Shown here one piece after another: positions 1-64,000 of a stretch of 64,000 nucleotides of DNA. The stretch is from Pseudoflavonifractor phocaeensis. Its GTDB lineage: Bacteria > Bacillota > Clostridia > Oscillospirales > Oscillospiraceae. Under the pieces are notes generated by a model. That model did no database searches. It had not been told where the DNA came from and worked only from the letters and a program-made list of their open reading frames with translations. The position numbers and the translations under genes were made by a program. The stretch's first letter is position 1. Every line of letters starts with the position of its first letter. The stretch covers positions 1 to 64,000 of the forward strand of contig NZ_JADYUM010000002.1 in NCBI RefSeq assembly GCF_021531815.1, written 5' to 3'.

Positions 1-66
1 GCCCTGATCTATGAGCCCAGGGGGCGGGAGCGGGGCGGGCTGCTCAGCCGCCTGCTGGGAGGATGA
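1..66 (+). CDS. yabP: YabP sporulation protein, C-terminal end (partial)
   Basis: The open frame enters from the left edge and stops at a TGA sharing bases with the next start (ATGA at 63-66). Only 21 residues are visible, ending in a basic/hydrophobic tail (GGLLSRLLGG) like the end of Bacillus YabP. The assignment rests mainly on gene order: in Bacillus yabP-yabQ-divIC-yabR are consecutive and the next three genes here match that order. YabP is needed for spore coat or cortex assembly. The tail alone would not identify the family. Confidence 0.6.
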   Translation, partial: ALIYEPRGRERGGLLSRLLGG

Positions 67-755
67 CCATCGATGTGGCCCAGCAGGGCCGAGCGCTGTG
101 TCAGGCCCTGCTGTTGGGAGCGGCCCTGGGGGTGTTGTACGACCTGTTTCGGATCCTGCGGGTGCGGGTGAAGGTACCGGTGCTGGGCTCCGCGCTGGAC
201 CTGCTGTTCTGGGCGGTGGCCACCCTGGCGCTGTTTCTCTGGTCCCAGAGAGCCTGGGGCGGCGAGATCCGGCTGTACGGCGCGCTGTTCTGCGTGGTGG
301 GCGGCGCTGCCTATTTCTGGACGCTCAGCCATATTTTTCTGTGGCTGGGCTACCGGATGGCCGACCTGACCGCCCTTCTTTTGGGAATTTTGACCGTACC
401 GCTGCGGCTCTTGCGGGCGATTTTGAAAAAAATCAGAAAACTTGGAAAAAACACCTTTCTTTTCGGCGGCAAATGGTATAGAATAAAGCATAAAACTGGG
501 GGCATGGAGCGAGCCTATCAGCGGCGCGTGGCCCGTGAAGGGAGAGAGCGAAGCTATGCGGTTCAAACAAGCCGGATTTTTGACCAAGATCGTGGTTTTG
601 GCTCTGTTGATCTATATGGTCACATCGCTCATGGATCTCCGGGGCCAGATCCAGAACACCCAGAGCCAGCGGGACCTTCTGGCCCAGCAGGTGGCGGACC
701 AGCGGCTGAAAAATCAGGAGCTGGCCGACGCCATCGAAAACAGCGACGACCCTGA
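63..755 (+). CDS. yabQ: YabQ spore cortex biosynthesis membrane protein
   Basis: YabQ is a small integral membrane protein needed for spore cortex formation. The first ~140 codons look like the family: an N-terminal LGAALGVLYDLFRILR segment and three to four hydrophobic helices (about residues 15-35, 42-60, 72-100, 102-118) followed by a lysine-rich stretch (ILKKIRKLGKN). The start overlaps the yabP stop by ATGA, so the genes are probably translationally coupled. The frame runs to 755, and its last ~67 codons lie out of frame over the ftsB gene (start 556) with Pro/Gly/Arg-rich shadow-like composition. Stops occur in both other frames at 479-486, so an unshifted protein of ~140 residues is plausible. 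Confidence 0.75.
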   Translation: MTIDVAQQGRALCQALLLGAALGVLYDLFRILRVRVKVPVLGSALDLLFWAVATLALFLWSQRAWGGEIRLYGALFCVVGGAAYFWTLSHIFLWLGYRMADLTALLLGILTVPLRLLRAILKKIRKLGKNTFLFGGKWYRIKHKTGGMERAYQRRVAREGRERSYAVQTSRIFDQDRGFGSVDLYGHIAHGSPGPDPEHPEPAGPSGPAGGGPAAEKSGAGRRHRKQRRP

Positions 756-831
756 GATGCTGGAGCGGGTGGCCCGGGAAAAAGGCTATGTGAAGCAGAA
801 CGAGCTTTTGTTCTACGATGTGGCCGACTAA
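556..831 (+). CDS. divIC: Septum formation initiator, FtsB/DivIC family
   Basis: This 91-residue protein has one N-terminal membrane helix (residues ~8-24) followed by a predicted coiled coil rich in Gln/Leu/Ala and a C-terminal segment, ERVAREKGYVKQNELLFYDV, typical of FtsB/DivIC. Such proteins pair with DivIB/FtsQ and FtsL at the division septum. The ATG at 556 is preceded by GGGAGAG; an upstream in-frame ATG at 535 lacks a good site. Position between yabQ and an S1-domain gene copies the Bacillus divIC neighbourhood. The yabQ frame overlaps it extensively. Confidence 0.85.
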   Translation: MRFKQAGFLTKIVVLALLIYMVTSLMDLRGQIQNTQSQRDLLAQQVADQRLKNQELADAIENSDDPEMLERVAREKGYVKQNELLFYDVAD

Positions 832-909
832 AGAGAGACACTTTTGTTCGGACGCGATGTGTGCGCGCCGGGCAGGGGGATAATAACAAGGAGGATATTT
901 CGGTCGCTT

Positions 910-1374
910 ATGGAGTTTGGTGTTGGGTCCATTTTGGACGGAAAGGTAACGGGAATCACAAAATTCGGCGCTTTTGTGGCGCTGCCGGATGGCAGATCCG
1001 GGCTGGTCCATATTTCGGAGATCGCTTATTCCTATGTGAATGAGGTGTCGGACCATCTGCACGAGGGGCAGGAGGTCAAGGTGAAGGTTATCGGCATCGA
1101 CCAGGCCAACCGGATCAACCTGTCCATCAAGCAGGTCACTCCGCCCCCCCAGCGGGCGCCCCGTCCGGCAAACGGCGGCCAGCGTCCCAACGGCGGCCGG
1201 CCCCATCAGGGCGGTCCCCGGCCCGTAGGCTTTGTCCGTCAGGCCCCTAAGGAACCCACTGACTTCGAGGACCGGTTGAAGCAATTTATGCAGTCCTCTG
1301 ACAGCAAGCTGTCTGAGCTGCGCTATATCGAGAAGAAGGGCGGGAACCGCCGCGGCGGCGGCGGACGCCGGTAA
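910..1374 (+). CDS. yabR: S1 RNA-binding domain protein, YabR-like
   Basis: Residues ~4-75 form one S1 domain (GSILDGKVTGITKFGAFVAL, then GLVHISEIA and HEGQEVKVKVIGID), the fold found in ribosomal protein S1, PNPase and general stress protein 13. The rest is a low-complexity Pro/Arg/Gly tail containing NGGQRPNGGRPHQGG and ending in GGNRRGGGGRR, probably RNA-contacting and disordered. The start ATG at 910 has AAGGAGG about 15 nt upstream. It is last in the yabP-yabQ-divIC-yabR string and is followed by a strong terminator. The specific RNA target is unknown. Confidence 0.8.
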   Translation: MEFGVGSILDGKVTGITKFGAFVALPDGRSGLVHISEIAYSYVNEVSDHLHEGQEVKVKVIGIDQANRINLSIKQVTPPPQRAPRPANGGQRPNGGRPHQGGPRPVGFVRQAPKEPTDFEDRLKQFMQSSDSKLSELRYIEKKGGNRRGGGGRR

Positions 1375-1385
1375 AAGTCCAGCCA

Positions 1386-1417
1386 GGGCCGCTGCCGCAG
1401 CAGGCAGCGGCCCTTTT
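1386..1417 (+). terminator. Rho-independent terminator after yabR
   Basis: An 11-bp perfect stem (GGGCCGCTGCC with GGCAGCGGCCC) is followed by TTTT, 11 nt after the yabR stop. It closes the yabPQ-divIC-yabR unit. A second GC-rich inverted sequence around 1427-1470 has no T-run and was not called. Confidence 0.8.
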
Positions 1418-1580
1418 GCGCAAAAAAAGCGCCCCCCAAGGGAGCGCCCCAGGCGCGGAAGCCTCCGCGCGAACAAGCATATTGGTCGAGCTGCCGGAAT
1501 AGAATACCATATTTTTCCCCAAGGAGCAATGGGAAGCTTTGACGAAGACCGTCGAACACAGAAAATTGGAGGAAAGAGAC

Positions 1581-2744
1581 ATGCTGATCGTAAACGGGAC
1601 CGTCCATACGATGGAGGGCCTGACCATTCCCAACGGCTATGTGGCCGTGTCCGGGGACAAGATCACCGGGACAGGTCCCATGGAGGAGTGCCCGGCGCAC
1701 TGGGAGGGGGAGCGGGTGGACGCCCAGGAGGGCCACATTCTCCCCGGCTATATCGACGCCCACAGCCATCTGGGCATGTTCGGAGACGCCCTGGGCTTTG
1801 AAGGGGATGACGGGAACGAGTCCACTGACCCCTGTACCCCCCATCTCCGGGCCATCGACGCCATCAATCCCCTGGACCGCTGTTTCTCAGAGGCCCGGGC
1901 CGCCGGGGTGACCACGGTGCTGACCGGCCCCGGCTCCGCCAACCCCATCAGCGGCCAGTTTGCCGCCATCAAGACCAGTGGCCGCTGGGTGGACGCCATG
2001 GTGGTCAAGGCCCCCGTGGCCATGAAGCTGGCCCTGGGGGAAAATCCCAAGTGGGTCTATAACGAGCGCCATGAGACCCCGGTGACCCGGATGGCCACCG
2101 CGGCTATTATCCGGGAAAACCTGTACAAGGCCCTGGAGTACGGAGAGAAGCTGGAGCGGGCGGCGGAGGATGAGGAGGAGGACAAGCCCGATTATGACGC
2201 CAAGCTGGAGGCACTGTTGCCCGTGGTCCGGGGAGAGCTGCCCGTCCATATCCACGCCCACCGGGCCGATGACATCGCCACCGGCGTCCGAATCGCCAAG
2301 GAATTTCACCTGAAATGCGTCATCGTCCACGGCACCGAGGCGCACCTCATCCCCGAACTGCTGGAGCAGGAGGGCGTGCCCGTCATTACCGGCCCCAGTC
2401 TTGGGGACCGGTCCAAGCCGGAACTGGCCAACATGACCATTGAAAGCCCCGCCGTGCTGACGATGCGGGGGGTGAAGGTGGCTATCTGCACCGACCACCC
2501 GGAGGTCCCCATTCAATACCTGCCCCTGTGCGCCGCCCTGGCGGTGAAGGGCGGCATGACGCCGGAGGCCGCCCTGGCCGCCATCACCATCAATCCCGCC
2601 CGGATCGCCGGTATCGATGACCGGGTGGGTTCCCTGGCCCCCGGGAAGGACGCGGACATCGTCATTACCAGCGGACACCCCATCAACCTCCTCAGCCGTG
2701 TGCGGGAGGTATTCATTGGCGGAGAGCGGGTTTCCCGCTTCTGA
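1581..2744 (+). CDS. Amidohydrolase family protein (imidazolonepropionase-like)
   Basis: A 387-residue metal-dependent hydrolase of the amidohydrolase superfamily. The N-terminal beta-sandwich part (MLIVNGTVHTMEG) leads to the metal-binding DAHSHLG motif near residue 60. Later come the HIHAHRADD and IVHGTEAH histidines, the catalytic-type CTDHPEVP aspartate segment, and the C-terminal NPARIAGIDDRVGSLAPGKD signature of imidazolonepropionase/dihydroorotase relatives. The ATG at 1581 follows GGAGGAAAGAGAC. It stands alone between two terminated units, so context gives no substrate; hut genes are not adjacent. Substrate is undetermined. Confidence 0.85.
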   Translation: MLIVNGTVHTMEGLTIPNGYVAVSGDKITGTGPMEECPAHWEGERVDAQEGHILPGYIDAHSHLGMFGDALGFEGDDGNESTDPCTPHLRAIDAINPLDRCFSEARAAGVTTVLTGPGSANPISGQFAAIKTSGRWVDAMVVKAPVAMKLALGENPKWVYNERHETPVTRMATAAIIRENLYKALEYGEKLERAAEDEEEDKPDYDAKLEALLPVVRGELPVHIHAHRADDIATGVRIAKEFHLKCVIVHGTEAHLIPELLEQEGVPVITGPSLGDRSKPELANMTIESPAVLTMRGVKVAICTDHPEVPIQYLPLCAALAVKGGMTPEAALAAITINPARIAGIDDRVGSLAPGKDADIVITSGHPINLLSRVREVFIGGERVSRF

Positions 2745-2793
2745 CAGAATTTAGAAAAAATTCACAAACAGCTCTGGCTTTTTTCTGTGGATA

Positions 2794-2802
2794 TGGTATA
2801 AT
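2794..2802 (+). promoter_or_regulatory. Extended -10 promoter of hpf
   Basis: TGGTATAAT is a perfect TGn-TATAAT extended -10 element 68 bp before the hpf start, with no good -35 hexamer 16-18 bp upstream. A G-rich/C-rich inverted stretch (GGAGGGGGAACCCTCCCCCTCC) lies in the leader. Confidence 0.6.
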
Positions 2803-2869
2803 AAGATAACGGAGGGGGAACCCTCCCCCTCCCGTATACCAGCCCTTCGGGGCGAAAGGAGCGGATAAT

Positions 2870-3421
2870 ATGAAATTCGTGTTTACGGACAAAAAGGTGA
2901 ACCTGCCCAACTCCATTCATGCCTATGCGGAGAAAAAGGTAGGGAAGCTGGACCGTTTCTTTAAGGAGGATGCCACCGCTGCAATCACCTTCAGCCTGGA
3001 GAAGGAGCGGCTGAACAAGGTGGAGATCACCATCCGGTCCAGCGGCACCATCTTCCGGGTGTCCGAGAGCACCTCTGATATGCACGCGTCCATCGATGCC
3101 GCCGTCACCACCCTGGAGCGGCAGATCCGCAAGAACAAGACCCGCCTGGAGAAGCGTCTGCGCCAGGGCGCCTTCGAGCGGGTTCTGGATGCCAGTGAGT
3201 TTGCCTCCTTTGCTCCCGATGAGCCGGAGGAGGGCGAGTACCACATCGTCCGCAGCAAGACCTTCCCCATCAAGCCCATGACCCGGGACGAGGCCATTTT
3301 GCAGATGAACCTGCTGGGCCACAGCTTCTTCGCCTTCAAGGATGAGGAGGCCGACGGCGCCTTCGCCGTGGTCTACCGCCGTTACGACGGGGACTATGGC
3401 CTCATTGAGGACGAGCAGTAA
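2870..3421 (+). CDS. hpf: Ribosome hibernation promoting factor, long form
   Basis: At 183 residues this is the long HPF type. Residues 1-~100 make the ribosome-binding HPF/YfiA fold (KFVFTDKKVNLPNSIHAYAE, then VEITIRSSGTIFRV). Residues ~125-183 are the C-terminal dimerisation domain (RSKTFPIKPMTRDEAILQMN, then LGHSFFAF, ending VYRRYDGDYGLIEDEQ). Long HPF joins two 70S ribosomes into inactive 100S particles during starvation. The ATG follows AAAGGAGCGGATAAT. The gene is monocistronic, bracketed by its own extended -10 promoter and a terminator. Confidence 0.95.
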   Translation: MKFVFTDKKVNLPNSIHAYAEKKVGKLDRFFKEDATAAITFSLEKERLNKVEITIRSSGTIFRVSESTSDMHASIDAAVTTLERQIRKNKTRLEKRLRQGAFERVLDASEFASFAPDEPEEGEYHIVRSKTFPIKPMTRDEAILQMNLLGHSFFAFKDEEADGAFAVVYRRYDGDYGLIEDEQ

Positions 3422-3439
3422 TTTTATAGGATCTGAAAC

Positions 3440-3471
3440 CCGGGGAGCGGCGCAAGCCGCTCCCCGGATTT
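3440..3471 (+). terminator. Terminator after hpf
   Basis: Twelve-base-pair perfect stem (CCGGGGAGCGGC / GCCGCTCCCCGG, loop GCAA) followed by ATTTT, 18 nt past the hpf stop. Confidence 0.85.
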
Positions 3472-3506
3472 TATAACCGGGAATGGTTAACTGAAAGGAA
3501 TTCCGG

Positions 3507-3535
3507 TTGACGATTTTTCCCTTTCCTCGTATAAT
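3507..3535 (+). promoter_or_regulatory. SigA-type promoter of birA
   Basis: TTGACG (3507-3512), 17-bp spacer, TATAAT (3530-3535): near-perfect vegetative promoter 36 bp before the birA start. Confidence 0.85.
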
Positions 3536-3570
3536 GGGGGCAGACCACACATGGACCGGAGGAAAAGAGC

Positions 3571-4563
3571 ATGAGCCGTGAAAACGTATTGTCCCTGCTG
3601 CTGGAGCGCCCCACGGAGTACCTGTCCGGGGAGGCCATGAGCCGGGCCCTGGGCATCAGCCGGGCTGGAGTATGGAAGGCCATCGAGGCATTGCGGCAGG
3701 AGGGATATGAGATCTCCTCCGCCCCCAACCGGGGTTACCGCCTGGAGTCCGCCCCCGACCGGGTGCGGGAGGGGGAACTGGCCGGACCGCTGGCGGGCTG
3801 CCTGGTAGGCGGCAGTCTGGCCTGTCTGGACACCATCGACTCCACCAACACCGAGTGCAAGCGCCGGGCCATGGCCGGGACCCCCGAGGGCCTGGTGGTC
3901 ATTGCCGAGGAGCAGACCGGAGGCCGTGGACGGCTGGGCCGTTCCTTCCAGTCACCCAGGGGCTGCGGCCTGTACCTGTCCGCTCTGCTGCGGCCCAGGC
4001 TGGAGCCGGCGGCGGTGACTGATTTTACCGCCTGGGTGGCGGTGGCGGTGTGCGACGGCATCGAGGCCGCCTGCGGCGTCCGTCCCCGGATCAAGTGGAC
4101 CAACGACATCGTGCTGAACGGCAAAAAGCTGTGCGGAATCCTGACGGAATTGGGACTGGAGAGCGAGAGCAACGCCCTGGAGTATCTGGTCCCCGGCATC
4201 GGCATCAATGTCAACCACCGGCCCGAGGACTTCTCCGAGGATGTGCGCCCCATGGCCACCTCCCTGGCCCAGGAACTGGGACGTCCTGTGCGCCGTTCCC
4301 TGCTGGCGGCGGAGGTCATCAAAGCCCTGGATAGGATGTATGCCGTCTTCCCCCAGGGGAAGCAGGAGTATTTGGACAAGTACCGGGCCGACTGTCTGAC
4401 CCCGGGCAACCAGGTCCAGCTGATCACCCCCGCCTCCCGCCAGGAGGCCCGGGCCCTGGCCATCGACGATGACTTCCGGCTGGTGGTGGAGCTGGCCGAC
4501 GGGACAAGAAAAGCGCTGTCCGCCGGAGAGGTGTCGGTCCGGGGGATGTACGGCTATGTGTAG
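3571..4563 (+). CDS. birA: Bifunctional biotin--protein ligase / biotin operon repressor
   Basis: The 330-residue protein has an N-terminal winged helix (residues ~1-60, LSGEAMSRALGISRAGVWKA), so it probably also binds DNA as a biotin-dependent repressor. The ligase domain follows, with the biotinyl-AMP loop GGRGRLGR (~117-124), the KWTNDI segment (~175) and a C-terminal SH3-like domain. It attaches biotin to acyl carrier or carboxylase subunits. ATG is preceded by CCGGAGGAAAAGAGC. Biotin synthesis genes and BirA operators were not seen nearby. Confidence 0.95.
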   Translation: MSRENVLSLLLERPTEYLSGEAMSRALGISRAGVWKAIEALRQEGYEISSAPNRGYRLESAPDRVREGELAGPLAGCLVGGSLACLDTIDSTNTECKRRAMAGTPEGLVVIAEEQTGGRGRLGRSFQSPRGCGLYLSALLRPRLEPAAVTDFTAWVAVAVCDGIEAACGVRPRIKWTNDIVLNGKKLCGILTELGLESESNALEYLVPGIGINVNHRPEDFSEDVRPMATSLAQELGRPVRRSLLAAEVIKALDRMYAVFPQGKQEYLDKYRADCLTPGNQVQLITPASRQEARALAIDDDFRLVVELADGTRKALSAGEVSVRGMYGYV

Positions 4564-4596
4564 ACGATCAAAAAGAGCCGCAAAGAAAAACTGAAC

Positions 4597-4647
4597 TGCC
4601 CCCGTTTGTCAGACGGTATATATGCGGCCTGACAAGCGGGGCATTTT
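4597..4647 (+). terminator. Terminator after birA
   Basis: TGCCCCCGTTTGTCAG pairs with CTGACAAGCGGGGCA (15-16 bp, one bulge) around a 16-nt loop, followed by TTTT. Confidence 0.75.
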
Positions 4648-4649
4648 GT

Positions 4650-4927
4650 TGCGCCCAAAAAGCGTCCAAGATGGAAACGCGGCTGTATCCCGCAAAAACA
4701 GAGGCTGGTACGCTGCCGCCTGCCCGTTTCGGACAACCGGTCCGTTGGGCTGCTTCCGCAATTTCCGCCTCTGATATTTGATTTGACTTTGGGGAGCCGT
4801 TTCAGACTGCCGCACTTTTCTGGCGGATTTGAGAGGGTTTTCAGAGGTTTCGTCACTTTTCACGAAAAAATGTGGAGAAAGCGGGGCGGCGGCTGGAAAC
4901 ATGCTCGATGTTGCGACAAAAAAACAG
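4650..4927. other. Gene-free stretch between birA and the EF-G-like gene
   Basis: About 280 bp without a convincing reading frame, tRNA or known RNA motif on either strand. Frames covering it lack ribosome sites and family-like sequence. It is somewhat less GC-rich than neighbouring genes. I see nothing more specific in it. Confidence 0.4.
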
Positions 4928-4956
4928 TTGTCAGACCGGGTTTTTTAATGTATAAT
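4928..4956 (+). promoter_or_regulatory. SigA-type promoter of EF-G-like gene
   Basis: TTGTCA (4928-4933), 17-bp spacer, TATAAT (4951-4956), 78 bp before the start codon. Confidence 0.8.
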
Positions 4957-5034
4957 AACCAATAGTGTGTAACGTCTCTGGGTCCCGGCCCCCTGACGGA
5001 GCAATATGCGAAACATAAGGAGTGGAAACAAGAC

Positions 5035-7107
5035 ATGAGATATTCTGTACAAAACATCCGCAACGTCTGCCTGCTGGGGCATGGTGGGAACGGAAAGACC
5101 GCCCTGGCGGAGAGTCTGTTGTATATGACCGGTGCCATCGACCGCATGGGCAAGGCTGTGGACGGAAACACCGCCTGTGACTACGATCCCGAGGAGGTCA
5201 AGCGCCAGATTTCCATCTCCCTGTCCGTGGCTCCCCTGGAGTTCAAGGGCTGTAAGATCAACGTGCTGGACACCCCGGGCGGCTTTGACTTCTCCGGCGA
5301 GGTGATGGAGGCCCTTCGGGCCGCCGACGCCGCCATTATCGTCTGTTCCGCCAAGGACGGTATCTCCGTGGGTCTGGAGAAGGCCTGGAAGTACTGTGAG
5401 GAGCGGAATATGCCCCGCTTTATCTACATCTCCAAGACCGACGAGGACAACTCCGACTATAACGCTACCTTCGACGCCCTGCGCGCCAAGTACGGCAACA
5501 AGATCGCCCCCGTGGTGGTCCCCATCTGGGATGACAACAAGAAGGTCATCGGTATCATCGACGTGCTGAACAAGCGCGCCTATGAGATGAAGAACGGCAA
5601 GCGTGAGGAGATCGAGGTCCCCGAGAACAAGCAGGGCGTTCTGCTGGAGCTGTATGACGCCCTGAAGGAGTCTGTGGCCGAGACCAGCGAGGAGTTCATG
5701 GACAAGTTCTTCTCCGGCGAGGACTTCACCTATGCCGAGATGATCCAGGGCCTGCGCCAGGGTGTCCGGGAGCTGTCCCTGTTCCCCGTGCTGTGCGGCT
5801 CCGCCGTCAACACCATGGGCTCCCTGATGCTGATGGACTATATCGTGGAGCTGCTGCCCACCCCCATGGAGGGTAACTACCACAAGGCCACCCGCCAGGA
5901 CGGCGAGACCGAGGAGTTCGTGGTCTCTCCCGGCGGCGTGCCCACCGCTTTCGTGTTCAAGACCGTCTCCGACCAGTACGGCAAGTACTCCTTTATCAAG
6001 GTCCTGTCCGGCGTGGTCACGCCCAATATGACCCTGGTCAACGCCCGCACCGGCGAGAATGAGAAGCTGGGCCGCCTGTATGTGATGCGCGGCAAGAAGG
6101 CGGAGGAAGTGGACGAGCTGGGCTGCGGCGACATCGGCGCCATCGGCAAGATGGACAAGGTCAAGACCGGCGACACCCTGTGCGATCCCCGTAAGGTGGT
6201 CTCCCTGAAGCAGATTCCCTTCGCCGAGCCCTGCTACTCCGTGGCCATCGCCCCCAAGACCCGGGGCCAGGAGGACAAGGTGGCCCAGGGCCTGTACCGC
6301 CTGAATGAGGAGGATCCCTCCTTCAGCGTGGTCAACAACGCCGAGACCCACCAGATGGTCCTGTACGCCGCCGGCGACATCCAGGTGGACGTGCTGGTCA
6401 GCAAGCTGAAGAGCCGCTTCAACGTGGAAGCCGAGCTGAAGGCTCCCCGTGTGCCTTACCGTGAGAAGATCCGCAAGACCGTCCAGAAGCAGGGCCGCCA
6501 TAAGAAGCAGACCGGCGGTTCCGGCCAGTTCGGCGACGTGTGGATCCGCTTCGAGCCCAATCTGGAGCAGGAGGAGATGGTCTTCGCCGAGGAGGTCTTC
6601 GGCGGCTCCGTGCCCAAGAACTTCTTCCCCGCCGTGGAAAAGGGCCTGCGCGAAGCCTGCATCCACGGTCCTCTGGCCGGCTATCCGGTGGTCAACCTGA
6701 AGGCCGTGCTGTATGATGGATCTTACCACCCCGTGGACTCTTCCGAAATCGCCTTCAAGACTGCCGCCCAGCTGGCCTACAAGGCCGCCATGCCCGAGGC
6801 CAATCCCGTCCTGCTGGAGCCTGTGGGCGAGCTGAAGGTCACCGTGCCTGACAGCTACATGGGCGACGTCATCGGCGATCTGAATAAGCGCCGCGGCCGC
6901 GTCATGGGCATGAACCCCACCGGTGACGGCGAGCAGGTCATCGAGGCGGAGGTCCCCATGGCCGAGATGACCTCCTATGCCATCGACCTGCGGGCCATGA
7001 CCCAGTCCCGCGGTTCCTACACCTTCCACTTTGTCCGCTACGAGGACTGCCCCCCCATGGCCCAGGAGAAGGCGATCGCCGCCGCCAAGGCCCTGGCAGA
7101 GGAATAA
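5035..7107 (+). CDS. Elongation factor G-like GTPase (EF-G-2 type)
   Basis: A 690-residue translation-factor GTPase with all EF-G domains: P-loop GHGGNGKT (~16-23), G3 DTPGG (~80), domain II, and the domain IV/V region ending in RGSYTFHFVRYEDCP. The G4 motif is SKTD (~133-136) instead of NKxD, and the P-loop has GG before NGKT, as in the paralogous EF-G-2 group rather than the housekeeping EF-G beside rpsL-rpsG-tuf. Codon use is strongly biased toward C-ending codons, suggesting high expression. It is monocistronic. A role in ribosome recycling, translocation or protection is possible; the exact job of EF-G-2 proteins is unsettled. Confidence 0.85.
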   Translation: MRYSVQNIRNVCLLGHGGNGKTALAESLLYMTGAIDRMGKAVDGNTACDYDPEEVKRQISISLSVAPLEFKGCKINVLDTPGGFDFSGEVMEALRAADAAIIVCSAKDGISVGLEKAWKYCEERNMPRFIYISKTDEDNSDYNATFDALRAKYGNKIAPVVVPIWDDNKKVIGIIDVLNKRAYEMKNGKREEIEVPENKQGVLLELYDALKESVAETSEEFMDKFFSGEDFTYAEMIQGLRQGVRELSLFPVLCGSAVNTMGSLMLMDYIVELLPTPMEGNYHKATRQDGETEEFVVSPGGVPTAFVFKTVSDQYGKYSFIKVLSGVVTPNMTLVNARTGENEKLGRLYVMRGKKAEEVDELGCGDIGAIGKMDKVKTGDTLCDPRKVVSLKQIPFAEPCYSVAIAPKTRGQEDKVAQGLYRLNEEDPSFSVVNNAETHQMVLYAAGDIQVDVLVSKLKSRFNVEAELKAPRVPYREKIRKTVQKQGRHKKQTGGSGQFGDVWIRFEPNLEQEEMVFAEEVFGGSVPKNFFPAVEKGLREACIHGPLAGYPVVNLKAVLYDGSYHPVDSSEIAFKTAAQLAYKAAMPEANPVLLEPVGELKVTVPDSYMGDVIGDLNKRRGRVMGMNPTGDGEQVIEAEVPMAEMTSYAIDLRAMTQSRGSYTFHFVRYEDCPPMAQEKAIAAAKALAEE

Positions 7108-7119
7108 GTAAGCATCCAA

Positions 7120-7146
7120 GGTCCGCCCGTCTGGGCGGACCTTTTT
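7120..7146 (+). terminator. Terminator after EF-G-like gene
   Basis: GGTCCGCCC / GGGCGGACC stem with a 4-nt loop and TTTTT immediately after. Confidence 0.9.
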
Positions 7147-7324
7147 GATTGGGGCAGTCCTCGTGTGCGGGATCCGGATACGGGAAGGGAAGACAAAGGA
7201 GTGGAGAGGCATGCGAGGGTAGAGGGACGGAAAACGGAAGAGGGGAAATGGAGACACCGTGGAAGATTGTCCATGGGAGAAATGCAATTTGTGAACAAAT
7301 TATGAAAAAATTTTGTCGAGACTA

Positions 7325-7353
7325 TTGCCAGAAAGCACGGAATCCAGTATAAT
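7325..7353 (+). promoter_or_regulatory. Promoter of the AbgT-type transporter
   Basis: TTGCCA (7325-7330), 17-bp spacer, TATAAT (7348-7353). The implied transcript has an untranslated leader of about 230 nt before the ATG at 7588. The ~170 bp before this promoter (7147-7324) contains no convincing gene. Confidence 0.75.
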
Positions 7354-7379
7354 CATTTCATTACCGAGCGAAGGAGTCT

Positions 7380-7567
7380 GGAAGGGGTGCGCCCCTTCCG
7401 TTCGGCCCTATGGGCGGAACAGTTTTTCGCGCAAGAGAAAGAGAGAAAAGGACGCGGTGTTGAGACGCGTCCCCAGGGCCTGGAGAAGGGCGCCTGTTTT
7501 GGTCTCAACCCCGGTCATGGAGAGACCAGGGACCGGGAGTGCCGTTCTGCCGGACCAGCAGGTCCGG
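7380..7567 (+). promoter_or_regulatory. Structured 5' leader of the AbgT-type gene, possible attenuator
   Basis: Five hairpins can be drawn by hand. H1 is GGAAGGGG-TGCG-CCCCTTCC (7380-7399). H2 is GTTCGGCCC-TAT-GGGCGGAAC followed by AGTTTTT (7400-7427), terminator-like. H3 is GGACGCG / CGCGTCC (7450-7472). H4 is GGTCTC / GAGACC (7501-7527). H5 is CCGGACC-AGCA-GGTCCGG (7550-7567), ending just before the ribosome site. GTTGAGAC (7459-7466), inside H3, is also complementary to GTCTCAAC (7502-7509), inside H4, so alternative folds are possible. It matches no riboswitch class I can recognise, including the tetrahydrofolate riboswitch. Confidence 0.5.
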
Positions 7568-7587
7568 AAAAGGAAAGGAGCAAGTAT

Positions 7588-9135
7588 ATGTCTGAAGAGA
7601 AAACCAAAAAAGGATTGCTAGACCGAATCCTTGACGCCATCGAGCGGGTGGGCAACAAGCTGCCTGATCCCATCACCCTGTTCCTTGGCCTGGCTGTCAT
7701 CGTGGTGCTGATTTCCTGGCTGTGCAGTGCCCTGGGCGTGCAGGCTGTCAATCCCGCCAACGGTGAGACGGTGGCTGCTGTCAACCTGTTCTCCGTGTTC
7801 GGCATCCAGTACCTGTGGACCAACGTCATTACCAACTTCTCCGGCTTTGCTCCTCTGGGCATGGTGCTGGTGGCCGTCATCGGCTCCTCCGTGGCCGAGA
7901 AGAGCGGCTTCCTGGTCTGCCTGATGGAGCGGTTCCTGGGCGGTGCCAAGGGCTGGGTGGTCACCATGGTGGTCATCTTCCTGGGCATCAACCTGAACAT
8001 CGCCGGTGACGCTGGCTTCATCATTCTGCCTCCTCTGGCCGCCATTCTGTACATGTCCATCGGCCGCAGCCCCATGCTGGGCCTGTATGTGGCCTTTGCC
8101 TCTGTGGCCGCCGGCTTCTGCGCCAACATCCTGCTGGGCCTGTCCGACGCTCTGGCTTACGGCTTCACTGAGGCTGCCGCCAAGATGATCGATCCCAACT
8201 ACTCCGCTTCCATCGCCATCAACTGGTACTTCCTCATCGTCTCCTGCGTGGTGCTGACCATTGCCGGCACCATCCTCACTGAGAAGGTCATGGTCCACCG
8301 CTTCCCCATCACCAAGGAGGAGCTGGCCAGATACGACTTTGATGAGAACGCTGCCAACGTGACTCCCGAGCAGAAGAAGGCTCTGGGCGTCGCCGGCATC
8401 GCCTTCGTGATTTACATCGCCGTCATCCTGCTGCTGTCCCTGCCCGTTTTCGGCAATCCCATTCTGGGCGATGAGAACGGCTCCATCACCAGCGGCGCCG
8501 CCCCCTTCACCAAGGGCATCGTGTTCACCGTCACCCTGGCCCTGATGGTCCCCGGCATCGCCTACGGCGTTGCCATCGGCAAGTACAAGAACGACAAGGA
8601 CGTCTGGACTGACATCAGCCAGGGCTTCGCCGACATGGGCAACTATGTCTTCATGTGCTTCTTCATCTCCATCTTCACCAACTTCTTCTCCGTGTCCAAG
8701 CTGGGCACCATCCTGGCCATCAGCGGCGCCAACGGCCTGAAGGCCATCGGCTTCACTGGCGTGCCTCTGATGGTGGGCCTGATTGTGGTGGCCTGCTTCG
8801 TCAACCTGTTCATCGGCTCCGCTTCCGCCAAGTGGGCTATTCTGGCGCCTGTCTTCGTCCCCATGATGATGCTGATGGGCTATGATCCCGCCATCACTCA
8901 GGTGGTGTACCGCATCGGCGACTCCATCACCAACCCCCTGTCCCCCCTGTTCACTTACATGCCCGTCATCCTGGGCTATGCCCGCAAGTATGACAAGAAG
9001 GCCGGTCTGGGCAGCGTTATCGCCAACATGATCCCCTTCTCCGTCACCTTCGCCATCGTCTGGATCATCCAGGTTATCATCTGGGTGGGTCTGAACCTGC
9101 CTCTGGGCCCCGGCGGCGGTATCTACCTCGGCTAA
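7588..9135 (+). CDS. AbgT family transporter (p-aminobenzoyl-glutamate / peptide-derivative type)
   Basis: A 515-residue membrane protein with about 11-13 hydrophobic segments, starting with a charged cytoplasmic stretch and ERVGNKLPDPITLFLGLAVI, characteristic of AbgT transporters. Further family hallmarks are NIAGDAGFIILPPLAA and GSASAKWAILAPVFVPMMM. AbgT members import p-aminobenzoyl-glutamate or export sulfonamide-like compounds by ion coupling. The ATG at 7588 follows AAAGGAAAGGAGCAAGTAT. Three M20 amidohydrolases follow, mirroring abgT with abgA/abgB, so the imported substrate is probably an N-acyl or aminobenzoyl amino acid that these enzymes split. Confidence 0.9.
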   Translation: MSEEKTKKGLLDRILDAIERVGNKLPDPITLFLGLAVIVVLISWLCSALGVQAVNPANGETVAAVNLFSVFGIQYLWTNVITNFSGFAPLGMVLVAVIGSSVAEKSGFLVCLMERFLGGAKGWVVTMVVIFLGINLNIAGDAGFIILPPLAAILYMSIGRSPMLGLYVAFASVAAGFCANILLGLSDALAYGFTEAAAKMIDPNYSASIAINWYFLIVSCVVLTIAGTILTEKVMVHRFPITKEELARYDFDENAANVTPEQKKALGVAGIAFVIYIAVILLLSLPVFGNPILGDENGSITSGAAPFTKGIVFTVTLALMVPGIAYGVAIGKYKNDKDVWTDISQGFADMGNYVFMCFFISIFTNFFSVSKLGTILAISGANGLKAIGFTGVPLMVGLIVVACFVNLFIGSASAKWAILAPVFVPMMMLMGYDPAITQVVYRIGDSITNPLSPLFTYMPVILGYARKYDKKAGLGSVIANMIPFSVTFAIVWIIQVIIWVGLNLPLGPGGGIYLG

Positions 9136-9179
9136 TTGAAAAGCGCGCCAACGACGGCCGTTATACTGTAACCATCCAT

Positions 9180-9213
9180 GCGGCCCGGATCTGTTCAGAT
9201 TCGGGCCGCTGTT
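9180..9213 (+). terminator. Terminator or attenuator between transporter and first M20 gene
   Basis: GCGGCCCG-GATCTG-TTC-AGATT-CGGGCCGC folds into a nearly perfect long stem followed by TGTTT. It may reduce rather than abolish read-through into the amidohydrolases. Confidence 0.65.
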
Positions 9214-9271
9214 TCTAGCGCCGGTTCTCTGATCAACAGGTGAAAATTAGGATAAAGAGAGGAACCTACTT

Positions 9272-10465
9272 ATGAATTTTGCCACCCGCGCGGCGGAACT
9301 CAGCGATACGATCATCGCCGACCGCCATTACCTCCACCAGCACGCCGAGCTGTCTTTTCAGGAGCATGAGACTACGGCCTACCTGGTGGACCAGCTGACA
9401 AAGCTGGGGATCCCGGTCCAGTCCTTTGAGGACTACACCGGCTGTATTGCTACCATCCGGGGCGGCCAGCCCGGCAAGACTGTGATGCTCCGGGCGGACA
9501 TCGACGCCCTGCCCATCCAGGAGAACAGCGGCGTGGAGTTTGAGAGCCTCCACCCCGGTGTGATGCACGCCTGCGGCCACGACTGCCACGCCTCCATGCT
9601 GCTGGGCGCCGCCCGGCTGCTGTGGGAGCGGCGGGAAGAACTGAAGGGCACTGTCAAGCTGCTGTTCCAGGCCGCCGAGGAGGTCTTTATCGGCAGCCGC
9701 TACTACTGGGACAAGGGTTACCTGTCCGATGTGGATGCGGCCATGGGTATGCACGTCTGGCCCACCGTGCCCAGCGGTAAGATCTGTGTCCAGGACGGCC
9801 CTCTGATGGCCAGCTGCGACAACTTTAAGATCACGGTCCACGGCGTCTCCGCCCATGGCAGTACCCCCCACCAGGGCCGGGACGCCATTGTGGCGGCCAG
9901 CGCCATCATCTGCAACCTCCAGACCATTGTCAGCCGGGTGAACAGCCCCCTGAACTCCCTGGTGGTGTCCGTGGGCACCATCAAGGCGGGCACCCAGTTC
10001 AATATCATCACCGACACCGCCGTGATGGAGGGCACCGTCCGTGCCCACACCCCCGAGGCGCGGGGAATGGTGGAGGAGACCATGCGCCGCATCGTCAATA
10101 CCACCGCCGAGGCCATGGGCTGCACCGCTGAGATGGAGTACAAGTATCTGGAGCCCCCGGTTCGCAATGACGATATCGCCCTGAACGACATCGCTCGGGG
10201 CGCCGCCCGGGAGCTGTACGGCAGCGACGTGCTGTGCGCCACCCCTGTGGCCACCGGTAGCGAGGACTTCTCCTACCTGATGGACCATATCCCCGCCTCC
10301 CTGTTCGCCTTCCTGGGCTGCTACGAGGAGGAGACGGGCTGTGTCCACCCCGTCCACAACGAAAAATTCAAGATCAATGAGAACATTCTCCATATGGGAG
10401 CGGCCCAGTATGCCCAGTTTGCCGCCGACTATCTGGAGCAGACCGCGGGAGGTGAGGGCAAATGA
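9272..10465 (+). CDS. M20 family amidohydrolase (AbgA/HipO-like), first of a tandem pair
   Basis: A 397-residue zinc hydrolase of the M20D group that removes acyl or aminobenzoyl groups from amino acids. The metal-binding region reads GKTVMLRADIDALPIQEN, then GVMHACGHDCHASMLLGAA near residue 98, followed by FQAAEEVF with the catalytic-type glutamates. The lid dimerisation domain carries VHGVSAHGSTPHQGRDAI. ATG follows AGAGAGGAACC. Its stop overlaps the next start (ATGA 10462-10465). Strong similarity to the next protein shows a tandem duplication; AbgT upstream points to imported N-acyl amino acids or p-aminobenzoyl-glutamate. Confidence 0.9.
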   Translation: MNFATRAAELSDTIIADRHYLHQHAELSFQEHETTAYLVDQLTKLGIPVQSFEDYTGCIATIRGGQPGKTVMLRADIDALPIQENSGVEFESLHPGVMHACGHDCHASMLLGAARLLWERREELKGTVKLLFQAAEEVFIGSRYYWDKGYLSDVDAAMGMHVWPTVPSGKICVQDGPLMASCDNFKITVHGVSAHGSTPHQGRDAIVAASAIICNLQTIVSRVNSPLNSLVVSVGTIKAGTQFNIITDTAVMEGTVRAHTPEARGMVEETMRRIVNTTAEAMGCTAEMEYKYLEPPVRNDDIALNDIARGAARELYGSDVLCATPVATGSEDFSYLMDHIPASLFAFLGCYEEETGCVHPVHNEKFKINENILHMGAAQYAQFAADYLEQTAGGEGK

Positions 10466-11637
10466 ACATCCAACAGTTGGCAAAGGAGCAGGAGCAGTAC
10501 GTCATTGAGACCCGCCATTGGCTCCACGCCCACCCCGAGGTGGGGGAGCACGAGGTGGAGACCACCCGCTTTATCGTCTCTCAGTTGGAGGAGATGGGAA
10601 TTGCCGTCCAGACCTTTGAGGGCATCACCGGCTGCGTGGGTACCATCCAGGGCGGCCAGCCCGGCAAGACCGTGATGCTCCGGGCGGACATCGACGCCCT
10701 GCCCATCCAGGAGAATCCGGGCAAATCCTACTGCAGCCAGAATCCCGGGGTCATGCACGCCTGCGGCCACGACTGCCACACCGCCATGCTGCTGGGGGCC
10801 GCCCGCGTCCTCCAGGCCCACCGGGAGGAGCTGAAGGGCACTGTCAAGCTCATTTTCCAAATGGCGGAGGAGATCGGCCGCAAGTCCGAGGAATATGTGA
10901 AGCGGGGGGCCCTGGAAGGGGTGGACGCCATCTTCGGCATGCACGTCTGGTCCTCCGTGGAGATCGGCACCGCCAACTTTGAGAGCGGCCCCCGCATGGC
11001 ATGCAGCGACCGCTTTATCATTCAGGTCCGGGGCAAAGCTGCCCACGGCAGCGCCCCTCACCAGGGCCATGACGCCATTCTGGCCGCCGCCGCGGCGGTG
11101 ATGGCCCTCCAGTCCATCCCCAGCCGCCAGAACAACCCCCTGGACAGCCTAGTGGTGACAGTGGGCATGATGAACGGCGGGACCAAGGAGAACATCCTCT
11201 GCGACCACGTGGAGCTGGTGGGCACCGTCCGGGCCTTTGACCGGGCCTTCCGGAACAGCATGCCCCAGCGCATCCGGGAAGTGGTGGAGAACGTGGTCCG
11301 GGGCTATGGCTGTACCGCCGAGTGTGACTACTACTTCGGCCCCAGCCCCCTCATCAACGACCACCAGGAGCTGGTGGATCTGGCCCAGGACGCGGCCAAG
11401 AAGGAACTGGGGGAGGGCTGCCTGCGGCCTCTGCCCAAGATGACCGGCGCCGAGGATTTCAGCGTCTATATGGAGCACATACCCGGGGTGTACGGCTACA
11501 TCGGCTTCCACGATCCTGCCAAGGGTCCCGCCTGCAACCACCACCACCCGGACTTTGATGTGGACGAGTCCATCCTCTGCCACGGCACTGGCATCTATGT
11601 CCAGTTCGCCGTGGATTATCTGGAGAAAAATTCTTAA
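10462..11637 (+). CDS. M20 family amidohydrolase, second of the tandem pair
   Basis: A 391-residue paralogue of the preceding enzyme, with the same PGKTVMLRADIDALPIQEN block, GVMHACGHDCHTAMLLGAA metal site, FQMAEEIG glutamates and VRGKAAHGSAPHQGHDAI lid segment. It starts inside the stop of the first gene, so the two are cotranslated and may form a heteromeric enzyme like AbgA-AbgB or act on different substrates. The C-terminal metal ligand region has ACNHHHPDFDVDES. A bidirectional terminator follows. Confidence 0.9.
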   Translation: MNIQQLAKEQEQYVIETRHWLHAHPEVGEHEVETTRFIVSQLEEMGIAVQTFEGITGCVGTIQGGQPGKTVMLRADIDALPIQENPGKSYCSQNPGVMHACGHDCHTAMLLGAARVLQAHREELKGTVKLIFQMAEEIGRKSEEYVKRGALEGVDAIFGMHVWSSVEIGTANFESGPRMACSDRFIIQVRGKAAHGSAPHQGHDAILAAAAAVMALQSIPSRQNNPLDSLVVTVGMMNGGTKENILCDHVELVGTVRAFDRAFRNSMPQRIREVVENVVRGYGCTAECDYYFGPSPLINDHQELVDLAQDAAKKELGEGCLRPLPKMTGAEDFSVYMEHIPGVYGYIGFHDPAKGPACNHHHPDFDVDESILCHGTGIYVQFAVDYLEKNS

Positions 11638-11653
11638 CCGTTCAGTTGAACGT

Positions 11654-11692
11654 AAAATTCCCCCGCCGTATGTAATACGGCGGGGGAATTTT
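11654..11692. terminator. Bidirectional terminator between convergent M20 genes
   Basis: AAAATTCCCCCGCCGTA pairs perfectly with TACGGCGGGGGAATTTT (17 bp, 5-nt loop), with A- and T-tracts on the two sides. It serves the plus-strand pair and the minus-strand gene at 11709. Confidence 0.9.
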
Positions 11693-11708
11693 GTTATCAC
11701 ACTGAAAT

Positions 11709-13019
11709 TCAGTCGCTCATTTTCTTCACGTAGTCCTTGTACTGCTCCATGGTGTAGGGGGCCTGGTAGCCGTCCACGATCTTCCTAGCCTCAGCGGCGC
11801 CATTTTTCAGCAGGCGGTAGGCCAGCAGGGCCATCATCTTGGCGGGGAGGATGTGGGCGGCGTTGGGGTCGGACACCTTGTAGTCCTTGGAGTGGAGGTC
11901 GCCGGTGGAGCCGCCGAAGGTGAAGTTCAGCACGGGCATGACGGCGAACAGGTCGCCCACGTCGGTGCTGGCGGTGTTGCACCGCCCGGCGGGGATGGAG
12001 GCCACCTTCACCTGGTCACCCAGCAGCTTAGCGGTGTCCCACAGGATGTCCTCGGGCAGCCGCTCCGGGCAGGGCATATAGCCCTGGCAGTCCACGATCT
12101 CCGCCTGGCAGCCGATGGCCATAGCGGCGCCCTTGAAGCAGTTGTCTACCTTGGCGCTGACCTTCTCAATGGCCTCCTGGGTGTTGGCCCGGACCATCAT
12201 GTCCACAATGACCTCGCTGGGCACCACGTTGATGGCCTCGCCGCCCTTGCGGATATAGGGGTGGACCCGGACGCAGTCCTTCTCCTCAAAGGTCTCCCGG
12301 ACCATGCCCAGGGCAGACATGCCCAGACAGGCGGCGTTGAGGGCGTTGGCCCCCAGATGGGGGGCGGCGGCGGCATGGGCGGCCCGGCCGTGCATGTAGA
12401 CGGTCTTTCCGATGAAGCCGGTGCAGGCGCTGTTACCCAGCATCAGGTCGATGCCCTCCTCCCGGCCCACCATGAGAGAGTGGGTGGTGACGGCCAGATC
12501 CACGTCGTCAAATTCCCCCCGGCGGAGGAGCTCACACTTGCCGCCGGCGCAGTGGACGTCGTGGGTGCGGCGGACCTCCTCACGGACCGAGGCGTCCTGG
12601 AACTCCTCGGCAGGGACGGCAAAGATGGTGGCGGTGCCGTCCAGGCTGGCGGCCACCTCCGGGTCGCTGAGGGCCAGCGCCGCGCCCAGCATGCAGGTGA
12701 TCTGGGCGTAGTGGCCGCAGGCGTGGGCGTAGCCCTTGTCGCTGGCGTCGGGGTGGGTGGGACAGGAGACGGCGTCCAGCTCGCCGATGAGCGCCACGTT
12801 GGGACCGGTTCCTTTGCCGATGGCCGCCTTCACGCCGGTGATGGCCAGACCCTCCCGGGTCTTCAGCCCCAGCTTTTTCAGGTAGTCGGCCACCAGCTGG
12901 GCGGTGCGGTACTCGTGGTATCCCTGCTCCGCGTGGTGGAAAATGTCGTCTGCCAGAGCCTGAAGCTCATCCGCGTGGGCGTCGATGATAGACAGGATCT
13001 TTTCTTCCATATGGTCCAT
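11709..13019 (-). CDS. M20 family peptidase/amidohydrolase (AbgB-like)
   Basis: A 436-residue M20 hydrolase of a different subfamily from the tandem pair: ADDIFHHAEQGYHEYRTAQL near the start, ALIGELDAVSCP in place of LRADIDALP, YAHACGHYAQITCMLGAA for the metal site, and PAEEFQDA. These features are typical of AbgB-like and amidohydrolase YtnL/PepV-like proteins. The start MDHMEEK is preceded by AAGGAG with 11-nt spacing. It is transcribed with a GNAT gene and a membrane protein from the right. Together with the AbgT cluster it gives a complete import-and-cleave set. Confidence 0.85.
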   Translation of the reverse strand: MDHMEEKILSIIDAHADELQALADDIFHHAEQGYHEYRTAQLVADYLKKLGLKTREGLAITGVKAAIGKGTGPNVALIGELDAVSCPTHPDASDKGYAHACGHYAQITCMLGAALALSDPEVAASLDGTATIFAVPAEEFQDASVREEVRRTHDVHCAGGKCELLRRGEFDDVDLAVTTHSLMVGREEGIDLMLGNSACTGFIGKTVYMHGRAAHAAAAPHLGANALNAACLGMSALGMVRETFEEKDCVRVHPYIRKGGEAINVVPSEVIVDMMVRANTQEAIEKVSAKVDNCFKGAAMAIGCQAEIVDCQGYMPCPERLPEDILWDTAKLLGDQVKVASIPAGRCNTASTDVGDLFAVMPVLNFTFGGSTGDLHSKDYKVSDPNAAHILPAKMMALLAYRLLKNGAAEARKIVDGYQAPYTMEQYKDYVKKMSD

Positions 13020-13078
13020 AAAGGGTCAACTCCTTGTAATATAAATTTTAAAAAGTACAATATGTACTGAAATAACGG

Positions 13079-13600
13079 TCACAGGGCGGAGATAATCTCC
13101 ATGGCCATGTCCAGGAAAGGGACCAGCAGGCCGAAGGCCAGCAATCCGCAGCCCATGATCAGCAGGATCTCCCGGGTGGTGAACCGCTCCTTGGCCTCGG
13201 ACCGGGGCAAAGCGATGCGGGCCATGAAGTAAAGGGCGGCCCCCATGACTGCCATGGGTCCGGTGTACCGGGTGCCGGGGAACAGGAGCAGCAGCTCCTG
13301 AAGCAGAGCCAGCACCATGGAAAGGAGCAGCAGCAGGTTTTCCATCTGGATCTGGCGGATGGAGACGGCGTCCTTTTTCCGGTGGCCCACCGCCTCGGTG
13401 AGCAGCGCGCAGACGAAAGCGCCGCTGAGGGCGGCACCCCGGACCACCCGGACCGCCATGCCTGCGGTCCCCTGGAGATGGAGCAGGGCCAGCAGGGCTG
13501 CCGCAACCCCCAGAACCAGGAGCAGCAGCGTCATCTCAAACCAGAACATTTTGGGGTCCTCCCGGTGGGACCGGAGGCCCAGGGTCTCTTTCAATGACAT
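13079..13600 (-). CDS. Integral membrane protein, unknown function
   Basis: A 173-residue protein with about five hydrophobic helices (residues ~20-45, 48-68, 85-107, 112-128, 143-168) and short polar loops (GHRKKDAVSIRQIQMEN). I do not recognise the family. The start lies 9 nt after the stop of the GNAT gene, with GAGGAAGG before the ATG, so the two are probably one unit. Nothing in it suggests an enzyme or transporter of known type. Confidence 0.65.
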   Translation of the reverse strand: MSLKETLGLRSHREDPKMFWFEMTLLLLVLGVAAALLALLHLQGTAGMAVRVVRGAALSGAFVCALLTEAVGHRKKDAVSIRQIQMENLLLLLSMVLALLQELLLLFPGTRYTGPMAVMGAALYFMARIALPRSEAKERFTTREILLIMGCGLLAFGLLVPFLDMAMEIISAL

Positions 13601-13609
13601 AGGCCTTCC

Positions 13610-14095
13610 TCAGTCCTCCGCGGTCTTTTGGTAGGCGATCCGGGGGGTGCCGTCCTCGATCCAGATGCGGCCGCATTTGGTAAACCCGTTTTTCTCCAGC
13701 ACCCGCTGCATGGGCAGGTTGTCGTCGTGGGTGTCGATCCGGATGTTGCCGCACTGTTCCATGGCCCAGGCCAACACCTGGGAGGCGATCCCATTCACCT
13801 CGCCCCGGCTGGCCACCCGGTGGACGGCGCAGTAGGGCTTGTCGTTGAGCCAGGACCCCAGAATGAAGCGGTAGGTGGGGTCCTCCCCCGGGAGCATGGC
13901 AAAGACGCCCTGGACCCGGCCATCTGTCTCGCAGACATAGCTCCGGCCCAGGCGGATGTCCTCGCGGACCAGGTCCTCCGGGGGAAAGGTGTCTCCCCAC
14001 TGGGTGGGGTTGCCGGCTTCCCGCATAAAACGGCGGGCGTTGGCGTAAATGTCCATGATGTCCTGCCAGTCGGAGGGCTGGGCAATTCGGATCAT
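13610..14095 (-). CDS. GNAT family N-acetyltransferase
   Basis: A 161-residue GNAT fold: MIRIAQPSDWQDIMDIYANA at the N-terminus, AVHRVASRGEVNGIASQVLAWA as the acetyl-CoA-binding motif A, and NLPMQRVLEKNGFTKCG as motif B. The ATG at 14095 lies 10 nt after GGGAG; an in-frame GTG three codons upstream is too close to that site. An upstream TATAAT on the minus strand (14135-14140) may be its -10 element. The acceptor substrate is unknown. Confidence 0.85.
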   Translation of the reverse strand: MIRIAQPSDWQDIMDIYANARRFMREAGNPTQWGDTFPPEDLVREDIRLGRSYVCETDGRVQGVFAMLPGEDPTYRFILGSWLNDKPYCAVHRVASRGEVNGIASQVLAWAMEQCGNIRIDTHDDNLPMQRVLEKNGFTKCGRIWIEDGTPRIAYQKTAED

Positions 14096-14200
14096 ATTGG
14101 TCACACTCCCTTGGAACGATCATTCTGGTTACACATTATACTCTTTTTCCCCCGGTTCGTACAGTAAAAAAGGAAATTTTTACGGAGGGAACCTTGCCGC

Positions 14201-14229
14201 TTTACCGGATGGGCGCCTTGTGGTATACT
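14201..14229 (+). promoter_or_regulatory. Promoter of the NUDIX gene
   Basis: TTTACC (14201-14206), 17-bp spacer and extended -10 TGG-TATACT (14221-14229). The same arrangement (TTTACC-N17-TATAGT with TGG) is found before murI. Confidence 0.65.
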
Positions 14230-14308
14230 TTACTATCATATCTGCTGCATCAAACGCAGCGCGGTTTATGCGTGCACGGAGCATACGCGGGAATAAGGAG
14301 TGAGCCAA

Positions 14309-14851
14309 GTGGATCTGACAGAACGCATGGTGGAGAGCAAGACTATTTTTGAAGGCAAGATCGTCCGGGTGACCCTGGACCAGGCGGAGCTGCCCAACGG
14401 CAGCCTGGCCTCCCGGGAAGTGGTGTACCATCCCGGCGGGGTGGCGGTACTGGCTTTGGATGAGAACAATAACGTGACTCTGGTGCGGCAGTTCCGCTAC
14501 CCCATCCAGCGGCTGCTGCTGGAGCTGCCCGCGGGCAAGCTGGACCACGGAGCGGATGAGGACCGCCTGCTGGGGGCGCAGCGGGAGCTGAGTGAGGAGA
14601 CGGGCCTGGAGGCCTCCGACTGGACCTATCTGGGCTATATCCTGGCCTCCCCCGGCTTCTGTGACGAGGCGCTGCACATGTATCTGGCCAAGGGGCTGAC
14701 CCGGTCCGCCCAGCACCCCGACGAGGACGAATTTCTGGACGTGGTCACCATGCCCTTTAACGAGCTGGTGAAGCAGGTGATGGACGGCACCATCACCGAC
14801 GCCAAGACGGTGGCCACCACCCTGAAGGTAAAGACGCTGCTGGGGCTGTAA
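14309..14851 (+). CDS. NUDIX hydrolase, ADP-ribose pyrophosphatase type
   Basis: A 180-residue NUDIX protein with the box LPAGKLDHGADEDRLLGAQR followed by ELSEETGLEAS, matching the GX5EX7REUXEEXGU pattern. The surrounding fold (RQFRYPIQRLLLELPAGKLD and LGYILASPGFCDEALHMYLA) is that of NudF-type ADP-ribose pyrophosphatases. It hydrolyses nucleoside-diphosphate sugars to nucleotide and sugar phosphate. GTG at 14309 is 8 nt after AAGGAG; an in-frame GTG at 14300 overlaps that site. It is 33 bp upstream of the response regulator gene. Confidence 0.9.
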   Translation: MDLTERMVESKTIFEGKIVRVTLDQAELPNGSLASREVVYHPGGVAVLALDENNNVTLVRQFRYPIQRLLLELPAGKLDHGADEDRLLGAQRELSEETGLEASDWTYLGYILASPGFCDEALHMYLAKGLTRSAQHPDEDEFLDVVTMPFNELVKQVMDGTITDAKTVATTLKVKTLLGL

Positions 14852-14884
14852 CGTGAAAAACAAGACAGAGAAGGAGGCGGTCGC

Positions 14885-15592
14885 GTGGGAAAGACCATCC
14901 TGATCGTGGAAGACGAGCAGAATATTGTGGACATTCTGTCCTTTAACCTGGGCCGGGAGGGCTATGACACCCTGGAGGCCTATGACGGCCCCACCGGGCT
15001 GCAGCTGGCCCTTGAAAACAACCCGGACCTGATCCTGCTGGACCTGATGCTGCCGGGAATGGACGGCTTTGAAGTGTGCCGGAAGGTCCGGGAGGCCGGG
15101 TCCTCCATCCCCATCATCATGCTGACTGCCCGGGAGGAGGAGACGGACAAGGTGCTGGGCCTGGAACTGGGCGCCGACGATTACATCACCAAACCCTTTT
15201 CCATGCGGGAATTGCTGGCCCGGGTAAAGGCCAACATCCGCCGGATGTCCATGGCTCCGGCAGCTCCGGCTGCGGAAGAACCCAAGGGCGACCTGGTCCG
15301 GCTGGGCCGGGTGACCATTGACCGGGAAAAGGCCACCATTTTCAAGGACGGCCGTCCCCTGGACCTGACCCAGCGGGAGTATGACCTGATCTGTTTTCTG
15401 GCCTCCCAGCCGGGGAAGGTGTTCTCCCGGGAGGCGCTGATGGAGCACGTTTGGAATTATGAGGGCTATGTGGGCGATGTCCGGGCAGTGGACGTGGCTG
15501 TCCGGCGGCTGCGGGAGAAGATCGAGGACGATCCCGCCTCTCCGAAGTTTATCGTCACCAAGCGGGGCATGGGGTACTTATTCGGCGGATAG
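14885..15592 (+). CDS. walR: OmpR/PhoB-family response regulator, WalR (YycF)-like
   Basis: A 235-residue response regulator: receiver domain with EDE (~9-11), phosphoacceptor Asp ~53 in LILLDLMLPGMDGFEV, and TKPF lysine ~103; then a winged helix with REYDLICFLASQPGKVFSRE and VRRLREKIEDDP. The receiver closely resembles WalR (IVDILSFNLGREGYDT, LGLELGADDYITKPFS, ELLARVKANIRRM). WalR controls peptidoglycan hydrolase genes. GTG start at 14885 follows GAAGGAGG. The WalK-like kinase and YycH/YycI-like genes downstream support the identity, though kinase and regulator are separated by an unusual 292 bp. Confidence 0.8.
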   Translation: MGKTILIVEDEQNIVDILSFNLGREGYDTLEAYDGPTGLQLALENNPDLILLDLMLPGMDGFEVCRKVREAGSSIPIIMLTAREEETDKVLGLELGADDYITKPFSMRELLARVKANIRRMSMAPAAPAAEEPKGDLVRLGRVTIDREKATIFKDGRPLDLTQREYDLICFLASQPGKVFSREALMEHVWNYEGYVGDVRAVDVAVRRLREKIEDDPASPKFIVTKRGMGYLFGG

Positions 15593-15607
15593 CGTTTGGC
15601 AATCGAT

Positions 15608-15640
15608 CAGTAGGGCAAGGCTTCTGCCCTTGCCCTACTG
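15608..15640 (+). other. Strong hairpin between walR and walK
   Basis: CAGTAGGGCAAGG pairs with CCTTGCCCTACTG (13 bp, 7-nt loop), 16 nt past the walR stop. No T-run follows, so it may be an mRNA-stabilising or processing structure, or a weak terminator lowering walK expression. Confidence 0.6.
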
Positions 15641-15667
15641 AAATTCTGTGTAGAAGGGTATCTTGCA

Positions 15668-15829
15668 ATGAGGACGTTTTTGGGTAACCTCCGGGCATAC
15701 GGCGCATAAGCTCCGGAAGCCTCGGCCCGGCTGCCCAAAGCAACGGCGGGCCGGCATCTGGACCGCGACGGCCGCCTGTGCGCCGTTATTTATGACAAAA
15801 AACAACTGAACCAGGTCTGCTGTCTTGCC
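15668..15829 (+). pseudogene. Possible stop-interrupted small reading frame between walR and walK
   Basis: An ATG with AAGGG 9 nt upstream begins a frame reading MRTFLGNLRAYGA, then TAA, then continuing in the same frame through ATAGRHLDRDGRLCAVIYDK to a TGA at 15827. The second half has protein-like composition. I do not recognise it. It may be the remnant of a small gene inserted between the two halves of the walRK pair; chance is not excluded. Confidence 0.3.
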
Positions 15830-15884
15830 TGACCCGGTTCCTGTTCCCCTCCCAATTCCTCAACTCTGAACAGGTGGTGAGTCT

Positions 15885-17648
15885 GTGAGAAGCGTACATA
15901 TGAAGCTGGTCATGATCATGGTCCTGCTGATCCTGTCTCTGATGACGGTGGTGGGGGCGTTTCTGGTCAATTCCGTGACTGCCTTCTACCTGGAGGATTT
16001 CTACACCCAGGTGTCCGAAGTGTTCCAGGACCGGAGCCTGCTCCACGACCTGACCACGGAGGGGGAGGAAGAGGAGGAGAGCGGAGCGGAGATGATGGCC
16101 GACGTCCTCCAGGCCTATGCCGGTGAGCTGGGCGTGGACGGCCGCAACCGCAAGCTGTATATCCTGGACGGCAACGGAGTGTGTCTGGTCCGGCCCGACG
16201 GGGAGCGCGAAAACCTGGAGTACACCCCCAACCTGAGCCACGCCCTGAGCACCGGAGAGGTGGGGGACCAGAGCAACCTGGCGGTGGACTACATGGATGT
16301 GGCCATCCCCGTCCAGCGGGGAGGCGACTCCTATATCATCTACATTCTGGATAACAAGACCACGGCCAACAGCCTTACCAACCAGATGTTTCTGCTGATC
16401 ATCGAGGCACTGGCTTTTGGCCTGATCATCTCCATCCTGCTGTCCTTCCTGCTGTCCAAGACCATGGTCACCCCCATCCAGCGGCTGACCGAGGGGGCCA
16501 TGCGGGTGGCCAAGGGGGATTTTCCCCATAAAATCGAGGTGGCCTCCCGGGATGAGATCGGCGTGCTCACCGATACGTTCAACGACATGGCCGGGCAGCT
16601 CCAGGACACCCTGCGCCAGGTGGAGAACGAGCGCAATAAGCTGGACACCCTGTTTCTCCATATGACCGACGGCGTGGTGGCCTTTTCCCGCAAGGGACAG
16701 GTGATCCACTCCAATCCCGCTGCCGCCCAGATGCTCCGCCAGCCCATCGGACCGGACACCACCTACGGGGAGCTGTTTGGCGACGTGGCGCCCCTGGACC
16801 AGGTGCTGGCCGCCCCAGACCATCTGGAGGGAGAGCGCCAGGTGCGGGACAACTTCCTCCAGCTGCTGATGGCCCCCTTTGACCGGGGCCGGGAGGGAGG
16901 CGGCGCCCTGGTGCTCATCCACGACATCACGGAACAGCGGAAAAATCAGGAGATGCAGCGGGAGTTTGTGGCCAATGTCTCCCACGAACTGCGCACCCCT
17001 CTGACCAACATCCGCTCCTATGCCGAGACCCTGAATGAAAACGCCGGGGAACTTCCCCCGGCCATGGAAAAGAAATTCCTGGGCGTCATCCTCAACGAGA
17101 GCGACCGGATGACCCATATCGTCCAGGACCTGCTGACCCTGTCCCGGTTTGATTCCGGGCGGGATGACCTGAAGCTGACCCGGTTTTCCTTCTCCGCTGT
17201 GGTCCAGGACCTGTATAACGCGGTGTATATGGAGGCCCAGCGCCACGGCCACACCCTGACCCTGGAGATGGAGGATGGGCTGCCTGAGATCGTGGCTGAC
17301 CGGGAGCGGGTGGTTCAGGTCATGATGAACGTTGTGTCCAATTCGATCAAATACACGCCCGACGGGGGCCATATCGCCATCCGGGCGGGCTGCCGGGAGG
17401 AACGGGTCTGGATGGTGGTGGATGACGATGGCATCGGGATCCCGGAGGAGGACCGCCCCCGCATCTTTGAGCGGTTCTACCGGGTGGACAAAGCCCGCTC
17501 CCGCCAGTCCGGCGGCACCGGCCTGGGCCTTTCCATCGCCAAGGAGATCGTGGACCGGCACCAGGGCCTGCTGACCCTCCAGGATAAGGAAGGGCCCGGT
17601 CTGGCTGTCCGTCTGGAACTGAGAATCGGAGGACCCAGCCATGGATAA
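15885..17648 (+). CDS. walK: Sensor histidine kinase, WalK (YycG)-like
   Basis: A 587-residue kinase. Two membrane helices (~7-28 and ~167-190) flank an extracytoplasmic sensor region; HAMP (~190-245), PAS-like domain (~255-345) and HisKA with SHELRTPLTNIRSYAE (phosphohistidine ~367) follow. The ATPase domain has N, G1 (DDDGIGIPEEDRPRIFERFY) and G2 (GGTGLGLSIAKEIV) boxes. This order is that of WalK. The start is GTG at 15885 after AGGTGG. It overlaps the YycH-like gene by 8 nt, consistent with a walK-yycH-yycI unit controlling wall hydrolase expression. Confidence 0.85.
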   Translation: MRSVHMKLVMIMVLLILSLMTVVGAFLVNSVTAFYLEDFYTQVSEVFQDRSLLHDLTTEGEEEEESGAEMMADVLQAYAGELGVDGRNRKLYILDGNGVCLVRPDGERENLEYTPNLSHALSTGEVGDQSNLAVDYMDVAIPVQRGGDSYIIYILDNKTTANSLTNQMFLLIIEALAFGLIISILLSFLLSKTMVTPIQRLTEGAMRVAKGDFPHKIEVASRDEIGVLTDTFNDMAGQLQDTLRQVENERNKLDTLFLHMTDGVVAFSRKGQVIHSNPAAAQMLRQPIGPDTTYGELFGDVAPLDQVLAAPDHLEGERQVRDNFLQLLMAPFDRGREGGGALVLIHDITEQRKNQEMQREFVANVSHELRTPLTNIRSYAETLNENAGELPPAMEKKFLGVILNESDRMTHIVQDLLTLSRFDSGRDDLKLTRFSFSAVVQDLYNAVYMEAQRHGHTLTLEMEDGLPEIVADRERVVQVMMNVVSNSIKYTPDGGHIAIRAGCREERVWMVVDDDGIGIPEEDRPRIFERFYRVDKARSRQSGGTGLGLSIAKEIVDRHQGLLTLQDKEGPGLAVRLELRIGGPSHG

Positions 17649-18951
17649 GCAGGACAGAAAGACGCGGGTGGTGGAGCTGGGCAAGGATGTGCTCATCGTT
17701 TTGCTGCTGTGCTCCGCACTCTGGCTGTTAGCCCGGAGCCGGCTGTTCCATGTCCACGGAAGCCAGGACCATCCTGTGGGACTGGTACAGGAAGAAAGCG
17801 GCACCCGGGCCGACGCGGCACGGCCCCTGCGGATGACCGCCAATCTGGCGGGGAGCGCCGGCGGCATCCGGTACGGGGTCCAATATGACGCGGAGGCCGC
17901 CGACGCTTTGTTTCAGCAGGTGGCCGGCCTGCTGGTGGAGGCCCTGTCCAGCGCCGGGGAGCCGGAGCGGGTCACCCGGGCGCAGTGGGAGCAGGCCCAA
18001 TTGACCGCCCCCGGGGTGTCCTTCGATTTCCAGGGAAAACTGCCTATGCCGGTGCTGGTGAACTGGCTTTCCGGAGAAGACAGCCGGATGGAGGCCGTGG
18101 TGCGCCGGATCACGCTGACGGTATGGCAAGGGGAAGTGACCCTCTACTACCGGAATGAGGAGGACGGGCTCTACTACCGCTGCCTGTCCGAAGTGGCCAG
18201 CGAGAGCCACTTGGTGGAGGCTCTGGCCGCTGTGGGGGACAACGGAGCGGCCTACGCCTTTGAGTCGGAGACTTACCGCTGCCTGGCTCCGGACACCCTG
18301 GTGTCTCCGGAACCTGGAAATCCGCTGATCTATGGGGTGGACAATCCCGTATCCGGCGGCCGCACGTCACTGGAGAGTGTGATGAGCGACCTGGGCTTTT
18401 CGCTGGATGTGAGCAGTTTTTACGCATCCGGTGACGAGCAGGTGGCCCGCTGCGATAACGATGACATCCGCCTGTCTGAGCGCGGGATCGCCAGATACCG
18501 GGCCGGAGAGAACAGCGGGCGTTTTCAGATCCCGGCCCGGGGGGAGAGCCCCAACCTTGTGGAGTCGGTGGAGGCCTGCCGGCAGTTAGCCGCTGTCACG
18601 CTGGGGGCCCGGAGCGGTCAGGCCAGACTGTACCTGATCTCCGCCCAGGAGACCGGGGAGGGACTGGAGGTCTGTTTCGGTTATAGCCTGGATGGATCGG
18701 TGGTGCAGCTGGAGAGCGGCTGCGCCGCCCGGTTCCTGGTGAGAAACGGACGGATCGACCAGTTCGAGCTCTGTTTCCGCAGCTATACGGACAGCGGCGA
18801 GCGGTCAGCGGTCCTTCCCGTCCGGCAGGCCGCCGCCGCGCTGGAGGCCATGGGCCTGGAGGGTGAGGAACTTCTTCTGGTCTACCGGGACACCGGAAGC
18901 GACACTGTGACGGCCGCATGGGCTGCCGCCGGTACGTCGGAGGTGGGGTGA
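17641..18951 (+). CDS. YycH-like regulator of WalK
   Basis: A 436-residue protein with one N-terminal membrane helix (~16-36) and a large extracytoplasmic part, starting within the walK 3' end. Sequence similarity to Bacillus YycH is not obvious by eye; the call rests on position directly after the WalK-like kinase, the single-anchor topology and the YycI-like gene that follows. YycH and YycI bind WalK in the membrane and tune its activity. Residue composition is ordinary and no catalytic motif is visible. Confidence 0.6.
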   Translation: MDKQDRKTRVVELGKDVLIVLLLCSALWLLARSRLFHVHGSQDHPVGLVQEESGTRADAARPLRMTANLAGSAGGIRYGVQYDAEAADALFQQVAGLLVEALSSAGEPERVTRAQWEQAQLTAPGVSFDFQGKLPMPVLVNWLSGEDSRMEAVVRRITLTVWQGEVTLYYRNEEDGLYYRCLSEVASESHLVEALAAVGDNGAAYAFESETYRCLAPDTLVSPEPGNPLIYGVDNPVSGGRTSLESVMSDLGFSLDVSSFYASGDEQVARCDNDDIRLSERGIARYRAGENSGRFQIPARGESPNLVESVEACRQLAAVTLGARSGQARLYLISAQETGEGLEVCFGYSLDGSVVQLESGCAARFLVRNGRIDQFELCFRSYTDSGERSAVLPVRQAAAALEAMGLEGEELLLVYRDTGSDTVTAAWAAAGTSEVG

Positions 18952-18955
18952 GGAG

Positions 18956-19783
18956 ATGGAGACGCCAAAGCTGAAAAACATCGTCCTGCTGATTCTGGCC
19001 CTGACCAATCTGTTTCTGCTGATTTTCGTGATCCGGCTGGAGGGGCAGGACCGTGCCCAGCAGAGTCAGGCCAGGCTGGAAGCCATTCAGTTTCTGGAGA
19101 ATAAGGGCATCCAGGTGAAGAAAGACCAAGTTCCGGAAAAAATGACGCTGGAGCCCAAGAATGTGGAGCGGGACCTGGAGCGGGAGAGCGTGCTGGCTGC
19201 CCAGCTGCTGGGGGAAGAAGTCACGGTCCAGGACCGTGGAGCCGGCGTCTACCGGTATTTCAATGCGCTGGGCTCCATCCAGTTCCACAGCGACGGCGCT
19301 TTCTCCGCCCAGTTTTCCCAGGACATGTTCCCGTTGGGGGACCAGTTGGAGCAGACTTGCCAGGCGCTTCTGTCCAAGATGGACTTTGAAGGGGAGCTTT
19401 CGGAAGCGGAAACAGGCGCGGGGGGCGAACGGTTGACCTTCTGCCAGCTCTGGGAGGGGCAGCCTGTTTTTACCCAGCAGGTGACCCTGGAGACGGATGG
19501 CAGCTGCGTGACCGGGATGGTTTCCGGACGGCGGCTGGTGGGCACACCGGTCCAGGACCAGAGCCGGACCACCGTCACCGTGGCCACCGCCCTGGTGGAA
19601 TTTCTCAACGGGCTGAACAGCCTGGGCGATGTGTGCAGCCGGGTGGACAGCATTACCCAGGGGTATGCCGCCGGGACCTCCCTGTCCGGCCCCATGACGC
19701 TGACGCCTGTGTGGAGGATCGGCACCGATACCGGCTTCTACCAGTTGGATCTGGTGACCGGCGCGCTGGTCCGGGTGAGTTGA
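18956..19783 (+). CDS. YycI-like two-component system regulatory protein
   Basis: A 275-residue single-anchor protein: short cytoplasmic N-terminus (METPKLKN), one helix (~9-26: IVLLILALTNLFLLIFVI) and an extracytoplasmic domain beginning with a charged coiled-coil-like stretch. METPKLKNIVLLILALTNLF resembles the start of YycI (WalI). It begins 4 nt after the YycH-like stop and ends a walR-walK-yycH-yycI cluster. The YycI fold is a membrane-anchored partner restraining WalK. Confidence 0.7.
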   Translation: METPKLKNIVLLILALTNLFLLIFVIRLEGQDRAQQSQARLEAIQFLENKGIQVKKDQVPEKMTLEPKNVERDLERESVLAAQLLGEEVTVQDRGAGVYRYFNALGSIQFHSDGAFSAQFSQDMFPLGDQLEQTCQALLSKMDFEGELSEAETGAGGERLTFCQLWEGQPVFTQQVTLETDGSCVTGMVSGRRLVGTPVQDQSRTTVTVATALVEFLNGLNSLGDVCSRVDSITQGYAAGTSLSGPMTLTPVWRIGTDTGFYQLDLVTGALVRVS

Positions 19784-19788
19784 TATGG

Positions 19789-19830
19789 AATTGGCGGGGA
19801 GGCTGCGCCGTGCAGCCTCCCCGCCAATTT
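19789..19830 (+). terminator. Terminator of the walRK cluster
   Basis: AATTGGCGGGGAGGCTGC pairs with GCAGCCTCCCCGCCAATT (18 bp perfect, 5-nt loop), followed by a T-containing but imperfect tract. Confidence 0.8.
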
Positions 19831-19834
19831 CGTC

Positions 19835-19863
19835 TTTACCTGAGGGGCAGTCTGTGGTATAGT
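19835..19863 (+). promoter_or_regulatory. Promoter of murI
   Basis: TTTACC (19835-19840), 17-bp spacer, extended -10 TGG-TATAGT (19855-19863). Confidence 0.65.
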
Positions 19864-19961
19864 CAAACAGTTAAAAGATTGGGGCGCTTGTCTGCGGGGA
19901 ATCTGCCGGGGACGGGATGCCCATAAGCGGTTTTACCGCTGGCAAAAGGAATGTGACGCCT

Positions 19962-20777
19962 GTGTTTGACCAAAACAGCCCGGTCGGAGTGCTGGACTCC
20001 GGGATCGGCGGATTCAGCGTGGCCCGCCAGGTCCAAAAGCTGCTCCCCGGGGAGGATCTGCTCTACTTCGGAGACGGGGCCCATATCCCCTACGGCAACC
20101 ACGCGGAGGGGACTATCATCGCCATGGCCCGGTATATGTTTGAGTTTATGGAGTCCCGGGGGGTCAAGGCCCTCCTGGTGGCCTGCAACACCATCTCCTG
20201 TGTCATTGACCGCTGTCAGGACGCGGTATCCTGCCCCACCTTCAACGCGGTCCAGGCCGGGGCGGACGCGGTGGCCAGACTGGATGTGGAGAAGGTGGGA
20301 GTCATTTCCACCGTGTTCACCCACAACGCCCGGTGCTATCCCCGGCGCATCCTGGCCCAGAGCCCCAAAAAAATGGTGGTCCTGAGCTGCGGCTGCCCAG
20401 ACCTGGCCCGTCTGGTAGAGCATAACCTGGGAAATCCCGGCGGCATGGCCGAAGTGGAGGACAACCTGCGCCAGGAACTGGACCACATGGTGCTGGAGGA
20501 CCGGATCCAGTGCTGTGTTCTGGGCTGCACCCACTACCCCCTGGTCGAGGACAGTATCAGAAAGCTGTACCCCGGCCTGCTTCTCATCGACCCGGCGGAG
20601 GAGATGGCCCGCGCTCTGGCGCGGGATCTGGAGAAGCGGGGGCTGAAGCGGGAAGGCGGCGGGGGGACCCTGAAGATCCATACCACCGGCAGCGTGGAGG
20701 AATATACCCTCCGGGCCCGGCAGGTGGGCCTGGAGCGGGTGGAGTCGGTGGAGTTTTACCCGCCTATGAAGCTGTGA
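19962..20777 (+). CDS. murI: Glutamate racemase
   Basis: Converts L- to D-glutamate for peptidoglycan. The sequence has PVGVLDSGIGGFSVARQV at the N-terminus, the first catalytic cysteine in LLVACNTISC (~75), the second in VLGCTHYPLV (~189), and DGAHIPYGN. I favour GTG 19962 (11 nt after AAGGA) because MurI proteins begin just before the DSGIGG motif; ATG 19917 would add 15 residues and lacks a ribosome site. It is alone between two hairpins, next to the wall-related walRK cluster. Confidence 0.92.
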   Translation: MFDQNSPVGVLDSGIGGFSVARQVQKLLPGEDLLYFGDGAHIPYGNHAEGTIIAMARYMFEFMESRGVKALLVACNTISCVIDRCQDAVSCPTFNAVQAGADAVARLDVEKVGVISTVFTHNARCYPRRILAQSPKKMVVLSCGCPDLARLVEHNLGNPGGMAEVEDNLRQELDHMVLEDRIQCCVLGCTHYPLVEDSIRKLYPGLLLIDPAEEMARALARDLEKRGLKREGGGGTLKIHTTGSVEEYTLRARQVGLERVESVEFYPPMKL

Positions 20778-20810
20778 CGCCGCCGGATACGTTCGGTTTT
20801 CCTTGTACAA

Positions 20811-20836
20811 AGGGGCCGCCCCATGGGGCGGCCCCT
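20811..20836. terminator. Hairpin between convergent murI and wall hydrolase genes
   Basis: AGGGGCCGCCCC / GGGGCGGCCCCT, 12-bp stem. T-runs are short on both sides, so termination may be partial. Confidence 0.6.
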
Positions 20837-20858
20837 CGCTGTTATGGCAGAAAAAGGT

Positions 20859-21656
20859 TCAGCGGTAAAACTTGTGGCAGCCGATGGTGGTGTAATAAGT
20901 ACGGTTGTTGACGATCCACCGGCCGGCGGACAGGGCCGGAGCATAGAAGTACAGGCAGTCCCCCACCACCTCCGCGCCCTCCAGACACAGCTTGGCGGCC
21001 AGAACCGCGGATTCTGTGGGCGTATCGTAGATGGTGCCGTTGGAGGTGGGCTCAAACTGCACGCCGTGTTTGGTGTCGAAGACCACGGCCTTGATGGTGT
21101 TGGGGAACTCCTTGCTGCTTACCCGGTTGAGCACCACGTTGCCCACGGCGATCTGGCCCAGCAGCGGCTCCCCCCGGCTCTCCGCTGAGATCACCCGGGA
21201 CAGCCAGTACAGGTCCTCCTCATGATAAGAGGCGGAGGCGGGCGCGGCGCCTTCCGTGGCCAACAGGGCGGTGGCCGATGCCCCGTCCCAACTCAGGCGG
21301 GCTCCGGTGGCACGGGCAAGGACCCGGAGGGGGAGTACTGTCTTCCCCTCCACCGCCCGAACGCCGCCCTCCACATAGAGGGCGCGGCCATTAACTGTGA
21401 TGTACAGTTCACCCGGCCGGGCTGAGAGGTCCAGGCCCTGGCTGGTCAGCCGGGCATACCGGCCGTCCCAGGACAGTTCATAGGGGGTGCAGGCGGCGAA
21501 AGCCCGGAGGGTGATATAGCTGGTGCCCTCCTCCACCCAGGCCTGCTGGCTGGGGAGCGTGTTCCCGTTTACCGCCACCTCCGCTCCCAGAGCGGGCATG
21601 GTCAGAGTCAGCGTAGTGAGCAGGGCGGCTGCCGCCCCTTTCCATCGTCGGTTCAT
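20859..21656 (-). CDS. Cell wall hydrolase, SleB type, with copper-amine-oxidase-like N-domain
   Basis: A 265-residue secreted protein: signal peptide (~1-24, ending MPALGA), then a copper amine oxidase N-terminal-like repeat domain (~25-130, VNGNTLPSQQAWVEEGTSYI and TVLPLRVLARATGARLSWDG), then a SleB/CwlJ hydrolase domain (~145-265). The latter shows WLSRVISAESRGEPLLGQIA with the catalytic glutamate, GNVVLNRV and CLYFYAPA. SleB-type enzymes are lytic transglycosylases that open spore cortex. The ATG at 21656 follows AAGGAGGAACCTGCT. The N-domain probably anchors it to wall material. Confidence 0.88.
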   Translation of the reverse strand: MNRRWKGAAAALLTTLTLTMPALGAEVAVNGNTLPSQQAWVEEGTSYITLRAFAACTPYELSWDGRYARLTSQGLDLSARPGELYITVNGRALYVEGGVRAVEGKTVLPLRVLARATGARLSWDGASATALLATEGAAPASASYHEEDLYWLSRVISAESRGEPLLGQIAVGNVVLNRVSSKEFPNTIKAVVFDTKHGVQFEPTSNGTIYDTPTESAVLAAKLCLEGAEVVGDCLYFYAPALSAGRWIVNNRTYYTTIGCHKFYR

Positions 21657-21754
21657 AGCAGGTTCCTCCTTGGCTTTGTAACCAAATTGTAACCTTTCCT
21701 CCCGCTCTGGTGCAAGCTGTAAATCCTGGAAAGGGGAGGAAGCCATTCAGACAC

Positions 21755-21786
21755 AAAAAACAGCGCCGGAGCAAATGCCCCGGCGC
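21755..21786 (-). terminator. Terminator of the SGNH-lipoprotein unit
   Basis: On the minus strand GCGCCGG / CCGGCGC stem (10-nt loop) is followed by TTTTTT, just after the DUF4358-like lipoprotein stop. Confidence 0.75.
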
Positions 21787-21798
21787 CTCCTTGACGGT

Positions 21799-22278
21799 TT
21801 ATTTGCTTCCGTCCACCGCGGTTTGAGCGGCGTTCAGGTCGTCGGCCACCACCAGGAGCAAGGTGTTTCCCCGCTGGTCCAGCCATTTGCCCTCCAGCTT
21901 GGGGACCTCTCCCGGGCGGTAATCCCGGTTGGAGTCGATCTGGGACTGGATGTAGGCTTCCAGGGCCTTTTTCGCGGTCTCCGCGGCCCCTTCGCTGTCA
22001 AAAATCAGCACCGCCAGCTCCTCACAGGTAGCTCCGGCGGAGCGGCGGATCGCACCGTCTGTCAGTTGCTTCCGGTCCAGTCCCGCGTCTCCCAGTCGGT
22101 ACAGCATCCAGGCCATGTCGCAGTCCAGTTCCTCCAGTTCCTCGGAGAAGGCTCCGCTGTCCAGAATGGACTGGGCGTCAGCGGTAGTCCAGGCGGCAGG
22201 ACTCTCCTCTTTCCCGCAGGCGGCCAGAGAGGCCAGACAGGCCAGCGCCAGCAGGGCGGCAGCTACTTTTTTCTTCAT
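21799..22278 (-). CDS. Small lipoprotein, DUF4358-like
   Basis: A 159-residue protein with lipoprotein signal peptide (MKKKVAAALLALACLASLAAC; lipobox LAAC, Cys 21). The mature part has the DUF4358 look: LDCDMAWMLYRLGDAG, then ATCEELAVLIFDSEGAAE and KKALEAYIQSQIDSNRDY. The function of this family is unknown. Its ATG overlaps the upstream SGNH gene's TGA (22275-22278), so both are translated together. Confidence 0.75.
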   Translation of the reverse strand: MKKKVAAALLALACLASLAACGKEESPAAWTTADAQSILDSGAFSEELEELDCDMAWMLYRLGDAGLDRKQLTDGAIRRSAGATCEELAVLIFDSEGAAETAKKALEAYIQSQIDSNRDYRPGEVPKLEGKWLDQRGNTLLLVVADDLNAAQTAVDGSK

Positions 22279-23228
22279 GATGATGCACTTCCAATTTCAG
22301 AAATTTCGGGGGCAGGCTCCTGGGGGGCGGGGGCACCGCCGGGATACAGGGCGTCATAGTCCACGGTGTGGGTCTGTAAGTAGGCCAGCCACTGTTTGCA
22401 CCAGTCGCTGCGCAGATGGACGCCGTCCTTGCTGGCTTCGGCGGGCAGCTCGCCGTTCTCATTGACAAATTCTGAGTAGAGGTCCAGGAACACCACCTGC
22501 TTCTCCTGGGCGGCCTGACGCATCAGGTCGTTGTACACCCGGAGATGTTCATTGGTCAGGTAGGTCCGGCCTCCGGTCTGGGCGATCACGGTTTCGTTGA
22601 CGGGGATAAGCCCCTGGATGTAAATGACGGCGTTGGGCTGGATCTCCCGGATGGCGTCGATGGCCTCGCAGTAGCTGCGGTAGAAGCCCTCGTCGTCGTA
22701 ATAACCCAGCTCGTTGACCCCCAGGGACAGGTAGACCTTTCCGTACTGTTCCAGGGCCAGGGCCTCCAGTAGGGTATACTGGGTCCCGTTGATGGTCAGG
22801 GCCTTCTTTTCGGCCAGCTTGAAGATGGACAGGCCGTTGGAGGTCAGATTCTTGCCGCAGCCGATGCCGCTGTAGATCAGGAAGCCGTCGGTGCGGGAGT
22901 CCCCGATAAAGGCGGCGTCTTCAAAGTAGCTGTTGTCCACCGCCTCCCGCTCCGGGGCGGGTTGGGAGAAATCGTAGGCGGGCAGGTCGGGAGCGGGTGC
23001 TTCGGAGGAGACGCTGCCGCCGGCAGCGCTCTGGTCCGGCTCCTGGACAGGGGATGAAGATTCCGCCTGGGAGGAAACGGCGGAGGAGGGGGAGGAACTG
23101 GCGGAGGACCCGGAAGAAACGGCTGTTTGGTCCGGGGTGCTGTTTGCGGAACAGGCGGTCAGGGGCAGGGAGAGGGCAATGGACAGAAGAATGGCCGCGG
23201 TCCGGCGGCCATGGATGGGATAAAGCAT
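22275..23228 (-). CDS. Secreted SGNH/GDSL-family hydrolase lipoprotein
   Basis: A 317-residue protein with lipoprotein signal (LSLPLTACSANS; lipobox LTAC), a ~50-residue Ser-rich linker, and an SGNH hydrolase domain. Block I is AAFIGDSRTDGFLIYSG, the SLGVNELGY segment provides the Asn, and the C-terminal DGVHL provides the Asp-x-x-His pair. Such enzymes deacylate polysaccharides or lipids outside the cell. Start ATG 23228 follows GGAGG. The gene is coupled to the small lipoprotein and lies 29 bp after a ThrE-like transporter gene, forming a three-gene unit. Confidence 0.85.
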   Translation of the reverse strand: MLYPIHGRRTAAILLSIALSLPLTACSANSTPDQTAVSSGSSASSSPSSAVSSQAESSSPVQEPDQSAAGGSVSSEAPAPDLPAYDFSQPAPEREAVDNSYFEDAAFIGDSRTDGFLIYSGIGCGKNLTSNGLSIFKLAEKKALTINGTQYTLLEALALEQYGKVYLSLGVNELGYYDDEGFYRSYCEAIDAIREIQPNAVIYIQGLIPVNETVIAQTGGRTYLTNEHLRVYNDLMRQAAQEKQVVFLDLYSEFVNENGELPAEASKDGVHLRSDWCKQWLAYLQTHTVDYDALYPGGAPAPQEPAPEISEIGSASS

Positions 23229-23257
23229 GAACGAGAACCTCCAAAATCGAAACAGGG

Positions 23258-24490
23258 TCAATGGATTCCCAGATGGAACCGGGGCAGCAGGGCGCGGAGC
23301 AGGGAGGTGATGAGCATAGCCCCCACAGACAGGGCGGCTGCAAAGCCCAGGGTATGAAGCAGGGTAGACAGGAATAATTGGGTGTCGCCGGACACGCAGT
23401 ACTGCATGGCGTGATAGATGCCGGCCCCGGGGACCAGAGGCAGAAGGGCCACCTGGAGATACCCAGTGACGGGACAGCGGCGGACCCGGGCCATGACCTC
23501 GGAGTAGAGGCCGATGGAGGCGGCAGCCAGGAAGGCGGCGGGGATGTCACCCGCCAGAAAATGGGTGGACAGCAGATAGACCAGCCAGCCCAGGGCGGCG
23601 CCGCAGCCGCAGATCAGGATGCCGCGGCCCTGGATGTTGAATTCCAGGCCGAAGCCAACGCAGGCGCAGAAGGCCCACAGGCAGGGCAGCAAATAGTCGG
23701 TGAAGCACTGGGGCGCGGCGATAGTGCTGCCGGAGAGGGCGCCGCCGAACAGCAGGGGGATGGCGGTGCCCAGGGCGATGGCAGTGGCCACCAGCAGGAC
23801 CTCGGCGGTCCGGGTCAAGCCGGAGATGATGTCTCCCGCCATGATCTCCCGCATGGCGTTGGTCAGCGCCATACCGGGGACCAGTACCATGAGGGTGCCG
23901 ATGGTGATACACTCCTGGCTTTGCCCCAGACCGGAACGGACCAACAGCAGGGCCATCCCGGCGGCCACGGCGGAGCAGATCAGCGTGCGGAAAAAGACGT
24001 TGGAGCCGGTGAAGGGCTGCCCGAACAGGAGACAGGCGCCCACCGCGGCGCCGCACAGGGCGGCTGCCAGCCAGTCGCGGGCGCTTCCGCCGAAAAAGAG
24101 GGAGAAAAAGGACGCTGCCGCGGCATAGCCCAGCAGCAGGACCCAGGGAGAAAATTGGCGGCACTCCGGCTCCAGCCGTTCCACCAGGACCTGGGCCTCC
24201 TCCAGGGGGAGGGGCTCCCGGCACAGTCTCCGGCACAGGGCGTTGCACCGCTCCAGTAGCTCAATGTCCGTCCCGTGGGCGGGGATGCGGCACATCCGTG
24301 TGACGGGGTGTCCCTCCGGCGTGTTGACGCTGACGATGAGACAGGTGGGAATGGCGAAGACCTGGGCCGTGGCCCCATAGGCGGAGAGCAGGCGGTCCAC
24401 CGACTCCTCCACCCGATAGATCTCCGCGCCGCTGGTCATCAGCCGGCGTCCCAACTCGGCGCCCAGATTCAGCAATTTGTCGTGATCCAT
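23258..24490 (-). CDS. Threonine/serine exporter family protein (ThrE), fused two-domain form
   Basis: A 410-residue protein with a cytoplasmic N-part (~1-115; LGRRLMTSGAEIYRVEESVD and FAIPTCLIVSV, the DUF1212 signature) and about ten membrane helices covering both ThrE halves in one chain. Many Firmicutes split these halves into two genes. ThrE exports threonine and serine, but many homologues are untested. ATG 24490 follows GGAAGGAGCG. First gene of the transporter-SGNH-lipoprotein unit. Confidence 0.85.
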   Translation of the reverse strand: MDHDKLLNLGAELGRRLMTSGAEIYRVEESVDRLLSAYGATAQVFAIPTCLIVSVNTPEGHPVTRMCRIPAHGTDIELLERCNALCRRLCREPLPLEEAQVLVERLEPECRQFSPWVLLLGYAAAASFFSLFFGGSARDWLAAALCGAAVGACLLFGQPFTGSNVFFRTLICSAVAAGMALLLVRSGLGQSQECITIGTLMVLVPGMALTNAMREIMAGDIISGLTRTAEVLLVATAIALGTAIPLLFGGALSGSTIAAPQCFTDYLLPCLWAFCACVGFGLEFNIQGRGILICGCGAALGWLVYLLSTHFLAGDIPAAFLAAASIGLYSEVMARVRRCPVTGYLQVALLPLVPGAGIYHAMQYCVSGDTQLFLSTLLHTLGFAAALSVGAMLITSLLRALLPRFHLGIH

Positions 24491-24786
24491 CGAATCAGCG
24501 CTCCTTCCCAACAAAGAATACCATGTTTTTTGGAAAAAGCAAGAGCGGAAAATTGCGGAAGCGGCCAAATATGCATAGCGGCCTGCATGTCGGCCGGCAA
24601 AAGCTGCACGACCAGTGGGTGCAGGCCCGGAAGCCCCAGGCAGAGGGCATAAAAAAGGGCGGAGCGTTGAATTATTAAACTTGTATGAATCCTGATGGGA
24701 ACCTGTAGCATTTTCCGCCAACCTATGGTATGCTAAAAGCAATAGAAGTCAACGATCCGGGAGGATCGGCGAGGAAAGGAGTCGCT
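24491..24786. other. Divergent intergenic region before nfeD
   Basis: About 300 bp between divergent genes. On the plus strand an extended -10 candidate TGG-TATGCT (24726-24734) lies 53 bp before the nfeD start with no clear -35. An inverted pair CATAGCGGCC / CGGCCGGC lies near 24575-24598. I see no further gene. Confidence 0.4.
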
Positions 24787-25215
24787 ATGCTTCCAAGTAC
24801 CATTTGGCTGCTGACGGCCATCGTGCTGGTGGTGGGAGAGGCACTGACAGTGGGCCTCACCTTTATCTGGTTTGCGGTAGGCGCCCTGGGAGGACTGATG
24901 GTGGCCGTTCTGGGCGGCTCCATCTGGCTCCAGGTGGTGGTGTTTCTGGCCCTGTCCGCCCTGGCCCTGGCTCTGGTGCGCCCCGTGGCCGCCAAGCTGA
25001 TGCAGTCGGGCCGGGTGGCCACCAACGCGGACCGGGTCATCGGCAAGACCGCCGTGGTCACCGAGACCATCGACAACCTGTCCGGAACAGGACAGGTCAA
25101 GGTCGCCGGCCAGATCTGGACCGCCCGCAGCGAACAGGACGTGGTGATCCCCAAGGATACGGAGGTTACGGTGCTCCGGATCGAGGGCGTGAAGGTCTTC
25201 GTGGAAACAAAATGA
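24787..25215 (+). CDS. NfeD-like membrane protein
   Basis: A 142-residue protein with two to three helices (~3-25, 28-50, 52-72) followed by an OB-fold domain (~85-142: VIGKTAVVTETIDNLSGTGQ then VKVAGQIWTARS), the NfeDC arrangement. NfeD proteins partner SPFH proteins in membrane microdomains. ATG at 24787 follows GGAAAGGAGTCGCT. The SPFH gene starts 28 bp downstream, the classic nfeD-stomatin pair. Confidence 0.9.
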   Translation: MLPSTIWLLTAIVLVVGEALTVGLTFIWFAVGALGGLMVAVLGGSIWLQVVVFLALSALALALVRPVAAKLMQSGRVATNADRVIGKTAVVTETIDNLSGTGQVKVAGQIWTARSEQDVVIPKDTEVTVLRIEGVKVFVETK

Positions 25216-25243
25216 GCAGTCAAGAATAAGGAGGAACGGTAAA

Positions 25244-26215
25244 ATGGAGATTATCAAATGGGTCGTAGTGGGTGTGGGGATCCTGTTCCTGCTCCTGCTG
25301 CTGAGTTCCTGTATCAAGGTCGTGCCCCAGTCCCGGGCTTTCGTAATCGAGCGCCTGGGCGCCTTCCGCACCGTGTGGGACGTGGGCCTGAAATTCAAGA
25401 TGCCCATCATTGAGCGGGTGGCGAAAAATGTGTCTCTGAAGGAGCAGGTGGTGGACTTTGCTCCCCAGCCCGTCATCACCAAGGACAACGTCACCATGCA
25501 GATCGATACCGTGGTCTATTTTCAGATCACCGACCCCAAGCTGTACACCTACGGCGTGGAAAACCCCCTGTCCGCCATCGAGAACCTGACCGCCACCACC
25601 CTGCGCAACATCATCGGCGATCTGGAGCTGGACCAGTCCCTCACCAGCCGGGACCACATCAACACCCAAATGCGGTCCATCCTGGACGAGGCCACCGATC
25701 CCTGGGGCATCAAGGTCAACCGTGTGGAGCTGAAAAACATCATGCCGCCCCGGGACATCCAGGAGTCCATGGAGAAGCAGATGCGGGCCGAGCGTGAGCG
25801 CCGTGAGGCCATTCTCCAGGCCGAGGGCCAGAAGCAGTCCCAGATCCTGGTGGCCGAGGGCGAGAAGCAGTCCGCCATCCTCCGGGCCGACGCGGCCAAG
25901 CAGGCGGCCATCCTCCAGGCCGAGGGCGCCAAGCAGGCCAAGATCCTGGAGGCCGAGGCCGAGGCCCAGGCCATCCTGAAGGTGCAGCAGGCCACCGCTG
26001 ACGCCATCAAGCTCATCAACGAGGCGGCCCCCGGGGACGCTGTCATCAAGATCAAGGCCCTGGAGGCCTTTACCGCCGCCGCCAACGGCAAGGCCACCAA
26101 GATCATCGTCCCCAGCGAGATCCAGGGCCTGGCCGGTCTGGCCGCCGCCGCCAAGACCGTCTTCGATACCGAGGACCCCAAGGCTACCATCACCAAAACC
26201 GTGCCCAAGCAGTGA
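25244..26215 (+). CDS. SPFH/band 7 (stomatin-like, QmcA-type) membrane protein
   Basis: A 323-residue protein with one N-terminal helix (~5-23), an SPFH domain (VVPQSRAFVIERLGAFRTVW and DNVTMQIDTVVYFQITDPK), then a long alanine/glutamate-rich coiled coil (~180-260) with repeated ILQAEGxKQ/ILxAEGEKQ heptads. The C-terminal part ends near KIIVPSEIQGLAGLAAAAKT. It forms oligomers organising membrane microdomains with NfeD and, in some bacteria, modulates FtsH-type proteolysis. The coiled-coil DNA is internally repetitive. Confidence 0.92.
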   Translation: MEIIKWVVVGVGILFLLLLLSSCIKVVPQSRAFVIERLGAFRTVWDVGLKFKMPIIERVAKNVSLKEQVVDFAPQPVITKDNVTMQIDTVVYFQITDPKLYTYGVENPLSAIENLTATTLRNIIGDLELDQSLTSRDHINTQMRSILDEATDPWGIKVNRVELKNIMPPRDIQESMEKQMRAERERREAILQAEGQKQSQILVAEGEKQSAILRADAAKQAAILQAEGAKQAKILEAEAEAQAILKVQQATADAIKLINEAAPGDAVIKIKALEAFTAAANGKATKIIVPSEIQGLAGLAAAAKTVFDTEDPKATITKTVPKQ

Positions 26216-26225
26216 TCCTGCGCCG

Positions 26226-26252
26226 CAGCCGCCCCGCCGGGCGGCTGTTTTT
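26226..26252 (+). terminator. Terminator after the nfeD-SPFH pair
   Basis: CAGCCGCCC-CGCC-GGGCGGCTG stem followed by TTTTTATT. Confidence 0.9.
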
Positions 26253-26294
26253 ATTCGATCAACTGCACTGGCAGCGGGAAAAGGGGAGGAACCA

Positions 26295-26738
26295 ATGGAA
26301 ATCAGACAGATGAATGCTAAGGATTATGACGCGGTCTATGGGTTGTGGATGTCCTGTACTGGGATGAGATTGAACGGTTTGGATGACTCCAGGGAGGGGA
26401 TCGAAACATTCCTGCGCCGCAATCCGGACACCTGCTTCGTGGCGGTGGCCGGCGATGGGCGCGTGGTGGGAGCGATCCTGGGAGGCAATGATGGCCGCAG
26501 GGGCTACCTTTATCATACGGCGGTCCATCCGGATTTCCGGAAACAGGGGATCGGCCGGAGACTGGTCGGGAAGGCCCTGGAGGCCTTTGAGGCCTGCGGG
26601 ATCCATAAGGTGGCTCTGGTAGCCTTTGAGCGGAACCGGGAAGGAAACTTGTTTTGGGAGAAAATGGGCTTTTCCCCTCGGGAGGACCTGGTATACCGGA
26701 ATAGGGCACTGGCAGAAATGACGCTGACCGACACGTAG
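26295..26738 (+). CDS. GNAT family N-acetyltransferase
   Basis: A 147-residue acetyltransferase with motif A GYLYHTAVHPDFRKQGIGRR (Q/RxxGxG/A) and the later FWEKMGFSPREDLVYRN motif B. The N-terminus MEIRQMNAKDYDAVYGLW is typical of YpeA/RimI-like small GNATs. ATG follows AAGGGGAGGAACCA. Substrate unknown; it is isolated between a terminator and the deacetylase gene. Confidence 0.88.
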   Translation: MEIRQMNAKDYDAVYGLWMSCTGMRLNGLDDSREGIETFLRRNPDTCFVAVAGDGRVVGAILGGNDGRRGYLYHTAVHPDFRKQGIGRRLVGKALEAFEACGIHKVALVAFERNREGNLFWEKMGFSPREDLVYRNRALAEMTLTDT

Positions 26739-26845
26739 CATCCGGTGAAGCAGCCATTCCGTCAAAATAACAGAAATTTCAAGACAAAAAACCGCGCGCC
26801 CGTCACATACTGATGCTGAATGGCGTTGGAAAGGGGCGCGGTGGT

Positions 26846-27607
26846 GTGAAAGGAAACGGAGTACGGGGCGTGGGGCTTGGCCTCTTGGCGGCATGTCTGG
26901 CACTGGCAATCGGGCCGGGGACAGGCACGGAGGTCCGCCCCGCCGGAGGCGGGGCCATGGTGGAACTGGATACGGGAGAAGCACCCCTAGTTGCCCTCAC
27001 CTTTGATGACGGGCCGCGAAACGCTACCACCGGCCGATTGCTGGAGGGGCTGGCCCTGCGGGAGGTGCCTGCCACCTTCTTCCTGGTGGGAGAGCGGATT
27101 GCTGGCAGTGAGGACCTGATCCGGGAGATGGCGGCGGAAGGACACCAGATCGGCATCCATACCTACGACCATGTGCGGGTGACCGAGCTGTCCCGAGCAG
27201 ATTTCGACCTTCAGGTCAGCAAGACCAGGGCGCTGCTGACGGATATTCTGGGACAGGGGGACTACTGGCTCCGGCCCCCTTACGGCATTGTGGACCGGTC
27301 GGTGGAGCAGTGGGCGGATGGACCGCTGATCCTGTGGTCGGTGGACCCGGAGGACTGGAAATACCAGGACGCCGACCGGATCGTGGACTGTGTGACCAGA
27401 CAGGTGGAAGACGGGGATATCATTCTCATGCACGACATCTATGACACCTCGGTGGACGCCGCCCTGCGGATCGTGGACGAGCTGCTGGACCGGGGATATT
27501 GCTTTGTCACGGTGGAGCAGCTGATGGACCTGCGGGGCGTTCAGCCGGAGAACGGGGGCTTGTACACCGCCCTGTGCCCGGAGAAAAATGGAGGACACCC
27601 GGATTAA
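26846..27607 (+). CDS. Secreted polysaccharide deacetylase (NodB homology)
   Basis: A 253-residue protein with an N-terminal hydrophobic export or anchor segment (~8-28) and a NodB domain: LTFDDGPR (catalytic Asp ~54), GIHTYDH metal histidines, RPPYG, and the C-terminal ILMHD. All catalytic positions appear intact, so it probably removes acetyl groups from peptidoglycan or chitin-like sugars. I prefer GTG 26846 (9 nt after AAAGGGG); an ATG at 26813 would add 11 residues but lacks a ribosome site. Confidence 0.88.
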   Translation: MKGNGVRGVGLGLLAACLALAIGPGTGTEVRPAGGGAMVELDTGEAPLVALTFDDGPRNATTGRLLEGLALREVPATFFLVGERIAGSEDLIREMAAEGHQIGIHTYDHVRVTELSRADFDLQVSKTRALLTDILGQGDYWLRPPYGIVDRSVEQWADGPLILWSVDPEDWKYQDADRIVDCVTRQVEDGDIILMHDIYDTSVDAALRIVDELLDRGYCFVTVEQLMDLRGVQPENGGLYTALCPEKNGGHPD

Positions 27608-27621
27608 ATTTGTAAAAGTGA

Positions 27622-27650
27622 TTGTAATTTTTTCTCCTTTCATGTACACT
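27622..27650 (+). promoter_or_regulatory. Promoter of the 58-residue membrane protein gene
   Basis: TTGTAA (27622-27627), 17-bp spacer, TACACT (27645-27650), 31 bp before the ATG at 27682. Confidence 0.55.
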
Positions 27651-27681
27651 AAAGGCAGCAGTCCACATCAAAGGAGGAAAC

Positions 27682-27858
27682 ATGGATATGAAAGTGGCTC
27701 GTTTTGTACTGAAGATCGTGGCTCTGTCTCTGGGAGCCGCCGCGGCCGTCTGTGCCATTATCGCTTACTGGGATAAACTGACTGAATTGGGCGACTGCGC
27801 CAAGGAAAAGCTCCAGCGCAAGGCCTGCGCTTCCGAGTACGACGACTACGAGGAGTAA
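27682..27858 (+). CDS. Small single-helix membrane protein, unknown function
   Basis: A 58-residue protein beginning MDMKVARFVLKIVALSLGAA, with one hydrophobic helix (~8-29), a charged segment containing CAKEKLQRKACAS and an acidic tail (EYDDYEE). The ATG follows a textbook AAAGGAGGAAAC, and promoter and terminator bracket it, so it is very likely a real monocistronic gene. I do not recognise the family; two cysteines (~42, 51) in the soluble part are notable. Confidence 0.75.
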   Translation: MDMKVARFVLKIVALSLGAAAAVCAIIAYWDKLTELGDCAKEKLQRKACASEYDDYEE

Positions 27859-27873
27859 TACAGCGAATAAAAA

Positions 27874-27906
27874 CGACCGCCGGTATTTTTCCGGCGGCCG
27901 TTTTTT
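27874..27906 (+). terminator. Terminator after the small membrane protein
   Basis: CGACCGCCGG / CCGGCGGCCG stem (one mismatch) followed by TTTTTT. Confidence 0.85.
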
Positions 27907-27910
27907 GCAC

Positions 27911-28429
27911 TCAGAAGGCGTACCACTTTAAACAGTCCCGGTCTCTGGTGCGTTTCAGGAGGAGGACGGACAGCAGCCTGTCGGCCAGCACAGTGGTCAG
28001 GGCCATCCAACTGACAGGGCCGGGAATGGCCCGGAGCAGGGGAGACAGGGCGGGGTGGACCCAGTAGACCAGGGGGAGGGTGAGCAATCCCCAGGCCAGG
28101 GAAAAGGGCAGGCACACCCGCCCCTGTATGCTGCCGGGCAGGCCCCGGTAGTCCCAGAAGGACACCCCCAGCCCCTCCTCATAAAAGAGCGCCATCAGGT
28201 ATTCTGCCGCCGTGGCGGCCAGAGTTCCCCACAGAAAGAGGACAAGGGGATGGGGGGCCGCGCGGGGGGCGAGCAGCAGGATGGCGCAGGCCCCCAGACC
28301 GTATACCGGACACAGGGGCAGCACCAGCAGACACTTCCGGTCGGGCCGTCCTCCGGTGGCCCGGGCAAAGGATATTTCCAGCAGAAACCCTAAAAAGCTG
28401 TAAACCGTAAAACTCCAAAACCAGATCAA
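27911..28429 (-). CDS. CmpB-like (putative ABC transporter permease) membrane protein
   Basis: A 172-residue membrane protein with about five helices and the family pattern WSFTVYSFLGFLLEISFARA, then RKCLLVLPLCPVYGLGACAI, EYLMALFYEEGLGVSFWDY and GRVCLPFSLAWGLL. These blocks define the widespread CmpB-like membrane family, whose function is not established. Proposed start is TTG 28429, just after GGAGGG; ATG 28480 and ATG 28522 would extend it but lack ribosome sites. Confidence 0.75.
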   Translation of the reverse strand: MIWFWSFTVYSFLGFLLEISFARATGGRPDRKCLLVLPLCPVYGLGACAILLLAPRAAPHPLVLFLWGTLAATAAEYLMALFYEEGLGVSFWDYRGLPGSIQGRVCLPFSLAWGLLTLPLVYWVHPALSPLLRAIPGPVSWMALTTVLADRLLSVLLLKRTRDRDCLKWYAF

Positions 28430-28574
28430 AACGGACCCTCCATTTCCAACCTTAGGGTAGCGGAAATGAGGGGATTTCATGCGGCCAAATTTTAGCCATT
28501 GAAACCAATTTACCAATCTCAAGGGTTAATCCCAGGGGCGTTTCGGGGAAAAGTGGAAAAGTTCCCGACGTGCC

Positions 28575-28603
28575 TTGCGGAACAGGCCGGTTTGTGATAG
28601 GAT
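28575..28603 (+). promoter_or_regulatory. Weak promoter candidate for pyrB
   Basis: TTGCGG, 17-bp spacer, TAGGAT, 35 bp before the pyrB start. No PyrR attenuator-like structure was seen in the short leader. Confidence 0.35.
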
Positions 28604-28638
28604 ATTTCGGAGAAAAAATCAATGAGGAGTGGGATGCG

Positions 28639-29700
28639 ATGAGGCACCTGATCGATTTTGGCGATCTGCCCCGGGAGGAGTGGGACGCGCTCTATGCCCG
28701 GGCCAGCCAGATCATAGACGCCCCTGAACAGTTTATTGATGTGTGCCGGGGCAAGGTGGCCGCGTCTTTGTTTTACGAGCCCTCTACCCGGACCAATTTT
28801 TCTTTTCAGACCGCCATGCTGCGGTTGGGCGGAACGGTGTTCGGCTTCGCCGATCCCAATTCCTCCTCGGTGGCCAAGGGAGAGACACTAAAGGACACCA
28901 TCAAGATGGTGTCGGGTTACGCGGACGTCATCGTCATGCGCACCCCCTGGGAGGGGGCGGCCAAGGCGGCCTCCCTGTACTCCAACGTGCCTGTCATCAA
29001 TGCCGGCGACGGTGGCCACATGCACCCCACCCAGACCATGGCCGACCTGACCACCATGACCAAGTTGCTGGGCCGGGTGGACGGCCTGTCTCTGGGCCTG
29101 TGCGGCGACCTGAAAAACGGCCGCACCGTCCACTCTCTCATCAAGGCCATGGCAAAGTTCAAGGACATTAAGTTTTTCCTCATCTCCCCACGGGAACTGG
29201 CGGTGCCTGAGTATATGCGCACCTTCATGAAGGAAAACAACATGCGTTTTACGGAGGTCACGGGCCTGGAGGCGGTCATTCCCCAGCTGGACGTGCTGTA
29301 TATGACCCGGATCCAGCGGGAGCGGTTCGTGGACCCCCTGGAGTACGAACGGAACAAGGGCATTTACATCCTGACCCGGCGGAAGCTGGACCGGGCCAAG
29401 GAGAAGATGTTGGTCATGCACCCCCTGCCCCGTGTGGACGAGATCACAGTGGACGTGGACGACGATCCCAGGGCGGCTTATTTCCAGCAGGCCCGGTACG
29501 GCATGTTCGCCCGGATGGCCCTGCTGGAGCATTTGGCCCTCCAGCCCCGGTGGGATACGGTGCCTCCGGTGGAGATCGGCACTAAGCCCGTCTGCACCAA
29601 CCCCCGCTGCATCACCCAGACCCAGCCCTATCTGCCCCCTCTGGTGAAGAAGATCGGCGGAGTGGACTGCTGTGGGTTCTGCGACGCGGCCTTGCGGTAA
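28639..29700 (+). CDS. pyrB: Aspartate carbamoyltransferase with C-terminal PyrI-like zinc module
   Basis: A 353-residue catalytic chain of pyrimidine synthesis. The carbamoyl phosphate loop FYEPSTRTNFSFQ, SSVAKGETLKDT, DGGHMHPTQT and MHPLPRVDEI show an intact transcarbamoylase; the usual length is ~305-315. The extra ~40 residues carry CTNPRC (Cys 319, 324) and CCGFC (344, 345, 348). C-x4-C then C-x2-C matches the zinc site of the PyrI regulatory chain, without PyrI's nucleotide-binding domain. ATG 28639 follows GAGGAGTGGGATGCG. It is monocistronic. Confidence 0.93.
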   Translation: MRHLIDFGDLPREEWDALYARASQIIDAPEQFIDVCRGKVAASLFYEPSTRTNFSFQTAMLRLGGTVFGFADPNSSSVAKGETLKDTIKMVSGYADVIVMRTPWEGAAKAASLYSNVPVINAGDGGHMHPTQTMADLTTMTKLLGRVDGLSLGLCGDLKNGRTVHSLIKAMAKFKDIKFFLISPRELAVPEYMRTFMKENNMRFTEVTGLEAVIPQLDVLYMTRIQRERFVDPLEYERNKGIYILTRRKLDRAKEKMLVMHPLPRVDEITVDVDDDPRAAYFQQARYGMFARMALLEHLALQPRWDTVPPVEIGTKPVCTNPRCITQTQPYLPPLVKKIGGVDCCGFCDAALR

Positions 29701-29713
29701 GGAAAAAGTTGCA

Positions 29714-29744
29714 ACCGCCCGCTTTCCGGTGGAAAGCGGGCGGT
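29714..29744 (+). terminator. Hairpin terminator after pyrB
   Basis: ACCGCCCGCTTTCC / GGAAAGCGGGCGGT perfect 14-bp stem with 3-nt loop, followed by ATTT. Confidence 0.75.
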
Positions 29745-29810
29745 ATTTCGGAGAAATAATTTAGTTCGCTATTGTGAAAAAGAAAAAATTCAGAAATCAA
29801 GAAAAAGGGA

Positions 29811-29840
29811 TTGACAAAACAGGTAAATGTATGATATTCT
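29811..29840 (+). promoter_or_regulatory. Promoter of the five-tRNA cluster
   Basis: TTGACA (29811-29816) with TATTCT (29835-29840, 18-bp spacer) or GATATT (29833-29838, 16-bp spacer). The tRNA-Gly gene begins 35 bp further on. Confidence 0.7.
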
Positions 29841-29874
29841 GTTGTGGCTGATGTGAGAGGAACGCGCCGTCCAT

Positions 29875-29948
29875 GCGGGTGTAGTTCAATGGTAGAATCC
29901 CAGCCTTCCAAGCTGGTCGCGTGGGTTCGATTCCCATCACCCGCTCCA
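29875..29948 (+). tRNA. tRNA-Gly (TCC)
   Basis: Acceptor GCGGGTG pairs with CACCCGC; anticodon loop CTTCCAA gives TCC; GGTTCGATTCC T-arm; CCA encoded. 74 nt. Confidence 0.97.
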
Positions 29949-29951
29949 AAT

Positions 29952-30028
<77 letters not shown>

Positions 30029-30066
30029 TCTTATGATGCGCGGCTCCTTTCATTTCACAACATATG

Positions 30067-30143
<77 letters not shown>

Positions 30144-30210
30144 CATCTATAGGCGGGAGGGCCGGAGCTTCGGCTCCGGCCCTTGCCTGTCCTCTTGTCG
30201 CCGCAGATAC

Positions 30211-30285
30211 AGGGGTGTAGCCAAGTGGTAAGGCAAGGGACTTTGACTCCCTCACTCGCTGGTTCGAGTCCAGCCATCCCTGCCA
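30211..30285 (+). tRNA. tRNA-Gln (TTG)
   Basis: Acceptor AGGGGTG / CATCCCT; anticodon loop CTTTGAC gives TTG; GGTTCGAGTCC; CCA encoded. 75 nt. Confidence 0.96.
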
Positions 30286-30290
30286 CTTCG

Positions 30291-30405
30291 TTGGTGCGGG
30301 CTGCATATCGTCTGCTTTGCCCTGGCGGCCAAAGCGCACTCATTCCGCCGCACCGCCTCCCCAAACCGCAATCGCTTTACTGGATTGCGGTTTGGCTGCC
30401 GCCTT
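30291..30405 (+). repeat. tRNA-associated repeat, copy 1
   Basis: Contains GCATATCGTCTGC, then GCGCACTCATTCCGCCGC, then the palindrome CCAAACCGCAATC-loop-GATTGCGGTTTGG (30361-30395; loop GCTTTACTG). It aligns with copy 2 downstream of tRNA-Lys in the same order of blocks. Confidence 0.65.
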
Positions 30406-30428
30406 CGGCTTTCCGTAATTGAATATCT

Positions 30429-30504
30429 GACTCAGTAGCTCAGTCGGTAGAGCAACTGCCTTTTAAGCCGTGGGTCCGGGGTTCGAGTCCCCGCTGGGTC
30501 ACCA
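30429..30504 (+). tRNA. tRNA-Lys (TTT)
   Basis: Acceptor GACTCAG / CTGGGTC; anticodon loop CTTTTAA gives TTT; GGTTCGAGTCC; CCA encoded. Last of the five tRNAs. Confidence 0.97.
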
Positions 30505-30544
30505 ACTCGTCGCAAGCGTCATATCGCTTGCGACGAGTTTTTTT
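30505..30544 (+). terminator. Terminator of the tRNA cluster
   Basis: ACTCGTCGCAAGCG-TCATAT-CGCTTGCGACGAGT, 14-bp perfect stem followed by a run of seven T. It is also the first block of repeat copy 2. Confidence 0.85.
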
Positions 30545-30640
30545 ATGCTCCGCATCAAAAACTCATCGTGCGCTCATTCTGCTGCTCCTCGTTTCCGAAC
30601 CGGATTCGCTTCGCTGGATTCCGGTTCGGGTTTGGATGCG
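30505..30640 (+). repeat. tRNA-associated repeat, copy 2
   Basis: Same block order as copy 1: TCATATCGCTTGCG, GTGCGCTCATTCTGCTGC, then palindrome CCGAACCGGA / TCCGGTTCGG (30595-30629) with loop core GCTTCGCTG. Two stem positions changed as compensatory pairs relative to copy 1. Confidence 0.65.
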
Positions 30641-30684
30641 GAATGGTAGCCTGCACCTCGAAAGTGTTCACGCTTTCCACGTCG

Positions 30685-30775
30685 TTGCGGACTTCGTATC
30701 GTTCGCGACGACTTTTATTTAAAAGTCATAACTTGATCACTGGCTGCGCTCCCCTTGCTTTTCCCGACAGGATAT
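30685..30775 (+). repeat. tRNA-associated repeat, degenerate copy 3
   Basis: GTCGTTGCGGAC-loop-GTTCGCGACGAC (with G-T pairs) followed by TTTTATTT resembles the first block of copy 2. GGCTGCGCTCCCCTTGCTTTTCC resembles the second block. The final palindrome is absent. Confidence 0.4.
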
Positions 30776-30783
30776 TCTATAAT
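30755..30783 (+). promoter_or_regulatory. Promoter of the DUF4352-like lipoprotein gene
   Basis: TTGCTT (30755-30760), 17-bp spacer, TATAAT (30778-30783), within the tail of repeat copy 3. Confidence 0.6.
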
Positions 30784-30817
30784 CGGTTTACATCATAGAT
30801 AGGGGAGCGGATGCGCC

Positions 30818-31357
30818 GTGAGGCTCCGGAGAATTAGAAAGATACTGCTGGTGCTGAGTCTGGCAGCCGCATTGCTGATCGGGGGCTGTTCCTCGGGGAC
30901 AGGCGTGGAAAAGAACCAGTTTGAAGTGGGAGATAAGGTGTCCACCTATTGGTTCGACTTCACGGTGGACCAGGTGGAGACGGCGGATTTCTTTGGCAGC
31001 TATACGGCCCGGGAGGGGTGCCGGCTGGCGGTGTGTCATCTGACCATCAAAAACACCTTTGACGAGGATGTGCCCATGGGTTGGGCTGATTTCATTCTCC
31101 AGTGGGAGAGCACAGGGGAGGATGCCGGTTCTTCGGGGGAAATGGAGGGGGCCTACACCCTGCCCCAGTACACCCAGGACCAATTCCTGGACGAGTATAC
31201 CCTGGAGAAAGGCGGACAGCGGGAGGGCCTGCTGGTCTTTGAGGTGCCCCAAGGGGTGTCCCGGGCGGCGCTGGTCTTTCAGGAACTGTATGCCGACGGA
31301 GAGAACGCCAGTCAGTACACCGAGGGCAGCGCTTACTACGTCTGGATGGAATTATGA
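30818..31357 (+). CDS. Lipoprotein with DUF4352-like immunoglobulin fold
   Basis: A 179-residue protein: lipoprotein signal with lipobox IGGC (Cys ~24) after LVLSLAAALLIGG, then a single beta-rich domain (YWFDFTVDQVETADFFGSYT, LAVCHLTIKNTFDEDVPMG, then REGLLVFEVPQGVSRAALVF) resembling DUF4352/TelA-type extracellular domains. GTG start 30818 lies 11 nt after GGGGAG. Function unknown; probably surface-exposed. Confidence 0.8.
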   Translation: MRLRRIRKILLVLSLAAALLIGGCSSGTGVEKNQFEVGDKVSTYWFDFTVDQVETADFFGSYTAREGCRLAVCHLTIKNTFDEDVPMGWADFILQWESTGEDAGSSGEMEGAYTLPQYTQDQFLDEYTLEKGGQREGLLVFEVPQGVSRAALVFQELYADGENASQYTEGSAYYVWMEL

Positions 31358-31362
31358 AAGAG

Positions 31363-31393
31363 GGGGAAGGGAGAGTCCTTCCCCTTGCTTTTT
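31363..31393 (+). terminator. Terminator after the lipoprotein gene
   Basis: GGGGAAGG / CCTTCCCC stem with 6-nt loop followed by TTGCTTTTT; the first six bases of this tract also serve as a -35 element for the next promoter. Confidence 0.75.
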
Positions 31394-31413
31394 GCTCCGG
31401 GCTGGGGTATGAT
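31385..31413 (+). promoter_or_regulatory. Candidate tatD promoter overlapping the previous terminator
   Basis: TTGCTT (31385-31390), 17-bp spacer, TATGAT (31408-31413). The leader before tatD would be about 120 nt. Confidence 0.5.
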
Positions 31414-31537
31414 AATGTCTGCTGAACAAACTGCTTTTCGGCTGATCTGCGCGGCTGCCGCACTATTTCATCAAAAGAACCGGGTTTGTTCCGTAGGCAT
31501 TATGATATGGACCAGCCGCAAACAAGAGGTGAATTTC

Positions 31538-32308
31538 ATGCGCGTATTTGATACCCACGCCCACTATGACTCCGGGGCCTTCAACGGTGACCGGATGGAG
31601 GTGTTGGCCTCCATGCCGGAAAAGGGCGTGGAGTTGATCTTAAATCCCGGCTGCGATCTGGACAGCTCCCGGACCGCCGTCTCCCTGGCGGAGCAATTTC
31701 CCTATGTCTACGCCGCCGTGGGGGTCCACCCCTCCGACTGCGAGGGCTTTGACGGGCACACCGTGGAGGAACTGCGGGCCTTGGCGGCCCACCCCAAGGT
31801 GCGGGCCGTCGGGGAGATCGGCCTGGACTACTACTGGAAGGACAACCCGCCCCGGGATTTCCAGAAGCAGGTGTTCCATACCCAGATGGAGCTGGCGGAG
31901 GAGTTGTCCCTCCCTGTGATCATCCATGACCGGGAGGCCCACCAGGACTGCCTGGAGGTCGTGAAGTGCCATCCCAAGGTCAGGGGCGTGTACCACTGTT
32001 ACTCCGGCAGTCTGGAGGACGCCAAGGTGCTGGTGAAGCTGGGCTGGATGCTCTCCTTCACCGGGGTGGTGACCTATAAAAACGCCCGAAAGTCCCTGGA
32101 GGTCATCGACTGGCTGCCCATGGACCGAATCATGATCGAGACCGACTCCCCCTACCTGACCCCCGAGCCCTTCCGGGGCAAGCGGAACGACTCGGGCCAT
32201 GTCCACCTGGTGGCCGAGACCATCGCCCGGGTGAAGGGAATGGACCCGGAAGAGGTGGCCCGGATCACCCTGGAGAACGGCAAACGGTTTTTTGGAATTG
32301 ACGGCTGA
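31538..32308 (+). CDS. tatD: TatD family metal-dependent hydrolase (DNase)
   Basis: A 256-residue TIM-barrel hydrolase: FDTHAHYD metal site at the start, AVGEIGLDYY with the metal glutamate, VIIHDREAH, YHCYSGS and IETDSPYLTPEPFRGKRNDS. TatD proteins are 3'-5' exonucleases involved in DNA fragmentation or repair. ATG 31538 follows AAGAGGTGAATTTC. A radical SAM protein of the TatD-associated family starts 15 bp downstream. Confidence 0.95.
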   Translation: MRVFDTHAHYDSGAFNGDRMEVLASMPEKGVELILNPGCDLDSSRTAVSLAEQFPYVYAAVGVHPSDCEGFDGHTVEELRALAAHPKVRAVGEIGLDYYWKDNPPRDFQKQVFHTQMELAEELSLPVIIHDREAHQDCLEVVKCHPKVRGVYHCYSGSLEDAKVLVKLGWMLSFTGVVTYKNARKSLEVIDWLPMDRIMIETDSPYLTPEPFRGKRNDSGHVHLVAETIARVKGMDPEEVARITLENGKRFFGIDG

Positions 32309-32323
32309 AAGGAAGAGATACCC

Positions 32324-32944
32324 ATGACTATCACCTATGAATATGAAGGCGCGCTGTACGTCAACCTGACCAACAAATGCAACTGCAACTGTGAATTCTG
32401 CCTGCGCCACGGCAAGGCCCAGGGCTCCATCTACACCGAGGACTCCCTCTGGCTGGAGCGGGAGCCCACCCGCCAGGAGGCCCTGGACAGCTTCCTCAGC
32501 CGGGACATCCCCGCCTACCGGGAGATCGTCTTCTGCGGCTACGGCGAGCCCACTTACCGCATGGATGACATTCTCTGGCTGGTGGACCGGCTGAAGGAGA
32601 AATTCGGGGATAAGCTGCCCCCGGTGCGCATCAACACCAACGGCCACGCCAACCTGATCCAGGGCCGGGACGTGTGCCCCGACCTGAAGGGCCGCATCGA
32701 CACCGTGTCCATCTCCCTCAACGCCATTACGGCGGAGGAGTATGTGGCCCTGTGCCATCCCATCCAGGGAGAGACTGCCTATCAGGCCATGCTGGACTTC
32801 GCAAAGGAGGCCAAGGAGTATGTGCCCCACGTGGTCATGACCATTGTGGACAAGGATAAGAGCCCCGAGGAGATCGAGACCTGCAAACAGATTGCCGCCG
32901 GACTGGGGGTCAACCTGCGTATCCGGTCTTTTATTGATTCCTGA
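32324..32944 (+). CDS. TatD-associated radical SAM protein
   Basis: A 206-residue radical SAM enzyme with the cluster motif in NKCNCNCEFCLRHG (CxxxCxxC within ~19-26), the GYGEPTYR loop and VRINTNGHANLI. This matches the family found repeatedly next to tatD; its substrate is unknown. The short length lacks extra C-terminal iron-sulfur domains. ATG follows GGAAGAGATACCC and the gene is followed by a very strong hairpin. Confidence 0.88.
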   Translation: MTITYEYEGALYVNLTNKCNCNCEFCLRHGKAQGSIYTEDSLWLEREPTRQEALDSFLSRDIPAYREIVFCGYGEPTYRMDDILWLVDRLKEKFGDKLPPVRINTNGHANLIQGRDVCPDLKGRIDTVSISLNAITAEEYVALCHPIQGETAYQAMLDFAKEAKEYVPHVVMTIVDKDKSPEEIETCKQIAAGLGVNLRIRSFIDS

Positions 32945-32987
32945 TAAAATCTCCGGTCCCGGCGCAGCCGGGACCGGAGATTTTATC
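32943..32987. terminator. Bidirectional terminator after tatD-radical SAM
   Basis: GATAAAATCTCCGGTCCCGGC pairs perfectly with its complement over 21 bp (arms 32943-32963 and 32967-32987, loop GCA), giving T-tracts on both strands. Confidence 0.9.
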
Positions 32988-32988
32988 A

Positions 32989-33093
32989 TCATTTGTAACG
33001 CTTGGTCAGGTCAAAGAGGATAGAGAAGGGCAGGAAGATGACGGCGAACAGAGCGGCCAGCAGCCCCGTTTTTGGTTCCACATATTTCGACAT
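32989..33093 (-). CDS. Very small membrane protein (34 residues)
   Basis: MSKYVEPKTGLLAALFAVIF begins a 34-residue protein with one central helix and a basic end (DLTKRYK). The start has TAGGAGG with 9-nt spacing, and a strong bidirectional terminator lies at its end. I do not know the family; the ribosome site and membrane-like sequence make it plausible. Confidence 0.55.
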   Translation of the reverse strand: MSKYVEPKTGLLAALFAVIFLPFSILFDLTKRYK

Positions 33094-33122
33094 AAGATCG
33101 GCCTCCTATTTTTTGTTACTAT

Positions 33123-33242
33123 TCAGGCGGTTAGGTCCAGCTCTTCCCGGGCCTCCCGTTCGTTGTCGGCGGAGAAGCAGAAACGCCCCGCCCAGTCGTA
33201 GACCTCGATGTGCCCCCGTACCCATACCATTTCATAATCCAT
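33123..33242 (-). CDS. Small soluble protein (39 residues)
   Basis: MDYEMVWVRGHIEVYDWAGR continues FCFSADNEREAREELDLTA. The composition is protein-like (aromatic beta-type first half, acidic helix at the end) and AAAGGAG precedes the ATG by 9 nt. It sits 29 bp upstream of the 34-residue membrane protein on the same strand, so the two may be cotranscribed. Family unknown. Confidence 0.55.
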   Translation of the reverse strand: MDYEMVWVRGHIEVYDWAGRFCFSADNEREAREELDLTA

Positions 33243-33344
33243 CGCGTTTTGCTCCTTTCGTATCTGAGTGACCTCAGTATACAAAAAGAACTGTCCAATA
33301 AAACGGACTTTTATCAAAAGAAGAAGCAGAGGGGAGGGATATTT

Positions 33345-33509
33345 TTGGACCCCATTCTTTATACCGTCCAGTCCATTAACGGCGACTACGCCGAACTGGT
33401 GACCGACGACGGCCAGCGCCATTCCATCACCATGTTCCTGCTGCCCGAGGGCACCACCCTGGGCAGCCGTCTGAAACAGGAGAACTTCCTGTGGGAGCTG
33501 CTGGACTGA
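33345..33509 (+). CDS. Small DUF3006-like protein
   Basis: A 54-residue protein: MDPILYTVQSINGDYAELVT, then DDGQRHSITMFLLPEGTTLG. The pattern (IxGDYAxL, short hydrophobic strand, LPEG) resembles DUF3006 proteins, small beta-barrels of unknown role. The start is a TTG preceded by GGGGAGGG. It diverges from the 39-residue gene. Confidence 0.65.
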   Translation: MDPILYTVQSINGDYAELVTDDGQRHSITMFLLPEGTTLGSRLKQENFLWELLD

Positions 33510-33566
33510 CAGTGAATGGTCGGCAGGGCGGGGACTTGTCCCCCGCCGAACAAATAGAAAGCATTC

Positions 33567-33602
33567 AAAAATCCCCTCCGTTTTTAAAACGGAGGGGATT
33601 TT
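33567..33602. terminator. Bidirectional terminator before the CoA-transferase gene
   Basis: AAAATCCCCTCCGTTTT / AAAACGGAGGGGATTTT inverted repeat with T-tracts on both sides, between convergent genes. Confidence 0.85.
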
Positions 33603-33614
33603 CTGATGTGAGTA

Positions 33615-34952
33615 TTACTTATTGGAGCGACGCCAGATGTGCATCTTCTCGGCGTCGGCGATGAGCTGCTCCCGGAAATCGGGGTGGGCGATGTTGATGA
33701 GCTGCTCGGCCCGCTCCCAGGTGGACAGGCCCTTCAGGTTGACCATGCCGTACTCGGTGACGATGTAGTGGACGCAGGACCGGGGGTCGGTGGCGATGGC
33801 GCCGGGGGTCAGGGTGGGGACGATGCGGCTCTTGACGGAGCCGTCCTTGCCGGTGACGGTGGAGGACATGCAGATGAAGCTCTTGCCGCCCTTGGACAGG
33901 TAGGCACCCATGGCGAAGTCCAGCTGGCCGCCGGTGCCGGAGATGTGTTTGGTTCCGGCGGACTCGGCGTTGACCTGGCCGAACAGGTCCATGTCGATGG
34001 CGTTGTTGATGGAGATGAAGTTGTCGATCTGGCTGATGACATGGACGTCGTTGGTGTAGTCCACGGGTGCGCCCATGACGTCGGGGTTCCGGTCCATGTA
34101 GTCATACAGCTTCTGGGAGCCGGCGGCGAAGGCGAAGACCTGGCGGCCCTTGTCCAGATTCTTGTGCTTACCGGTGATCTTACCGGCCATGGCCATGTCC
34201 ACGAAGCCGTCCACGTACATCTCGGTGTGGACAGACAGGTCCTTCAGGTCGGACTGGGCGATCATGGAGCCGATGGTGTTGGGCATGCCGCCGATGCCCA
34301 GCTGCAGGCAGGCGCCGTTGGGGATCATGGGCACCACCAGGTTGGCCACGGCCTTGTCCACCTCGGTGGGGGCGCCGCCGCCGCCCAGCTGGGCCACGGG
34401 GGGATTGTCGCCCTCTACCACGTAGTCCACGTCCTGAATGTTGATCTCGCAGCCGGTCAGGCCGTAGACCCAGGGCAGGTTCTCATTGACCTCCAGGATG
34501 ACCACCTTGGCCCGCTCCAGCATGTCGGCCAGATGGGAGCAGGCCAACGCGTAGCTGAAGTTGCCGTGCTTGTCCATGGGGGTGACCTGGATCATGGCCA
34601 CGTCCACATTGACGTTCTCCCGGTAGAACCGGGGCAGCTCGGAGTAGCGCATGGGGGAGAAGAAGCCCATGCCCTTGGAGATGATCTTGCGGTCGATGCC
34701 GCTGCAGTGCCAGGAGTGCCAGGTGAAGTGGTCGCCGGCGTCCTCGGCCTTGGCGATCTCGGGCATCCACATGGTGACGCCGCCCCGGATTTTCACGTCA
34801 TGCAGCTCGTCCTTCCGGTCGGCCAGGGCCTTGTCCAGAGCCACGGGGTGGTTGGTACACCAGCCGTAGTCCACCCAGTCGCCGGACTTGACCACCTTGA
34901 CCGCCTCAGCGGCGGTGGTCAGCTTCTGCTGATACAATGCCTGATAATCCAT
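33615..34952 (-). CDS. Acetyl-CoA hydrolase/transferase family, butyryl-CoA:acetate CoA-transferase-like
   Basis: A 445-residue CoA-transferase with both domains of the Cat2/But family: [14 protein letters not shown], then [17 protein letters not shown], and [11 protein letters not shown] containing the likely catalytic glutamate. The C-terminal part has [20 protein letters not shown]. Members exchange CoA between butyryl-CoA or 4-hydroxybutyryl-CoA and acetate, the last step of butyrate formation in gut Clostridia. ATG 34952 follows GGAGGATGCAAAC. Codon bias suggests strong expression. I cannot separate butyryl from 4-hydroxybutyryl preference by eye. Confidence 0.88.
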
Positions 34953-35025
34953 GTTTGCATCCTCCATATATCTTAATTTTTCTCGCAGATCGATACCCGG
35001 CCGGAGGCCGGGGAATAAAACAGAT

Positions 35026-36924
35026 TCAGTGCCCGATGTCCAGATAATAGGGCTTCATCAGGCTGGGCTGCTCCGTGGAGTCCTTGGGCTGGGTCCTGTG
35101 GGGCTCCGGGGGCATCCCGCGGCGTGCGTTCCGGTTCCGGCCCTGCTTCTTCCGGGGTTCAGCGGGGACCAACCGGCGCTGCTCGGGGGTGGGCTCCGCC
35201 TTTTTTGTCCCCTTCTTTTTCCGCTTGCGGCTGGGAGCGGCCTGGACGGAAGGTTCAGCGGGGACGGGCTGGGAAACCGGGGCCGCCTGGGCCGTCGGCT
35301 TTTTCTTCCGTTTCCGGGAGGAGGCGCGGGGCGGTTCCTCGGTCAAAACGGGCCGGGCAGTGGTGAGGGTAGACTTCCGGGGAGCCAGCAGCCGGGCGGT
35401 GGCGTCCATGATCACGTCGCTGTCCAGGGGATTGGGCCGGTGGAATTCCGTGCGGGGCATGGAGTCTCCGGTGTCCATCAAGGTGCCCGGCCGGGTCAGC
35501 CTGGGGCGGCTGGGCAGGGGATCGAAGGGGATCTCCGCCTCCGGCGCAGGCGCGGCCTCGGGGACGGCGGATTTTTTCTTCCTGCGGCGGCGGGACTTGG
35601 CGGGGGCGGGCTCTTTCTCCTCCAGGGCCTGGAGGGCCTGGGCCTCCTTCGCCTGTTCCTCCAGCCGCTTTTCCCGGGCGGCGGCCTTCTGGGCCTCGTC
35701 CCGCTGGCGGCGCAGCTCCCGGGCGGCGGCCCGGGCCTCGGCGTCCTCCTCGTTGATGATCTTGCCGTGCTTGTCCCGCTTGGGGGCCTCGAAGACTTCC
35801 ATGGGGTAGGGGTGGGCCTCCACCAGGGGGACCTTGCGGCCAATGAGCTTTTCGATGTCCTTGAGCAGGGGCTGCTCGGAGAAATCGCAGAAGGCGATGG
35901 CCTGTCCGCCACGGCCCGCCCGGCCGGTGCGGCCGATGCGGTGGACGTAGGTCTCGGGGACCTCGGGCAGGTTGTAGTTGAAGACGTGGGACAACTCCTC
36001 AATGTCCAGCCCGCGGGCGGCAATGTCGGTGGCCACCAGGCATTGGATCATTCCGGCCTTGAAATCGGACAGGGCCTGCTGCCGGGCGGTCTGGCTCTTG
36101 TTGCCGTGGATGGCGGCGGCGGAGATGCCCTCCTTTTCCAGGTCACGGGCCACCTTGTTGGCTCCGTGCTTGGTCCGGGTAAAGACCAGGGCGTTTTTCA
36201 CGTGCAAAGTGCGGATCAGATGGGCCAGCAGCCGGGTCTTGTTGGCCTTGTCCACCAGGTAGACGGACTGCCGGATGGCCTCCACCGGGGAGGACACCGG
36301 GTCCACCGCCACCCGGGCGGGGTCACGGAGCAGGGAGTTCACCAGGTCGGCGATCTCCGGGGGCATGGTGGCGGAGAACAGCATGGTCTGCTTCTGCCGG
36401 GGCAGCCACTTGAGGATCTTCTTCACGTCGTGGATGAAGCCCATGTCCAGCATCCGGTCGGCCTCGTCCAGCACGAAGATCTCCAGCTTGTCCAGAGAGA
36501 CGAAGCCCTGGTCATGGAGGTCCATGAGCCGGCCGGGGGTGGCAATGAGAATGTCCACCCCCCGTTTCAGGGCGTCCACCTGGGGATTCTGGCCCACGCC
36601 GCCGAAAATGACGGTGTGACGCAGGTGAAGATACTTGCCGTAGGCGGCGAAGCTCTCGCCGATCTGGATGGCCAGCTCCCGGGTGGGGGTGAGGATCAGA
36701 GCCCGGATGGGCCGGCCGGGCGGGGTGGACCCCTCCAGCCGCTGTAAAATGGGGGCGGCGAAGGCGCAGGTCTTGCCGGTGCCTGTCTGGGCGCAGCCCA
36801 GCACGTCGCGGCCCGCCAGGGCGGGGGGAATGGCTTTGGTTTGAATGGGGGACGGTTTTTGATAGCCCTGCTCCTCCAGGGCAGTCAGGATGGGGGCGCA
36901 CAGCCCCAGTTCACGAAATGTCAT
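35026..36924 (-). CDS. DEAD-box ATP-dependent RNA helicase, RhlE/CshA-like
   Basis: A 632-residue helicase. The core (~1-370) has the Q motif, AQTGTGKT (45-52), PTRELA, DEAD in [15 protein letters not shown], and [13 protein letters not shown]. The ~260-residue tail is charged and low-complexity, first Glu/Lys/Arg coiled-coil-like, then patches such as SRRRRKKK and [11 protein letters not shown], probably RNA-binding. RhlE-type enzymes act in ribosome assembly, RNA decay and cold adaptation. ATG 36924 follows AAAGGAAG. The CoA-transferase gene lies 73 bp downstream. Confidence 0.93.
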
Positions 36925-37001
36925 GGGATACTTCCTTTGTTTCATTCGGAGCGGACGTGGTTTCCGCCCGGTCCGGCCCGCAAGTTCCCCGCGGGCTGGG
37001 G

Positions 37002-37517
37002 TTAGGATTGCCGGTCCAGTTTGCGCAGGCGTTCCAGCACCTGCTGGGCGGTCTGGGCCAGGGTCTGGCCCCCGCCGCAGTCAATGACCAGGTCGGCGTA
37101 TTTGTCGTAAAGGGGGGCGCGGTAAGCCATCACATCGGCCAGAGTCTGGCCGGGCTTCATGGCGATGCCCCGGGTGGACAGGTTCTGGATGCGCTGCTGG
37201 AGCTCCTCCAGGGGGACCTTCAGGTAGACCACAGGCCCCAGGGACTTCAGGTGAAGGGCGGCCTTCTCCCGGCAGACCGCGCTGCCCCCGGGGGCGACAA
37301 CATGCTCATGGCACTGCACCGAGCACACGGCCTTCTCCTCGGCGTCCAGGAAGGCGTCCACGCCCCGGGTATCCAGGATTTCCTGGAGGAGAGCCCTCTC
37401 CTGGCGCTGAATCACCAGGTCCACATCCAGGAAACCGTAACCCAGGGCCTTGGCCAGCAGGACCCCTACCGTGCTTTTGCCGGAACCCGGCATACCGATC
37501 AAAACAATATTGTTCAC
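37002..37517 (-). CDS. aroK: Shikimate kinase
   Basis: A 171-residue P-loop kinase: [12 protein letters not shown] (Walker A ~8-16), FLDVDLVIQ in place of the usual D-x-D-x-x-I, VAPGGSAVC shikimate-binding loop, and the lid/adenine region [15 protein letters not shown]. It phosphorylates shikimate in aromatic amino acid synthesis. The start is GTG 37517. No other aro genes are adjacent. The VDLVIQR segment lacks the usual acidic residue (DxDxxIE), so another small-molecule kinase cannot be fully excluded. Confidence 0.85.
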
Positions 37518-37747
37518 AGAGCATTACCTGACCTTTACAGACGAAATCAGCTTGTATTGTACCATATCTCTCGGGAAAAAGAAAGGGGGATGAGGCGAAA
37601 AGGAGAACGGAGAGAATTTTGTTTTACGGGCTGAAAACAGTATATATGAGTATCAGTATATATGGAAAGAGGAGAATTGTCATATGGGGGGTGGTGGGTT
37701 ATCCTGTGCTGAGAAGATGAAATACGGGAAAAAGGGAGAAAGAGGAA
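37518..37747. other. AT-richer intergenic segment
   Basis: A 230-bp stretch clearly poorer in GC than its surroundings, with two direct copies of AGTATATATG (37640-37649 and 37656-37664 region). No convincing promoter spacing or gene was found. Confidence 0.4.
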
Positions 37748-38056
37748 ATGGCTGTTTCAGACATACAGAAAAAAGGTGCTGTAAGACTGTTAGAGTGGAT
37801 CAAACAATATCCGGGGTGGTGGTATTTGATATGTACGCCTGGGGAGGAACATATGAATTTGGATATGATGCGGCGGATCATCCGGCATTTGGCGCAGGAG
37901 TCCCTTTATGAGATCATTTTTGTCCTGCTAACGGTTCACCGGGACGCGCCATTTATGAAAAATTTCTATGTCTTTTCGTGGCTGGACTGCCTGATTGAGT
38001 ATTGGGATGACGATTATAAGAGAATTGTAACGCAAATCATCAAACGGTTTGAATAG
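37748..38056 (+). CDS. Hypothetical protein in an AT-rich patch
   Basis: A 102-residue soluble protein (MAVSDIQKKGAVRLLEWIKQ, aromatic-rich WWYLICTPGEEHMN, ending KRIVTQIIKRF). AGAGGAA precedes the ATG. Base composition and codon use (AT-ending codons, ATA) differ from the rest of the window, suggesting recent acquisition. I do not recognise a family; toxin-antitoxin or small mobile cargo are guesses only. Confidence 0.6.
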   Translation: MAVSDIQKKGAVRLLEWIKQYPGWWYLICTPGEEHMNLDMMRRIIRHLAQESLYEIIFVLLTVHRDAPFMKNFYVFSWLDCLIEYWDDDYKRIVTQIIKRFE

Positions 38057-38059
38057 CAG

Positions 38060-38086
38060 CAGGGCCGGGGCAATGCCCCGGCCCTG
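38060..38086. terminator. Hairpin between convergent hypothetical gene and metG
   Basis: CAGGGCCGGGGC-AAT-GCCCCGGCCCTG, 12-bp perfect stem; no strong T-run on either side. Confidence 0.55.
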
Positions 38087-38119
38087 CCGGTCTAAACATA
38101 GTTTATCAAAACCCAGAAC

Positions 38120-40090
38120 TCAGCACATCTTGGCCCCGGCGGGAATCTTGTCGTCCAGGATCAGCAGGTTCAGCTTCTCCTCGCCCTTTTCGGTGTGGAC
38201 GGCGGAGATGAGCATGCCGTTGGACTCGTGCCCCATCATCTTCCGGGGAGGCAGGTTGACGATGGCCATCAGGGTCTTGCCCACCAGCTCCTCAGGCTTG
38301 TACCACTTGGCGATGCCGGAGAGGATCTGGCGGTCGGTGCCGGTGCCGTCGTCCAGGGTGAACTTGAGCAGCTTCTCGCTCTTTTTCACGTTCTCGCAGG
38401 CCTTGACTTTGACGGCCCGGAAGTCGCTCTTGCAGAAGGTGTCAAAGTCCACTTTCTCAGTGAGCTGAGGCTCCAGCTCCAGGGCGGGGAGGGCGGCCTT
38501 CTTGGCCTGGGCGGCGATCTCCTCCAGCGCGGCCAGCTCCTTTTCCATGTCGATGCGGGGGAACAGGTTCTTGCCCCGCTGGACGGTGACGTCCTTCCGC
38601 AGGGAACCGTACACCCCGGCGCTCTCCCAGGTGCGGCAGCCTTCGCAGGCGCCGATCTGGTTCAATACCTCGGCGGCGGAGTCGGGGATGAAGGGGGTCA
38701 GCAGGATGCCGCACACCCGCAGGGCCTCCAGCAGGTTGTACATGACCCGGGCCAGACGGGAGCCGTTGGCCTCCATGTCCTTGGCCAGCACCCAGGGGGC
38801 GTTCTCGTCAATATACTTGTTGGCCCGGTCGATGACCTTGAAGATCTCGCTGAGGGCGTTCTGGAAGGCGAACTTCTCCATCTGCTCCTCGTAGCGGCCC
38901 CGGAGGGAGGAAATCAGCTCCACCAGCTCGGCGTCCTTCCCGGTGTCCTCAGTCTGAGCCTCGGGCAGGGTGCCGCCGAAGTACTTGCCCACCATGGACA
39001 CGGTGCGGCTGAGCAGGTTGCCCAGGTCGTTGGCCAGGTCCACGTTGATGGTGTTGATCAGGGCCTCGTTGGAGAAGTTGCCGTCGGAGCCGAAGGGGAA
39101 GGTGCGAAGCAGGAAGAACCGCAGGGCGTCCACACCGAAGCGCTGGGCCAGCAGGTAGGGGTCCACCACGTTGCCCTTGGACTTGGACATCTTGCCGCCG
39201 TCCAGCAGCAGCCAGCCGTGGCCGAACACCTTCTTGGGCAGGGGCATTCCCATGCTCATGAGCATGGCGGGCCAAATGATGGAGTGGAACCGGACGATCT
39301 CCTTGCCCACAAAGTGGACGTCGGCGGGCCAGAACTTCTCATAGTCGTCGTACTTGTCGTTGAGGAAGCCCAGGGCGGTGGTGTAGTTGAACAGGGCGTC
39401 CACCCACACATAGACCACGTGGCCGGGATCGAAGTCCACGGGCACGCCCCAGGTGAAGGAGGTGCGGCTGACGCACAGGTCCTCCAGACCGGGCTTGATG
39501 AAGTTGTTCACCATCTCGTTGACCCGGGAGCGGGGCTCCAAAAAGTCGGTGTCCTCCAGCAGGTGCTGGACCTTGTCGGCGTACTTGCTGAGACGGAAGA
39601 AGTAGGCCTCCTCCTCCGCGTCCTGGACCTCCCGGCCGCAGTCGGGACACTTGCCGTCCACCAGCTGGCTCTCCGTCCAGAAGGACTCGCAGGGCTTGCA
39701 GTATTTGCCCACATACTTGCCCTTGTAGATGTCCCCGTTCTCGTACATCTTCTTGAAAATCTTCTGAATGGCGGAGACGTGATAGTCGTCGGTGGTGCGG
39801 ATGAACCGGTCGTTGGAGATATTCATCAGCTTCCACAGGTCCTTGACGCCCTGGGGGCCCTCCACGATGCGGTCCACAAACTCCTTGGGGGTGACGCCGG
39901 CCTCCTTGGCCTTGTCCTCGATCTTCTGGCCGTGCTCGTCGGTGCCGGTCAGAAAGAGCACGTCACAGCCCTGGAGCCGCTTGTAGCGGGCCATGGCGTC
40001 AGTGGCCACGGTGCAGTAGGTGTGGCCGATGTGCAGCTTGTCGCTGGGGTAGTAGATGGGGGTGGTGATATAAAAGCGTTTCTTTTCCAT
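38120..40090 (-). CDS. metG: Methionyl-tRNA synthetase
   Basis: A 656-residue class I synthetase with HIGH at 20-23, a zinc-binding insertion (YCKPCESFW ... GKCPDCGREV), KMSKSKGNVV, an anticodon-binding helical domain, and a C-terminal tRNA-binding OB domain (~550-656; DFRAVKVKACENVKKSEKLL). The C-terminal domain indicates the dimeric long form. ATG follows AAGGGAGAGTTTTAAT. Probably cotranscribed with the membrane protein gene upstream (42 bp gap). Confidence 0.97.
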   Translation of the reverse strand: MEKKRFYITTPIYYPSDKLHIGHTYCTVATDAMARYKRLQGCDVLFLTGTDEHGQKIEDKAKEAGVTPKEFVDRIVEGPQGVKDLWKLMNISNDRFIRTTDDYHVSAIQKIFKKMYENGDIYKGKYVGKYCKPCESFWTESQLVDGKCPDCGREVQDAEEEAYFFRLSKYADKVQHLLEDTDFLEPRSRVNEMVNNFIKPGLEDLCVSRTSFTWGVPVDFDPGHVVYVWVDALFNYTTALGFLNDKYDDYEKFWPADVHFVGKEIVRFHSIIWPAMLMSMGMPLPKKVFGHGWLLLDGGKMSKSKGNVVDPYLLAQRFGVDALRFFLLRTFPFGSDGNFSNEALINTINVDLANDLGNLLSRTVSMVGKYFGGTLPEAQTEDTGKDAELVELISSLRGRYEEQMEKFAFQNALSEIFKVIDRANKYIDENAPWVLAKDMEANGSRLARVMYNLLEALRVCGILLTPFIPDSAAEVLNQIGACEGCRTWESAGVYGSLRKDVTVQRGKNLFPRIDMEKELAALEEIAAQAKKAALPALELEPQLTEKVDFDTFCKSDFRAVKVKACENVKKSEKLLKFTLDDGTGTDRQILSGIAKWYKPEELVGKTLMAIVNLPPRKMMGHESNGMLISAVHTEKGEEKLNLLILDDKIPAGAKMC

Positions 40091-40132
40091 ATTAAAACTC
40101 TCCCTTGGTAGTAATCGTTTTTGTTGAGGCCG

Positions 40133-41002
40133 TCAGACCGGCTCGTCATCCTCTTCATCCTGCGCCCCAAGGGGCATTCGCGCCTCCAGCAGCCGCTTGG
40201 GCCAGGGGGGACCAAAGGCGGTCCGCAGCAGAGACCACAGCCCTGCCAGGGCGGACAGGATAAAAGCGGCGGTCAGAACGGCCTGGAAGGGGGGGAGACC
40301 GTCGGCCAGGGAGACCAGCCCGCAAAAGATCCCCAGCAGGGCGCAGAAGGCACCGCGGAAGGGATGGGGCCGGTCGTGGAAGGCGGCGGCGGCGTCATAG
40401 TGGGCCAGCATCAGGAAGATGGCCGCAGCCAGAGAGAAGCCGTAGTTCATCAGAATGGGGTCGGTGCCGTGGGCCAGGTGGGTGGAAAACAGCCACACCA
40501 GGGCGGTCATAGGAGGAAACAGGGCAAGCAGGGAACAGACCTGGGGGGCGTTTCCCCGGTAAGCGCCTTTGCCCAGCATCAGGTTGGAAAGGCCAGCGGC
40601 AAAGGCCAGCAGGGCGCACAGCATCACCGACACGGGGTAGGTGAGCAGATGGGACTCCGGATCGATCCGCCAGAGGGCCAGCTCCTCCATCCCGGACAGA
40701 AGGCCCAGCACGCCGCTGCCCAGCAGGAGAAGGGCGGAGGCGGCCATCAGGGACATGTAGACGGGGGAGGGACAGCGGAAGGGCAGGGGGGAGTCCTCCG
40801 GTATTTCGATTCCCCGGAGGAGAAACAGGGCGGCCAGAGCCAGTCCCGCGGCCAGCAACAGGAGGAGAAGGGCGGCGGGGTGGCCGGAGGTGAAGAGCTG
40901 GGTATCCGGGTCGTAGCCGGAGGCCCACTGCCAGCGCCGCAGTCCAAAGCCCAGCACGCCCGCCCCCAGGGCGAGGCTGGGTAAAATCAGATCTTTTCGC
41001 AT
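40133..41002 (-). CDS. Multi-pass membrane protein, unknown function
   Basis: A 289-residue protein with about eight predicted helices and an acidic C-terminal tail (AQDEEDDEPV). The N-terminus MRKDLILPSLALGAGVLGFG and the ordered helices show no motif I recognise. ATG 41002 follows AAGGAG at 12 nt; a longer start at 41047 has no ribosome site. It lies directly upstream of metG on the same strand. Confidence 0.7.
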   Translation of the reverse strand: MRKDLILPSLALGAGVLGFGLRRWQWASGYDPDTQLFTSGHPAALLLLLLAAGLALAALFLLRGIEIPEDSPLPFRCPSPVYMSLMAASALLLLGSGVLGLLSGMEELALWRIDPESHLLTYPVSVMLCALLAFAAGLSNLMLGKGAYRGNAPQVCSLLALFPPMTALVWLFSTHLAHGTDPILMNYGFSLAAAIFLMLAHYDAAAAFHDRPHPFRGAFCALLGIFCGLVSLADGLPPFQAVLTAAFILSALAGLWSLLRTAFGPPWPKRLLEARMPLGAQDEEDDEPV

Positions 41003-41128
41003 GATATGGAAATTCTCCTTCGTCAAAAAGGGAAATGGTGGACTCAACAGCCCATATCATATACCAGTTCGGGAGAAAAATCAAGCAACCGGAGGGGATT
41101 TCCCCCTGACGGGCCGGGTTTTCGGCAT

Positions 41129-41183
41129 AAAAAAGAGACGGCTCTCCGGCATCCGCCCTGAAAGGTGCGGAAGGAGCCGTCTC
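41129..41183 (-). terminator. Terminator of the mnmA unit
   Basis: On the minus strand GAGACGGCTC pairs with GAGCCGTCTC, with an inner CCGC/GCGG helix, followed by TTTTTT. Confidence 0.8.
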
Positions 41184-41194
41184 TGTCACAGAAT

Positions 41195-41506
41195 TCAACT
41201 GGGCCAATTGCCGGAGGGGCCTTCTCCGTCCTTCCTTTTCCCAAACTGGAACCAGAGGGCGATGACCAGGATGATCAGGCCAAAAATGCTGCACGCGGAG
41301 GAGATCTCATTGGAGATGCTGCCGTTGCTGTAAAGCAGCTGGCAGATGGCAAGGAAGACCAGGTCGCCCAGCAGTAGGTTCCGGGCGGTGGGGTCCATCC
41401 GCTTCCGGGCCCGGTCCTTCTCGTCGGCCAGCTTGGCCTGGGCGGCCTGACGCTTGGCTTCCATGGTGGAGTGGGAGTGGCGTTTCTTATACTTCTTTCG
41501 GCTCAT
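41195..41506 (-). CDS. Small membrane protein with basic N-terminus
   Basis: A 103-residue protein: highly basic start (MSRKKYKKRHSHSTMEAKRQ), charged helix, then two helices (~43-61 and ~70-88). Its ATG follows AAAGGAG and starts 3 nt after the mnmA stop, so it is in the mnmA transcript. I do not recognise the family. Confidence 0.7.
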   Translation of the reverse strand: MSRKKYKKRHSHSTMEAKRQAAQAKLADEKDRARKRMDPTARNLLLGDLVFLAICQLLYSNGSISNEISSACSIFGLIILVIALWFQFGKRKDGEGPSGNWPS

Positions 41507-41509
41507 GGG

Positions 41510-42598
41510 TCAGGATTCTCCTTTCAAAATGGTGGCGCCGCCCACCATCAGGTCGCCGTCGTAGAAAACCACGGCCTGGCCGGGGGTGATGGCGCGCTGA
41601 GGCTGGTCAAAGACCACCCGGACCTGGTCCGGGCCGGTCTGTTCCACGGTGCAGGGCTGTTCCGCCATGCGGTAGCGGATCTTGGCCCGCAGGCGCAGGG
41701 GGGTGTCCAGCCGGTCCATGGGGATCAGGTTCAGCCGGTCCGCTGTGAGGGTGCGGGCAAACAGGCTGGCGTTGTCTGAGAGGACCACCGTATTGTCCTG
41801 GGGCCGGACCTCCTTGACATAGAGCCGCCCCTGGTTGGAGGATACCCCCAGCCCCCGGCGCTGGCCCACGGTGTAGTCCACAATGCCGGTGTGGGCGCCC
41901 AGGACCCGGCCGCTCTGGTCCAGGAAGGGACCGGAGGGGTAGTCACGGCCGGTGTGACGGCGGATAAAGGCGGCGTAGTCCCCGTCAGGGACGAAGCAGA
42001 TGTCCTGGCTCTCCCGTTTGCGGGCGTTGATGAGGCCCTGCTCCTCGGCGATGGCCCGGATCTCCGGCTTGGACAGCCCGCCCAGAGGAAAGAGGCTGTG
42101 GGCAAGCTGATCCTGGGTCAGATTGTACAGCACATAGCTCTGGTCCTTCTCCGGGTGGAGGGCTTTCCACAGCAGCCAGCGGCCCGACCCCTGGTCGTGC
42201 TCCAGCCGGACGTAGTGGCCGGTGGCCACATAGTCCCGGTCCAGTTCCCGGGCCCGCTGGAGCAAGGAGCCGAATTTCAGATACTTGTTGCAGTCGATGC
42301 AGGGGTTGGGGGTCTCCCCACGCTCGTAGGCGCAGGCAAAGCGGTCCATGACCTGGGTGCGGAAGGGGCGGGAGAAATTGAACACATAGTGGGGAAAGCC
42401 CAACAGCCGGGCCACCGCCCGGGCGTCCTCGGCGTCGTCCAGGGAGCAGCAGGCGCTCTCTCCCGAGACCCCCGCGTCGCCGTTGTCAAAGAGCTTCATG
42501 GTGACACCGATCAGGTCGTGACCGGCCTCCTTTAACAGAAAGGCGGCGGCGGAACTGTCCACGCCGCCGCTCATGGCGACGGCAACGCGAGCACACAT
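41510..42598 (-). CDS. mnmA: tRNA-specific 2-thiouridylase MnmA
   Basis: A 362-residue enzyme making 2-thiouridine at tRNA position 34. It has the PP-loop AMSGGVDSSAAAF (~8-20), the catalytic cysteine region NPCIDCNKYLKF, the second catalytic cysteine in SQDICFVPDGDY, and C-terminal beta domains. ATG 42598 follows GGGAGGG. A strong divergent promoter region separates it from nrdD. Confidence 0.95.
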   Translation of the reverse strand: MCARVAVAMSGGVDSSAAAFLLKEAGHDLIGVTMKLFDNGDAGVSGESACCSLDDAEDARAVARLLGFPHYVFNFSRPFRTQVMDRFACAYERGETPNPCIDCNKYLKFGSLLQRARELDRDYVATGHYVRLEHDQGSGRWLLWKALHPEKDQSYVLYNLTQDQLAHSLFPLGGLSKPEIRAIAEEQGLINARKRESQDICFVPDGDYAAFIRRHTGRDYPSGPFLDQSGRVLGAHTGIVDYTVGQRRGLGVSSNQGRLYVKEVRPQDNTVVLSDNASLFARTLTADRLNLIPMDRLDTPLRLRAKIRYRMAEQPCTVEQTGPDQVRVVFDQPQRAITPGQAVVFYDGDLMVGGATILKGES

Positions 42599-42660
42599 TG
42601 ACGGAACCCTCCCTGTCCGGTCCGGGCAGTCCCGGACGGTCTGGATGAAATGTAATTGGA

Positions 42661-42689
42661 AGTATAGCATACTTTGTCCCAAAGAGCAA
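42661..42689 (-). promoter_or_regulatory. Promoter of mnmA
   Basis: On the minus strand TTGCTC, 17-bp spacer, extended -10 TGC-TATACT. Confidence 0.7.
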
Positions 42690-42793
42690 CCGGAAGGGGG
42701 AAAAACCCAAGGGAAGCGGCGAAATCCGTCCGGAATCAATACGAAAATAGGGGGACATAATATTGTGGCAGAAATTCTAGTCTACAAAAAAGA

Positions 42794-42809
42794 ACACAAT
42801 ATCTTGTGG
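42794..42809. promoter_or_regulatory. NrdR-box-like palindrome upstream of nrdD
   Basis: ACACAATATCTTGTGG matches the known NrdR consensus (ACAC-AATATATT-GTGT style dyad). It lies 10 bp before the -35 of nrdD. The 14-mer CACAATATCTTGTG recurs exactly before the second nrdD. A weaker AT-rich partner (ACATAATATTGTGG, 42755-42768) lies upstream. Confidence 0.75.
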
Positions 42810-42819
42810 AGATATACCA

Positions 42820-42848
42820 TAGACAAACCGCTTCCGGTGTGCTATACT
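42820..42848 (+). promoter_or_regulatory. Promoter of nrdD
   Basis: TAGACA (42820-42825), 17-bp spacer, extended -10 TGC-TATACT (42843-42848). Confidence 0.65.
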
Positions 42849-42919
42849 CAATCGTGACGTGTTCCGGCGGATTTTGCCGGTGAAAGATAAAGTGTACCCC
42901 GAAGGAAGGAGATCATGCA

Positions 42920-45046
42920 ATGAAGGTCATCAAACGAGACGGTACCATCGTGGATTACGACAGGAGCAAGATCGTCACCGCCATTGAAAAAGCAAACGCG
43001 GAGGTCCCCCAGGAGGACCGGCTGGCCCGGGACCGCATCGACGTCATCATCGACCGCATCGAGGGGATGAAGCGCCCCCGGATGCTGGTGGAGGACATCC
43101 AGGACCTGGTGGAGCAGGGACTGGTGGCGGAGAACAAGTTCCACCTGGCCAAGACCTATATCATCTACCGCTATAACCGGGCCCTGGTCCGGAAGGCCAA
43201 CACCACCGACGAGTCCATTCTTTCCCTGCTGCGCAACGAGAACCAGGAGTTGGCAGAGGAGAATTCCAATAAGAACACCATGATTGCCGCCACCCAGCGG
43301 GACTACATCGCCGGCGAGGTGAGCCGGGACCTGACCCGGCGCATCCTCCTGCCCGAAAAGATCTCCAAGGCCCACGACGAAGGCACCATCCACTTCCACG
43401 ACGCCGACTATTTCGTCCAGCCCATCTTCAACTGCTGCCTCATCAACATCGGGGACATGCTGGACAACGGCACCGTCATGAACGGCAAGCTCATCGAGTC
43501 TCCCAAGAGTTTTCAGGTGGCCTGCACCGTCATGACTCAGATCATCGCCTGCGTGGCCTCCAACCAGTACGGCGGCCAGTCGGTGGACCTGCGCCACCTG
43601 GGCAAGTATCTGCGCCGGAGCAAGGAAAAATTCCGCAAGCACATCGCCTATGAATGTGCCGGCCAGGCTGACGAGGCCACGGTGGAGCGGCTGGTCAACG
43701 ACCGTCTGCGGGACGAGCTGAAATCCGGGGTCCAGACCATACAGTATCAGATCAATACCCTCATGACCACCAACGGCCAGTCTCCTTTCGTCACCCTGTT
43801 CCTCAATCTCCAGGAGGACGACCCCTACCTGGAGGAGAACGCCATGATCGTGGAGGAGGTGCTGCGCCAGCGGCTGGAGGGCATCAAGAACGAGAAGGGC
43901 GTCTATATCACCCCCGCCTTCCCCAAGCTGGTCTACGTTCTGGACGAGCACAACTGCCTCAAGGGCGGCAAGTACGACTATATCACCGAGCTGGCCGTCA
44001 AGTGCTCCGCTAAGCGGATGTATCCCGACTATATCTCCGCCAAGAAGATGCGGGAGAATTACGAGGGCAACGTGTTCTCCCCCATGGGCTGCCGCTCCTT
44101 CCTGGCTCCCTGGAAGGATGAGAACGGCAACTACAAGTTCGAGGGCCGCTTCAACCAGGGCGTGGTCTCCCTGAACCTGCCCCAGATCGGTATCCTGGCC
44201 CGGGGGGATGAGGAGAAGTTCTGGGAGATCCTGGAGGAGCGCCTCCAGCTGTGCTTCGAGGCCCTGATGTGCCGCCACAACGCCCTGAAAAACGTGAAGT
44301 CCGACTCCAGCCCCATCCACTGGCAGTACGGCGCCATCGCCCGCCTGCCCAAGGGCGCCCCCATCGAGCCCCTGCTCTACGGCGGCTACTCCTCCATCTC
44401 TCTGGGCTATATCGGCCTGTATGAGGTGACCAAGCTGATGAAGGGCTGCTCCCACACCCAGCCCGAGGGCGCTGAGTTCGCGCTGAAGGTGATGAACCGC
44501 CTGCGCAAGGCCTGCGACGACTGGAAGAAGGAAACCAACATCGGCTTCGCCCTCTACGGCACCCCCGCCGAGTCCCTGTGCTACCGCTTCGCCCGCATCG
44601 ATAAAGAGCGCTTCGGCACCATTCCCGACGTCACGGACAAGGGCTACTATACCAACTCCTACCATGTGGATGTGCGGGAGCATATCGACGCCTTTGAGAA
44701 GTTCACCTTCGAGAGCCAGTTCCAGAAGATCTCCACCGGCGGCTGCATCTCCTATGTGGAGATCCCCAACATGCGCAACAATCTGGAGGCGCTGAAAGAG
44801 GTGGTCCGGTTCATCTACGACAACATCCAGTACGCTGAGTTCAATACCAAGAGCGACTACTGCCAGGTGTGCGGGTTCGACGGAGAGATCATCATCAACG
44901 ATGACAACCAGTGGGAGTGCCCCGCCTGCCACAACAAGGACCGCTCCAAGATGAACGTCACCCGCCGTACCTGCGGCTACCTGGGCGAGAATTACTGGAA
45001 CGTGGGCAAGACCAAGGAGATCAAGTCCCGGGTGCTGCACCTGTGA
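42920..45046 (+). CDS. nrdD: Anaerobic (class III) ribonucleoside-triphosphate reductase
   Basis: A 708-residue glycyl radical enzyme reducing NTPs to dNTPs. An ATP-cone regulates activity at the N-terminus (MKVIKRDGTIVDYDRSKIVT); the catalytic barrel includes IIACVASNQYGGQS; a zinc site (CQVCGF ... CPAC) precedes the glycyl radical loop RTCGYLGENYW (Gly ~686). This is the NrdD1-like form that uses formate as reductant. ATG follows AAGGAAGGAGATCATGCA. Its activase nrdG lies two genes downstream, after a PLP enzyme. An NrdR box precedes the promoter. Confidence 0.96.
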   Translation: MKVIKRDGTIVDYDRSKIVTAIEKANAEVPQEDRLARDRIDVIIDRIEGMKRPRMLVEDIQDLVEQGLVAENKFHLAKTYIIYRYNRALVRKANTTDESILSLLRNENQELAEENSNKNTMIAATQRDYIAGEVSRDLTRRILLPEKISKAHDEGTIHFHDADYFVQPIFNCCLINIGDMLDNGTVMNGKLIESPKSFQVACTVMTQIIACVASNQYGGQSVDLRHLGKYLRRSKEKFRKHIAYECAGQADEATVERLVNDRLRDELKSGVQTIQYQINTLMTTNGQSPFVTLFLNLQEDDPYLEENAMIVEEVLRQRLEGIKNEKGVYITPAFPKLVYVLDEHNCLKGGKYDYITELAVKCSAKRMYPDYISAKKMRENYEGNVFSPMGCRSFLAPWKDENGNYKFEGRFNQGVVSLNLPQIGILARGDEEKFWEILEERLQLCFEALMCRHNALKNVKSDSSPIHWQYGAIARLPKGAPIEPLLYGGYSSISLGYIGLYEVTKLMKGCSHTQPEGAEFALKVMNRLRKACDDWKKETNIGFALYGTPAESLCYRFARIDKERFGTIPDVTDKGYYTNSYHVDVREHIDAFEKFTFESQFQKISTGGCISYVEIPNMRNNLEALKEVVRFIYDNIQYAEFNTKSDYCQVCGFDGEIIINDDNQWECPACHNKDRSKMNVTRRTCGYLGENYWNVGKTKEIKSRVLHL

Positions 45047-45091
45047 GCGCCTCCCGGGCTGTGATAAAATAGAATGTAAGGAGCTGAGACG

Positions 45092-46282
45092 ATGAAATAC
45101 GATTTTGAAACGGTACAGCCCCGCCGGCATGTGGGGTCCAAGAAATGGGATGAGATGGAGCAGTACGGCGTGGACAGTCCTGACGTGATCCCCTTCTCCG
45201 TGGCGGATATGGAGTTTGTGCAGATCCCCGAGGTGCTGGAGGGGCTGAAAAGCTACATGGAGCGGTACCCCCTGGGCTACGCCAATCCCACCCCGGAATA
45301 TAAGGACGCCGTGTGCGGCTGGCAGAAATCCCAGCACGGCTGGGAGGTGAAGCCCGAAACGATTCTGTGCACGCCGGGCATCGTCAATGCCTTCCACGGC
45401 GCGGTCCAGACGTATACACAGCCCGGCGACGGCGTGCTGATGCTCAGCCCCACCTACTACCCTATGTACAACGCCGTCACGGCCAATGGCCGGGAACTGG
45501 TGGAGAGTTTCTTGGTCCGCAAGGGCAGCCGCTATGAGATCGACTTTGCCGATTTTGAGGCCAAGGCCGCCCGTCCCAATGTGAAGCTGATGATCCTGTG
45601 CAACCCCCAGAATCCCACGGGCCGGGTGTTTACCGAGGAAGAGTTGACCAAGATCGGCAATATCTGCCTGGAGCACGGTATTTTCGTCTGCTCCGACGAG
45701 ATTCACGGCGATATTATCATGCCCGGTTACCATCATATCCCCTTCGCTTCTCTCAATGATGCCTTTGCCAAGAACTGTATGGTGTGTGTGGCCGCCACCA
45801 AGACCTTCAATCTGGCGGGCCTCCAGACCTCGGCCATCATCATCCCCGACGAGGAGAGACGCAAGGCCTTCAAGGCCAACCAGATGAAGCTGGAGATCAA
45901 CCCCAAGTGCAACATTCTGGGCTATGAGGCCAGCCGGATCGTCTACACCCAGGGGCAGGAGTGGCACCGGCAGTGCATGGAAGTCATCATCCGCAACGCC
46001 AAGACGATCATCGATTTCTGCGCCAAGGAACTGCCGGAGATCTCCATCACCACGCTGGAGGGCACCTACCTGCTGTGGATGGACCTGAGCGCCTATGGCA
46101 TTGAATGCCGGGAACTGGCCGAGCTGCTGAAGAAGGAAGCCTGGCTGTTTATGGATGACGGCTACATCTTCGGCGAGGCGGGCGAGGGCTTCGAGCGCTG
46201 GAACCTGGCCTGCCCCACCCGCTACATCGAGGCGGCGCTGCCCCGGCTGAAAAAGACCCTGGAGGCTCACCGGAAGAGCTGA
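45092..46282 (+). CDS. PLP-dependent MalY/PatB-type C-S lyase / aminotransferase
   Basis: A 396-residue fold-type I PLP enzyme of the MalY/PatB group: MKYDFETVQPRRHVGSKKWD start, SVADMEFVQIPEV, NPQNPTGRVFTEEEL, and the PLP-lysine region AATKTFNLAGLQTSA. Such enzymes cleave cystathionine or cysteine conjugates. ATG follows GTAAGGAGCTGAGACG. It is placed between nrdD and nrdG on the same strand (45 bp after nrdD and 45 bp before nrdG), an unusual insertion into an anaerobic reductase operon. A link to sulfur supply is speculative. Confidence 0.88.
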   Translation: MKYDFETVQPRRHVGSKKWDEMEQYGVDSPDVIPFSVADMEFVQIPEVLEGLKSYMERYPLGYANPTPEYKDAVCGWQKSQHGWEVKPETILCTPGIVNAFHGAVQTYTQPGDGVLMLSPTYYPMYNAVTANGRELVESFLVRKGSRYEIDFADFEAKAARPNVKLMILCNPQNPTGRVFTEEELTKIGNICLEHGIFVCSDEIHGDIIMPGYHHIPFASLNDAFAKNCMVCVAATKTFNLAGLQTSAIIIPDEERRKAFKANQMKLEINPKCNILGYEASRIVYTQGQEWHRQCMEVIIRNAKTIIDFCAKELPEISITTLEGTYLLWMDLSAYGIECRELAELLKKEAWLFMDDGYIFGEAGEGFERWNLACPTRYIEAALPRLKKTLEAHRKS

Positions 46283-46327
46283 CCCCGGCGGAACATGGTC
46301 CCGCCGTACAAATGAGGAAGTGTTTCC

Positions 46328-46846
46328 ATGAATTACGCCGACATCCGGCCCATCGATGTGGCCAACGGCCCGGGGGTTCGGGTCTCCATCTTCGTCTCCG
46401 GCTGTACCCACCACTGCAAGGAGTGCTTCAACCCGGAGACCTGGGACTTTGACTACGGCCAACCCTTTGGAGAGGCGCAGATCCAGGAGATCTTGGGTCA
46501 CCTGTCCAAGTCCTATATCCATGGTCTGTCCATTCTGGGGGGAGAGCCATTTGAGCCCCAGAACCAGGGGGCAGTGCTGGAACTGGTCCGCCGGGTGCGG
46601 GAACGGTTCCCGGAGAAGGACGTCTGGTGCTACTCCGGTTACCTCTTTGAGGACTTGGCCGCCGGAAAGGTGGGGGCCCACAGCCGGACCTTGCTGGGCC
46701 TGCTGGACGTGTTGGTGGACGGCCCCTTTGTCCTGGAGCAGAAGGAACTGTCCCTCCGGTTCCGGGGATCGGCGAATCAGCGGCTCATCGACGTGCCCGC
46801 CTCATTGGGAGCGGGGCAGGTCCTGATTTGGGACAAACTGGAATAA
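46328..46846 (+). CDS. nrdG: Anaerobic ribonucleotide reductase activating protein
   Basis: A 172-residue radical SAM activase that creates the glycyl radical in NrdD. The cluster motif is CTHHCKECF (CxxxCxxC), followed by GGEPFEPQNQ. The compact length and RPIDVANGPGVRVSIFVSGC lead are typical of NrdG. It belongs to the nrdD-malY-nrdG unit, which ends in a strong hairpin. Confidence 0.94.
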   Translation: MNYADIRPIDVANGPGVRVSIFVSGCTHHCKECFNPETWDFDYGQPFGEAQIQEILGHLSKSYIHGLSILGGEPFEPQNQGAVLELVRRVRERFPEKDVWCYSGYLFEDLAAGKVGAHSRTLLGLLDVLVDGPFVLEQKELSLRFRGSANQRLIDVPASLGAGQVLIWDKLE

Positions 46847-46858
46847 CAATAGGAAAGA

Positions 46859-46893
46859 AAATCCCCTGACCTTCCGGAAGGTCAGGGGATTCT
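46859..46893 (+). terminator. Terminator after nrdG
   Basis: AATCCCCTGACCTTCC / GGAAGGTCAGGGGATT, 16-bp near-perfect inverted repeat followed by TCTTT. It may also serve the convergent ABC unit. Confidence 0.8.
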
Positions 46894-47499
46894 TTATGGC
46901 TCTTTTATTTCGCCCAAAAGCCGTAGGGGCGGTCCCTCCAGGTCCACCACCCGGTGGGCCAGGGAGAGAATATTGCTTTCGTGGCTGGTGAGAAGGACCG
47001 GGACGGGCAGCCGCTTCAGGCCCTCCATGATCCGGGCGGCCCGCTGGGGGTCCACTCCGGCGAAGGGCTCGTCCAGCAGGTAGAGGGCCCCGCCCAGAGC
47101 CAGGCACCGGGCCAGAGCCAGCCGGCGCTCCATGCCGCCGGACAGGGCGTCGGGGTAGGTATTTTCCTCCCCGGTGAGCTCAGTAAGGGCCAGCCACCCT
47201 TCCGCTTCCCTCCGGCGGTCCCGGGGCAGTACATCGGTCAGGTGCTGTTCCACCGTCCGCCAGGGCAGCAGCCGGTTTTCCTGGAAGAGGAAGGCGGTCT
47301 CCCCGGGGGAGACGCCGGTGATCCGGCCGGAGGCAGGGCGTTCCAACCCGGCCAGCAGCCGGAGCAGGGTAGTCTTGCCGCAGCCCGACGGCCCCCGGAG
47401 GACGGTGACCCCGGAGCCGGGGAGGGTGAGGGAGAAATCGGATAGGATCTCTTTTGGGCCGTACCGGAAGGAGACGTGGTCCAGACGAATCTCACTCAT
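46894..47499 (-). CDS. ABC transporter ATP-binding protein (SsuB/TauB-like)
   Basis: A 201-residue nucleotide-binding subunit: Walker [11 protein letters not shown]-loop [11 protein letters not shown], signature [15 protein letters not shown], Walker [13 protein letters not shown]-loop LTSHESN. Slightly short for the family. It overlaps the permease gene by 8 nt and completes a substrate-binding/permease/ATPase importer of the nitrate-sulfonate-pyrimidine type. Substrate unknown. Confidence 0.9.
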
Positions 47500-48277
47500 G
47501 GCTGACCCCTCCTTTCCGGGAACGAAGCAGGGTGCGCAGCAGCCGTTCCAGCACCAGAGACAGGGCGACCACCACCACCGTCCAGGCGAACAGGTCGGGA
47601 ACCTCCAGATAGAGCTTGGCATTGTAGATCTGCGTGCCGACGGAGGGGCGGGGCAGGCACAGGACCTCGGCCGCTACGCCGGATTTCCAGGCCAGCCCCA
47701 TGGCGGTGGTGACCGCGGAGAGGAAATAGGGCCGCAGGGAGGGCAGGTAGATCAGTTTGACGGTTTGGAAGGCGGAGAACCGGTAAGCGCGGGCCATCTC
47801 CAACAGCTGGGGGTCGGTCTCGCCCAGGCCCCTGGAGAGGTTGCCCCATATCACAGGCAGGACCATGAGCGCGGAGATCACCACGGGGACCCGGTCCCGG
47901 CCGGTCCACAGCAGGATCAGCAGAATGAAGGAGACCACCGGAGTGGCCCGGATGACCCGGATGGCGGGGGAGAGCAGGCGGTCCGCCCAGTGGGAGAGAA
48001 AGGTGAGGGCGGCCAGCAGCCCGCCCAGCGCTGTGCCCAACACCATGCCGGCCAGGATGCGGCCCAGGGTGGCCAGGACAGTCCCCCAAAAAGCAGGGGT
48101 GCCGGCCAGCCGGACCAGGGCGGACAGGACCGTGGCGGGATAGGGGAGGAGCAGCTCGTTGCCCCGGCCCCGGACATGGAGGTCCACCAGAAAGGCGCAA
48201 AGCTGCCAAGCCCCCAGCCAGAAGGCCGGGGGCAGCAGGGCAGAGATCAGTTTTTTTCCAGTTTTACGCCACTCCAT
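47492..48277 (-). CDS. ABC transporter permease (SsuC-like)
   Basis: A 261-residue protein with about six helices and the permease EAA-type loop ([20 protein letters not shown]). The start ATG at 48277 lies within the end of the binding-protein gene (stop 48264), so coupling replaces a clear ribosome site. The C-terminal part has [20 protein letters not shown], characteristic of the BPD_transp_1 nitrate/sulfonate group. Confidence 0.88.
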
Positions 48278-49337
48278 AGTAGAAGGAATCGTAGGGCATG
48301 GCACCGCCGATGGAGGCGGGATCAGCCTGGAACAGGACCTGGTAATAGCCCTCCAGGGTCTCCTTCATCTCCGGGCCGGTGAGGAAGGTCAGGTTGCACT
48401 GGGGAATGGCCTTGGCGGCGATCTGTTCGTTGGCGGTGATGCCGTACTTGGCCACCAGGGCGGCGGCGTCCGCGCTGTTGTTTTCGTCGGACATGAAGGA
48501 GATGGAGTCGCCGTACAGATCCACAAAGGCGTCCACCAGTTCGGGATTCTCCTCAATAAAGCCGGTGCGGGCGACAACACAGCCCATGGGCAGGGCACCC
48601 TGGTCCAGCTTGTCCCATTCATCGGACAGGGAGAGGGCTTCCCGGACGCCGCTGTCCTTCATCAGCAGGGCGGTGGCGGCGGGGACGGGGAGCATGCAGA
48701 TGCCGGCGTCGGAGGAGGCGATCTGAGCGGTGATCTCCTGGGGGGTCATCCACTGGATGTCCACCTGGTCGGGCTCCACACCGTTCTCCCGCAGCAGGTG
48801 GTTGAGGATATACTCGGGGTTGGCACCCTTGGCGGTGGAGGGGGCGTAGAGGGTCTTGCCCTTCAGATCGGCCATGGACTGGACGGTGTCGCCCTTCTCC
48901 AGAATATAGAGGACGCCCAGGGTGTTGACGGCCAGCACCTGGATGCCGCCGTCGGTCTTGGCCACCAGGTTGGCGGCCACGTTGGTGGCGATGGCGGCGA
49001 TGTCCGCGTCACCGTTGACCAGGGCGTTGGTCACCTCCGTGTTTTCGGTGGCCACGGTGGTGTTCAGAACGAAGGGGGCGTCGGCGGGGGCGCTGTCTGC
49101 GCTGTAGCCGTCGATCAAGTAAGCGGCGCCCACGCCGGTGGGTCCGCTGAGGACCATGAAGTTGACCTCGGCGGGCAGGGCGGCGTCGCCAGGGACGCTG
49201 GACGAGGCGCTGCCGGACGCGGAGGAGGAGACGGCGGCGGAGCTGGAGGAGCCGGAACCGGAGGACTTGGGGCCGCAGCCGGCCAGGGCGGAGAACACCA
49301 TGGCGGCGGCCAGGAGCAGAGACAGTTTCTTTTTCAT
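48264..49337 (-). CDS. ABC transporter substrate-binding lipoprotein (NMT1/SsuA-like)
   Basis: A 357-residue lipoprotein: signal MKKKLSLLLAAAMVFSALAG with lipobox LAGC (Cys 21), a Ser-rich linker (~24-50), and a type-II binding fold with TGVGAAYLIDGY, ALVNGDADIAAIATNVAANL and DLKGKTLYAPSTAKGANPEY. Relatives bind sulfonates, nitrate or thiamine precursors. ATG follows AAAGGATGACTGTATC. First gene of the importer; the divergent-looking Crp/Fnr gene upstream is on the same strand and may control it. Confidence 0.88.
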   Translation of the reverse strand: MKKKLSLLLAAAMVFSALAGCGPKSSGSGSSSSAAVSSSASGSASSSVPGDAALPAEVNFMVLSGPTGVGAAYLIDGYSADSAPADAPFVLNTTVATENTEVTNALVNGDADIAAIATNVAANLVAKTDGGIQVLAVNTLGVLYILEKGDTVQSMADLKGKTLYAPSTAKGANPEYILNHLLRENGVEPDQVDIQWMTPQEITAQIASSDAGICMLPVPAATALLMKDSGVREALSLSDEWDKLDQGALPMGCVVARTGFIEENPELVDAFVDLYGDSISFMSDENNSADAAALVAKYGITANEQIAAKAIPQCNLTFLTGPEMKETLEGYYQVLFQADPASIGGAMPYDSFYYGVA

Positions 49338-49431
49338 GATACAGTCATCCTTTCATATGATGTGTACGAAGCGTGAGTACCTTGCCCTGCATAATATAGG
49401 TTTCAGGCTCCATAGGCCGGTAAACCCAAAT

Positions 49432-50085
49432 TTACAGAGCGCCTTCCAGAGCGGATAGATTTGGAATGGTGATGGTCTTTCCCTGGCGGAAAATCAGCCC
49501 GCCGTGTTCCAACTCCTCAAAGGCGCGGTAGAGGGAGGCACGGCTGATGCCCAGGCGGCGGGCCAGGTCGGTGGCGGAGCAGGTGAGGCTGCCGTTTTGG
49601 CTGTTGGCCAGCAGATACCGGGCCAGCCGGCCCTCGGCGCTGGATTGGGCCAGGGACTGGAGCCGTCCGGAGAGAAAGCGGATACGGCCGGTGAGATAGT
49701 GGAGGTAATTCTTGCGGATCAGGGGCTGTTCTCCCAGCAGGCGGTCCACCAGGGACTGGTCCAGCAGGAGGCAGCGGCTGGAGCGTCTGGCGGTGATGGT
49801 GGTGGCATATTCCGGGGCGTCGCTGTACAGGGCGGCGGCCCCAAAAAGCTCCCCAGGCTCCAAAACGCTCACCGCCAGGGTGCCCTTGGTTACTTGGAGC
49901 TGTCCTGTCAGAAGCACACCCAGACAGCGGCGGAACTCTCTGGGACTGTATACCACCTGCCCGGCGGGGAACTGGACCAGCTCCGCCCCCTCCGCCTGGA
50001 TGATCTGTTCCAAAAAAGCTTCGTTTACGCCCCGCAGCAGCGGGCATCGGCCCAACAGCGTCTGTTCCTCCCCGGTCAGAGGCAC
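49432..50085 (-). CDS. Crp/Fnr-family transcriptional regulator
   Basis: A 217-residue regulator: N-terminal cyclic-nucleotide-binding-like beta roll (~15-115: FPAGQVVYSPREFRRCLGVL, GELFGAAALYSD), dimer helix, and C-terminal HTH (ATDLARRLGISRASLYRAFE). No conserved cysteine cluster like Fnr is visible in the N-terminus (one Cys in RCPLLRG and few others), so an iron-sulfur sensor is unlikely. GTG 50085 is 8 nt after GGGAAGG; a TTG at 50121 would overlap the operator. It is followed 94 bp later by the ABC importer on the same strand. Confidence 0.85.
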   Translation of the reverse strand: MPLTGEEQTLLGRCPLLRGVNEAFLEQIIQAEGAELVQFPAGQVVYSPREFRRCLGVLLTGQLQVTKGTLAVSVLEPGELFGAAALYSDAPEYATTITARRSSRCLLLDQSLVDRLLGEQPLIRKNYLHYLTGRIRFLSGRLQSLAQSSAEGRLARYLLANSQNGSLTCSATDLARRLGISRASLYRAFEELEHGGLIFRQGKTITIPNLSALEGAL

Positions 50086-50104
50086 TTGAAACACCTTCCC
50101 TACA

Positions 50105-50120
50105 TGTCTTATTTGAGACA
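50105..50120. promoter_or_regulatory. Crp/Fnr-type operator candidate
   Basis: TGTCTTATTTGAGACA is a 5-N6-5 dyad (TGTCT-N6-AGACA) immediately downstream of the crp-type gene's -10 element, at about +1 to +20. This suggests repression of the regulator by itself. Confidence 0.6.
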
Positions 50121-50126
50121 AAAAGG

Positions 50127-50155
50127 ATTATATAGGAGACGGGGCAAAAAGTCAA
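50127..50155 (-). promoter_or_regulatory. SigA-type promoter of the Crp/Fnr gene
   Basis: On the minus strand TTGACT (50155-50150), 17-bp spacer, TATAAT (50132-50127). The -35 lies in the terminator of the upstream fumarase unit. Confidence 0.85.
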
Positions 50156-50184
50156 CCCCGGCTGTGGGAACAGCCGGGGTTGAC
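50146..50184 (-). terminator. Terminator of the fumarase unit
   Basis: GTCAACCCCGGCTGT / ACAGCCGGGGTTGAC perfect 15-bp stem with 4-nt loop, followed on the minus strand by TTTTT. Confidence 0.85.
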
Positions 50185-50220
50185 GGGGGAACTGTATTGG
50201 ATTGGTGGATCAGGCGCGGG

Positions 50221-50775
50221 TCACAGGCTGGACAGATAGGCGGCGGGGCCGGACTGGTACAGGTCGCCCCCGTGGGCGTCCAGAATGACGGTCAGGGGGA
50301 AGTCCTCCACCTCCAGCCGCCGCACCGCCTCGCAGCCCAGGTCCTCCCAGCAGATGACCTCCAGCTCCTTTACGCTGGCGGCCATCAGGGCCCCAGCACC
50401 CCCCAGGGCGGCCAGGTAGACGGCTCCGTTGCGCACTACGGCCTCCTTGACGGCCTGATTCCGGGCGCCCTTGCCGATCATAATAGCCTGACCCAGGTCC
50501 AGCAGCCGGGGGGAGTAGGCGTCCATCCGCCCGCTGGTGGTGGGGCCGGCGGAGCCGATGACCTGACCGGGCCGCTCCGGGGTGGGGCCCACGTAGTAGA
50601 CGGCGGACCCCTCCACGGGGAAGGGCAGGGGTTGGCCAGCGTCCAGCAATTCCATCATCCGTTTGTGGGCCGCGTCCCGGGCGGTGTACACCGTACCCGA
50701 CAGCAGCACCGTGTCTCCGGCCTTCAGGGGGGCCAGCATCTCCTTTGTCACAGGGGTGGTCAGTTTGTATTGCAT
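50221..50775 (-). CDS. fumB: Fumarate hydratase class I, beta subunit (C-terminal domain)
   Basis: A 184-residue subunit of the two-component Fe-S hydro-lyase: KAGDTVLLSGTVYTARDAAH, YYVGPTPERPGQVIGSAGPT, TSGRMDAYSP and GKGARNQAVKEAV are typical of the beta chain of class I fumarase / L-tartrate dehydratase. ATG 50775 follows GGAGGGG. It starts 12 bp after the alpha subunit. Tartrate dehydratase is the main alternative. Confidence 0.88.
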   Translation of the reverse strand: MQYKLTTPVTKEMLAPLKAGDTVLLSGTVYTARDAAHKRMMELLDAGQPLPFPVEGSAVYYVGPTPERPGQVIGSAGPTTSGRMDAYSPRLLDLGQAIMIGKGARNQAVKEAVVRNGAVYLAALGGAGALMAASVKELEVICWEDLGCEAVRRLEVEDFPLTVILDAHGGDLYQSGPAAYLSSL

Positions 50776-50787
50776 CAAAACCCCTCC

Positions 50788-51627
50788 TTACAGTTCGGCT
50801 GCGGCCCGGCGGGTCACATGGCAGCTGACGTTGACGGCTACGGGCAGGCCTGCCACGTGGGTGGGAGCGGCCTCGATGGACAGCCCCAGGCAGGTGGTCT
50901 GCCCGCCGAAGCCCTGGGGGCCGATGCCCAGGCGGTTGATCTCCTCCAGCAGCTCCCGCTCCAGGTCAGCGTAGAAGGGATCGGGGTTGGGCTGGTCAAT
51001 GGGCCGCAGCAGGGCGTGCTTGGCCAGATAGGCCACCTTGTCGAAGGAGCCGCCCACGCCGATGCCCAGGACGATGGGAGGACAGGGGTTGGGCCCGGCT
51101 AGGCGCACCGTCTCCAGTACGAAGTTTTTCACGCCCTCCACCCCGTCGGCGGGCTTGAGCATCCCCAGGCGGCTCATGTTCTCGCTGCCGAAGCCCTTTG
51201 GGGCTACAGTGACGGTGCAGCCGTCCCCGGGGACCAGCCGCAGGGTGATGGCGGCGGGGGTGTTGTCCCCGGTGTTCACCCGGCGCAGGGGATCGCCCAC
51301 GATGGACTTGCGGAGGTAGCCCTCCCCGTAGCCCCGGCGGACCCCTTCGTGGATGGCCTCCTCAAAATTCCCCTCGATGTGGACCTCCTGGCCCAGCTCC
51401 ACAAAGACGCAGGCCATCCCTGTGTCTTGACAGACGGGCAGGCCTTTTTCTTCCGCCAGCTCCATGTTGTCCCACAGCAGGTCCAGAGTCTCTTGGGCCA
51501 GGGGCCAGGGCTCGGCCTTCCGGTCCCGGTCCAGGGCGGCCACGATGTCCTTGGGCAGCTTGGTGTTGGCCTGGATGCACAGCCGGGCCACCGTGTCGGT
51601 GAGCGCGGCGGCGGTAATGGTTCTCAT
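50788..51627 (-). CDS. fumA: Fumarate hydratase class I, alpha subunit
   Basis: A 279-residue Fe-S subunit with LPVCQDTGMACVFVELG (a cluster cysteine), VGDPLRRVNTGDNTPAAI, GFGSENMSRLGML, and NPCPPIVLGIGVGGSFDKVA plus GPQGFGGQTTCLGL providing further cysteines. Together with the beta subunit it interconverts fumarate and malate, an oxygen-sensitive enzyme fitting an anaerobe. ATG follows AGAGAGGGAGTCGCTGTT. Confidence 0.9.
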   Translation of the reverse strand: MRTITAAALTDTVARLCIQANTKLPKDIVAALDRDRKAEPWPLAQETLDLLWDNMELAEEKGLPVCQDTGMACVFVELGQEVHIEGNFEEAIHEGVRRGYGEGYLRKSIVGDPLRRVNTGDNTPAAITLRLVPGDGCTVTVAPKGFGSENMSRLGMLKPADGVEGVKNFVLETVRLAGPNPCPPIVLGIGVGGSFDKVAYLAKHALLRPIDQPNPDPFYADLERELLEEINRLGIGPQGFGGQTTCLGLSIEAAPTHVAGLPVAVNVSCHVTRRAAAEL

Positions 51628-51663
51628 AACAGCGACTCCCTCTCTTTGACAGGTTGTGGGTCC

Positions 51664-51692
51664 ATTTTACCATGGGCCGGACCTGGTTTCAA
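51664..51692 (-). promoter_or_regulatory. Promoter of the fumarase genes
   Basis: On the minus strand TTGAAA, 17-bp spacer, TGG-TAAAAT. Confidence 0.65.
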
Positions 51693-51738
51693 TGCGGTTT
51701 TCAAGTTTCCCCTCTTGGGTAGATGGGACGGCTTAAAG

Positions 51739-52464
51739 TCAGAGCAGCGCGGTATAGGCCGCCCCCAGCACCAGGGCGGGCAGCATGTTGGCCACCCGGA
51801 ATTTGCTTCCGAAGGCCAGGTTGACGCCCACGCAGAAGATGAGGATGGAACCCAGGAAGGACAGATTGGAGATGACGGCGGGGCTGAACACCGGGGCCAG
51901 CAGCCCGGCGCACAGGGTGACGCCGCCCTGGAGCACGCCCACGGGCAGGGCGGAGAAAATGGCCCCCTTGCCGTAGGTGGAGGCGAAGATAATGATGATG
52001 AGGAAGTCCAGAATGGACTTGGTGAACAGGGTGGAGGGGTCGTGGGACAGGCCGTCCTGAATGGAACCCACGATGGCCATGGCGCCGATGCACACCGTCA
52101 GGGAGGCGGTGACGAAACCCTGAATGAACTGGCTGTCCTCGCCCCGGGAGGCTTTCGCTTTCAGCCAGGCGCCCAGCCGCTCCATCCTGCCGTCAAAGTC
52201 CAGCCATTCACCGATCAAGGTGCCCAGGGCCATGGACAGGATCATGCCCAGGGTGTCCCGAATAGGGGCGCTGGCGAGGACGCCGTTCTCCACCCGAAGC
52301 AGCCCCGGGAGGGCGCCCGCCGCTCCGATAAACATGGTGCACAGGCCCAGGGATTTGACAATGGCTTCCTGGTAGTGCTCCTTCAGGCCGCCCTTGAACA
52401 GCAGGCCGATGAGTCCGCCCACGATAATAGCCGCTACGTTGACGATGGTGCCGATTCCGATCAT
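51739..52464 (-). CDS. DUF554 family membrane protein
   Basis: A 241-residue protein with about seven helices and the family start MIGIGTIVNVAAIIVGGLIG, then FKGGLKEHYQEAIVKSLGLC, GTLIGEWLDFDGRMERLG and CIGAMAIVGSIQDGL. DUF554 (YqgA-like) proteins are widespread; the function is unknown. ATG 52464 follows GGAGTGATACAT. Strong promoter upstream. Confidence 0.92.
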   Translation of the reverse strand: MIGIGTIVNVAAIIVGGLIGLLFKGGLKEHYQEAIVKSLGLCTMFIGAAGALPGLLRVENGVLASAPIRDTLGMILSMALGTLIGEWLDFDGRMERLGAWLKAKASRGEDSQFIQGFVTASLTVCIGAMAIVGSIQDGLSHDPSTLFTKSILDFLIIIIFASTYGKGAIFSALPVGVLQGGVTLCAGLLAPVFSPAVISNLSFLGSILIFCVGVNLAFGSKFRVANMLPALVLGAAYTALL

Positions 52465-52533
52465 ATGTATCACTCCATATCCGGGACTGCCCGGAGACTG
52501 ATCTGAGACTGCCCGCGAGGGGCGGCAGACATT

Positions 52534-52563
52534 ATTATAGCGATTTGGCTCGCCTGTTGTCAA
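52534..52563 (-). promoter_or_regulatory. SigA-type promoter of the DUF554 gene
   Basis: On the minus strand TTGACA, 18-bp spacer, TATAAT: both hexamers are perfect. Confidence 0.85.
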
Positions 52564-52646
52564 TTGGAAGGGGCGGGGCTGCCCACATTGTTACCCGGCC
52601 TGGGGGCGGTCAGAACGGAAAACACGGGAAATGGAGGCTGGCAGCG

Positions 52647-52676
52647 GGCATAACGGGGGGCTTTGGGACATATACC
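52647..52676 (+). promoter_or_regulatory. Possible SigE promoter of spoIIID
   Basis: GGCATAAC (52647-52654), 14-bp spacer, CATATACC (52669-52676) resembles the SigE pattern (ATA-containing -35, CATAnnnT-like -10, 13-15 bp). spoIIID in Bacillus is SigE-dependent. Confidence 0.45.
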
Positions 52677-52712
52677 TTTTCATGCAGGAAACTACATGGG
52701 AGTGGTGCATGT

Positions 52713-52961
52713 GTGAAAGGGAACATGGAAGAACGGGCGGAGCGCCTGGCTCTTTACATCCTGGAGAACCGGACCACGGTCCGTGCCGCCGCGAAGAAAT
52801 TCGGGATCAGCAAATCTACTGTACATAAGGACCTGTCGGAGCGCCTGCCCCTGTTCAACCGGACGCTGTATCTCCAGGTGAAGGGGGTGTTGGAGGAGAA
52901 CAAAGCGGAGCGGCACATCAGGGGAGGCATCGCCACCCGGCGGAAATACAAGGGAATATGA
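52713..52961 (+). CDS. spoIIID: Sporulation transcriptional regulator SpoIIID
   Basis: An 82-residue DNA-binding protein: ERAERLALYILENRTTVRAA, AKKFGISKSTVHKDLSERLP (the HTH), and RHIRGGIATRRKYKGI at the end. This aligns along its length with Bacillus SpoIIID, the mother-cell regulator acting between SigE and SigK. I choose GTG 52713 (GGGAG ten bases upstream), which gives the Bacillus-like N-terminal length; ATG 52725 is too near its AAAGGG. It proves the organism carries a mother-cell sporulation programme. Confidence 0.95.
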   Translation: MKGNMEERAERLALYILENRTTVRAAAKKFGISKSTVHKDLSERLPLFNRTLYLQVKGVLEENKAERHIRGGIATRRKYKGI

Positions 52962-53051
52962 CCGGAGGATGGTCCGTTGACAGCCGGATGGGCCGGGACT
53001 ACAATGGGAGAGAGAACGGCCCCGGACCGCCGGAGAGAGGAAGAAAACACC

Positions 53052-53744
53052 ATGGACATCCACGGACTGCAAAAATTGACGCTGCTGGACTATCCCGGCA
53101 AGGTGGCCTGCACGGTGTTTCTGGGAGGCTGTGACTTCCGCTGTCCCTTCTGCCACAATGGGGAGCTGGTGGAGGGCCCCTTTCCGCCCCCGGAACTGGA
53201 CGACCAGGCCCTGCTGGCCTTCCTGCGCAAGCGCCGGGGCCTACTGGACGGGGTGTGCGTCACCGGAGGGGAACCCTTGCTCCGCCCGGATCTGCCGGAG
53301 CTGTTGGCGCAAATCAAAGAACTGGGCTTTTCCCTCAAGCTGGACACCAACGGGACCCACCCGGAGCGGCTGCGGCGGCTGGTGGAACAGGGCCTGGTGG
53401 ATTACGTGGCCATGGACGTGAAAAACAGTCCCGCCCGCTACGCCGAGACGGCGGGAGTGCCCGGGCTGGACCTTACCCCCATCTGGGACAGCGTGTCCTA
53501 CCTGCTGTCGGATGCGGTGGACTATGAGTTCCGCACCACGGTGGTGCGGGAGTTCCATGACGGGGAGTCCTTTCGGGCCATAGGAGAATGGCTGGCAGGG
53601 GCCAAACGGTACTTCCTCCAGTCCTTCGTGGACCGGGACACGGTGCTCCGGTCTGGGCTCCATCCGTGGGATGAGAGAACCATGGAGGACTTTCTGGCCC
53701 TGGTACAGTCGGATATCCCATCGGCCCGGCTGCGGGGACAATGA
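53052..53744 (+). CDS. Anaerobic ribonucleotide reductase activating protein, NrdG2-type
   Basis: A 230-residue radical SAM protein: MDIHGLQKLTLLDYPGKVAC, cluster CDFRCPFCHNGELV (CxxxCxxC), VTGGEPLL, KLDTNGTHP and VAMDVKNSP. It is the longer activase family often paired with NrdD proteins carrying different reductants. It precedes the second nrdD by 182 bp, separated by its NrdR box and promoter. It could also activate another glycyl radical enzyme. Confidence 0.88.
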   Translation: MDIHGLQKLTLLDYPGKVACTVFLGGCDFRCPFCHNGELVEGPFPPPELDDQALLAFLRKRRGLLDGVCVTGGEPLLRPDLPELLAQIKELGFSLKLDTNGTHPERLRRLVEQGLVDYVAMDVKNSPARYAETAGVPGLDLTPIWDSVSYLLSDAVDYEFRTTVVREFHDGESFRAIGEWLAGAKRYFLQSFVDRDTVLRSGLHPWDERTMEDFLALVQSDIPSARLRGQ

Positions 53745-53794
53745 GAAAACAGCGGGGCGGTCATTGGACCGCTTCGCTGAATTTTGAATGAGAC

Positions 53795-53810
53795 TCACAA
53801 TATCTTGTGT
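53795..53810. promoter_or_regulatory. NrdR-box-like palindrome upstream of the second nrdD
   Basis: TCACAATATCTTGTGT contains the same 14-mer (CACAATATCTTGTG) found before the first nrdD. A weaker AT-rich partner (ACAAAATATTGACC) overlaps the -35 downstream. Confidence 0.75.
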
Positions 53811-53836
53811 TTTTCTAAAAATAACAAAACAAAATA

Positions 53837-53865
53837 TTGACCATCGCTGGAGCGCGTGATATAGT
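53837..53865 (+). promoter_or_regulatory. Promoter of the second nrdD
   Basis: TTGACC (53837-53842), 17-bp spacer, TATAGT (53860-53865). Confidence 0.75.
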
Positions 53866-53926
53866 AAAAGGGTCCCGGGAGTCCGGAGCCGGATTCCCGT
53901 TGAGAGAACAAACGGAGGGATCAGCC

Positions 53927-56314
53927 ATGTACCAGGTGACAAAGCGGGACGGCACCGCCGCCCAGTTCGAGATCGGAAAGATCAGCGCCGCCATCACCAA
54001 GGCTTTTGAGGCCCTGGGCAAACAGTACCACCCCAGCGTCATCGATATGCTGGCCCTGCGGGTGACCGCCGCCTTTGAACCCAAGGTGAAGGACGGATTT
54101 ATCGCCGTGGAGGACATTCAGGACAGCGTGGAGCAGGTGCTGTCTGAGGCGGGCTACGCCGACGTGGCCAAGGCCTACATCCTCTACCGCAAGCAGCGGG
54201 AGAAGGTGCGCAACGTCAACTCCACCCTGCTCAATTACAAGGACCTGGTGGATGACTACCTCCAGATCAACGACTGGCGGGTGAAGGAGAATTCCACGGT
54301 CACCTACTCGGTGGGCGGCCTGATCCTGTCCAACTCCGGGGCCATCACCGCCAATTACTGGCTCAGCGAGATCTACGACCAGGAGGTGGCCAACGCCCAC
54401 CGCAGCGCCGACATCCATATCCACGACCTGTCCATGCTCACCGGCTACTGCGCCGGCTGGTCCCTGAAGCAGCTCATCCAGGAGGGCCTGGGGGGCATCC
54501 CTGGGAAGATCACCTCCGCTCCCGCCAGCCACCTGTCCACCCTGTGCAACCAGATGGTCAATTTCCTGGGCATCATGCAGAACGAGTGGGCGGGGGCACA
54601 GGCTTTCTCCTCCTTTGACACCTACCTGGCTCCCTTTGTCAAGGTGGACCACCTGACCCAGAAGGAGGTCAAGCAGTGCATCCAGTCCTTCGTTTACGGG
54701 GTGAACACCCCCAGCCGCTGGGGCACCCAGGCCCCCTTCTCCAACATCACCCTGGACTGGACGGTGCCTAAAGACCTGGAGCACCTGCCCGCCATCGTGG
54801 GCGGCAAGGAGATGGACTTTACCTATGGGGACTGCAAGCAGGAGATGGACATGGTGAACAAGGCGTTCATCCAGATCATGATCGAGGGGGACGCCAACGG
54901 CCGGGGCTTCCAGTATCCCATTCCCACCTACTCCATCACCCGGGACTTTGACTGGTCGGAGACGGAGAACAACAAGCTGCTGTTCGAGATGACCGCCAAA
55001 TACGGTACCCCCTACTTCTCCAACTACATCAATTCGGACATGGAGCCCTCCGATGTGCGGTCCATGTGCTGCCGCCTGCGGCTGGACCTGCGGGAGCTGC
55101 GGAAAAAGTCCGGCGGCTTCTTCGGCTCCGGCGAGTCCACGGGCAGCGTGGGAGTGGTCACCATCAACCTGCCCCGCATCGCCTACCTGGCGGAGGACGA
55201 GGCCGACTTTTACCGGCGGCTGGACAAGCTGATGGACATTGCCGCCCGGTCCCTGAAGACCAAGCGCACCGTGATCACCAAGCTGCTGGACGCGGGGCTC
55301 TACCCCTACACCAAGCGGTACCTGGGCACCTTTGCCAACCACTTCTCCACCATCGGGCTCATCGGCATGAACGAGGCCGGCCTCAACGCCAAGTGGCTCC
55401 GGGCCGATCTGACCCACGGGGAGACCCAGGAGTTCGCCAAAAACGTGCTGAACCACATGCGGGAGCGGCTGAGCGACTATCAGGAGGCGTACGGCGACCT
55501 GTACAACCTGGAGGCCACCCCCGCCGAGTCCACCACCTACCGCTTCGCCAAGCACGACAAGGAACAGTTCCCCGACATCATCACCGCCAACGAGCATGGC
55601 ACTCCCTATTACACCAACTCCTCCCACCTGCCTGTAGGGTATACCGAGGACATCTTCTCCGCCCTGGACGTCCAGGACGAGCTCCAGACCCTGTACACCT
55701 CGGGCACCGTGTTCCACGCCTTCCTGGGGGAGAAGCTGCCCGACTGGAAGGCTGCCGCCGCCCTGGTGCGGAAGATCGCGGAGAACTACAAGCTGCCCTA
55801 TTATACCCTCTCTCCCACCTACTCGGTGTGCGCCGACCACGGCTACCTCATCGGGGAGCAGCACACCTGCCCCCACTGCGGCCGGGCCACCGAGGTCTAC
55901 AGCCGTATTACCGGCTACTACCGGCCCATCCAGAACTGGAACGACGGCAAGGCACAGGAGTTCCAGGACCGGAAGGTCTATGACATCGGCCGCTCCCGCC
56001 TGCGCCGGGCCGGGATCGCCGGGTCCCTGGTGACGGCGGAGGCCCAGGAGGCGGAACGAGCTTCCGACGGAGAACTGCTGCTCTTCGCCACCCGCACCTG
56101 CCCCAACTGTGCCCAGGCGGAGCGGCTGCTGGAGGAGGCGGGCCTCCCCTTCCGGAAGGTGCTGGCCGAGGAGAACCCGGACCTCGCCGTCCGCTACGGC
56201 GTCCGTCAGGCCCCAACGCTGGTTATGGAAGATGGACAGGCCCCTGTGAAGGTGGTAGGCCTGGGGAACGTCCGGAAATTCATCCAGGACAACCGCCCCG
56301 CGGAAGTGGGATAA
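53927..56314 (+). CDS. nrdD: Class III ribonucleoside-triphosphate reductase with fused C-terminal redoxin domain
   Basis: A 795-residue enzyme. ATP-cone (~1-95, TKRDGTAAQFEIGKISAAIT), catalytic barrel with IHIHDLSMLTGYCAGWSLKQ and NLPRIAYLAEDEADF, a CPHC zinc motif, then the glycyl radical loop VYSRITGYYRPIQNW (Gly ~663). Residues ~716-795 form a thioredoxin/glutaredoxin-like domain with CPNC (725-728) and APTLVMEDG (cis-Pro). It resembles redoxin-dependent class III subtypes rather than formate users. A TrxB gene follows. ATG follows GGAGGGATCAGCC. Confidence 0.93.
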   Translation: MYQVTKRDGTAAQFEIGKISAAITKAFEALGKQYHPSVIDMLALRVTAAFEPKVKDGFIAVEDIQDSVEQVLSEAGYADVAKAYILYRKQREKVRNVNSTLLNYKDLVDDYLQINDWRVKENSTVTYSVGGLILSNSGAITANYWLSEIYDQEVANAHRSADIHIHDLSMLTGYCAGWSLKQLIQEGLGGIPGKITSAPASHLSTLCNQMVNFLGIMQNEWAGAQAFSSFDTYLAPFVKVDHLTQKEVKQCIQSFVYGVNTPSRWGTQAPFSNITLDWTVPKDLEHLPAIVGGKEMDFTYGDCKQEMDMVNKAFIQIMIEGDANGRGFQYPIPTYSITRDFDWSETENNKLLFEMTAKYGTPYFSNYINSDMEPSDVRSMCCRLRLDLRELRKKSGGFFGSGESTGSVGVVTINLPRIAYLAEDEADFYRRLDKLMDIAARSLKTKRTVITKLLDAGLYPYTKRYLGTFANHFSTIGLIGMNEAGLNAKWLRADLTHGETQEFAKNVLNHMRERLSDYQEAYGDLYNLEATPAESTTYRFAKHDKEQFPDIITANEHGTPYYTNSSHLPVGYTEDIFSALDVQDELQTLYTSGTVFHAFLGEKLPDWKAAAALVRKIAENYKLPYYTLSPTYSVCADHGYLIGEQHTCPHCGRATEVYSRITGYYRPIQNWNDGKAQEFQDRKVYDIGRSRLRRAGIAGSLVTAEAQEAERASDGELLLFATRTCPNCAQAERLLEEAGLPFRKVLAEENPDLAVRYGVRQAPTLVMEDGQAPVKVVGLGNVRKFIQDNRPAEVG

Positions 56315-56323
56315 CCCTGGCTC

Positions 56324-56352
56324 TTGCCAAGGGGAATAAATCGAAGTACAAT
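56324..56352 (+). promoter_or_regulatory. Promoter of trxB
   Basis: TTGCCA (56324-56329), 17-bp spacer, TACAAT (56347-56352). Transcription would begin inside the hairpin at 56355-56382. Confidence 0.6.
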
Positions 56353-56354
56353 GA

Positions 56355-56386
56355 AACCGGCCCCGGTTGTCTGGGGCCGGTTCTTT
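56355..56386 (+). terminator. Terminator after the second nrdD
   Basis: AACCGGCCCC / GGGGCCGGTT stem with 8-nt loop and CTTTCT. Confidence 0.65.
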
Positions 56387-56424
56387 CTCATCTGACACAC
56401 AGGACAAACAGAAGGGGTGTTTTT

Positions 56425-57351
56425 ATGTATGACGTGATCGTAGTGGGGGGAGGCCCCGCGGGCCTGACCGCCGCCCTGTACGCCGCCCGGGCTGGCCAGG
56501 ATGTGCTGGTGCTGGAGGGGGAGACCACCGGAGGCCAGATCAACTTCTCCCCTCTGGTGGACAACTATCCCGGGCTGCCCAGCATGAGTGGGGCCCAGTT
56601 TGCCCAGACCCTGACCCAGCAGGCGCTGGACCAGGGGGTTCATATCCGCAATGAGGCTGTGACCTTCCTGCGCACCCAGGGGGACCGGGTGGAGCTGACC
56701 ACCGACAGGGGCCGTTACACCGGGTTGGCTCTGGTGCTGGCCACCGGAGTCACCCACCGGAAGCTGGGCCTGGAGGGAGAGGACCAGCTGGTGGGCATGG
56801 GAGTGTCCTACTGCGCCGTCTGTGACGGGGCCTTCTACCAGGATCGCCCCGTGGCCGTGGTGGGGGGCGGGGATACCGCCCTTCAGGAGGCATTGTTCCT
56901 CTCTGCCCGCTGTTCCAAGGTGACGGTCATCCACCGCCGGGACCTGTTCCGGGGGGAGAACGGCATGGTCCGGCAGCTGCGGGAGCGGGACAACGTGGAA
57001 TTTCTGCTGAGCCACCGGGTGGATAGCCTGCTCCGGAATGAGGAAGGCCTCACCGGTCTGGTGCTGGCCGATTTGAAGACCGCCCAGCGGAAGGAACTGG
57101 CGGTGGACGGCCTGTTCATCGCTGTGGGCCAGGAGCCGCGGAACGAGATCTTTGCCAACCTGGTGATGACCGACGACAGGGGCTATTTCCTGGCGGGGGA
57201 GGACTGCGGTACCAGTCTGCCCGGAGTTTTTGCCGCCGGGGACTGCCGGGTGAAGCAGGTGCGCCAGCTTACCACTGCCGTGGGGGACGGCGCGGTAGCC
57301 GGACTGGCTGCCAGCGCCTACGCCGACGCCCACCGGAACTGTGGGACGTAA
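56425..57351 (+). CDS. trxB: Thioredoxin reductase (NADPH)
   Basis: A 308-residue flavoprotein: FAD motif VVGGGPAGLTAALYAAR, disulfide CAVC (in SYCAVCDGAFY), NADPH motif VVGGGDTALQEALFL followed by VTVIHRRDLFRGE, and C-terminal PGVFAAGDCRVKQVRQLTTA. The HRRxxxR pattern indicates NADPH preference. It follows the redoxin-fused NrdD by 110 bp and could reduce that redoxin domain. ATG 56425 follows AAGGGGTG. Confidence 0.94.
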   Translation: MYDVIVVGGGPAGLTAALYAARAGQDVLVLEGETTGGQINFSPLVDNYPGLPSMSGAQFAQTLTQQALDQGVHIRNEAVTFLRTQGDRVELTTDRGRYTGLALVLATGVTHRKLGLEGEDQLVGMGVSYCAVCDGAFYQDRPVAVVGGGDTALQEALFLSARCSKVTVIHRRDLFRGENGMVRQLRERDNVEFLLSHRVDSLLRNEEGLTGLVLADLKTAQRKELAVDGLFIAVGQEPRNEIFANLVMTDDRGYFLAGEDCGTSLPGVFAAGDCRVKQVRQLTTAVGDGAVAGLAASAYADAHRNCGT

Positions 57352-57355
57352 CTCC

Positions 57356-57877
57356 ATGCGGGATGCCTCCCGCCGGGTCGCGGTGTGCGGCGTGAGCGCC
57401 GCCCTGTGCGTGGTGCTGATGGTGCTGGGCAGTGCCATGGGGATCATGACCTATGTGTGTCCCATGCTGGCAGGGCTGGTGGTCGGAGTCATCCGGGAGG
57501 AATTGGGCGTCCGGGACGCCCTGACCCTGTGGGCGGTGGCCGGGCTGCTGGGGCTGCTTCTGGTGCCGGAGCTGGAGATGGCGGCCCTGTTCGCCGGGCT
57601 GTTCGGCTGGTATCCGGCCATCCGGCCCGCTCTGGAGCGCCTGACCCGGTGGCGGCGCAGGGCGGCCAAGTCCGCCCTGTTTCTGGGGGCCGTCCTGGCG
57701 GTGTACGGGGCGCTGTTCTGCCTGCTGGGACTGGAAGGGCTGGCGCTGGAACACGGCTGGGAGGCCGCCCTTCTGCTGGCGCTTTTTTGCCCGGTGTTCT
57801 TTTTCTATGACCGTGCGCTGGGGCAGCTGGCTCCCACCCTGGCCCCCTGGCTGCGCCGCCTGCTGCCCCGGCGCTGA
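57356..57877 (+). CDS. Membrane protein, possibly ECF S-component-like
   Basis: A 173-residue protein with five to six helices and a start (MRDASRRVAVCGVSAALCVV) like energy-coupling-factor substrate-binding subunits. The ATG lies 4 nt after the trxB stop, so it is cotranscribed. No ligand can be inferred. A GTG at 57341, inside trxB, is an alternative start. Confidence 0.6.
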   Translation: MRDASRRVAVCGVSAALCVVLMVLGSAMGIMTYVCPMLAGLVVGVIREELGVRDALTLWAVAGLLGLLLVPELEMAALFAGLFGWYPAIRPALERLTRWRRRAAKSALFLGAVLAVYGALFCLLGLEGLALEHGWEAALLLALFCPVFFFYDRALGQLAPTLAPWLRRLLPRR

Positions 57878-57900
57878 ATCCGATCAAAGGAGCGACCGCT

Positions 57901-58854
57901 GTGGAGTATTACTTTGCCCCCATGGAGGGGGTCACAGGCGCCATTTACCGCACCGCCCACCACCGGTATTTTCCCGGCGTGGACAAGTATTACATGCCCT
58001 TCCTTACCCCCACCCGGGACCATGTATTCACCCCGCGGGAGCTGCGCAATATCCTGCCGGAGCACAACCGGGGCTTCCGGGCGGTGCCCCAGCTGCTGGT
58101 CAAGAATCCGGAGGACTTCTGCTGGGCGGCCCAGGAGCTGTACGCCATGGGGTACGACGAGGTCAACCTGAATCTGGGCTGCCCCTCGGGCACGGTCACC
58201 GCCAAGGGGAAGGGCGCCGGGATGCTGGCCGATCCGGAAGGGCTGGAGCGGTTTTTGGAGGAAGTCTTCGCCCATGCGGAGGGGGCCGTCTCCATTAAAA
58301 CCCGGCTGGGCATGGAGTCCCCGGAGGAATTTCCCCGTTTGCTGGAGATCTTTGGGAAATATCCCATCTCTCTGCTCATCATCCACCCACGGGTCCGAAA
58401 GGATTTTTACCGGGAGCCGGTGCGGATGGAGGCCTTTGAACAGGCGCTGGCCGGCTATTCCGGGCCGCTGTGTTACAACGGCGGCCTGGTGACGGCGGAG
58501 GGCTGCGCCCGGCTCCGGTCCAGGTTTCCCCAGGTGGATCGGGTGATGATGGGCCAGGGGATGCTGGCCGACCCAGCGCTGGTCCGAAAGGCCAAGGGCG
58601 GACCGGGCGCGGACCGGGAGACCCTGCGGGCCTTCCACGATGAGTTGTATCATACTTATTTGGAAGTATTCGGCAGCCAGAAGAACACAGTGTACCACAT
58701 GAAGGAACTGTGGGGCTATCTGAGCCGTCTGTTTGCCGGGGCGGAAAAACCCCTGAAACAACTGCGCAAGGCCTCGGACTCCGCCGCCTATGAGGGTGCG
58801 GTCAATCAGATCTTCCGGGAGTGTCCCCTGCTGGAGGATGCGGATTGGACATAA
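57901..58854 (+). CDS. tRNA-dihydrouridine synthase family protein
   Basis: A 317-residue FMN enzyme: YYFAPMEGVTGAIYRTAHHR, VNLNLGCPSGTVTAKGKGAG with the catalytic cysteine, SIKTRLGMESPEEF, and VMMGQGMLADPAL, all typical of Dus proteins. It reduces uridines in the tRNA D-loop. GTG start follows AAAGGAGCGACCGCT. It ends the trxB-membrane protein-dus run. Confidence 0.92.
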   Translation: MEYYFAPMEGVTGAIYRTAHHRYFPGVDKYYMPFLTPTRDHVFTPRELRNILPEHNRGFRAVPQLLVKNPEDFCWAAQELYAMGYDEVNLNLGCPSGTVTAKGKGAGMLADPEGLERFLEEVFAHAEGAVSIKTRLGMESPEEFPRLLEIFGKYPISLLIIHPRVRKDFYREPVRMEAFEQALAGYSGPLCYNGGLVTAEGCARLRSRFPQVDRVMMGQGMLADPALVRKAKGGPGADRETLRAFHDELYHTYLEVFGSQKNTVYHMKELWGYLSRLFAGAEKPLKQLRKASDSAAYEGAVNQIFRECPLLEDADWT

Positions 58855-58989
58855 AAGTGCGCCCGGCGCCTGGGCCATGGCAGTCGTCCTGAATGACATA
58901 GCATGGGATCACACCCGTGAGGGGGCTTTCCCGGCGATTTCTGAGGATCGTTTTTGAATCTGTCCCAAACCCCGACAGGGGCTTCTGAG
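58855..58989. other. Stretch without a gene after dus
   Basis: About 135 bp between the dus stop and the terminator at 58990. I see no reading frame with a ribosome site and no recognisable RNA. Confidence 0.3.
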
Positions 58990-59021
58990 GGGAGGCTGTG
59001 TTTTGGCACAGCCTCCCTTTT
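58990..59021 (+). terminator. Terminator of the trxB-dus unit
   Basis: GGGAGGCTGTG / CACAGCCTCCC stem with 6-nt loop and TTTT. Confidence 0.85.
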
Positions 59022-59210
59022 CGTTTATGCGGCTTCGCGGACATATTTTGAGTGCAAAGAGTTCCCTTTTTTGAAATGTGGGGCAGCTCCATGAAAAGGC
59101 GGGACCGCATTGCCTTGCGGTTAATACACTGTTGCAGCATCTGTTCTTCCCGGGGAGGAAAAGCAGCGGTACAATAGGGCTGCAACGTAAGAACAAGGGA
59201 GGAGGATCCT
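59022..59210. other. Upstream region of the flavodoxin gene
   Basis: About 190 bp, AT-richer than average. A TACAAT at 59170-59175 could be a -10 with a poor -35. A small hairpin CCGCA-TTGCCT-TGCGG lies near 59106-59122. No regulator gene adjoins the three redox genes that follow. Confidence 0.3.
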
Positions 59211-59722
59211 ATGGACCGGGCATTGATCGCGTTTTTTCCAGAGCTGACGAGAACTATTTCAGCGGAGTGCTGCGAAGGGTGAGGGTAGGCAATACCGAGA
59301 TAGCCGCACAGCTGCTTCGGGAGCTGACCGGGGCGGACCTGTTTAAAATCGAGCCGGTTCAGCCCTATTCCAAGGATTACAACGAGTGTATTGCCCAAGC
59401 CCAGGAGGATCAGCGCCGGGACGCCCGTCCTGAATTAAAAAGCTGTCCGAACAGTCTGGACGGGTACGGCACCGTCTATCTGGGCTACCCCAACTACTGG
59501 GGGACCATGCCTATGGCGGTGTTCACCTTTTTGGAGCGGTTCGACTGGAACGGCAAGACCATCCGGCCCTTCTGTACCCACGAGGGCAGCGGCCTGGGCC
59601 GTAGCGAGAGCGACATCCGCCGGCTGTGCCCCGGCGCAAAGGTAGAGACGGGGTTGGAAATCTATGGAAGCACCTCCGCTAAGGCCGGTCCAGCAATGAA
59701 AAAGTGGTTGGCACGGGAATAA
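59211..59722 (+). pseudogene. Flavodoxin-family gene interrupted by a -1 frameshift
   Basis: ATG 59211, after GGGAGGAGGATCCT, reads MDRALIAFF and then leaves frame at a run of six T (59232-59237), ending at a TGA at 59280-59282. Adding one T would join MDRALIAFFS to RADENYFSGVLRRVRVGNTE, a flavodoxin-like FMN-binding start, and continue to the stop at 59722: GYGTVYLGYPNYWGTMPMAV, FTFLERFDWNGKTIRPFCTH. The downstream domain is well preserved. Cause may be real inactivation, slippage, or an assembly error. It heads a three-gene redox unit. Confidence 0.8.
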
Positions 59723-59745
59723 GGGGACAAAGAAGGAGGAGCAAT

Positions 59746-60462
59746 ATGGAAAAACAGACAGCGGGCCGCGACGCCCTGGGGGAATTTGCCCCTAAATTCG
59801 CAGAACTGAACGACGATGTACTGTTCGGGCAGGTCTGGTCCCGGGAGGACCGCCTTTCCCCGAAGATGCGTTCCATCATCACTGTGGCCGCCCTGGTGAG
59901 CAAGGGCATGGTGGACATTTCCTTCCAACATCACTTGTCTGTGGCGAAAAAGAATGGTGTGACCAGAGACGAGATGGCGGAGATCCTGACGCACCTGGCC
60001 TTCTATGCCGGGTGGCCCAACGCCTGGGCTGCTTTCCGCGTGGCGGTGGAGGTCTATGGAGAGGAGGATGGGGCAAAGGGCGGAATGTTTGGATTGGGCG
60101 CCCCCAACGATGCCTTTGCCCAATACTTCGTCGGCCGGAGCTATCTCAAGAGGCTCACCACCCAAGGCGTCCCCATCGCCAATGTGACCTTTGAACCAGG
60201 CTGCCGCAACAACTGGCATATCCACAAAGCGGAGAAGGGCGGCGGACAGATCCTGCTCTGTACCGATGGCCGGGGCTGGTATCAGGAGTGGGGCGAGGCG
60301 GCACGGGCGCTGCACCCCGGCGATGTAGTCGTGATCCCTGCCGGCGTCAAGCATTGGCACGGCGCGGCAAAGGACAGCTGGTTCACCCATCTGGCGGTGG
60401 AGGTCCCCGGCGAGCAGACCTCCACTGAATGGCTGGAACCGGTGAATGGGTATCCTTTTTAA
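59746..60462 (+). CDS. Carboxymuconolactone decarboxylase-cupin fusion protein
   Basis: A 238-residue protein. Residues ~1-105 are an AhpD/CMD-like helical domain (RSIITVAALVSKGMVDISFQ then HHLSVAKKNGVTRDEMAEIL) without the Cys-x-x-Cys peroxidase site. Residues ~130-238 are a cupin (NNWHIHKAEKGGGQILLCTD, HPGDVVVIPAGVKHWHGA) with metal-type histidines. ATG follows AAGGAGGAGCAAT. It lies between the flavodoxin and the aldo/keto reductase, a combination seen in oxidative or electrophile-response units. Reaction unknown. Confidence 0.9.
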   Translation: MEKQTAGRDALGEFAPKFAELNDDVLFGQVWSREDRLSPKMRSIITVAALVSKGMVDISFQHHLSVAKKNGVTRDEMAEILTHLAFYAGWPNAWAAFRVAVEVYGEEDGAKGGMFGLGAPNDAFAQYFVGRSYLKRLTTQGVPIANVTFEPGCRNNWHIHKAEKGGGQILLCTDGRGWYQEWGEAARALHPGDVVVIPAGVKHWHGAAKDSWFTHLAVEVPGEQTSTEWLEPVNGYPF

Positions 60463-60523
60463 CGGAAGACTTTTCGTCGAAGGCTGGGAAAATACGGTCG
60501 ATCATGCAAGATCGGAGGAAATC

Positions 60524-61414
60524 ATGATGGAATATGTTACCTTATCCAACGGTGTGAAAATGCCGGTGCTGGGCTACGGCGTCTACCAGGTGACCCGGGA
60601 GGAATGTGAGCGCTGTGTGCTGGACGCCCTGAAAGTGGGCTACCGATCCATTGACACGGTCCAGAGCTATTTCAACGAAGAGCAGGTGGGCAGCGCCATC
60701 CAGAAGTCCGGCGTCCCCCGGGAGGATATTTTTCTGACCACCAAGGTCTGGATCGAGCACTACGGCTACGAGCAGGCGAAGGCCTCTGTGCTGGAGTCCA
60801 TGCGCAAGCTCCGAACCGACTATTTGGACCTGGTACTGCTGCACCAGCCCTTCTCCGATACCTACGGCGCCTGGCGGGCGCTGGAGGAGCTGTACGAGGA
60901 GGGGAAGATCCGGGCCATCGGCATCTCCAACTTCTACGCGGACCGTATGGTGGATTTTGCGTCCTTCAACCGAATCAAGCCTGTGATCAACCAGGTGGAG
61001 GTCCATATTTTCAACCAGCAGAAGAACGCCAAGGAGTGGGCGGACAAGTACGGGATCCAACTGGAGGCCTGGGCCCCCTTTGGCGAGGGCCGCGGCGGAA
61101 CATTTGAAAATCCTGTCATCGGGGAGATCGCGGCCAAGTACGGCAAGACACCTGCTCAGGTCATGCTCCGCTGGCATATCCAGCGGGGAATCGTGGTAAT
61201 TCCCAAGTCCACCCATATAGAACGGATGGAGGAGAACTTCAACGTATTTGATTTTGTGCTGTCTGACGGAGATATGGCGGTCATCGCCGGGCTGGACCGG
61301 GCGGAGAGCGCTTTCTTTTCCCATCAGGACCCGGCCATGGTGGAGTGGTTCGTAAAAATGGTGGAGGAGCGTAAACAACAGCATGACAGCGCAAAAGAGG
61401 AAAAGAACTGGTAA
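60524..61414 (+). CDS. Aldo/keto reductase
   Basis: A 296-residue NADPH-dependent reductase: LSNGVKMPVLGYGVYQV, SIDTVQSYFNEEQVG (catalytic Asp and Tyr), TTKVWIEH (Lys), LVLLHQPF (His), GISNFYADRMVDF and VVIPKSTHIERMEEN (NADP 2'-phosphate). ATG 60524 or 60527 follows CGGAGGAA. It probably reduces an aldehyde or diketone and ends the flavodoxin-CMD-AKR unit. Confidence 0.93.
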   Translation: MMEYVTLSNGVKMPVLGYGVYQVTREECERCVLDALKVGYRSIDTVQSYFNEEQVGSAIQKSGVPREDIFLTTKVWIEHYGYEQAKASVLESMRKLRTDYLDLVLLHQPFSDTYGAWRALEELYEEGKIRAIGISNFYADRMVDFASFNRIKPVINQVEVHIFNQQKNAKEWADKYGIQLEAWAPFGEGRGGTFENPVIGEIAAKYGKTPAQVMLRWHIQRGIVVIPKSTHIERMEENFNVFDFVLSDGDMAVIAGLDRAESAFFSHQDPAMVEWFVKMVEERKQQHDSAKEEKNW

Positions 61415-61463
61415 GGGGACCTGTCCATAGGGCGGCGGCCCGCCGAAGAAAAAGGGAGGAAAA

Positions 61464-61501
61464 GTAAAACACCTGAAATCTTTGGATTTCAGGTGTTTTA
61501 C
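61464..61501. terminator. Bidirectional terminator between AKR and minus-strand tRNAs
   Basis: GTAAAACACCTGAAATC-TTTG-GATTTCAGGTGTTTTAC, 17-bp perfect stem with T-rich tracts on both strands. Confidence 0.85.
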
Positions 61502-61502
61502 A

Positions 61503-61578
61503 TGGTGGAGACAACAGAACTCGAATCTGTGACCTTCCGCGTGTGAGGCGGACGCTCTACCGGCTGAGCTATGCCTCC
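61503..61578 (-). tRNA. tRNA-Val (CAC)
   Basis: Acceptor GGAGGCA / TGTCTCC (one G-T); anticodon loop CTCACAC gives CAC; GATTCGAGTTC T-arm; CCA encoded. Confidence 0.95.
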
Positions 61579-61600
61579 ATATTGAGACGGCTGAAAAAGG

Positions 61601-61675
61601 TGGTGACCCGGACGGGACTCGAACCCGTGTTGCCGCCGTGAAAGGGCGGAGTCTTAACCGCTTGACCACCGGGCC
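61601..61675 (-). tRNA. tRNA-Glu (TTC)
   Basis: Acceptor GGCCCGG / CCGGGTC; anticodon loop CTTTCAC gives TTC; GGTTCGAGTCC; CCA encoded. Confidence 0.96.
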
Positions 61676-61713
61676 GTATTATATGGAACGGACGAATGTC
61701 CGGACACTTTAAT

Positions 61714-61790
61714 TGGTAGCGGCACCTGGATTCGAACCGGGGACACTGCGGGTATGAACCGCATGCTCTAGCCAACTGAGCTATGCCGCC
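61714..61790 (-). tRNA. tRNA-Met (CAT), elongator
   Basis: Acceptor GGCGGCA / TGCCGCT; anticodon loop TTCATAC gives CAT; CCA encoded. The 1-72 pair is G-T rather than the mismatched C-A of initiator tRNA, so it is not tRNA-fMet; it matches elongator tRNA-Met more than tRNA-Ile2. Confidence 0.9.
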
Positions 61791-61909
61791 ATATCTGTTC
61801 ATCTCGAACAGGGCAAGAGATAGTATAGCGGATAATGGCGGATTTGTCAACAGCTAATTTCTAATTTTTTATCTTTTTCTGTCGGAGCCGGAAAGGGGAG
61901 CATATCCTG

Positions 61910-62119
61910 TCAGAACAGCAGCAGGACCAGGGCCAGGATCAGGATGGCGGGGAGGAGGTTAAGAAGCCGGAAGGGCAGGGTCAGCAGTCCTTTGACCAGC
62001 AGCAGGAGTCCAGCCAGAGACAGGATGCCCAGCACCAACAGTAAGGGAATACTGAACAGCGCCATGAAGACAGACAGCGCCACTACCAGAATAACATATA
62101 AAATAGTCAGAGTGATCAT
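61910..62119 (-). CDS. Small hydrophobic membrane protein (69 residues)
   Basis: MITLTILYVILVVALSVFMA is followed by two further hydrophobic helices and almost no polar residues. AAGGGAG precedes the ATG by 10 nt. It resembles other short leucine-rich membrane proteins of Clostridia with no known function. It lies between the tRNA genes and purL. Confidence 0.6.
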   Translation of the reverse strand: MITLTILYVILVVALSVFMALFSIPLLLVLGILSLAGLLLLVKGLLTLPFRLLNLLPAILILALVLLLF

Positions 62120-62201
62120 CGTTGTACCGCTCCCTTGTTAAGATGGGTACAGGATAGCAGACCCGTCTGAAAAGCCGGGAAAAGGAACATTAAAATCCGA
62201 T

Positions 62202-62236
62202 AAAAATCCCCGCCGCGGGACAGGCCCGCGGCGGGG
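62202..62236 (-). terminator. Terminator of purL
   Basis: On the minus strand CCCCGCCGCGGG / CCCGCGGCGGGG, 12-bp stem with 5-nt loop, followed by ATTTTTAT. Confidence 0.9.
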
Positions 62237-62265
62237 AGAAGCAATGGCGGAGGTGTGCGCGGCAA

Positions 62266-64000
62266 TTACTTGAAATACTCGGCGCCGGACTCGAAGAGAG
62301 GCTGGTGCTTATTGCCGGGAATGTTGACGCCCACGTACTGGCCCCGGCGCTCCAGGTGGCCCATTTTACCGAAGACACGGCCGTCAGGGGAAAAGATGCC
62401 CTCGATGGCAGCCATGGAGCCGTTGGGATTGGCGGAGATGTCCATGGTGGGCTGGCCGTTCAGGTCCACATACTGGGTGGCCACCTGACCGCCTGCGATG
62501 AGGTTGTCAATGACGGACTGGGGACCGACGAAGCGGCCCTCGCCGTGGGAGATGGGGATGGTGTGCAGGTCGCCCACATTGGACTTGAGCATCCAGGGGG
62601 ACTGGACGGAGGCCACCCGGGTGGTGACGTAGCGGGACTGGTGGCGGCCGATGAGGTTGTAGGTCAGGGTGGGGCAGGAGTCGTCCATGGGGCGGATCTC
62701 GCCGTAGGGCACCAGACCCAGTTTGACCAGGGCCTGGAAGCCGTTGCAGATGCCCAGCATCAGGCCGTCCCGGTTTTTCAGCAGGTCCATGATGGCGTCA
62801 GCGATGGCGGGGGAGCGGAGGAAGGAGGCGATGAACTTGCCGGAGCCGTCGGGCTCGTCGCCGCCGGAGAAACCGCCGGGCAGCACCACCATCTGGGCGG
62901 AGCGGATGGCCTGCTCCAGGGCCTGGGCGGACTGGGCCAGGAAATCGGTGGTCAGGTTGCGGACCACCACGATCTGGGGGTCGATGCCCGCGCGGATACA
63001 GGCCTGGGCGGTGTCATACTCACAGTTGGTGCCGGGGAAGACGGGGATGACGGCCTTGGGGTGGGCGGTCTTGTGCCGGCAGACGGCGGGGGAGCGCTTG
63101 TCCCAGGAGATGGGGGCCACCGCCTCGGTGGTGCCCGCCAGAGTGGGGTAGACCTTTTCCAGCACGCCGTCGTTGAGCCGGCGCAGCTCGTCCACGGAGA
63201 CGGCCTCGCCGGGCAGGGCGATCATAGGCACTTCGGTGGTTTCGCCCAGGCGGACGGCAGTGGGCTCGTTGACCTCCTCGGTGAGCTCAGCTACGATGGC
63301 GCCGGGCTGGGCGGCGTACCAATCCACATCGTTCATCCCGGCCTGGAAGCCGATCTGGTTGCCGAAGGACATGTTCATCACGGCCTCTGCCGCGCCGTGC
63401 TCCACGGCCCAGGCGGCTTTCACCTTACCGGCGGTGTGGAGGGCGTGGAAGGCCTCCCAGGCGGCCTTGCTGTCTTGGCTGGCAAACAGGTAGACCGGGT
63501 GTCCGGCCTCCTTGAACTCGGGGGAGAGGACCTGGGCGGCCTTGACGGGGGCGATGGCGAAGGAGATCAGGGTGGGAGGCACGTCCTTGTCCAGGAAGGA
63601 GCCGGACATGGAGTCCTTGCCGCCGATGGCGGCGGCTCCCAGCTCCAGCTGGGCGTCCAGGGCGCCCAGCAGGGCGGAGAAGGGCTTGCCCCAGCGCTGA
63701 GGCTCCTCCCGCAGCTTCTCAAAGAACTCCTGGAAGGTGAGGTAGGCCTTTTTATAGTCGGCGCCGGCGGCTACCAGCTTGGCCATGGAGGTGTAGACGG
63801 CGTCGTGAGAGCCGGCGTAGGGGTCCACGCTGGTCCGGTCGGGGTCAAAGCCCCAGGCCATGACGCTGGCCTGGTCAGTCTCCTGGCCGGGCAGCACGGG
63901 GAACAGGGCGGACATGGCCTGGGCGGGGGTGGCCTGGGTCTTGCCGCCGAAGGGCATCAGGACGGAGGCGGCGCCGATGGAGCCGTCGAACCGCTCGGTG
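62266..64000 (-). CDS. purL: Phosphoribosylformylglycinamidine synthase (large, single-chain), C-terminal part
   Basis: The frame continues beyond the right edge; about 578 codons are visible. The synthase half shows RFDGSIGAASVLMPFGGKTQ, AMVMAWGFDP-like segments and LGAAAIGGKDSMSGSFLDK. The C-terminal glutaminase half has VIPVFPGTNCEYDTAQACIR, VLPGGFSGGDEPDGSGKFIA, LGICNGFQALVKLGL with the catalytic cysteine, and PISHGEGRFVG. This fused form, with the amidotransferase on the same chain, is one of two types in Firmicutes. It converts FGAR to FGAM in purine synthesis. Confidence 0.95.
   Translation of the reverse strand, partial: TERFDGSIGAASVLMPFGGKTQATPAQAMSALFPVLPGQETDQASVMAWGFDPDRTSVDPYAGSHDAVYTSMAKLVAAGADYKKAYLTFQEFFEKLREEPQRWGKPFSALLGALDAQLELGAAAIGGKDSMSGSFLDKDVPPTLISFAIAPVKAAQVLSPEFKEAGHPVYLFASQDSKAAWEAFHALHTAGKVKAAWAVEHGAAEAVMNMSFGNQIGFQAGMNDVDWYAAQPGAIVAELTEEVNEPTAVRLGETTEVPMIALPGEAVSVDELRRLNDGVLEKVYPTLAGTTEAVAPISWDKRSPAVCRHKTAHPKAVIPVFPGTNCEYDTAQACIRAGIDPQIVVVRNLTTDFLAQSAQALEQAIRSAQMVVLPGGFSGGDEPDGSGKFIASFLRSPAIADAIMDLLKNRDGLMLGICNGFQALVKLGLVPYGEIRPMDDSCPTLTYNLIGRHQSRYVTTRVASVQSPWMLKSNVGDLHTIPISHGEGRFVGPQSVIDNLIAGGQVATQYVDLNGQPTMDISANPNGSMAAIEGIFSPDGRVFGKMGHLERRGQYVGVNIPGNKHQPLFESGAEYFK

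Follow-up and report, generated by a model that had tools for sequence, protein, structure and literature searches.

Class III ribonucleotide reductases (RNRs) are oxygen-sensitive makers of DNA precursors, and in a locus of Pseudoflavonifractor phocaeensis such a reductase, NrdD, carries a tethered C-terminal redoxin and is followed by a thioredoxin reductase gene, trxB. The locus bears on the question of how a protein reductant might gain access to the disulfide buried in these enzymes. The locus lies on contig NZ_JADYUM010000002.1, within the 64,000 nt that were analysed (the window; features in Table 1). We consider it probable that this is an NrdDh-type class III RNR with its own reductant, in which the redoxin would reduce the active-site disulfide and TrxB would recharge the redoxin.

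Table 1. Features of the fused nrdD locus, in window coordinates.
Feature	Position	Strand	Evidence
NrdG2-type radical-SAM activase of class III reductase	53052..53744	+	TIGR02495 207.5 bits, cut-off 131.15; PF04055
Promoter-like site, 61 nt 5' of nrdD ATG	53837..53865	+	TTGACC-17-TATAGT; consensus match only
nrdD, class III ribonucleotide reductase ending in a redoxin	53927..56314	+	795 aa; PRK08270 1147.5 bits, PF13597 639.5 bits
ATP-cone, NrdD residues 3-92	53933..54202	+	PF03477 80.7 bits (Pfam)
NRDD barrel (catalytic) and glycyl-radical region, residues 121-685	54287..55981	+	PF13597 639.5 bits, cut-off 26.2
MCCR motif, residues 380-383 (C381, C382)	55064..55075	+	No variation in 66 full-length copies
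Predicted zinc-ribbon residues C635, H638, C648, C651	55829..55879	+	From translation
G663, predicted glycyl-radical residue, in RITGYYRP	55913..55915	+	Invariant in 66 copies
Linker, residues 686-714, variable, probably flexible	55982..56068	+	pLDDT <50 at 697-714
C-terminal redoxin domain, residues 715-790, ~76 residues, glutaredoxin/NrdH-like	56069..56296	+	PF00462; AF2; family profile
CPNC redox pair, residues 725-728	56099..56110	+	Both Cys in 167/167 fused copies
P763, cis-proline position, in APTLV	56213..56215	+	Invariant in 66 copies
Promoter-like site between nrdD and trxB	56324..56352	+	Consensus match only
Hairpin, 12-bp, between nrdD and trxB	56355..56382	+	Consensus match only
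trxB, thioredoxin reductase, 308 aa	56425..57351	+	CAVC 130-133, GGGDTALQE at 147, HRRDLFR at 170

The first-pass annotation had described an NrdD ending in a redoxin, with CPNC and a cis-proline in APTLV, and followed by trxB. Both parts of this description are borne out, the first by Pfam, alignment and AlphaFold2; the start and stop of nrdD were checked and are correct. The Pfam Glutaredoxin model (PF00462) matches residues 718-754 at 28.1 bits (cut-off 22.9, E 2.3e-6), the 86-residue segment searched alone gives 29.0 bits, and the model matches at E <=0.01 in all 56 aligned members (the window and 55 of 80 loci). The family redoxin profile, in which the window itself is included, scores the window domain at 106 bits. 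AlphaFold2 predicts a b1-a1-b2-a2-b3-b4-a3 fold with a mean pLDDT of 89; the CxxC opens helix 1, and the cis-proline is present, as in the glutaredoxin/thioredoxin superfamily. Foldseek places thioredoxins at the top of its PDB matches, with E 2e-5 and a query-based TM of 0.59-0.74 among the matches listed. Scores fall well short of both NrdH proper (TIGR02194, 16.6 bits versus a cut-off of 85.75) and thioredoxin proper (TIGR01068, 21.9 bits versus 96.8), and the domain, judged by these profiles, is NrdH-like only and not NrdH proper. Because C725, P726, C728 and P763 show no variation across 66 aligned full-length copies (the window and 65 of 80 loci), the redoxin is not a chance match. Relatives keep the cysteine pair throughout, as CPNC in 152 fused copies, CPKC in seven, CVNC in three, CAKC in three and CPQC in two. 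No close free-standing relative was found among 393 genomes: profile matches of at least 70 bits lie in frames of 409-862 aa, with the one exception of a frame of 122 aa that lies close to the end of a contig, in a genome with a truncated nrdD, and apart from these no match exceeds 44.5 bits.

In the remainder of NrdD, RITGYYRP is the predicted glycyl-radical motif, as in the NrdD family; the Pfam Gly_radical model gave no match in the fused protein and matched only the window's other NrdD. Three cysteines of the predicted zinc ribbon are invariant in the 66 copies and H638 nearly so, and C175, C381 and C382 are all invariant. The third active-site cysteine expected of NrdD2 (Wei 2014) is present, with C381 beside C382 in addition to C175, and the invariant E483 is a candidate counterpart of the active-site Glu438 reported for NrdD2 in the same work. 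The finger loop reads GGFFGSGES with an invariant F399 at its tip; the homology of this position is unsure, as Aurelius 2015 also states for NrdDh groups h2 and h3. The MCCR at residue 380 and the Phe at the finger-loop tip are features of group h4 (Aurelius 2015), of which MCCR is not diagnostic, since nearly all redoxin-free relatives read that have an LFGxxP finger loop have it too. The linker between motif and profile borders has a median length of 33 residues in 173 fused frames. Docking of the redoxin to the barrel from a full-length model was abandoned as the model was too weak (pLDDT 75, with residues 168-178 and 379-386 below 50).

The redoxin is carried by 167 of 283 distinct NrdD copies of the family (window included), an extent that rules out a one-off or misassembled fusion. 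In this count, copies of at least 500 aa were kept when their C-terminal end was present, so that some have no N-terminus; nine rows (L021, L023, L024, L231, L274, L275, L276, L278 and L288) were left out as cut, shorter than 500 aa, a fragment, a broken copy or a phage record, as were L277 (no usable row) and one duplicate. The NrdG2 activase lies upstream of nrdD in 129 of the 167 fused copies and was not seen there in the other 38, some of which have little flank. All fused copies fall in one clade, together with six redoxin-free members, and the best tree has one gain and two losses of the redoxin. The first tree had a long bare branch beside this clade, and it was therefore rerun without eight long rows, giving the same three changes. 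The finger loop of the fused clade is GSGESTGS, and a redoxin was found in none of 109 copies with an LFGxxP loop. The six redoxin-free clade members have neither an adjacent trxB nor a redoxin-profile match beside nrdD, which argues that some members of the clade manage without a redoxin; an adjacent free redoxin replacing the domain at these six loci was rejected on the same profile result. One other bare locus, L177, has a weak redoxin-profile match (27.7 bits). A phage cargo gene was likewise dropped as an explanation, for the sole matching phage record has nrdG2-nrdD-trxB beside an integrase-like gene and thus looks like a bacterial prophage flank.

Among loci with enough flank, and measured from the probable start codon, trxB is directly downstream of nrdD in 89 of 154 that are fused and in none of 110 that are bare (Fisher p 3e-28, relatedness ignored), and in 44 of the 89 pairs the two genes are within 30 nt of each other. 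In eight fused copies trxB is 870-1570 nt further downstream. Its presence is confounded with clade: under a stricter trxB rule the tree holds 2-3 independent fused-versus-bare contrasts, too few to test the association of redoxin and trxB on the tree, and such a test was dropped. With the eight long rows removed, trxB adjacency changes at least 21 times on the tree. In the window, the hairpin and promoter-like site that separate the two genes count against the proposed pairing of their products.

The TrxB of the window carries a CxxC and both NADPH motifs, GGGxxAxxE and HRRxxxR, of the kind set out for thioredoxin reductases in PMC5627308, and scores 322.2 bits against the TIGR01292 equivalog, below the cut-off of 343.45. 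It has no adjoining TrxA gene, and the only thioredoxin (PF00085) matches in the genome are the NrdD redoxin and one TrxA beside a second TrxB elsewhere. A self-contained chain from NADPH through TrxB and redoxin to NrdD, as initially envisaged, thus has a fitting NADPH end in this window, but HRRxxxR occurs in only 23 of the 89 adjacent TrxBs, the others having Q-type sequences (58), TxFDKFF (seven) or HCLDNLQ (one) at that position. The pairing is specific to the fused form but not obligatory, with 65 of the 154 loci having no adjacent trxB, and 'self-contained' is therefore too strong for the family. These departures and the second TrxB-TrxA pair would suit a scheme in which the redoxin does reduce NrdD while being reduced mostly by something else, such as a ferredoxin-type TrxB, a free thioredoxin or a low-molecular-weight thiol, the adjacent trxB being one of several suppliers. 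We regard this as unlikely, though it survives best among the alternatives; against it stand the restriction of adjacent trxB to loci with the fused redoxin, and the two NADPH motifs and lack of a neighbouring TrxA in the window.

A second alternative is that formate stays the reductant and that the redoxin has an accessory role: it might maintain catalytic cysteines or NrdG2 in the reduced state, act as a redox sensor or be of help once the cell has met air. It would accord with the six redoxin-free clade members and with the E. coli-type NrdD kept in the same genome (42920-45046), in which Pfam finds no redoxin. Pyruvate formate-lyase (PFL), the formate source considered, occurs in 23 of 50 genomes with a fused NrdD. 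This genome has neither a PFL-like protein nor a class I or II RNR. In 25 of the 50 no RNR other than the fused NrdD was found, so that it should be active there, and 18 of these 25 have no PFL match. The E. coli-type protein has MGCR at its residue 389, one cysteine fewer than MCCR, and the NrdD of Thermotoga maritima, of the same subclass as the fused protein, had no activity with formate in initial trials, according to PMC4493059; together these observations make a formate-driven enzyme improbable. That the redoxin is an inert or decaying fusion with no redox role, for which the variable linker and the two losses on the best trees might speak, is very improbable given both cysteines in every fused copy and an invariant cis-proline, set against a mean column identity of 49% across the domain.

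The domain, its predicted fold, its conserved cysteines, the clade and the pairing with trxB are observed; each electron-transfer step of the preferred reading, in which NrdD is reduced by its own redoxin, is one that we infer. NrdG2, the maker of the glycyl radical, would generate it on G663, and each turnover should generate a disulfide among C175, C381 and C382. Tethered by a linker of about 30 residues, the redoxin could then swing in, either within its own chain or across to the other subunit, where its CPNC would reduce the disulfide, and in this genome the neighbouring TrxB would reduce the redoxin with NADPH. With less assurance, we favour the broader view that a single fusion gave one class III lineage, mostly of Clostridia, a built-in C-terminal electron-delivery domain that is the anaerobic counterpart of the class I/II cysteine tail, that goes with a changed finger loop, that recruited TrxBs of differing electron donors and that serves the only dNTP route in many of these bacteria. 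Such an arrangement makes the poorly understood electron supply of these enzymes easy to test: the tether fixes the partner at a ratio of one to one, which suits kinetic and structural work, and the redoxin would supply a partner to those thioredoxin reductases beside which no thioredoxin gene lies. In various anaerobes, too, no dNTP route other than the fused NrdD was found.

Thioredoxin-using NrdDs are already known. The class III RNR of Methanosarcina barkeri is reportedly fed by a ferredoxin disulfide reductase (Wei 2015). It is said to use a separate NrdH redoxin. It would share a dedicated disulfide reductase with the system proposed here, but is said to be ferredoxin-linked and archaeal and to have no fused redoxin. 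We found no description of the redoxin-fused clade in the open-licence full-text literature, although one NrdD-Grx fusion was already listed in 2018 (PMC6187632). PMC4493059 and PMC4390871 indicate that the NrdD of Neisseria bacilliformis (NrdDh3/NrdD2; Wei 2014) can use thioredoxin. Both proteins are of NrdDh type with a double-cysteine motif and, as we propose for ours, a protein reductant; the N. bacilliformis thioredoxin is a separate protein, whereas the window redoxin is part of NrdD. T. maritima NrdD (NrdDh1; PDB 4coi, 4u3e) shares the double-cysteine motif and the C-H-C-C zinc ligands and needs a protein reductant, as we propose for the fused NrdD. According to PMC4493059, it required an extract component of >10 kDa for which E. 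coli thioredoxin was no substitute, and mutation of either cysteine of its SCCR motif abolished activity. It differs in having SCCR for MCCR, Ile for Phe at the finger loop and a zinc spacing of CxxxHx6CxxC instead of CxxHx9CxxC, and its chain, 651 residues long, stops at the glycyl-radical region, where the window protein continues into the redoxin. A Grx fused to the class I NrdB of Facklamia ignava likewise joins a redoxin to an RNR chain and works as the RNR reductant (PMC6187632); it is N-terminal on the radical subunit and was run with glutathione, whereas the window redoxin is C-terminal on NrdD. According to PMC4390871, the C-terminal cysteine relay that classes I and II possess is missing from class III RNRs. 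The fused NrdD would share with those classes the idea of a tethered C-terminal dithiol that serves the active site, but where their cysteine-pair tail is short and mobile, it has a whole folded redoxin.

The first-pass annotation had assigned a C-terminal redoxin with a CPNC motif to the second NrdD and, from the downstream trxB, proposed a chain from NADPH through TrxB and the redoxin to NrdD. The redoxin is borne out by a glutaredoxin match above the Pfam cut-off. The NCBIfam model PRK08270 covers residues 1-687 of the protein (1147.5 bits, nearly all 684 model positions), so the redoxin is an extra beyond this family model. A hairpin (53750-53779) and a promoter-like site (53837-53865) before nrdD are comparable to the pair between nrdD and trxB.

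Features of the fused nrdD locus and of the second class III system in the window
Feature	Position	Strand	Remarks
Second class III system	42920-46846		~7 kb before fused nrdD
NrdG2-type activase	53052-53744	+	TIGR02495, 207.5 bits; upstream of nrdD
nrdD, redoxin-fused class III RNR, 795 residues	53927 (ATG)-56314	+	open frame
ATP-cone of fused NrdD	residues 3-92		Pfam
NRDD of fused NrdD	residues 121-685		Pfam
Glutaredoxin domain of fused NrdD	from residue 718		Pfam, 28.1 bits vs cut-off 22.9
CPNC of redoxin	residues 725-728
Promoter-like site between nrdD and trxB	56324-56352
12-bp hairpin between nrdD and trxB	56355-56382
trxB	56425-57351	+	3' of nrdD, gap 110 nt

A domain search of the C-terminal segment gave matches at E 0.01 or better to PF00462 in all 56 members (the window and 55 of 80 loci) and to the NrdH model TIGR02194 in 53 of them; the window's redoxin scores far under the NrdH and thioredoxin cut-offs. 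Among proteins of known structure, the redoxin profile picks up members of the glutaredoxin-like, NrdH and thioredoxin groups, and Foldseek matched the redoxin model to thioredoxins at E 2e-5. Full thioredoxins have an extra N-terminal strand and helix, which are absent from the modelled domain (predicted fold b1-a1-b2-a2-b3-b4-a3, pLDDT 89). We call the fused domain NrdH/glutaredoxin-like. When 393 genomes were searched with the profile, matches of at least 70 bits sat in frames of 409-862 aa, the single exception being a 122-aa frame near a contig end; all other matches stayed at or below 44.5 bits. Three of the shorter frames with a redoxin match (L274-L276) are pieces of NrdD. One of them, L274 (G138:C1:526000-538000), is a second, broken nrdD region ~16 kb from an intact fused nrdD, and its last frame retains the redoxin. 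At locus L019, a stretch of ~18 residues ending in CPNW recurs as CPNC at the redoxin start.

NrdD of the PRK08270 type was matched in 129 of the 393 class genomes searched at E 1e-200 and, at E 1e-150, in 142 of 398 genomes from the phylum, two samples that overlap. Of 60 relatives, 20 have an above-cut-off match. The named scan gave at least 591 confirmed relatives; the best 80 of these were retained, every one of them fused, and form a biased sample ordered by similarity to fused queries. From the class sample 30 loci and 100 fetched regions were examined, and from the phylum sample 19 new loci (3 fused) and 40 regions, with long frames taken first. The pooled counts of 167 fused and 116 bare (redoxin-less) proteins among 283 distinct NrdD copies are therefore not frequencies.

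A built-in redoxin marks one NrdD clade. The finger loop reads GSGE[SN]TGS in 166 fused and 6 bare copies, and LFG[AS]xP in 0 fused and 109 bare; GAGESTGS occurs in one fused copy and LFGSGDSTGS in one bare copy. NrdG2 lies upstream of 129 of the 167 fused copies, with none seen at 38; for the 116 bare copies it is downstream in 101, upstream in 4 and not seen in 11. In a FastTree phylogeny built from 276 distinct cores, a 170-member clade with local support of 100 takes in every one of the 164 fused rows together with six bare ones. The fused state requires three changes and, because the deepest branches of the clade are fused and its bare members fall in two nested groups, its history is read as a single gain followed by two losses, with support of only 73-85 on some deciding inner branches and just two changes forced by the starred branches. 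After eight long rows were removed, the count was again three changes and the clade kept its support of 100; support on some inner branches was 33-54. L168, one of the redoxin-less clade members, has a short cysteine pair in its final residues, SCTLC. The finding is real and bigger than the first-pass annotation could show: the built-in redoxin is the mark of a clade.

Pairing with trxB holds in the window and is common, but not obligatory, elsewhere. Among loci that offer over 1000 nt of room, a same-strand trxB starting less than 600 nt downstream adjoins 89 of 154 fused nrdD genes, the window's included, and 0 of 110 bare ones, a difference overstated by the Fisher p of 3e-28 because adjacency tracks the clade. 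The median distance is 31 nt (30 nt or less in 44 of the 89), and eight more fused copies have trxB 870-1570 nt downstream. Adjacency requires at least 21 changes on the tree without the eight long rows, and no bare copy has it.

All 66 full-length copies compared share C175, C381, C382, G663, C725, C728 and P763. For the NrdDh subclass, passages of PMC4493059 describe both cysteines of a CC motif as essential and the reductant as a protein. The simplest reading is that the tethered redoxin would be the protein reductant of its NrdD, and a chain from TrxB to redoxin to NrdD is likely. The redoxin would swing on its linker to reduce NrdD, either within the chain that carries it or across in the partner subunit. 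A swinging domain is compatible with the linker and with the low pLDDT found there in the full-length model, which is too poor to show docking.

At the NADPH end, the proposal fits the window's TrxB better than most others. This protein carries GGGDTALQE and HRRDLFR, which match the NADPH motifs as described in PMC5627308, but HRRxxxR occurs in just 23 of the 89 adjacent TrxBs; 58 have Q-type letters, seven TxFDKFF and one HCLDNLQ. The motifs thus support NADPH as the putative donor for the window's TrxB and for the smaller share of the adjacent TrxBs, and their mixture suggests that the donor may differ between lineages. The other TrxB of the window's genome (L242, G000:C43:15393-16549) is without both NADPH motifs and may be a ferredoxin-type reductase; it directly precedes free TrxA, the genome's one full thioredoxin match.

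The window's genome has two NrdDs, and no match to a class I/II RNR or a PFL-like protein was found in it. Its other NrdD is of the E. coli type (PRK09263, MGCR motif); an aminotransferase-like gene separates its gene from that of the accompanying NrdG (TIGR02491). We chose by hand 50 genomes with fused NrdD and listed completeness of at least 95%, including the window's and leaving out other qualifying genomes (for example G087, G149, G259, G352, G397 and G438). No class I/II RNR was matched in 44 of the 50, and one NrdD and no other RNR was found in 25, of which 18 had no PFL match; as most of the 50 are draft assemblies, these absences are no proof. PFL is present in 23 of the 50.

Two redoxin-free NrdD frames carry intein-like inserts precisely at the M/CC junction of the double-cysteine MCCR motif (L289, residues 384-784, 401 aa; L290, 393-764, 372 aa), each with Cys as first residue and THN at the end. 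Long or split nrdD frames also occur in G500, G508, G651, G628, G605, G671 and G813, the last (L288) with MCCR uninterrupted. In a record named Bacteriophage sp. (MT835493.1, L278), nrdG2, redoxin-fused nrdD and trxB adjoin an integrase-like gene and are apparently the bacterial flank of a prophage.

The class III RNR of M. barkeri is reportedly ferredoxin-linked. A class III RNR that uses thioredoxin, from N. bacilliformis, appears in passages of PMC4493059, and Grx-RNR fusions in PMC6187632, where one fusion of Grx to NrdD is listed. Full-text searches of open-licence literature turned up no account of the clade with fused redoxin, of the neighbouring trxB or of the sole-RNR status. By motif alone (MCCR, Phe), the fused NrdD fits the NrdDh4 group of Aurelius 2015.
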